In this document: positions 1-5,832 of the stretch, one piece after another
Layout of the letters: each line of letters begins with the position of its first letter
How positions within the stretch are numbered: position 1 is the first letter of the stretch
Assembly (NCBI GenBank): GCA_003133425.1
Contig: PKXI01000471.1
Coordinates: 1-5,832, forward strand
Reading direction: 5' to 3'
Source of the DNA: Acidobacteriaceae bacterium
GTDB taxonomy: Bacteria; Acidobacteriota; Terriglobia; Terriglobales; Acidobacteriaceae
DNA: 5,832 nt
Position numbers and translations under genes: made by a program
Notes under the pieces: generated by a model
Told to the model about the DNA's origin: nothing
Database searches by the model: none
What the model saw: the letters and a program-made list of their open reading frames with translations, nothing else

Positions 1-60
1 TAAATTAGAAATGCTCTAGTACCATGACCGCGTGATTGCGTAATAAGGATTATGACGATT

Positions 61-109
61 GGGTGCCCCAGGTCCCGATTCTGGGACCTGGGAGAGTACA
101 AATCCAAAC
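61..109. repeat. Intergenic hairpin repeat, copy 1 (3' of second plsC)
   Basis: The copy opens with GGGTGCCCC and contains a perfect 10-bp inverted repeat, CCCAGGTCCC (67-76) and GGGACCTGGG (83-92), around a 6-nt loop. The tail is GAGAGTACAAATCCAAAC. The opening and tail resemble the copies at 1738-1794 and 3269-3326. It lies 11 nt beyond the stop of the second plsC, so its RNA hairpin could act at the 3' end of the transcript. There is no T-run after the stem on the minus strand, so I do not call it a classical intrinsic terminator. Confidence 0.7.
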
Positions 110-119
110 GGTCGCAGTA

Positions 120-830
120 CTAGCCCCGCATCCACTCCGGCAGTCCCGAGGCAATCGCCGCCCGCACTGCCGCCATCAACTGCTCACGCGTTTCAAAATC
201 GTGCGGGTAAATCGGCGCATGAAAAACAAAGTGTGCCGTCCCCGGCTTGATGGCAAAACTGCCTTTGGCGAGCAGCGCCTCCGTCCCGTAGATTGACACT
301 GGAATGCAAGGTGCGCCGGTCTGCATCGCCAGATAAAACGTGCCTTTCTTGAACGGCAACATGCGGCCGTCCTTCGAACGCGTGCCCTCGACGAACGTCG
401 TAATGTGGACGCCCTTTTCCAGGATCAGCCTGGCCGCGGCTACGCTTTCCTGTGCGTTCGACGGGCTCCCTGTGCGGTCCACGGGAATGAATTCGCCCAG
501 CTTCATGCAGTAGCCGAAGATTGGAAGGTTGAATACAGAGCGCTTGGCGAAGCCGGCTGTGCGTCCTGGGATCCGTGGAATCAGGCCCGGCGGATCAAGG
601 TTCGACACATGGTTGGCCATGAAGATGCAGGCCTGCCCGGCGGGAACATTCTCCCGCCCCTCAACCTGCACACGGATGCGGCCTGCGCGGAAGCCGGTGC
701 GGACGATAAAGCAAGTGACTTCGTAGAGCGGTCCCACGTTGCCCGTTATCATGGCCAGCGGAATGAAGATCACCGCCGAGGGAATGCTTAAAACGAGAAT
801 GACGACAAATACAAAAACCGAAGCGATCAT
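120..830 (-). CDS. plsC: 1-acyl-sn-glycerol-3-phosphate acyltransferase (second, promoter-distal paralogue)
   Basis: A 236-residue PlsC-family membrane acyltransferase. The family transfers an acyl group to the sn-2 position of lysophosphatidic acid to give phosphatidic acid at the inner membrane. Seen in the sequence: a hydrophobic N-terminal segment (about residues 3-28); the catalytic NH-x4-D box NHVSNLDPP with H74 and D79; GEFIPVDR (112-119); FVEGTRS (146-152), the glycerophosphate-binding block; and CIPVSIYG (175-182). The ATG at 828-830 puts the membrane segment at the extreme N-terminus, and the length equals that of its neighbour. Only a weak GGAA-like site precedes it. The protein is colinear without gaps with the upstream paralogue (948-1658), with more than half the residues identical by eye and the same ending IASGLPEWMR. 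The acyl donor and exact lysolipid substrate cannot be read from sequence. The gene is last in the same-strand run. Confidence 0.9.
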   Translation of the reverse strand: MIASVFVFVVILVLSIPSAVIFIPLAMITGNVGPLYEVTCFIVRTGFRAGRIRVQVEGRENVPAGQACIFMANHVSNLDPPGLIPRIPGRTAGFAKRSVFNLPIFGYCMKLGEFIPVDRTGSPSNAQESVAAARLILEKGVHITTFVEGTRSKDGRMLPFKKGTFYLAMQTGAPCIPVSIYGTEALLAKGSFAIKPGTAHFVFHAPIYPHDFETREQLMAAVRAAIASGLPEWMRG

Positions 831-858
831 GATTGTTCCGTCAAAGACCCAAATGCTT

Positions 859-909
859 GTGCGCCCCAGGCCCCACCTTTGAAGTCCGGGAGATGTCCAA
901 CGACCTAAG
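859..909. repeat. Intergenic hairpin repeat, degenerate copy (between the two plsC genes)
   Basis: This stretch keeps the outer parts of the repeat family: GTGCGCCCCAGG on the left (859-870) and CCGGGAGATGTCC followed by ACCTAAG on the right (886-908). The inner stem is eroded. CCCAGGC against GTCCGGG pairs only with one mismatch and one G-U, and the centre CCCACCTTTGAA is not palindromic. I assign it to the family from the flanks and from its intergenic position, which matches that of the clear copies. Confidence 0.4.
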
Positions 910-918
910 AGCTGGAGG

Positions 919-942
919 CTGAAAACTGAAAACTGAAAACTG
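919..942. repeat. Heptamer tandem repeat (CTGAAAA)3-CTG
   Basis: Three exact tandem units of CTGAAAA followed by CTG, with no mismatches. On the transcribed minus strand this reads CAGTTTT repeated. It begins 5 nt after the stop codon of the first plsC and directly precedes the degenerate hairpin repeat, so it lies in the untranslated spacer of the plsC pair. A 7-nt unit in non-coding DNA can change copy number by slippage without disturbing a reading frame. Confidence 0.85.
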
Positions 943-947
943 TCCTT

Positions 948-1658
948 CTATGTTCGCATCCACTCCGGCAGTCCGGAAGCGATGGCATTGCGAACCGCCT
1001 GCGTGAGTTCTTCGCGCGTGGCAAAGCTGGCCGGGTCGATGGGCGGATGAAAGACCACATACGCCGGTCCGGGATGCATGCGCAGGCTGCCCTTGCGCAG
1101 AATCTTTTCCGTGCCGTGAATGGAGACCGGGATGCACAGCGCACCCGCGCCAATGGCCAGGAAGAATGGGCCTTTCTTGAAGGGCAACATGCGGCCGTCC
1201 GGCGATCGGGTGCCCTCAACAAAGGTGGTAATGTGGACCCCCTTGGCCAGCACACGCTCGGCCGCGGCCACGCTCTCTTTTGCGGCGGCCGCGCTGCCGC
1301 TGCGGTCCACGGCGATAAACTCGCCCTGCCGGAAGCCGGTGCCGAGGATCGGAAGCTGGATGAGCGAGCGCTTCATGAAGGCTGAGGTGCGGCCGGGAAT
1401 CAGCGAGACCAGCGCGGGCGGGTCGAGATTCGAAACATGGTTCGACATGAAGATGCACGCGCGGTCCCTGGGCACGTTCTCGATGCCAGTAGTTTTAAAG
1501 CGCACGCCGGCCATCCAACAACTGCTGGCGAGCATGAAGCGCGTGCCTCTGTAAAGCGGCATCACGTTGCCCGTCAACCAGCACCAGGGAATGAAAAGGA
1601 GCGCAGTGGGAATCCCGAGGACGACCATCGTTGTAATGAAAATAATTGACGAAAGCAT
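948..1658 (-). CDS. plsC: 1-acyl-sn-glycerol-3-phosphate acyltransferase (first paralogue)
   Basis: A 236-residue PlsC-family acyltransferase, predicted to make phosphatidic acid from lysophosphatidic acid at the inner membrane. Seen: a hydrophobic N-terminus (about residues 3-28); NHVSNLDPP with H74 and D79; GEFIAVDR (112-119); FVEGTRS (146-152); and CIPVSIHG (175-182). I chose the ATG at 1656-1658 because it gives the same length and N-terminal hydrophobic segment as the paralogue at 120-830. The frame stays open to a TTG at 1782-1784, but that extension translates the intergenic hairpin repeat and yields a charged, low-complexity leader, so I reject it. The site before the ATG is weak (AGAAAGA). 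The two plsC genes look like an old tandem duplication. Differences cluster in the N-terminal helix and in residues 37-57, which could reflect different acyl or membrane preferences (inference). Confidence 0.9.
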   Translation of the reverse strand: MLSSIIFITTMVVLGIPTALLFIPWCWLTGNVMPLYRGTRFMLASSCWMAGVRFKTTGIENVPRDRACIFMSNHVSNLDPPALVSLIPGRTSAFMKRSLIQLPILGTGFRQGEFIAVDRSGSAAAAKESVAAAERVLAKGVHITTFVEGTRSPDGRMLPFKKGPFFLAIGAGALCIPVSIHGTEKILRKGSLRMHPGPAYVVFHPPIDPASFATREELTQAVRNAIASGLPEWMRT

Positions 1659-1737
1659 AAGGGTCTTTCTGATCAGCTCGTTTCGAGCTTGCGAATTACA
1701 TTTGAAATAAACCGGGCCGACTTCGCCCTCAACCCCC

Positions 1738-1794
1738 GTGCCCCGTCCTTTCTCCTTTTCTCCGGAGAAAGGGTGGGAGACCAAAACGCTGAAC
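1738..1794. repeat. Intergenic hairpin repeat, copy 2 (between mpl and first plsC)
   Basis: GTGCCCC (1738-1744) is followed by a perfect 9-bp inverted repeat, CCTTTCTCC (1747-1755) and GGAGAAAGG (1764-1772), with an 8-nt loop. Two G-T pairs and an outer CCC/GGG helix (1742-1744 with 1775-1777) extend the stem. The right flank is GGGTGGGAGACC with tail AAAACGCTGAAC. The flanks match the copies at 61-109 and 3269-3326, but the inner stem is a different sequence. Confidence 0.75.
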
Positions 1795-1817
1795 CATGCC
1801 CGTTCATCGGGCTCGGC

Positions 1818-3236
1818 TCAAGAATGGAGTTCCCTGAGCCGCGCTGGCAGTTTCTCATAGATGCCGTCGAATCCGCCATTGGAAAGAATCGCCACCACGT
1901 CGCCGGATACGAGCCTCGGCGCGATTCCATTTACGATTGCGTCCGCATCGGGAAGCAGCTCGGCCTTCGCGCCGTCAGCATTGAGCGCATTCACCACGTC
2001 TTCAGGGTGCAGCCGTTCGGCGTCGGGAATGCGTTGCTGCTGATACACGCCTGCAAGCACCACGTGATCGGCCAGCCGTAGGCTTGCCACAAGATCGGCT
2101 TCGAGCACTTTGCGCCGCAGCGTATTCGAACGCGGCTCCAGCACCGCCCACAGCCGCGACTGCGGATATACCGACCGCAGTGCCCGCAGCGTCTCGCGAA
2201 TAGCCGTGGGATGGTGCGCGAAATCTTCGATCACCGTGATGCCGTCGATCTCCGCGCGCACTTCAAGACGCCGCTTCACGCTCTTGAAAGTTTTGAGCGC
2301 CTCGCAAATCGCTTCTTTGCTCAGGCCCTGCCCAGAGGCAAGCGCCGCCGCGGCTGTCGCGTTCAGAGCGTTGTGCTCGCCGGCCATGCGCATCTCGAGC
2401 TCGGCCCACAGCACTCCGCCATGCCACACTTCCCAACGCGTGAGGCCATTCTCATGGCGAAGGTTTTTGAGGCGCCAATCGGCGCTCTCTGAAAAGCCGT
2501 AACGCTCCACGCGGCACAACGCATGACTAATGCACTCCGTTACGTTCTCGCTGCCGTCGAATGCAACAATCAAGCCACGGCGCGGAATCAGGTTCACTAG
2601 CCGTTTGAAGGCTGTCTTCACCGCTTCAAGATCCGCGTAAATATCCGCGTGATCGAATTCCACGTGGGTCAAAATCAGCGCGTCGGGAAAGTAGTGCAGA
2701 AACTTCGGCCCTTTGTCGAAGAAGGCTGTATCGTACTCGTCGCCCTCAAGGATGAAGGTGCGTGTGGGCCGCAGTTGAAAGCTCGATCCAAAGTTCTCCG
2801 CCACGCCGCCGATCAGAAACGAAGGCTCCAGCGCCGGTGTCTCGCGCGAGGCAACCTGATAGATCCACGCCAGCATGCTGGTCGTTGTGGTTTTGCCGTG
2901 TGTCCCGGCTACCACTAGCGACTCGCGGCCTATGAGAAATTCTTCGCGCAGCAGCGCGGCCATTGACGTGAATGGAATGCGCTCGTCCAGCACCCGCTCT
3001 ATTTCGGGATTGCCGCGCGAAAGCGCGTTGCCGATTACCACCAGATCCGGCTTTGAATCGAGATTCGCTTCGGCGTAAGGCTCCAGCACCGGAATCCCCA
3101 GCCCGCGCAGCAGGTCGCTCATGGGCGGATAGGCCGCCTTGTCGGAGCCCGTTATGCGGTGACCCTCCAACTGCAGCAGCCCGGCCAGCGACGCCATCGC
3201 AGTTCCGCAAATCCCACTTAGATGAATGTGTCGCAT
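1818..3236 (-). CDS. mpl: UDP-N-acetylmuramate:L-alanyl-gamma-D-glutamyl-meso-diaminopimelate ligase (murein tripeptide recycling)
   Basis: A cytoplasmic Mur-ligase-family enzyme of 472 residues from the preferred start. It joins recycled L-Ala-gamma-D-Glu-mDAP tripeptide to UDP-MurNAc using ATP, returning it to peptidoglycan synthesis. Domains in order: an N-terminal UDP-binding Rossmann part (MRHIHLSGICGTAMASL, residues 1-17; TGSDKAAYPPMS, 29-40); the central ATPase with P-loop GTHGKTTTT (111-119), EGDEYDT (164-170) and HVEFDHAD (191-198); and a C-terminal ligase domain with EDFAHHPTAI (337-346) and EPRSNT (367-372). FAHHP and EPRSNT are the Mpl forms; MurC typically has YGHHP there. I prefer the ATG at 3234-3236 because the family begins MRIHILGICGT-like, and AGAGGAG lies 12 nt upstream. 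An ATG eight codons upstream (3258-3260) would add MLEEQDLG. The gene follows ldcA, whose tripeptide product is Mpl's substrate. Confidence 0.95.
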   Translation of the reverse strand: MRHIHLSGICGTAMASLAGLLQLEGHRITGSDKAAYPPMSDLLRGLGIPVLEPYAEANLDSKPDLVVIGNALSRGNPEIERVLDERIPFTSMAALLREEFLIGRESLVVAGTHGKTTTTSMLAWIYQVASRETPALEPSFLIGGVAENFGSSFQLRPTRTFILEGDEYDTAFFDKGPKFLHYFPDALILTHVEFDHADIYADLEAVKTAFKRLVNLIPRRGLIVAFDGSENVTECISHALCRVERYGFSESADWRLKNLRHENGLTRWEVWHGGVLWAELEMRMAGEHNALNATAAAALASGQGLSKEAICEALKTFKSVKRRLEVRAEIDGITVIEDFAHHPTAIRETLRALRSVYPQSRLWAVLEPRSNTLRRKVLEADLVASLRLADHVVLAGVYQQQRIPDAERLHPEDVVNALNADGAKAELLPDADAIVNGIAPRLVSGDVVAILSNGGFDGIYEKLPARLRELHS

Positions 3237-3248
3237 CCCCAGGTCTTG

Positions 3249-3255
3249 CTCCTCT
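3249..3255 (-). promoter_or_regulatory. Shine-Dalgarno site AGAGGAG for mpl
   Basis: AGAGGAG on the minus strand ends 12 nt before the ATG at 3234-3236, a rather long but usable spacing. It lies inside the extra eight codons that a start at 3260 would add. This fits the downstream start and agrees with the family's N-terminal alignment. Confidence 0.45.
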
Positions 3256-3268
3256 AGCATCTAACTGC

Positions 3269-3326
3269 GGGTGCCCCCTCCTTGCGACGTCTTTGGTCGC
3301 AAGGGTGGGATACCACAAACCTAAAC
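3269..3326. repeat. Intergenic hairpin repeat, copy 3 (between ldcA and mpl)
   Basis: GGGTGCCCCC is followed by a perfect 9-bp inverted repeat, CCTTGCGAC (3280-3288) and GTCGCAAGG (3296-3304), with a 7-nt loop. Beyond one G-T and one mismatched pair, an outer CCC/GGG helix (3275-3277 with 3307-3309) and a GGT/ACC end (3270-3272 with 3312-3314) extend it. The right flank is GGGTGGGATACC with tail ACAAACCTAAAC. It has the same architecture and orientation as the copies at 61-109 and 1738-1794, with a different inner stem. Confidence 0.75.
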
Positions 3327-3352
3327 CACGCCGTCTTTCTATTCCCTATGCC

Positions 3353-4306
3353 CTATTCGCTGTTTTTTCCCACCGCCGGTTCAAGCAAACGCAATTGCGT
3401 CTCATCGCCGACTTTCAAATCTGCCTGAACGCCGAAAGTCAGCGTCACATTCTGACGCGACGCATGGCCGCTGCGCAGACCGATTGCGATCGGTCCATCG
3501 AAGTTGGCGAGCGCGCTCAAAATGGCTTGATCCAGCATTTCCGGCGCAGCGCCCGGTGAAACGCAATCAACCATCTCTCCAAAAACAATGCCGCGTACTC
3601 CCGCCAGCTTGCCGGCAACGCGCAGTTGCCACAGCATGCGATCCACCTGGTAGGGCTTGGCGCCAATGTCTTCAATAAACAGCAGCGTGCCCTCGGTGGC
3701 CGGCTCCCAGTCTGTGCCCAGCAGCGAAACCAGAATGCTGAGGCAGCCGCCATAGAGAACGCCGCCTGCCGAGCCCGGCTTCAATGCGCGCAACCCCTCG
3801 GCCGCGCCCACGCTGTATGGCTCGCCTTCAAGCGCTGCCTGAAAACTGGGCAGATGCACGCCGTCTTCAAGATAAAAATCCGCAGCCGCCATCGGCCCAT
3901 GAAACGCGGGCAAACCAAGTTCGTCCAGCAGTCGCAGTTGCACGCCGGTCAGGTCGCTGTATGCAAAAAATGGCTTGGGATGCTCACGGATCAGCTTCAT
4001 ATCCAATCCGCCGAGCAGGTAATTGGAGCCATAGCCGCCGCGCATGCACATCACCGCGCTTGTCGCTTCATCCGCAAAAGCCGCATTCAAATCGGCCAGG
4101 CGCTGCTGAGGCGTTCCCGCAAAATAGAGCGGCCCGCGTTCGAGTGCAGATGCGCCAAGGCGAGGCTCAAGACCAATGCCGCGCAGCGCCGCCAGTCCGC
4201 GCTGCACACGCTCGGGCTGCGCAAATGAAGCCGGCGCAATCACGCTCACACCAGCGCCCGATCGGACGGCCGGAGGACTCAACAAGCGTGTAGTGCGGTC
4301 AGTCAT
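3353..4306 (-). CDS. ldcA: Muramoyltetrapeptide LD-carboxypeptidase (peptidase family S66)
   Basis: A 317-residue S66-family serine peptidase. LdcA removes the terminal D-Ala from the murein tetrapeptide L-Ala-gamma-D-Glu-mDAP-D-Ala in the cytoplasm, leaving the tripeptide that Mpl reuses. Seen: an N-terminal domain with RGGYGSNYLL (89-98); the nucleophile elbow AYSDLT with S117; FHGPM (135-139); the C-terminal domain with LFIEDIGAKPYQVDRML (209-225), including the catalytic glutamate E212; and GLRSGHASRQ with H281. The Ser-Glu-His triad of the family is therefore complete. There is no signal peptide, in keeping with a cytosolic enzyme. The ATG at 4304-4306 lies 2 nt after the dapF stop (TAA-AG-ATG), which suggests translational coupling; a GAGG lies about 10 nt upstream. 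The S66 family also includes the microcin-resistance protein MccF, but the adjacent mpl and dapF make murein recycling the better reading. Confidence 0.92.
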   Translation of the reverse strand: MTDRTTRLLSPPAVRSGAGVSVIAPASFAQPERVQRGLAALRGIGLEPRLGASALERGPLYFAGTPQQRLADLNAAFADEATSAVMCMRGGYGSNYLLGGLDMKLIREHPKPFFAYSDLTGVQLRLLDELGLPAFHGPMAAADFYLEDGVHLPSFQAALEGEPYSVGAAEGLRALKPGSAGGVLYGGCLSILVSLLGTDWEPATEGTLLFIEDIGAKPYQVDRMLWQLRVAGKLAGVRGIVFGEMVDCVSPGAAPEMLDQAILSALANFDGPIAIGLRSGHASRQNVTLTFGVQADLKVGDETQLRLLEPAVGKNSE

Positions 4307-4308
4307 CT

Positions 4309-5127
4309 TTAGAAAGCCTCACCGCGCGCAATCAGAGCCGCCGGTCCGGTCAGCCATAACTCAGTCCTCGGCCCTCCCCAGACTACGGTCTGTGCTCCGC
4401 CGGGAGCCGCAACATAAAGCGGTGAAACGCAGCCGCTCATCGCAATCGCCGCCGTGGCCGCAGCTGAGCTGCCTGTACCGGACGATGTGGTCGGCCCCAC
4501 GCCGCGCTCGAAGATGCGAATTTCGATCTCGTACTTGTTCACGATCCGCACAAATTCCACGTTGGTCTGCTTTGGAAAATCGGGATGCGCGCAAATCTCC
4601 GCGCCAATCTCGTGCCACGATGTGTCGTTATCATCAAACGCATCGATATCCAGCACGATCACGAAGTGCGGATTGCCGGTCGAAACCTCGACGCCGGCAA
4701 TCTCCATGCCGCCCGCCAGCTTTACCGTTCGTGGAGCAAAAGATGGAACGCCCATCCCGGCCGTCACCTCCACCGTGAATCCAACGTCCGTTTTTACCCC
4801 GTTCACGTGGCACACGCGCACGCCGGCATCGGTCGTGATCTCTACCTCGTTACCCGGCTGCAAGCCGCGTTCGCACGCCATCCACGCAGCCACGCAGCGC
4901 GTTCCGTTCCCGCTGATCTCGGCCACCGACCCGTCTGCATTGTGCAGGCGAATGCGGCCCGATTTTGGGCCGGTCCACTCAAAAAACTCCACACCGTCAG
5001 CGCCCACGCCGGTATTGCGCGCGCAAAGCCGCCGCGTCAAATCAGCCCAATTGGCGCCGTGCGCCGCCTCTTCCGTCACAATAAGAAAATCGTTACCGCA
5101 GGCATGTGCTTTCGTAAAGGGGATCAA
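4309..5127 (-). CDS. dapF: Diaminopimelate epimerase family protein with serine at both catalytic cysteine positions
   Basis: A 272-residue cytoplasmic protein with the DapF two-lobed fold. DapF converts LL- to meso-diaminopimelate, the step before lysine and the source of the mDAP in peptidoglycan. Substrate-binding motifs are intact: CGNDF (10-14), GADGV (42-46), NADGS (63-67), GNPH (151-154), TNVEFV (188-193), FERGVG (206-211) and GTG (217-219). In known DapF the two acid-base residues are cysteines in CGNG and ACGTG. Here they are S72 (codon AGC, 4912-4914) and S216 (codon TCC, 4480-4482), giving ISGNGTRC and SSGTG. The start is TTG (5125-5127) with GGAGGA 3 nt upstream; no in-frame alternative matches the family's beginning. 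Its nearest neighbour ldcA acts on mDAP peptides. It may be a functional lineage variant or a related isomerase. Family membership is firm; epimerase activity is less certain. Confidence 0.85.
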   Translation of the reverse strand: MIPFTKAHACGNDFLIVTEEAAHGANWADLTRRLCARNTGVGADGVEFFEWTGPKSGRIRLHNADGSVAEISGNGTRCVAAWMACERGLQPGNEVEITTDAGVRVCHVNGVKTDVGFTVEVTAGMGVPSFAPRTVKLAGGMEIAGVEVSTGNPHFVIVLDIDAFDDNDTSWHEIGAEICAHPDFPKQTNVEFVRIVNKYEIEIRIFERGVGPTTSSGTGSSAAATAAIAMSGCVSPLYVAAPGGAQTVVWGGPRTELWLTGPAALIARGEAF

Positions 5128-5130
5128 TCT

Positions 5131-5136
5131 TCCTCC
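5131..5136 (-). promoter_or_regulatory. Strong Shine-Dalgarno site for dapF (TTG start)
   Basis: GGAGGA on the minus strand lies 3 nt before the TTG at 5125-5127. It supports that non-ATG start, because translation from there begins IPFTKAHACGNDF, the expected DapF N-terminus. The nearby ATG at 5136-5138 is out of frame and meets TGA after four codons. Confidence 0.75.
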
Positions 5137-5180
5137 ATATCGTGGAATAAAAACTGTCCATCGATAATCGAATCAGCGCC

Positions 5181-5217
5181 GGGACCCCGTCCCTGGGGTG
5201 ACTTCCGGTGAAAGGCC
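5181..5217. other. Small inverted repeats in the spacer upstream of dapF
   Basis: Within the 140-nt gap between the membrane-protein stop and dapF are two short hairpin candidates. The first is ACCCC (5184-5188) with GGGGT (5195-5199), which competes with GGGAC (5181-5185) pairing to GTCCC (5189-5193). The second is CCGG (5205-5208) with CCGG around 5215. They could end transcription of the upstream gene or sit in the dapF leader. Neither is followed by a T-run on the minus strand, so their function is open. I see no convincing -35/-10 pair in the gap. Confidence 0.3.
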
Positions 5218-5267
5218 GGGAAACCGCAGTGCCCAGGTCTCACACTTGACCGTCTTGCCCGATGCTA

Positions 5268-5831
5268 TCACCGCGAATCCCGGCTCGTTCCGATTTGCGG
5301 CACCGGCCCGCTCCCAGGACTTTCGGCAACGTAGAGTGTTCCCGAAGGTTGCCCGTTGGCCGCGAACCGTCGAACCGCCCTCAGCCCCCCGGGATGCGCC
5401 TTCACCGCGCGGTCCACCGCATCGCCGTCGAACGCCAGCACGATCGCCGCATGGGCAGCGGGAGCCTTCAGCGCCGTGTCCCAAATCTCCAGGTCAGCCT
5501 CGTTGATCGTCTGCCGCAACGGAATCCCAGTGAGCGCCACAATCTCCGGATCGACCGAGGTCTCCATCAGAATTGCAGCGCCGGGCCGCTGGTCCAGCAG
5601 CCCGCGCAGCACCGGCGGAATTGCCACCTGGTAAGGCCGATGCGCGGCCATATTCTTTGTGCCTTCCACGTAAACCAGCGGCCCTTCTCGCACCACTTTC
5701 CAGGCATTCAGAGCCACCAGCGCGACCAGCACTCCCACAGCGTACTTCGCCAACTGCGGCTTGAACTCCCTCACCGCGCCGATAGAAAAGTTTGCGACAA
5801 AACCTAGGCCCAGCGCCAGCGCCGGCAGCAG
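5268..5831 (-). CDS. C-terminal part of a membrane protein, possibly a GT39-like glycosyltransferase (5' end outside window)
   Basis: The frame is open to the window edge, so this is the last 187 residues of a longer protein ending in TGA (5268-5270). The visible part starts with a hydrophobic stretch (LLPALALGLGFVANF), a short charged link (REFKPQ), and a second membrane segment (YAVGVLVALVALNAW). A soluble tail of about 140 residues follows, with no catalytic motif I recognise. Two membrane helices followed by a tail containing a VLRGLLDQRP-like region and a GIPLRQTINEAD-like region recall the C-terminal ends of acidobacterial GT39/ArnT-like multi-span glycosyltransferases. This is recall, not a search. 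The GTG at 5772-5774 is an internal valine codon rather than the start, because hydrophobic in-frame sequence continues upstream of it. Whether it shares a transcript with dapF (140 nt away) is unclear. Confidence 0.6.
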   Translation of the reverse strand: MLPALALGLGFVANFSIGAVREFKPQLAKYAVGVLVALVALNAWKVVREGPLVYVEGTKNMAAHRPYQVAIPPVLRGLLDQRPGAAILMETSVDPEIVALTGIPLRQTINEADLEIWDTALKAPAAHAAIVLAFDGDAVDRAVKAHPGGLRAVRRFAANGQPSGTLYVAESPGSGPVPQIGTSRDSR

Positions 5832-5832
5832 T

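What the first reader, a model, noticed from the sequence alone, without database searches (positions are those of the whole stretch)
4480..4914. DapF-family protein with both catalytic cysteines replaced by serine
In characterised DapF (for example Haemophilus influenzae C73/C217), two cysteines act as the acid-base pair, one on each face of the substrate alpha carbon. Here the aligned residues are S72 (AGC) and S216 (TCC), while all neighbouring ligand-binding motifs are conserved. Each serine is one base change from TGC. As I recall, C73S and C217S mutants of the H. influenzae enzyme lose epimerisation but still eliminate HF from fluoro-DAP analogues. An intact gene with a strong ribosome site, coupled to ldcA, argues against decay. 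Possibilities: a serine-based epimerase, use of another residue (C78 lies near S72 in the primary sequence), a different reaction on a DAP-like substrate, or an mDAP-binding protein with a second true DapF elsewhere. My recollection is that related acidobacterial proteins also show ISGNGTRC and SSGTG, which would make this a lineage trait rather than a mutation.
Basis: partly seen in the sequence, partly recalled or inferred. Interest (0 to 1): 0.7.

Follow-up and report, generated by a model that had tools for sequence, protein, structure and literature searches.

The report
Diaminopimelate epimerases with two serines
A gene for the enzyme that makes a key cell-wall building block and lysine precursor has serine in place of both textbook catalytic cysteines, and related bacteria of several groups carry this form as their only recognisable copy, which suggests that the accepted two-cysteine chemistry is not the only way to do the reaction.

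Summary
It is not a mutation. In an even sample of 149 acidobacterial genomes, 139 have a DapF-like gene: 75 Ser/Ser only, 57 Cys/Cys only, 4 Cys/Ser, 3 both. A second Ser/Ser family (120 of 120 best homologues) includes Marinimicrobia, Anaerolineae and Desulfobacteraceae. A small third Ser/Ser clade lies among Cys enzymes; one origin is rejected in one data set (AU p 0.017), not in another (0.42). The DAP-contacting residues are kept, close pairs show purifying selection, and the predicted structure is DapF with both serines capping the two catalytic helices. No other cysteine explains it (C78 is absent in the second family). Ddh is found in none of the Ser/Ser genomes of the sample, and 49 of the 75 have LysA over cut-off, so they should need LL- to meso-DAP conversion. 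Best reading: a working DAP epimerase using a serine pair, although published Cys-to-Ser mutants of relatives are almost dead. Activity is untested. New variant of a known kind.

The parts
4309..5127 (-). dapF homologue, 272 aa, Ser/Ser variant of diaminopimelate epimerase
4912..4914 (-). codon AGC, Ser72, in place of catalytic Cys73 (E. coli numbering)
4480..4482 (-). codon TCC, Ser216, in place of catalytic Cys217
   Evidence: not Cys in 120 of 120 cross-phylum Ser/Ser homologues; codon read
3353..4306 (-). ldcA, LD-carboxypeptidase (Peptidase_S66), 2 bases behind dapF
   Evidence: PF02016/PF17676; a homologue lies near dapF in 22 of 90 Ser/Ser loci compared
1818..3260 (-). mpl, UDP-MurNAc:tripeptide (meso-DAP) ligase
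   Evidence: TIGR01081 419.9 bits over cut-off 388.7; a homologue in 20 of 90 Ser/Ser loci compared

Best explanation
This is a working LL-DAP/meso-DAP epimerase of the DapF fold in which a serine pair, not a cysteine pair, does the two-base proton transfer. LL-DAP binds between the two domains through the conserved DapF contacts. Domain closure desolvates the site, and Ser72 and Ser216, each at the N-terminus of a central helix on opposite faces of the substrate alpha carbon, act as base (alkoxide-like, stabilised by helix dipole and backbone NH groups) and acid. Shown here: the residues, their conservation, the retained ligand set, the predicted helix-capping positions, the absence of another DapF or of Ddh in most sampled carrier genomes, and the presence in many of enzymes that use meso-DAP. 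Inferred: that it epimerises DAP, that the serines themselves carry the proton, and how they are activated. A possible advantage, inferred only, is freedom from the disulfide switch reported for a cysteine DapF.
Against: No activity has been measured. Cys-to-Ser changes almost abolish activity in relatives: PddB under 0.1%, and that paper says the same of M. tuberculosis DapF (PMC8225329, passages); HisR greatly reduced (PMC11602996, passages). [quoted passage not shown] No residue that would activate the serines, shared by the Ser/Ser enzymes and absent from the others, was found. 21 of 75 Ser/Ser-only genomes show no LysA or only partial hits. In Neomarinimicrobiota LysA is over cut-off in 0 of 5 Ser/Ser genomes (233-276 bits, cut-off 297.9) but in 5 of 5 Cys/Cys genomes. 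15 of the 17 named relatives are titled MAG and the completeness of the sampled genomes is not told, so a missing second DapF can be incompleteness.
Confidence: 0.62

Rival explanations
1. It is a working DAP epimerase, but the serines are not the acid/base pair: a bound water or a conserved His/Glu (H154, E207) moves the proton and the serines only orient it.
For: E207 is invariant in the groups compared. H154 is invariant in the cross-phylum family, 120 of 120. No strong activator of the serines was found.
Against: H154 is His in only 49 of 78 rows of the main clade and Phe in 7 of 7 rows of the small clade. The strict retention of Ser, not Ala or Gly, at both sites argues for a chemical role.
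Confidence: 0.17
2. It is a paralogue with another reaction or only a DAP-binding role, and meso-DAP is made by an unknown non-homologous epimerase.
For: Cys-to-Ser mutants of relatives are nearly inactive. Three sampled genomes carry a Ser/Ser gene and also a Cys/Cys DapF-like gene at another place. DapF-fold relatives do act on other amino acids (HisR, O-ureidoserine racemase). LysA is weaker or missing in part of the Ser/Ser genomes.
Against: 75 of 78 Ser/Ser genomes show no other DapF-like gene, and in the other three the Cys/Cys gene is the one below the DapF cut-off (63.5-72.1 bits) while the Ser/Ser copy is far above it (205.6-232.6 bits). The DAP ligand set is kept. The window gene is linked to ldcA and mpl.
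Confidence: 0.15
3. Another cysteine (C78, C10, C106, or C155 in some relatives) has taken over as base.
For: C78 is near S72 in sequence and kept in 120 of the 120 best homologues; C10 in 119 and C106 in 120. A Cys at position 155, beside H154, is in 35 of 51 Ser/Ser representatives (15 of 15 of the cross-phylum family) and in 1 of 35 Cys/Cys ones.
Against: C78 is Ile in 115 and Ala or Ser in 5 of 120 of the cross-phylum family. C10 and C106 are not kept in L009-L014. Position 155 is Phe in the window and holds no Cys in 4 of 4 small-clade rows; the E. coli enzyme, which has its Cys pair, also has Cys there (sequence). The only cysteine nearly common to the Ser/Ser rows, C35 (50 of 51), is as common in Cys/Cys rows (33 of 35).
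Confidence: 0.03
4. The gene is decaying, or the serines are sequencing or assembly errors.
For: The window alone could not exclude it.
Against: 341 of the 360 homologues listed in three searches have the same two serines; intact frames and low dN/dS in related genes.
Confidence: 0.01

Closest known systems
Diaminopimelate epimerase DapF (TIGR00652; H. influenzae 1GQZ, E. coli 4IJZ, A. thaliana 3EJX, cyanobacterial 9MRO)
   Different: Both catalytic cysteines are serine; here this is a natural, conserved state.
4-hydroxyproline 2-epimerase with Ser93 facing a Cys (B9JQV3, Cys236, in the figure legend; the text gives B9K4G4 and Cys255) and a dehydratase with Ser90/Thr256 (PMC4113996, passages)
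   Same: Same fold class; a serine in place of the first catalytic Cys in an active epimerase.
   Different: Only one face is Ser in the epimerase, the substrate is a proline, and the protein is a distant homologue.
DapF-like racemases with other substrates: HisR, CntK, O-ureidoserine racemase, PddB
   Same: Same fold for the first three and a cofactor-free two-base scheme for HisR and PddB.
   Different: HisR and PddB use a cysteine pair, and their Cys-to-Ser mutants lose most activity.
C73S and C217S mutants of H. influenzae DapF (2Q9H, 2Q9J)
   Different: Single artificial changes; the natural proteins have both.

Membership tests
DapF, diaminopimelate epimerase (TIGR00652) | Score over the curated family cut-off over the full length | tested here: met
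   181.4 bits against 114.65, residues 3-271
DapF, diaminopimelate epimerase (TIGR00652) | DapF fold, two alpha/beta domains with the active site between them | tested here: met
DapF, diaminopimelate epimerase (TIGR00652) | Residues that contact DAP | tested here: met
   matched to E. coli DapF; eleven positions invariant in 78 of 78 rows (divergent rows left out); which residues contact DAP is recalled from the H. influenzae enzyme
DapF, diaminopimelate epimerase (TIGR00652) | Two catalytic cysteines (C73, C217) | tested here: not met
   Ser at both
DapF, diaminopimelate epimerase (TIGR00652) | LL-DAP to meso-DAP epimerase activity | not testable with these tools
   no assay; only genomic need inferred
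DapF, diaminopimelate epimerase (TIGR00652) | Sole DAP epimerase of its genome | tested here: inconclusive
   no genome is held for the window; in relatives 14 of 14 genomes have one place over the Pfam cut-off and 75 of 78 only the Ser/Ser gene, but completeness is not told
Proline racemase superfamily, Ser/Cys 4-hydroxyproline epimerase | Sequence kinship to the proline racemases | tested here: not met
   NCBIfam and Pfam list DapF models only at E up to 0.001; 12-16% identity to proline racemase and hydroxyproline epimerase chains in structural alignment

The most novel reading that the evidence does not exclude
The two-thiol chemistry of cofactor-free amino acid epimerases is not obligatory: a serine pair has replaced both cysteines in DapF, perhaps more than once (AU p 0.017 against one origin in one of two data sets), and serves as the only DAP epimerase for lysine and cell wall in several phyla, perhaps giving an enzyme that oxidation and thiol reagents cannot switch off.
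Probability: 0.5. Interest if true: 0.82.

Novelty: new variant of a known kind. Interest (0 to 1): 0.7.

Why it matters
DapF is a textbook enzyme and a proposed antibacterial target, and the cysteine thiolate is given as the reason a weak base can take a proton of pKa about 29. A natural serine/serine version that carries essential metabolism would show that the fold and desolvation do most of the work, or that serine can be activated in a way not yet described. It would also mean that thiol-directed DapF inhibitors miss whole lineages, and that annotation by family score gives the name diaminopimelate epimerase to many proteins whose chemistry has not been shown. It can be tested with one purified protein and an E. 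coli dapF mutant.

Tried and rejected
A second Cys/Cys DapF as the true enzyme: not seen in most relatives. The extra sub-cut-off PF01678 hits of G004 and G006 were not recognised by the DapF profile made here.

Bypass by meso-DAP dehydrogenase: Ddh over cut-off in 1 of 149 genomes, a Cys/Cys one, and in 0 of 10 Neomarinimicrobiota genomes; short weak hits were not counted.

C78 or another cysteine as base: contradicted as a general answer.

Two independent origins as a firm claim: on 159 rows one Ser/Ser clade is not rejected (p 0.417); on 89 rows that I chose, with other phyla, it is (p 0.0165), while the main acidobacterial and the cross-phylum groups may be one clade (p 0.535). E. coli was the only classical enterobacterial-type DapF in that set. 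I give it as possible to likely, not shown.

Codon argument: Ser72 shows 5 changes between TCN and AGY codons on the tree and Ser216 one, against 16 and 4 for two control serine columns; the switch is not unusual and I do not lean on it.

LL-DAP aminotransferase model TIGR03542: over cut-off in 4 of 149 genomes; the many weaker hits were taken as general aminotransferases and not used. Ten flanking ORFs of seven other Ser/Ser loci were housekeeping genes, weak matches or unassigned, so the ldcA-mpl linkage looks like an Acidobacteriaceae feature.

Not counted: loci L018-L077, which are duplicates or the 30 best Pfam scores only, were read by a simple motif search and left out of the counts. 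One search found PF01678 in 376 of 396 genomes of the phylum without telling the two residues.

Literature: six searches for natural Ser DapF listed no paper whose title, abstract start or read passages report it; the library holds open-access papers only and most listed papers were not opened. Three searches on acidobacterial cell walls were seen as listings only, so whether DAP has been measured in a Ser/Ser species is open. Read in passages found by terms: PMC8142540, PMC12039745, PMC11602996, PMC4113996, PMC8225329, PMC5296763, PMC6254735.

Full report
What is there. The window is probably a piece of an Acidobacteriaceae chromosome (inference; named homologues include Terracidiphilus sp.). 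The gene at 4309-5127 (-) encodes 272 aa and scores 181.4 bits against TIGR00652 DapF, cut-off 114.65. The codons are AGC at 4912-4914 and TCC at 4480-4482 on the minus strand. Aligned with E. coli K-12 DapF the two serines fall on Cys73 and Cys217, and the other active-site residues match.

How general it is. Of the 120 best homologues 119 are Ser/Ser and one Arg/Ser. The one scan of genome contigs gave 17 loci: 14 Ser/Ser (L001-L014) and 3 Neomarinimicrobiota, Cys/Cys. Each of the 14 Ser/Ser genomes has one place over the Pfam cut-off. I then took an even sample of the phylum: 149 genomes, 139 with a DapF-like gene. I read 141 genes fetched for it (77 Ser/Ser, 60 Cys/Cys, 4 Cys/Ser, no Ser/Cys) and the gene of G001, already in hand (Ser/Ser), 142 in all. 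By genome: 75 Ser/Ser only, 57 Cys/Cys only, 4 Cys/Ser, 3 with both. The table was cut at its foot, so further sub-cut-off fragments may have gone unseen. All 78 Ser/Ser genes are over the DapF cut-off, and the best-scoring gene of the sample (250.8 bits) is Ser/Ser; the listed genes under the cut-off are all Cys/Cys.

Other phyla. As a control I read the 30 best of 47 over-cut-off DapF genes in 61 Neomarinimicrobiota genomes: 25 Cys/Cys and, unexpectedly, 5 Ser/Ser with the motifs KSGNGLRIF and ASGSS. The 120 best homologues of one of these are all Ser/Ser; the 8 names that I could tie to a group are Marinimicrobia, Caldilineaceae, Anaerolineae/Anaerolineales, Desulfobacteraceae and Deltaproteobacteria. 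The Ser/Ser copies of the three acidobacterial genomes with two genes group with this family. The five Neomarinimicrobiota genomes show one DapF each (G416, G422, G428, G454, G462) and no Ddh over cut-off. Their best LysA hits are near full length but below the cut-off (233-276 bits against 297.9), whereas 5 of 5 Cys/Cys genomes compared are above it.

Origins. On a tree without the two trait columns, Ser/Ser falls in one large clade of 85 rows and a small one of 7; in a set of 89 chosen rows the small one lies inside a 41-row group that is otherwise Cys/Cys or Cys/Ser (support 99). The 120 best homologues of the small clade are 102 Ser/Ser, 12 Cys/Cys (among the lowest-scoring) and 6 fragments. 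One origin is not rejected on the 159-row set (p 0.417) but is on the 89-row set (p 0.0165); the main clade and the cross-phylum family may be one (p 0.535). More than one origin is therefore possible to likely, and depends on sampling.

Why it is surprising. Published Cys-to-Ser mutants of relatives are nearly inactive (passages of PMC8225329; PMC11602996), the change is used as a crystallisation trick (PMC12039745), and a review explains why Cys beats Ser as base (PMC8142540). Against that, one epimerase of the same fold works with Ser on one face (PMC4113996). No cysteine is shared by the Ser/Ser enzymes except C35, which Cys/Cys enzymes have too; a Cys at 155 is common in two of the three Ser/Ser groups, but not in the window or the small clade, and E. 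coli has it as well. No activating residue peculiar to the Ser/Ser enzymes was found; positions enriched in them are G40, E70, G126, N152 and G211, and N152 at least is the classical state, also in E. coli. One idea, inferred only, is that losing the thiols removes the disulfide switch seen in C. glutamicum DapF (PMC5296763, passages).

Verdict. Observation confirmed. The protein is a Ser/Ser variant of DapF, not a canonical member, since the cysteine pair was tested and not met. The best reading is a working DAP epimerase with a serine pair (0.62). No report of natural Ser/Ser DapF was met in six searches of an open-access library; automatic database cautions on missing cysteines may exist (recalled) and were not checked.

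Noticed in passing
L102, L149, L152, L189: Four acidobacterial DapF genes have Cys at the first and Ser at the second catalytic site, a possible intermediate state; no Ser/Cys gene was among the 141.
   Followed up: partly
L207-L216, L218: Divergent Cys/Cys DapF-like genes (FCSNG[ST]RAA, mostly CCGTG) below the DapF cut-off; in 8 genomes they are the only DapF-like gene found and in 3 they accompany a Ser/Ser copy.
   Followed up: partly
L199, L203, L204, L205: A long-branch Ser/Ser group (SGNGM, SSTG) that has also lost R77, C78 and G217; its four genomes are in the class without LysA or with partial hits, so it may have another role.
   Followed up: no
L013 (DYJN01000025.1): Record titled Arcobacter sp. 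carries a DapF that groups with Bryobacteraceae; the bin is probably misnamed.
   Followed up: no
window 120-830 and 948-1784 (-): Two tandem PlsC-type acyltransferase genes behind mpl; also two in L002 and L003.
   Followed up: no
window 5268-5831 (-): Partial ORF upstream of dapF without family match at E 0.001, whose longer homologue keeps this place in loci L001-L008.
   Followed up: no
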